DNA of 10,671 nucleotides from Bacillota bacterium (GTDB taxonomy: Bacteria; Bacillota; Clostridia; Oscillospirales; Oscillospiraceae). Positions 1-10,671 of this stretch are shown here, in pieces. Numbering within the stretch: the first letter of the stretch is position 1; each line of letters begins with the position of its first letter. The stretch covers positions 1 to 10,671 of the forward strand of contig JAGFXS010000034.1 of NCBI GenBank assembly GCA_017861415.1, in the 5' to 3' direction. The notes under the pieces were generated by a model, which was not told where the DNA came from, did no database searches, and saw only the letters and a program-made list of their open reading frames with translations. Made by a program: the position numbers and the translations under genes.

Positions 1-818
1 TCTCGATGGGGGCCGATCTGGTGGTGCAGAGCTTCCATAAAACCCTGCCCAGTCTCACGCAGACTGGGGTGCTTCATTTAAATGGAACCCTGATCTCTTC
101 GGAGGAGCTGCGGAGGCAGCTGGGGATCTTCCAGACCAGCAGCCCGTCGTACCTGTTGATGGCCTCTCTGGAGGGCTGCGTGGATCTGCTTGAGGAGGGG
201 GGACAAAGCCTCTTTGAGGATTGGCACCGGCGGCTGGAGAAATTTGACCAGGCGATCTGTCAGCTGGAGCGGATTCGTGTGCCGGGGCATGGAAAAGAGG
301 CTGGAGAAAAACTCCCGGAGGTGTTTGCCCTGGACCCCTCCAAAATAGTGATTTCCACCGCCGGACTCTCGCTCCCCGGCCCCCGTCTCATGGAGCTGCT
401 GGCGGAGGACTATGGGCTCCAGTTGGAGATGTCCCTGGAGGGCTATGCCATTGCCATGACCGGCATGGGGGATCGGGAGGAAACCCTGGAGAGACTTGCC
501 AAGGCGCTGTTGGAGCTGGAGGCGTGTAGGGTCCTTTCCGCGGAGGAGCACCAAAATGGGGTGCCGCCCCTGCCTCGGCGGGCCTGTTCCCTTGAGGAGG
601 CAATGGAGGGGGCCTGGGGCCTAGTCTCTTTTGATGAAGCCGTGGGGAGAATCAGCGCTGCCTATCTTTGGGCCTATCCGCCCGGGGTGCCCCTGGTGAT
701 CCCCGGGGAGATCATCGATAGCCAGCTGATTGAGGCTCTGGGTAGGATGAACCATGCTGGTGTTAACCTGATTGCCTCTCGAGGAGAGGTGAAAGATGGT
801 CTTGCGGTGCTTCTCTGA
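1..818 (+). CDS. Orn/Lys/Arg decarboxylase family protein, C-terminal part (5' end outside window)
   Basis: This is the last 272 codons or so of a fold-type I PLP-dependent decarboxylase of the ornithine/lysine/arginine family (the YaaO/SpeA-like group of Bacillota). The reading frame is open from the left edge, with codons in register from base 3, so the start lies upstream. The sequence shows the PLP-lysine motif S-F-H-K-T with the Lys codon at 39-41, which would form the Schiff base. Near the C-terminus is Y-P-P-G-V-P-L-V-I-P-G-E (about 675-710), a signature of the family's C-terminal domain. The substrate cannot be read from this part: family members decarboxylate arginine, lysine or ornithine, and some are uncharacterised. 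In many Bacillota this gene sits next to tmk and DNA-replication genes, but no such neighbour is visible here. It ends 11 bases before an intrinsic terminator, so it is probably the last gene of its operon. The family call is firm; the specific reaction is not. Confidence 0.88.
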   Translation, partial: SMGADLVVQSFHKTLPSLTQTGVLHLNGTLISSEELRRQLGIFQTSSPSYLLMASLEGCVDLLEEGGQSLFEDWHRRLEKFDQAICQLERIRVPGHGKEAGEKLPEVFALDPSKIVISTAGLSLPGPRLMELLAEDYGLQLEMSLEGYAIAMTGMGDREETLERLAKALLELEACRVLSAEEHQNGVPPLPRRACSLEEAMEGAWGLVSFDEAVGRISAAYLWAYPPGVPLVIPGEIIDSQLIEALGRMNHAGVNLIASRGEVKDGLAVLL

Positions 819-828
819 GACTGTGATC

Positions 829-850
829 CTGTCCTGCGGACAGCTTTTTG
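829..850 (+). terminator. Intrinsic terminator of the decarboxylase operon
   Basis: A 6-bp perfect stem (CTGTCC 829-834 with GGACAG 838-843, loop TGC) is followed by C and five T. It lies 10 bases after the decarboxylase stop codon. The stem is short but GC-rich, and the position fits the end of an operon. Confidence 0.6.
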
Positions 851-878
851 GATTAGGCCGTAAACTGATAAAGTTCTT

Positions 879-905
879 TTGTTTACGACAAATTCGTGAT
901 ACAAT
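879..905 (+). promoter_or_regulatory. Probable extended -10 promoter for rlmB
   Basis: TGATACAAT (897-905) gives an extended -10 (TG at 897-898, hexamer TACAAT at 900-905, 5 of 6 matches to TATAAT). The best -35 candidate is TTGTTT at 879-884 with a short 15-bp spacer, so the extended -10 probably does most of the work. It lies just beyond the upstream terminator and about 75 bases before rlmB, so transcripts would begin near 912 and carry a structured leader. Confidence 0.6.
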
Positions 906-911
906 TTCTTT

Positions 912-968
912 GGGGCCGTCAACGAGAGCGGCCCTGGGGCGGAGAGGCTCCGTCCCTTTCGATGAAAG
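912..968 (+). promoter_or_regulatory. Structured 5' leader of rlmB with tandem hairpins
   Basis: Three consecutive stem-loops fill the predicted leader. The first is GGGCCG (913-918) with CGGCCC (929-934). The second is a 9-bp stem, 936-944 with 948-956, containing one G-U pair and a 3-base loop. The third is a small CTTTC/GAAAG stem at 956-960 and 964-968, sharing one base with the second. The second hairpin is followed by only three T before the sequence turns mixed, so it is a poor intrinsic terminator, although an attenuator-like role cannot be excluded. The Shine-Dalgarno sequence (AGGAA, 970-974) lies immediately after the third stem. I do not recognise a known riboswitch class. Confidence 0.45.
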
Positions 969-980
969 TAGGAATTACAC

Positions 981-1766
981 ATGAAAAAAATTCAGAACCG
1001 AGGCACTCAGGACGAGGAACGGGACGCCATTGCCGACGGTATCATTGAAGGACGCAACGCCGTAATCGAGGCCTTGCGGGTGGGGACGCCCATTGATAAA
1101 ATCTTTTTGGCTAGGGGAGAGACCGACGCCGCCCTGGGCCACATCGCGTCCACAGCCCGGAATCAGGGGGTTGTGGTGGTAGAGGCCGACCGCCGCAAGC
1201 TGGACTATATGAGCCGCACCCACGCCCACCAGGGGGTCATCGCGCTGGCGGCCGTCCGGGAATACGTGGAGCCCGAAGATATTCTGCAAATTGCCCGAGA
1301 TAAGGGTGAGCCGCCCTTGATCGTCATCTGCGACGAGCTGTCCGACCCCCACAACCTAGGAGCCGTCATCCGTACTGCCGAGTGTGCAGGTGCCCATGGG
1401 GTCATCATCCCCAAGCGGCGCAGTGCGGGCCTCACCGCCGTGGTGGCGAAGACCTCCGCCGGCGCTGTGTCCCATGTACCCGTGGCCCGGGTGCCCAACC
1501 TGACCACGCTACTCAAAGAACTGAAAAAGCAAGGGGTCTGGATCTTCGGCACCGATGCCGCGGGTTCCGTTTCCCTCTACGAGGCGGACCTCAAGGGGCC
1601 TGCCGCCATTGTCATTGGCTCCGAAGGGGACGGGATGGGTCGACTGGTTTCCGAAACCTGCGACTTTTTGGTGCGCATCCCCATGCGGGGCAAGCTCAAC
1701 TCCCTTAACGCCAGCGCCTCCGCCGCCATTTTGCTCTATGAGGCCGTGCGCCAGCGGATGGGCTAG
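981..1766 (+). CDS. rlmB: 23S rRNA (guanosine-2'-O-)-methyltransferase RlmB (TrmH/SpoU family)
   Basis: This is a SPOUT-class methyltransferase of 261 residues, the usual RlmB length (about 245-265). Family members 2'-O-methylate a guanosine in the peptidyl-transferase region of 23S rRNA (G2251 in E. coli) using S-adenosylmethionine. Residues about 20-95 form the SpoU substrate-binding domain (G-x-x-E-G-R-N-A-V-x-E-A-L at 20-32). The knotted catalytic domain follows with all three motifs: motif 1 with N-L-G-A-V-I-R-T-A-E (125-134, catalytic Arg131), motif 2 I-V-I-G-S-E-G-D-G-M-G (210-220), and motif 3 I-P-M-R-G-K-L-N-S-L-N-A-S (233-245). The start is the ATG 6 bases after AGGAA. The gene has its own promoter and leader. 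The next gene begins 38 bases downstream on the same strand, so the two are probably cotranscribed. RlmB and the paralogue TrmH/YacO are hard to separate by sequence alone; the N-terminal domain and length favour RlmB. Confidence 0.92.
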   Translation: MKKIQNRGTQDEERDAIADGIIEGRNAVIEALRVGTPIDKIFLARGETDAALGHIASTARNQGVVVVEADRRKLDYMSRTHAHQGVIALAAVREYVEPEDILQIARDKGEPPLIVICDELSDPHNLGAVIRTAECAGAHGVIIPKRRSAGLTAVVAKTSAGAVSHVPVARVPNLTTLLKELKKQGVWIFGTDAAGSVSLYEADLKGPAAIVIGSEGDGMGRLVSETCDFLVRIPMRGKLNSLNASASAAILLYEAVRQRMG

Positions 1767-1804
1767 GATACGTTCCATTATTATTGTTAAAAACAGGTGA
1801 TCCC

Positions 1805-4366
1805 ATGGCAGATGATAGACGAGAATTCCAATCAGAGGACGACTTCGGCCTCGAAGATATCCTAGAGGAGGTTTCGGGCTGGCTTGAGCAGGATGCCCGC
1901 AACGAAGCTCCGCTGCCCGATGTTCTACTGGATCTGATGCCTGCTTCCTTAGAGCGCCCGGAGGTGGACACGAAGGACAAAGTGGCCCCCCCTGCGCCGA
2001 CTGAAAAGCCCGCACAGAAGCAGCCGCCGAGGGAAAAGGTGCCACAGTCGCCGGAAAAATCGGCAACAAGACAGAAGACCAGCACTGAGACCCACGGAAG
2101 GGAAGCTCAGGTCAAGGGATCCGGCGGAGAAATGCCGCCCCAGACAAGTCCAACTACAACAAAAGCGCCGGAGGTCATCATACAGCCCGTGCCGGAAGTC
2201 TGGAGCGGGCGGCCCGATGCCTCCGCCTTTGGTGCGCCCATGATCCCCAGCCAAGCGGTTCGATTGCCCACACCCAAAGCCATGCGCCAACCCGCCATTC
2301 GATTGCCCATCGACAAAGGGGAGGATGGGGCAGAGGAGACAGCTGTGTCCCCTGAATCGACCCTGCAAGCAGAAAAGGGCATTGCAGCTGAGTCTGTGCC
2401 CCAAAAGGCGCCGGAACAGCAAAACGGTGAGGGAGAGACAGCGGGTCCGATTCCGAATGCTACCGCGCCGTCCCTTCCAGGAGAAAAGACCCAGGGTGAA
2501 GGCGCCAATGACCAGATGGCTGCTGAGTCGGACGTTCCGGATAACATCATTACCCTTTATCCCCAGAAGGAACCGGAAACCATTCGGGAAGCGGTGAGCC
2601 AGGCCGCCCAGCAGGCAAAAGAATGGGCGCGGGAGAACAAGGAGAACTTTACCCCGCCGAAAGTTCATGTGAAACGGCCTAAAATACCCAAAATTCCCGG
2701 GCTGCCGGATCTGCCACCGCCCCCTGACACCGACCCCAAAATCCTGGTAAAGGAATTTGGAGAGGGTCTTTCCCGCCTGCGGACGCTTATGGGGGGTGCA
2801 TTTCTCTGTGTTCTGGTACTGCTGATCTTGACGCTCTTTCAAGAGATTCCGGTTCTGCCGTTTCCCAATATACTAGCCCAAGGTGAGGTCATGGGTTGGC
2901 TGGGGCTGGGACTGTTTGCCCTTACCTGTTTGCTGAGTGCCCCGGTGCTAAGGGCGGGCCTTATCCGTCTACTGAAAGGCAAGCCCAGTATGGAGACGGT
3001 GGCCCTCCTGGCCGCCATCACTGTGACAGCGGATGCCTTGACCTTGCTTCTAATGCAGCTGAGGCCCTACAGCATGCCCCATTACCTGCCTGCGATGACT
3101 GTACTGGCCTTTCAGATGCTGGGCACTTATCTGAAACGGAAACAGCAGCGAGTGGCCAGCCGCACCGCCGCCCAGTCCAGGCATCCTGACCGCCTGCATG
3201 TGGAACCCCAGTCTTTCGGCGGAAAAGCGGCGTATCGCCGTCGTTCCGGCACTGCCGCGGGCTTTGGCAGTCAGATCCAGCAGGAGGATGGTGCGGAGAA
3301 AATTTTTCGTTACTATGTACCGCTCTCGGTGCTCCTTACCGTGGGATTGTCTATTTTGGCCACCACGGCAAAGGGGAATTCTGAGCTGATTTGCTGGGCC
3401 GTCTCCGGCGGCCTGATAGCTGCCGCAACCCTGGGCGGCTGCCTTTGCTTCAGCCTGCCCAACCGAGAGCTCTCTCAGCGGCTAGCCAGAGATGGTGTAG
3501 CCCTGGCAGGCTGGGTGGGGATCCGAACCGCAAAACCCGGAGCCGTTCTTCTGGTGGAGGATACCGATCTGTTTCCGCCCGGTTCTGTGAAGATTACCAG
3601 CGCCAGATCTTTCGGAAGTTTCTCACAAGAGAAAGTGTTTTCCGTCACAGCCTCCATCATCCGTGCCACTGGCAGCGGCTTAGATGAAGTCTTTGAGGGG
3701 CTGATGCGGATGGAGGGTGGAACCCTTGTTACCGTCAGCGACCTGGAGCAGCATAAAGACGGCATCTCCGCCCGGGCTCTAGGCCAGGCGGTGCTGGTGG
3801 GCAACAGCAACTTCTTAGAGCGCATGGGTGTCGCACTGCCCCCGGGGGTGCGGGTGAGAACCGGCGTCTTTACCGCCATCGGCGGCAGTTTTGCCGGCCA
3901 GTTTGTCCTCTCCTACTCCCTCCACAAAAGTGCAATGCCCGCCGTGGACGGCCTGCTGCTCAACCGAATTACGCCTGTGTTGGCTGCGCTGGACTTTAAC
4001 ATCTCACCGCCCCTGCTACGAAAGCTCTTTCGCTTCCCCTGGGACAGATTGTCCTTCCCGGAGCTGGAACAGCGACGCAAGCTACTCGCAGCCCAGCCTC
4101 ACAGTGGCAGCAGCCTGCTGGCGATCCTAGGGGTAGAAGGTCTCGCTCCCATAGCTACGGCCGCCACAGGTGCGCAGAGGCTGCGTAGGGCCCTGAAGCT
4201 CTGTCTCCGTTTTACCCTGCTGGGCAGCTTGGTGGGCATCGGGCTGGTGTTCTATCTGGCTCAAGCCGCCGCCCTGACCGCCTTGTCGCCCCTGCATCTT
4301 ACTATATTTCTCCTCCTGTGGGGGTTGCCCCTGCTGTTGATTTCCGGTTGGGTGAACCAGTTTTAG
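1805..4366 (+). CDS. Degenerate P1B-type ATPase-like membrane protein (probable pseudo-enzyme)
   Basis: The protein has 853 residues. I chose the ATG at 1805, preceded by AGGTGA (1795-1800), over an in-frame TTG at 1784 that has no clear ribosome-binding site. Residues 1-320 are Pro/Glu/Gln/Lys-rich and predicted disordered; they start with an acidic F-G-L-E-D-I-L-E-E-V segment and hold no CxxC metal-binding domain. Eight hydrophobic segments follow, near 329-350, 363-385, 398-420, 427-447, 503-523, 529-552, 800-820 and 828-850. This 4+2+2 spacing is that of heavy-metal P1B ATPases. Similarities include G-K-P-S-M-E-T (about 392-398) before membrane segment 3, C-L-C (546-548) where P1B pumps have CPC, and V-L-V-G-N (663-667), as in the nucleotide-binding domain. 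The phosphorylated D-K-T-G-T is replaced by E-D-T-D-L (585-589). No TGE, TGD or GDGxND motif is visible, and the actuator loop is only about 55 residues. The frame is open throughout, so this is not a recent pseudogene. I infer a non-pumping membrane protein of unknown role, cotranscribed with rlmB. Confidence 0.72.
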   Translation: MADDRREFQSEDDFGLEDILEEVSGWLEQDARNEAPLPDVLLDLMPASLERPEVDTKDKVAPPAPTEKPAQKQPPREKVPQSPEKSATRQKTSTETHGREAQVKGSGGEMPPQTSPTTTKAPEVIIQPVPEVWSGRPDASAFGAPMIPSQAVRLPTPKAMRQPAIRLPIDKGEDGAEETAVSPESTLQAEKGIAAESVPQKAPEQQNGEGETAGPIPNATAPSLPGEKTQGEGANDQMAAESDVPDNIITLYPQKEPETIREAVSQAAQQAKEWARENKENFTPPKVHVKRPKIPKIPGLPDLPPPPDTDPKILVKEFGEGLSRLRTLMGGAFLCVLVLLILTLFQEIPVLPFPNILAQGEVMGWLGLGLFALTCLLSAPVLRAGLIRLLKGKPSMETVALLAAITVTADALTLLLMQLRPYSMPHYLPAMTVLAFQMLGTYLKRKQQRVASRTAAQSRHPDRLHVEPQSFGGKAAYRRRSGTAAGFGSQIQQEDGAEKIFRYYVPLSVLLTVGLSILATTAKGNSELICWAVSGGLIAAATLGGCLCFSLPNRELSQRLARDGVALAGWVGIRTAKPGAVLLVEDTDLFPPGSVKITSARSFGSFSQEKVFSVTASIIRATGSGLDEVFEGLMRMEGGTLVTVSDLEQHKDGISARALGQAVLVGNSNFLERMGVALPPGVRVRTGVFTAIGGSFAGQFVLSYSLHKSAMPAVDGLLLNRITPVLAALDFNISPPLLRKLFRFPWDRLSFPELEQRRKLLAAQPHSGSSLLAILGVEGLAPIATAATGAQRLRRALKLCLRFTLLGSLVGIGLVFYLAQAAALTALSPLHLTIFLLLWGLPLLLISGWVNQF
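2259..2309 (+). repeat. Short in-frame direct repeat in the disordered linker
   Basis: The 12-mer TTCGATTGCCCA occurs at 2259-2270 and again at 2298-2309, an offset of 39 bases (13 codons). It encodes two copies of a V/I-R-L-P motif followed by a Lys (A-V-R-L-P-T-P-K and A-I-R-L-P-I-D-K) in the disordered region of the P1B-like protein. It may be a duplicated linear motif or simply linker expansion. Confidence 0.6.
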
Positions 4367-4408
4367 GTAACATGCTGAATTGAATAAATAGGCACCAGCT
4401 TAAAAGAT

Positions 4409-4450
4409 GAAAGCCCGCTCCTTTGATTTTTGTCGAGGGAGTGGGATTTC
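4409..4450 (+). terminator. Probable terminator after the rlmB / P1B-like operon
   Basis: CCCGCTCC (4414-4421) pairs with GGAGTGGG (4438-4445) with one G-U pair. After a single mismatch, GAAA (4409-4412) pairs with TTTC (4447-4450). The loop is 16 bases and the following sequence is AT-rich (ATTGTAATTAAG) but not a clean T tract. It lies 42 bases after the stop. It could be an intrinsic terminator of moderate strength or only a 3'-end stem. Confidence 0.42.
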
Positions 4451-4525
4451 ATTGTAATTAAGTATTTGAATCTCTTGAAAATTAGAAGTTATTAATTAAA
4501 GGGTGAGCATTTTTACAGAAAACAT

Positions 4526-4539
4526 GGAACAAACGTTTG
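4526..4539 (+). promoter_or_regulatory. LexA operator (SOS box) upstream of lexA
   Basis: G-GAAC-AAAC-GTTT-G closely matches the Gram-positive SOS box (consensus CGAACRNRYGTTCG): GAAC at 4527-4530 and GTTT at 4535-4538, separated by 4 bases. Its right half overlaps the -35 hexamer of the lexA promoter, so bound LexA would block RNA polymerase. This is the expected autorepression arrangement. Confidence 0.85.
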
Positions 4540-4565
4540 ACTTGTTTTTATTGATATGGTAAAAT
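4537..4565 (+). promoter_or_regulatory. lexA promoter (sigma-A type)
   Basis: The -35 is TTGACT (4537-4542), the spacer is exactly 17 bp, and the -10 is TAAAAT (4560-4565) with an extended-10 TG at 4557-4558. The sequence upstream is AT-rich (about 4446-4500). Transcription would start near 4572, leaving a leader of about 50 bases. Confidence 0.85.
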
Positions 4566-4586
4566 ACCTGTAAGGAAACTTCCATT

Positions 4587-4602
4587 GTCGGCATGTACCG
4601 AC
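4587..4602 (+). other. Small stem-loop in the lexA 5' UTR
   Basis: GTCGG (4587-4591) pairs with CCGAC (4598-4602) around a 6-base loop, ending 6 bases before the GGGAGG ribosome-binding site. It may affect mRNA stability or translation; its small size makes chance possible. Confidence 0.4.
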
Positions 4603-4620
4603 TTGGCGGGAGGGTTTTAT

Positions 4621-5214
4621 ATGGAAAAGATAACCGCAAAACAACAGCAGATCTATGATTTTATCCTTTCCTTTTCAGAGGAGTATGGGTACCCCCCCTC
4701 GGTCCGGGAGATCGGGGATCATCTGGGACTGAAATCACCCTCTACGGTGCATTTTCACCTGAAGGGTCTGCGGTCTGCAGGGCTGATTTCTCAGGTGGAA
4801 GGGAAAACTCGTTCCATCACCATAAACGGAGAGGCCTTGGCCCGCAGAGGGAAGATTCCTGTGGTGGGCAACGTGGCCGCCGGCTCCCCCATTCTGGCGC
4901 AGGAGTGCATTGAGGAGTACCTGACCTATCAGCCAGACGGTCCCCAAGAGGAGCATTACGCCCTGAGGGTGCGGGGAGAATCCATGATCAATGCCGGTAT
5001 CCTCCCCGGTGATCTGGTGGTGGTACGCCCCCAGCAGAGGGCCACCAACGGTGAGATTGTGGTGGCGCTCTTTGAAGATGAAGCCACGGTGAAGACCTTT
5101 AAGCGTATTGACGGAAAGGTCTGGCTAATGCCAGAGAATCCCGAGTATGAGCCTATCGATGGAGGCAAGGCCCAGATCATCGGGAAGGTTGTGTCGGTAA
5201 TCCGGCGCTATTAA
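4621..5214 (+). CDS. lexA: LexA repressor (SOS response regulator, self-cleaving)
   Basis: This is the transcriptional repressor of DNA-damage genes. With RecA-ssDNA filaments it cleaves itself and releases its operators. It has 197 residues, typical for LexA. The N-terminal winged helix-turn-helix includes P-P-S-V-R-E-I (25-31) and G-L-K-S-P-S-T-V-H-F-H-L (36-47). The scissile Ala87-Gly88 bond lies in N-V-A-A-G-S-P. The S24 peptidase-like domain carries the catalytic Ser121 (G-E-S-M) and Lys158 (A-T-V-K-T-F). All catalytic elements are intact. The start is the ATG 7 bases after GGAGG (4609-4613). An in-frame TTG at 4585 would add 12 residues but lies in the leader hairpin and lacks a ribosome-binding site. 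The gene is monocistronic, autoregulated through the operator at 4526-4539, and convergent with rny. Confidence 0.97.
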   Translation: MEKITAKQQQIYDFILSFSEEYGYPPSVREIGDHLGLKSPSTVHFHLKGLRSAGLISQVEGKTRSITINGEALARRGKIPVVGNVAAGSPILAQECIEEYLTYQPDGPQEEHYALRVRGESMINAGILPGDLVVVRPQQRATNGEIVVALFEDEATVKTFKRIDGKVWLMPENPEYEPIDGGKAQIIGKVVSVIRRY

Positions 5215-5270
5215 GAAGCGAGGATGCGGGCACAACGGAAGCAGATGGCTGCACCGTAAAATTAGCCTAG

Positions 5271-5310
5271 AAAAAACGAGGCAGGATCCATTTGGATTCT
5301 GCCTCGTTTC
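5271..5310. terminator. Bidirectional terminator downstream of lexA
   Basis: A 13-bp stem (5277-5289 with 5294-5306, one G-U pair) encloses a 4-base loop. It is followed on the + strand by TTTC and preceded by six A, which become a U tract on the - strand. It therefore ends lexA transcripts moderately well and would also stop - strand transcripts running past the rny terminator. Confidence 0.8.
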
Positions 5311-5322
5311 GTTGCCGGAGGA

Positions 5323-5364
5323 GAAAAAATCAGGCAGACAGCCTTTTATGACTGTCTGCCTGAT
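5323..5364 (-). terminator. Intrinsic terminator of rny
   Basis: A perfect 13-bp stem (5329-5341 with 5352-5364) with a 10-base loop is preceded on the + strand by A-rich sequence (5324-5329), giving a U tract on the - strand. It begins 16 bases after the rny stop codon in the direction of rny transcription. Confidence 0.88.
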
Positions 5365-5380
5365 GGGGTAAGCTGGTTTG

Positions 5381-6925
5381 TTATCTGGCGTACTCGATGG
5401 CCTTGACTTCCCGCAGGAGGTGGACCTTGATTTGTCCAGGATATTCCATCTCGTCCTCAATCTTCTTGGCAATCTCGCGGGCCAGAAGAATCATGCCGTC
5501 TTCGCTGACGAGCTCAGGCTTGATGATAATCCGTACCTCGCGGCCAGCTTGAATGGCGTAGGATTTTTCCACGCCCTGGAAGGAAGTGGTGATCTCCTCC
5601 AGCTTCTCCAGCCGCTTGATGTAGTTCTCAAGATTCTCACGCCGGGCGCCGGGCCGGGCTGCAGAGATGGCATCCGCTGCCTGAACCAGGCAGGCCACTA
5701 CGGTCTGCGCCTCCACATCGCCATGGTGGGCGTGGATGGCGTGGATTACTTCGCGGCTCTCTTTATACTTCCTAGCCAGCTCCACGCCGATGGTGACGTG
5801 GGAGCCTTCCACCTCGTGATCAACAGCCTTGCCTAGGTCATGGAGAAGACCTGCCCGCTTGGCCTGAGCCACGTCGGCCCCGATCTCTGCCGCCATAAGG
5901 CCTGCAAGATGGGAGACTTCGATGGAATGGTTGAGCACGTTCTGTCCGTAGCTGGTACGGTATTTCATCCGGCCCAGCAGCTTGATCAGCTCCGGGTGGA
6001 GGCCCATGACGTTGGACTCAAACACCGCCCGCTCGCCTTCAGCCTTGATAGTGGCGTCTACTTCGCGCTTGGCGCTCTCCACCATTTCCTCGATACGGGC
6101 GGGGTGAATACGGCCGTCCAGGATCAGTTTCTCCAGAGCCAGACGGGCAATCTCTCGCCGTACCGGGTCGAAGCAGGAAACGGTGATGGCTTCTGGGGTA
6201 TCATCGATGATCAGGTCTACGCCGGTGAGGGTCTCCAGGGTGCGGATGTTCCGGCCCTCGCGGCCGATGATTCTGCCCTTCATTTCATCATTGGGCAGGG
6301 GCACCACGGAGACCGTGACCTCAGCCACATGATCCGCGGCACAGCGCTGGATAGCAAGCCCAATGATTTCCCGGGCGCGGCTGTCCGCTTCATCCTTCAG
6401 CTGAGCCTCAATCTCCTTGATCTTCATGGCCGCTTCATGGGTGACCTCTGTCTGCAGCTTGGAAATCAGGTAATCCTTTGCTTCGTCTGCGGTAAAACCA
6501 GAGACCTTTTCCAGTACGCTCATCTGCTGGGCTACCAGTTCGTCTGCCTTACGGCGGACGGACTCCAGCTCAGACACCTTCGCGGTGTAGGCCTCCTCCT
6601 TGCGCTCCATGTTCTCGGTCTTGCTGTCCAGGCTCTCTTCTTTTTGTTGGAGCCGCCGCTCCTGCTTCTGCAGGTCTGCGCGCCGCTCCTTTACTTCGCG
6701 TTCATACTCGTTTCGGGCAGTCAGAATCTCTTCCTTTGCTTCTACCAGGGCCTCGCGCTTCTTGTTCTCCGCGCTTCGGATGGCCTCATTGAGGATTCGC
6801 GTGGCTTCTGCCTCCGCGCTGCCGATCTCTTTTTCTGCTACTTTTTTACGATATTGAATGCCAAGGGGGAAGAATATGACAAGGGCTACGGCAAAGGCCG
6901 CTGCGCCCACAAGAAAAAACTCCAT
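5381..6925 (-). CDS. rny: Ribonuclease Y (membrane-anchored endoribonuclease)
   Basis: RNase Y starts bulk mRNA decay in many Bacillota, cutting single-stranded, A/U-rich sites at the inner face of the membrane. This protein has 514 residues, close to the family's usual 510-525. The N-terminus is a membrane anchor (about 3-23), followed by a long Glu/Lys/Arg-rich coiled coil (about 27-185). A KH domain carries the G-R-E-G loop (221-224, in [10 protein letters not shown]). The HD domain has the metal-binding pair His362-Asp363 in L-L-H-D-L-G-K-A and a conserved C-terminal region ending E-Y-A-R. The start is uncertain. The ATG at 6925 lies 12 bases after GGAGGTG; an in-frame GTG at 6940 abuts the same Shine-Dalgarno sequence and is therefore less likely. 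The gene has its own promoter about 130 bases upstream and its own terminator, so it appears monocistronic. The pnp and queH genes are nearby but separate. Confidence 0.97.
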
Positions 6926-7049
6926 AAAGTCGGGACACACCTCCGTTTCGTTAAATTTTCGCGTATAAATCGGGATGCTCTCTATCCCTAAACATGACTG
7001 AATCCCACGGAAAACAAACCATTTATGGGAAAGCCATTTTATTTACACT

Positions 7050-7058
7050 TGATATACT
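7050..7058 (+). promoter_or_regulatory. Possible extended -10 for the ferritin-like gene
   Basis: TGATATACT (TG at 7050-7051, hexamer TATACT at 7053-7058) is a good extended -10 on the + strand, but I find no matching -35 upstream. If used, it would give a leader of about 225 bases and nearly overlap the divergent rny promoter. No better + strand promoter was found before 7291. Confidence 0.3.
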
Positions 7059-7087
7059 ATTTTAGAACGGAGAAGCCGCACTGTCAA
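7059..7087 (-). promoter_or_regulatory. rny promoter (sigma-A type)
   Basis: Read on the - strand, the -35 is TTGACA (7082-7087, perfect), the spacer is 17 bp, and the -10 is TAAAAT (7059-7064, 5 of 6). This is close to an ideal housekeeping promoter and fits strong constitutive expression of RNase Y. The start site would be near 7052. Confidence 0.85.
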
Positions 7088-7290
7088 GAATAATTATGCG
7101 GTTTGCCATTATTACCCGGGAATATGTTGGTGTTTTTTGCAACTACGAGGGAGGCTTTATTCAGAATAATGGAGAGGCCCCCCAATTTCGTGAAAAAAGA
7201 GGGAAAATCCCCTGTTTTTTCCCGGCGCAAGGGGGCGGCCCCTCGCATACCATGGGGTAAAGTACAAATTAGCGAGGAGGGACGCTTTTT

Positions 7291-8223
7291 ATGGATTCCA
7301 AGCGCATGGCTGCGCCGGCCCAGGGGGAGATTGAAGCCGAGGGAGATGTCTTTGAGCGAGTATGGAACCGGGTTATGCCCGAGGGGCGGGAGAGTCCGGT
7401 GGTGGTGACGCCTGTGGGCAGGAGCCGGCCCTTCAATCAAGCTGGTGAGGTCGTGGCCCCCAAAATTTCTACGGGACGTACTGTGGCTGCCGCCTACGAT
7501 TTGACAGTCAAGGAGTATGAAATGATGCCAGCCCGAGGCAGCATGGCTATGGCCTCCTGTCTACCCGATGAATGCAGAGGAGAGCCACTTAACTGTTATC
7601 TCAAAAAGACAGATAAAGAAAGCCCCCCGGCAGAGGAGCAGACGGAAGATGTTCCGGTGATCTCCGGCACCGAGGGAAGGGGAGATGAGGTTATCTGCGA
7701 ATTGGCAAAGTTGGAAACCGGCATGAGCACCCGGGACGTGCGGGGCCGGGCCAGACCTATTACCGAGAGACATCATTTTAACAATGATTTCCCGCCCCGC
7801 AGCGCTGTGCCCTGGCTGGGCAGCGGTGGTCCATCCTTTGAAGAGCTCCTTCAGGAGCTAATTCGGAAAGAGATTTCTGACTGGAACTATTACCGGACAC
7901 TTGCCCGGAAAACGGGTGGAACCGCGGCGAAAACCCTGTCTTCTATGGCCGCGGAAGAGTGGCAGTGTGCCAAGCGCCTGTGTGCCGCTTACTTCCTGGC
8001 CTCTGGAATTCACTACTGGCCGGATAGGACAGGGAAGCTCAACTTTACATCTTACATGGGTGCTCTGCGGGAGCGATTTCTGGAAGAACAGCAGGATGCG
8101 GAAACCTACAGTGCGGCGGCCATGGAGTGTCAGGACGAATGTCTTTGCCAAATTTTTGAGGAAATTGCTTCCATGGATCGGAACCACGCACACAGAATCC
8201 GCCAGCTGGTGGAGCAGCTGTAA
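7291..8223 (+). CDS. Ferritin-like (rubrerythrin-fold) domain protein with long disordered N-terminus
   Basis: The protein has 310 residues and its function is not recognised beyond the fold. Residues 1-180 are low-complexity and probably disordered, with three Cys close together (90, 95, 102). Residues 182-308 look like a four-helix ferritin-like bundle: helix 1 about 182-206 (E194 in K-E-I-S-D-W-N-Y-Y), helix 2 about 211-238 (E-E-W-Q-C-A-K, 222-228), helix 3 about 257-281 (L-E-E-Q-Q-D-A-E-T-Y), and helix 4 about 283-308 (M-D-R-N-H-A-H-R-I). Rubrerythrins carry ExxH in helices 2 and 4. Here helix 2 has E-W-Q-C (Cys226 replacing His) and helix 4 has D-R-N-H (Asp296, His299), so a normal diiron site is doubtful. 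It lacks the C-terminal rubredoxin domain of classical rubrerythrin. The start is the ATG 10 bases after GGAGG (7276-7280). A strong terminator follows the stop, so the gene is a single unit. Oxidative-stress, metal or structural roles are all possible. Confidence 0.68.
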   Translation: MDSKRMAAPAQGEIEAEGDVFERVWNRVMPEGRESPVVVTPVGRSRPFNQAGEVVAPKISTGRTVAAAYDLTVKEYEMMPARGSMAMASCLPDECRGEPLNCYLKKTDKESPPAEEQTEDVPVISGTEGRGDEVICELAKLETGMSTRDVRGRARPITERHHFNNDFPPRSAVPWLGSGGPSFEELLQELIRKEISDWNYYRTLARKTGGTAAKTLSSMAAEEWQCAKRLCAAYFLASGIHYWPDRTGKLNFTSYMGALRERFLEEQQDAETYSAAAMECQDECLCQIFEEIASMDRNHAHRIRQLVEQL

Positions 8224-8228
8224 AATCG

Positions 8229-8253
8229 GGAGCGGCCTTTGCCGCTCCTTTTT
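8229..8253 (+). terminator. Intrinsic terminator of the ferritin-like gene
   Basis: A perfect 8-bp GC-rich stem, GGAGCGGC (8229-8236) with GCCGCTCC (8241-8248), loop CTTT, is followed by five T. It starts 5 bases after the stop codon. It is a textbook Rho-independent terminator. Confidence 0.93.
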
Positions 8254-8259
8254 GTGTCC

Positions 8260-8288
8260 TTGACGGGGGAGGTATCTCCCGTCATAAT
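8260..8288 (+). promoter_or_regulatory. Promoter of the membrane-anchored protein gene, with an inverted repeat in the spacer
   Basis: The -35 is TTGACG (8260-8265, 5 of 6), the spacer is 17 bp, and the -10 is CATAAT (8283-8288, 5 of 6). An inverted repeat at 8262-8283 (9 base pairs, one of them G-T, around a 4-base centre) fills the space between the hexamers and overlaps both. It could be an operator for a dimeric regulator. It comes directly after the terminator of the preceding gene. Confidence 0.72.
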
Positions 8289-8323
8289 AGGACCTATGAT
8301 ACAAAGGAGAGAGGAGTCACGAA

Positions 8324-9235
8324 ATGTCAGGCAACGTGAAAAAATTTTTTGTTCCTGCGGTGCTGGTGATCCTGCTGCTGGTTCAACTGAAAACCTATGA
8401 AGATGTGCAGGAGCTTAGAAATCAAGTGCAGCTGCAGGCTATGGGGCCGGACAGCGTGCGAAATACCCTGTCTGCGGAGATCAGCGGTATGCAAGCTAGG
8501 CTGGAGGAAACCCTCAGGCAAGAGGCATCCGCCCTCTCCAGCTTCCAGTGGGAAATGGGGGATTTGGATACGGAGACCCTAAAAGCCGCGCTGACGGTTT
8601 CCGTAACACCTAAGGAGGTCACGACAGATACCCGGGTACGGGTACAGATCTCCAACGGGGAGATTGCCTCCCTTGAAAAGAAAGGAGTCACGTATACGGG
8701 AACCGTTCAAGTAGGCCTCTTTGAAGAGATCAGCATGAAGGTGCTCATAGATCGCGGCGGCGTTACCACCGTGGAGGAGCCGGAGAGCTATATCGGGAGC
8801 CTGTGGGAATATTACCTGCCAAAACTGGACGGAGATGTTTGGTATTCCGCTGCCAAGCGAGGGAAGGACGCCACTGTCACCGTGAGCGGGAATGCCCGCA
8901 TCTACGAAGGGAAGGTGACAGAACGGAAGAATGATATCCAAACTCTCAAGCTGCGCTGTACCCTGGACGGAAAGGAGCTATGGGAGAAGCCCCTCACTAT
9001 AGAGGAGGGAAGCCCGCCGGACTTCCCTCAGTACCTGGCGGAGTTTGACGGAGTGGAGAAGTCGCCTTGGCAGACCCTGGATTTGGTTCTCATCGCCACG
9101 GACAGCTACGGCCTGGTCTACCACTATACGCTGCCCTACAATTTCCTCAATGCCGGTTATGTACAGGGGAGCAGCGGCAACTTTACGCTGGCGGCTGTTT
9201 ACAAGGCCGATGGAACACTTCTTTATCTAGTATAG
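8324..9235 (+). CDS. Membrane-anchored extracytoplasmic protein of unknown function
   Basis: The protein has 303 residues and I cannot assign it to a named family. A short basic N-terminus (S-G-N-V-K-K) and a hydrophobic segment (about 8-22) look like an uncleaved signal anchor; there is no lipoprotein Cys box or obvious signal-peptidase I site. Residues about 24-78 are charged and helical, probably a coiled coil. From about 85 onward the sequence is beta-rich with alternating hydrophobic residues (T-V-S-V-T-P-K-E-V and similar), suggesting one or more Ig-like or all-beta domains outside the cell. Only one Cys (212) is present. The start is the ATG 7 bases after a purine-rich AAGGAGAGAGGAG Shine-Dalgarno region (8304-8316). 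It has its own promoter and a terminator hairpin downstream, so it is probably monocistronic. A cell-surface or envelope role is inference. Confidence 0.75.
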   Translation: MSGNVKKFFVPAVLVILLLVQLKTYEDVQELRNQVQLQAMGPDSVRNTLSAEISGMQARLEETLRQEASALSSFQWEMGDLDTETLKAALTVSVTPKEVTTDTRVRVQISNGEIASLEKKGVTYTGTVQVGLFEEISMKVLIDRGGVTTVEEPESYIGSLWEYYLPKLDGDVWYSAAKRGKDATVTVSGNARIYEGKVTERKNDIQTLKLRCTLDGKELWEKPLTIEEGSPPDFPQYLAEFDGVEKSPWQTLDLVLIATDSYGLVYHYTLPYNFLNAGYVQGSSGNFTLAAVYKADGTLLYLV

Positions 9236-9250
9236 CATATGCAAATAGAA

Positions 9251-9279
9251 ACTGCCCCGGAGCGTAGCTCCGGGGCAGT
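9251..9279. terminator. Shared terminator hairpin between convergent genes
   Basis: A perfect 13-bp stem (9251-9263 with 9267-9279, loop GTA) lies between the ends of the + strand anchored-protein gene and the - strand CBS gene. The - strand side is followed by TTTCTATTTG, a moderate U tract. The + strand side has none (CATGCATTT). It is most likely bidirectional and better for the CBS gene. Confidence 0.75.
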
Positions 9280-9286
9280 CATGCAT

Positions 9287-9715
9287 TTAGGGTTTTCGTA
9301 TGTTCTCTGAAATCTCGGATAAGGCGCGGGAGGCCTCCATGTCACACTTGTGGCAACTGGCCAGATCCCCCAGAGAAAGCATGCCTACCACTTTACCGGA
9401 GTCCACCACCGGCAGCCGGCGGATCTGTTGCTCCGACATCAGGTGGGAAGCCGCCCGGATGTCGTCCTCCGGGGAGATAAAGGTGAGGCTGCGAGTCATG
9501 ATGTCGCGAACCGGGGTCTTGGCGGGGTCCTCCTCTGCCGCAATGCAGCGCAGGACGATATCCCGGTCGGTGACCATGCCGCGGAGCTGGCCGCCGTCGG
9601 TACAGACGGGCAGAGAGCCGATGTTGTGGCGGGCAATGAGCCGTGCCGCCAGGGAAGCACTTTCCTCCGGAGTAATGCTGATGACGTTGGTATTCATCAA
9701 TTCACGAACCTGCAT
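9287..9715 (-). CDS. Two-CBS-domain protein
   Basis: This cytoplasmic protein has 142 residues and consists of a CBS pair (Bateman module). The first CBS domain covers about 1-58 (N-T-N-V-I-S-I-T-P, G-M-V-T-D-R-D-I at 46-53). The second covers about 68-122 (D-I-M-T-R-S-L, I-R-R-L-P-V-V-D, G-M-L-S-L-G-D-L-A at 111-119). CBS pairs bind adenine nucleotides or similar ligands and usually regulate a partner; no partner domain is fused here, so its target is unknown. Immediately after the second domain comes C-H-K-C (121-124) followed by a short charged tail. The CxxC could bind metal or be redox-active, which is inference. The start is the ATG with AAGGTGG 6 bases upstream on the - strand. It lies 73 bases after queH on the same strand with no terminator between, so the two may be cotranscribed. 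Confidence 0.9.
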   Translation of the reverse strand: MQVRELMNTNVISITPEESASLAARLIARHNIGSLPVCTDGGQLRGMVTDRDIVLRCIAAEEDPAKTPVRDIMTRSLTFISPEDDIRAASHLMSEQQIRRLPVVDSGKVVGMLSLGDLASCHKCDMEASRALSEISENIRKP

Positions 9716-9788
9716 AAATAACCACCTTCCTCAAAGCTTGCCCTTAGTATGGACGGAAGACCGGCGGTTTATACCCGTGGAATCTGCA

Positions 9789-10418
9789 TCAGAGTGCGGA
9801 AGGCGTCTCCTGCCGCGCCGCAAGACTATGGGCACAGCCGCAGTAATCCTGCCTATATAGGTCATACTCTCGGGACAGAGCGATGGAGCGTCGATACCCG
9901 TCCCGCTTCTTAAAATCCGAGAGGAGGAAGGATACTCCGATCTCGCCCCCCAGTGCCATACCAAGCTCGTTAATGAGGGCTGCGTTCTTGTGAGGGCTGA
10001 CGGTGAGGGTGGTGCCAAAATAGTCAAAGCTGCCTTCACGGGCTAGGCGGGCCGTCTCCGCCAGACGCAGGGCAAAGCATTCCCGGCAGCGCAGGCCGCC
10101 CTCAGGCTCCGATTCCAGGCCCCGGGAGCAGACGGAGAAGGCAGAAGCATCATAGTCGCAGTCCAGAAAGGCGATGGGGCGGCCCTGGGTTCGGTAGCCC
10201 TCGATGAGCCGAATTTGCTCAGCCTTTCGCCTTTCGTATTCTTCCAGGGGGTGGATATTTGGGTTATAGTACAGAACGGTGACGGCAAATTTGTCCCACA
10301 GATACTCCAGCACATAGCTGCTACAGGGGCCGCAGCAGCTGTGAAGCAGAAGAGAGGCGGGGGTCGGTCGCCCAGAGAGCGCCGCCAAGAGCCCCTCCAG
10401 TTCTTTTTGATAGTTCAT
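9789..10418 (-). CDS. queH: Epoxyqueuosine reductase QueH
   Basis: QueH catalyses the last step of queuosine synthesis, reducing epoxyqueuosine to queuosine in the wobble position of GUN-anticodon tRNAs. It replaces the unrelated B12-dependent QueG in many anaerobes. The protein has 209 residues, typical of the family (formerly DUF208). Conserved Cys motifs are present: H-S-C-C-G-P-C (26-32), C-R-E-C (111-114) and D-Y-C-G-C (191-195). The family uses such Cys residues for an iron-sulfur/iron centre. Also visible are Y-N-P-N-I-H-P (51-57, including the PP-loop-like region), T-T-L-T-V-S-P-H-K (136-144) and F-K-K-R-D-G-Y (169-175), which are family signatures. All appear intact. The start is the ATG 10 bases after AAAGGAG (10429-10435, - strand). 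Upstream is the pnp terminator, so queH depends on read-through or on a promoter I cannot clearly identify. No other queuosine genes are in the window. Confidence 0.95.
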   Translation of the reverse strand: MNYQKELEGLLAALSGRPTPASLLLHSCCGPCSSYVLEYLWDKFAVTVLYYNPNIHPLEEYERRKAEQIRLIEGYRTQGRPIAFLDCDYDASAFSVCSRGLESEPEGGLRCRECFALRLAETARLAREGSFDYFGTTLTVSPHKNAALINELGMALGGEIGVSFLLSDFKKRDGYRRSIALSREYDLYRQDYCGCAHSLAARQETPSAL

Positions 10419-10454
10419 CCCAGAGTCGCTCCTTTCTCAGCAATGATGAGGGAA

Positions 10455-10487
10455 GAAAAAAGGAGACCGCCTCCGGCGGTCTCCTTT
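10455..10487 (-). terminator. Intrinsic terminator of pnp
   Basis: A perfect 10-bp stem (10462-10471 with 10475-10484, loop TCC), extendable by A-T pairs to 13, is followed on the - strand by a run of U (from the A tract 10456-10461). It lies just after the pnp stop codon. Confidence 0.92.
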
Positions 10488-10494
10488 GGCTTTC

Positions 10495-10671
10495 TTATTG
10501 CTTGCGGGTTTCTTTGGCGTCTAAGGCCTGCATCTCCCGGACGGCGTCCTTCAGGGAAAGGTTTACGCGGCCCTTCTCATCGATCTCTGTCACCTTCACC
10601 CAGATCATGTCGCCGATGTTGATGACATCCTCCACCTTTTCCACCCGGCGCTCTGCCAGCTTGGAGATGTG
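10495..10671 (-). CDS. pnp: Polyribonucleotide nucleotidyltransferase (PNPase), C-terminal S1 domain end (partial)
   Basis: These are the last 58 codons of a - strand gene running off the right edge. The translation ([14 protein letters not shown], then [20 protein letters not shown]) is the second half of an S1 RNA-binding domain. H-I-S-x-L followed by R-V-x-K-V-E-D-V is characteristic of the PNPase C-terminus. PNPase is a phosphorolytic 3'-5' exoribonuclease that degrades mRNA and, in several Bacillota, associates with RNase Y. The protein stops shortly after the S1 domain with a short charged tail, as in many PNPases. Other S1 proteins (such as general-stress S1 proteins) are possible because only this domain is visible, but the wording of the motif favours PNPase. 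Confidence 0.85.

Follow-up and report, generated by a model that had tools for sequence, protein, structure and literature searches.

Background

P-type ATPases form a textbook family, defined by a single phosphorylated aspartate. The gene at 1805..4366 on the forward strand of the window, by which we mean the whole 10,671-nucleotide stretch of DNA analysed here, raises the question of what a protein of this family can do when its catalytic motifs are gone. An earlier note had described its product as a relative of the P1B metal pumps in which the DKTGT motif is replaced. The accessible part of a 2023 review (PMC10654040) gives DKTGT as the signature of the P-type ATPase family and mentions no pseudo-family, and in the open-licence literature we found no description of a P-type ATPase family without its catalytic motifs.

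Sequence sets

In the protein search 7997 candidates, those with most words in common, were scored. The search returned 54 proteins including the window's own, at 31-100% identity, and the few source-given names among them read 'hypothetical protein'. A scan of genome contigs confirmed at least 196 relatives; 80 named loci were kept, among them loci from Flavonifractor, Pseudoflavonifractor, Intestinimonas, Lawsonibacter and Evtepia. Motifs were counted in a set of 176 proteins made up of the 54 database proteins, the 80 named loci and 42 order loci, which may overlap and of which some are partial. Thirty control P1B ATPases were chosen by TIGR01525 and a frame with DKTGT, so that their DKTG count of 30/30 is by construction. 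Besides a homologue alignment (A1), we used an alignment of 39 sequences (A2) to which divergent members had been added, 14-48% identical to the window protein. One database protein, P0023, carries PF03006 at its N-terminus and has the same C-terminal part as P0021 in the stretches compared; it is probably a chimeric assembly.

The gene and its surroundings

The frame of 853 codons is open from the ATG at 1805 to the stop at 4364-4366. It lies on the same strand as, and 38 bp (1767..1804, +, read directly from the sequence) past the stop of, a gene for an rRNA 2'-O-methyltransferase of the SpoU family (981..1766, +; Pfam SpoU_methylase 1e-43, SpoU_sub_bind 1.7e-16). This rlmB-type gene, called rlmB below, is the constant upstream partner. 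A Shine-Dalgarno-like AGGTG, read by eye, is found at 1795-1799, five bases 5' of the ATG. The earlier description of an intact frame placed together with rlmB is thereby confirmed.

On the 3' side, at 4400-4460, the two arms of an inverted repeat, CCCGCTCC ... GGAGTGGG, with ATTTCATTG after them, were noticed by eye and may be a terminator closing the two-gene rlmB unit ahead of lexA (4585-5214), the next gene. Further along, an ORF at 7291-8223 (310 aa) has a weak rubrerythrin match near the C-terminus only, its long N-terminal part being unmatched, and an ORF at 8324-9235 (303 aa) has a single N-terminal hydrophobic segment, seen by eye, and no Pfam match. The source genome is represented by an assembly of 1.27 Mb with a stated completeness of 73%. 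On other contigs it encodes three ATPases (L001-L003) which belong to the same superfamily, carry DKTGT, TGD and GDGxND, and group apart in the tree; we take them to be genuine P2-type ATPases.

Relationship to P1B ATPases

On its own the window protein has no match in Pfam or NCBIfam (E up to 10), nor among PDB sequences. For the family, profile similarity, the lack of which would have spoken against the earlier note, was found: NCBIfam TIGR01525 finds 19/39 members of A2 and CopA PRK10671 finds 18/39 (best 6e-20), with Pfam E1-E2_ATPase finding 1/39 (E 0.0045). The profile-profile comparison (hhalign) with true P1B ATPases reached 98.3% (E 2.4e-14) over 405 columns, residues 320-741. The reversed profile gave 0.1% and ten column-shuffled profiles at most 0.5%, and the likeness is therefore more than chance. 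Taken in pieces, residues 300-529 scored 95.8% and residues 530-853 scored 97.3%. The alignment with the copper type is collinear; it starts at TM1 and stops shortly after the TGD region, leaving M5-M6 outside the aligned part. An order-wide profile matches the solved copper P1B structure 3rfu at 2.6e-26. The local resemblances first noticed by eye, GKPSMET (392-398) and VLVGN (663-667), are P1B-like and align with the xAPNMDTL and LxGN stretches.

Structure prediction gave confident folds for two family members, and the models of both contain the eight-helix P1B membrane domain together with a P and N head. P1B ATPases top the structural lists (Foldseek, VIA) for the model of the window protein, and also those for the model of a relative with 16% identity to it. 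In the tree, all 49 sampled pseudo members fall on one side of a branch with support 100. Profile, fold and homologue evidence are thus all in favour of the proposed origin from a metal pump, and the ancestral pump was a P1B ATPase, probably of the copper type. With copper-type P1B ATPases (CopA, ATP7B, HMA4; TIGR01525, TIGR01511) the family has in common the eight-helix domain, the break in M4 and the P and N folds.

Domain layout

The eight hydrophobic segments read from the sequence as 4+2+2 reappear in the same layout in the predicted structure, where, as described, a soluble block separates segments 6 and 7. TM1-TM4, which model helices and the hhalign alignment make the equivalents of P1B MA, MB, M1 and M2, cover residues 322-457 (2768..3175, +), with helices at 322-347, 360-390 (containing a break), 396-417 and 427-457. 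Residues 458-495 (3176..3289, +) are what is left of the A-domain; TGES is gone, as region length and alignment indicate, and GFGSQIQxEDGA is conserved. The equivalents of M3 and M4 follow (3290..3490, +; model helices 496-522 and 526-562), M4 being broken at 542-543. At the DKTGTxTxG site alignments and sequence place EDTDLFPPG, residues 585-593 (3557..3583, +). The N-domain, residues 595-705 (3587..3919, +), keeps its fold and has lost SEHP. In the rest of the P-domain, residues 706-779 (3920..4141, +), ALDFN stands for TGDN and the GDGxND block is deleted, as judged from region length. The equivalents of M5 and M6 (4142..4363, +; model helices 780-820 and 829-849) end the protein.

Region lengths were compared as medians over 28 pseudo sequences and 6 P1B ATPases. 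The A-domain region (residues 450-500) has a median of 57 in the pseudo family against 128 in P1B, i.e. under half, and the second half of the P-domain (residues 706-800) one of 95 against 126; the N-domain is of similar length in both, 118 against 120. TGE is therefore missing because most of the A-domain has been deleted, and GDGxND because about 30 P-domain residues have been.

A membrane bundle retained in this way could still serve as a channel, an exchanger or a lipid-scrambling path, with passive or otherwise driven movement. None of the eight helices is lost, M4 retains its break, and in alignment A1 helices M3-M6 are conserved about as well as the P/N head (0.60-0.67 vs 0.64-0.70). 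However, the M4 break lies at the site of the P1B CPC, where no conserved metal-binding cysteines are left. The proline there, at position 542, survives in 46/176 sequences and is lost in 130/176 (S 58, A 30 and T 28 being the other common residues). Conservation is lower in TM1 and TM2 (0.47 and 0.45 in A1) and peaks in the cytosolic P1 segment (0.70). We consider transport of this kind unlikely.

Loss of the catalytic and metal sites

The replacement of DKTGT by EDTDL at residues 585-589 was read correctly at the outset, and the window protein is without DKTG, TGE, TGD and GDG. The same applies throughout the family. DKTG is found at the P-site in 0/176 proteins and elsewhere in 2/176, in the linker both times. 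TGE[SPA] occurs in 2/176, by position outside the A-domain, GDGxN[DE] in 0/176, and [LIM]TGD in 3/176, by position off the functional site; each of these three patterns is present in 30/30 controls. The N-domain His-Pro (SEHP) pattern occurs in 2/176, both times ahead of the N-domain (controls 29/30). CPC, CPH, CPS or SPC is seen in 4/176, the window protein having none (controls 30/30). The only one of these four to fall in M4 is L161 (genome G332), with SPC at the P1B metal-site position, which we regard as chance or a relic.

In the place of DKTGT the family has a new signature, D-x-[DE]-[LIV]-F-P; D588, L589, F590, P591 and G593 are invariant in the homologue alignment. Counted over the 176 proteins, the new constants are D586 (155), D or E at 588 (168), F590 (169), G653 (173), G666 (176), Y704 (173), D730 (172) and W839 (171). 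At residue 585, where P1B ATPases have their nucleophile, the amino acid varies (T 87, E 24, S 17 and D 16 among the 176), so selection is not maintaining catalysis there.

These new constants allow for new chemistry, in which D586-x-D588 beside T728-x-D730 would form a site resembling that of HAD phosphatases, or a metal site, with a small phosphate compound as its substrate or sensed ligand. The DxD resembles HAD motif I, its aspartates and D730 are among the most conserved residues counted above, and the P-domain fold is kept. Against this, the ungapped profile alignment puts the nucleophile at 585, so that D586 corresponds to the Lys of DKTGT, and in the model D586 is the second residue after strand 581-584, not the first. 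Moreover, the GDGxND block is deleted, and residue 728 is Thr in 134/176 sequences but Ala in the window protein. A new catalytic or sensing site of this design seems to us quite improbable. Nucleotide binding as such may be possible, as suggested by the GxG that many relatives keep in the N-domain (EGGGLSA).

The status of this P1B-like protein as a pseudoenzyme is well supported, and we infer that it is unable to run the Post-Albers cycle or to pump metal.

Distribution and selection

Within the same GTDB family, 193/200 genomes have a match at E 1e-3. For 184/200 it is at E 5.5e-24 or better, and the other nine, from 2e-9 to 3e-6, are presumably ordinary P-type ATPases caught by homology. 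In the order, 184/197 genomes match A2 at E 1e-40 (149/154 of the high-quality ones). The gene is mostly single-copy, as two of the matching genomes have two places and the rest have one. The class was covered with 291 genomes; the 12 of them that are listed as belonging to the same order or nearer all match at E 1.1e-90 or better. Outside the order no genome of these 291 matched beyond the level of ordinary pumps; the best match was 1.3e-31, at model positions of about 405-710 among the matches listed, and we take matches at this level or weaker to be true P1B pumps. Judging from the named relatives, the order is probably Oscillospirales.

One might think of a sporulation protein, since SpoIVA is also encoded in most genomes of the order (174/197). 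Yet the pseudo-P1B gene is kept in 15 of the 20 SpoIVA-less genomes listed, three more being unlisted, and a sporulation role appears very improbable.

Values of dN/dS were calculated by the Nei-Gojobori method for pairs of named loci with a BLAST identity of at least 70%; the 56 pairs, which are not independent, gave 0.105-0.367. The rlmB value was below that of the pseudo-P1B gene in 51/56 pairs; of the five exceptions, four include L071, a locus with masked bases and a broken frame. By this codon measure the pseudo-P1B gene is under purifying selection, which bears out the selection suspected from the intact frame. DKTGT is kept at the P-site by none of the 176 relatives, and its absence is therefore neither a local error nor recent decay. 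Sequencing error and recent decay were accordingly rejected, as the motifs are absent in all 176 relatives and dN/dS is low.

Slow decay is a separate matter: every catalytic motif is gone, identity to the window protein falls to 14-48% in A2, and two genomes (G035 and G232) have broken frames, so that the gene might survive through polar linkage with rlmB only. The dN/dS range speaks against this, as do stop-free stretches in nearly all matches listed, invariant positions such as G666 (176/176) and the confident folds of two members; we find slow decay scarcely tenable. The broken members are L163 and L169 in G035 and L127 in G232, which a frame break or an in-frame TGA, whether from error or from decay, cuts in two.

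Association with rlmB

In all testable loci (116/116) rlmB lies upstream on the same strand. Among the named loci this was seen in 74/80; of the remaining six, L071 is a frame-broken extra case (75/75 testable) and five start at a contig edge. The divergent loci gave 20/20 and the least similar ones 21/22, L147 ending at a contig edge. The gap in the 74 named loci has a median of 31 bp, is at most 100 bp in 64/74 and reaches 828 bp; the larger gaps may hold a gene between.

The flanks outside the pair vary between families. In 39 named loci rlmB is itself preceded by a recurring divergent gene, of which the single tested example is FtsH (Pfam). A LexA/SOS link through the downstream gene was considered and rejected: lexA is found in just 2/80 named loci and is therefore probably outside the system. 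An apparent fusion with rlmB in L071 is merely a frame break with masked bases.

Seven high-quality genomes are without a strong match to the pseudo-P1B gene. Six of these have no rlmB above the TIGR00186 cut-off, their best rlmB-like matches being 23-34% identical to the window's rlmB, which may reflect co-loss or an assembly gap. In the seventh (G237), rlmB is followed by the start of the pseudo-P1B gene at the contig end. The adjacency itself may represent inherited co-expression instead of interaction.

The N-terminal helix and its tether

Ahead of the membrane domain the protein begins with a helix at residues 14-33 (1844..1903, +; helix 16-33 in the model), which in alignment A1 carries the motif [FY]S[LV][DE][DE]ILxE, here FGLEDILEE, with I19 and E22 near-invariant. 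Residues 1-33 have no Pfam match. A long linker follows, residues 34-258 (1904..2578, +), which is mostly disordered by pLDDT and alignment occupancy (pLDDT below 50 across most of 48-246; occupancy 0.45 in A1). Helix and linker together look like a docking peptide on a tether.

A looser form of the motif pattern matches 28/39 members of A2 and none of the other 11/39, one of which is the single member of family f10 in that alignment. Five f10 loci (L121, L142, L154, L155, L160) encode proteins of 540-548 aa without the N-terminal tether, and the core may therefore function alone or together with a separate partner. Two copies of an SxxxILxE motif are present in L172 (G237, at the contig end), and likewise, in looser form, in P0024.

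The motif was also searched for at the DNA level, with two degenerate patterns that require Tyr or Phe, in overlapping sets of 9 and 18 genomes. Hits fell in the pseudo-P1B gene of six genomes and at five further sites, of which four lie within, or close to the C-terminal end of, other proteins and the fifth is L188. The scans missed the pseudo-P1B gene in 12/18 genomes, including the window's own (0 in G000).

Proposed role

The gene most likely does a new job, because relatives across the order keep an intact, motif-less copy beside rlmB. The reading of the earlier note, a sensor, scaffold or channel-like protein made from a metal pump, is supported as to its origin, while the role remains a proposal. 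Our preferred reading, which we hold to be fairly probable, is that a former P1B pump now serves as a regulator or scaffold, anchored in the membrane and no longer pumping, whose N-terminal docking helix sits on a tether. A P1B pump would have been captured beside rlmB in the ancestor of one bacterial order and have become a pseudoenzyme there. It would have retained the eight-helix membrane domain and the paired cytosolic P and N domains, and have lost the phosphorylated-Asp motif, TGES with most of the A-domain, GDGxND, the N-domain His-Pro and the CPC ligands. Without a working actuator, the P/N head would act as a docking surface that possibly still senses a nucleotide or a cation, and the N-terminal helix on its disordered tether of about 225 residues would recruit a partner from the cytosol, for which RlmB or a ribosome-assembly factor is a candidate.

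A bolder form of this proposal, to which we give a low probability, is an order-wide and possibly essential platform, in which the rigid P/N head of the dead pump and the tethered helix would keep RlmB or ribosome-assembly factors close to the membrane and so link rRNA maturation to the envelope.

Measured against copper-type P1B ATPases, the family thus differs by the absence of DKTGT, TGES, GDGxND, SEHP and CPC, by an A-domain region of under half the length, by the new DxDLFP signature, and by an N-terminus in which a docking-like helix sits on a disordered tether and no Pfam domain is found. The nearest precedent we met is a human P-type ATPase-like protein, TMEM94 (ERMA), the nature of which is contested. 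In the accessible part of one paper it is reported to be without TGES and to have no detected ATPase activity (PMC12134183); the accessible part of a 2026 paper defends it as an Mg2+ ATPase (PMC13322241). As far as these parts describe it, TMEM94 has a P-type-like architecture in common with the pseudo-P1B family, but it is eukaryotic, has ten membrane helices and retains a proposed phosphorylation site, D417. The present family, unlike TMEM94, is bacterial and P1B-derived, and the Asp motif is absent throughout.

Conclusion

The pseudo-P1B family is nearly universal in one bacterial order and occupies one syntenic place. It offers a system in which to study the uses of the P-type fold once ATP turnover is gone, and it points to a core membrane protein of gut bacteria.
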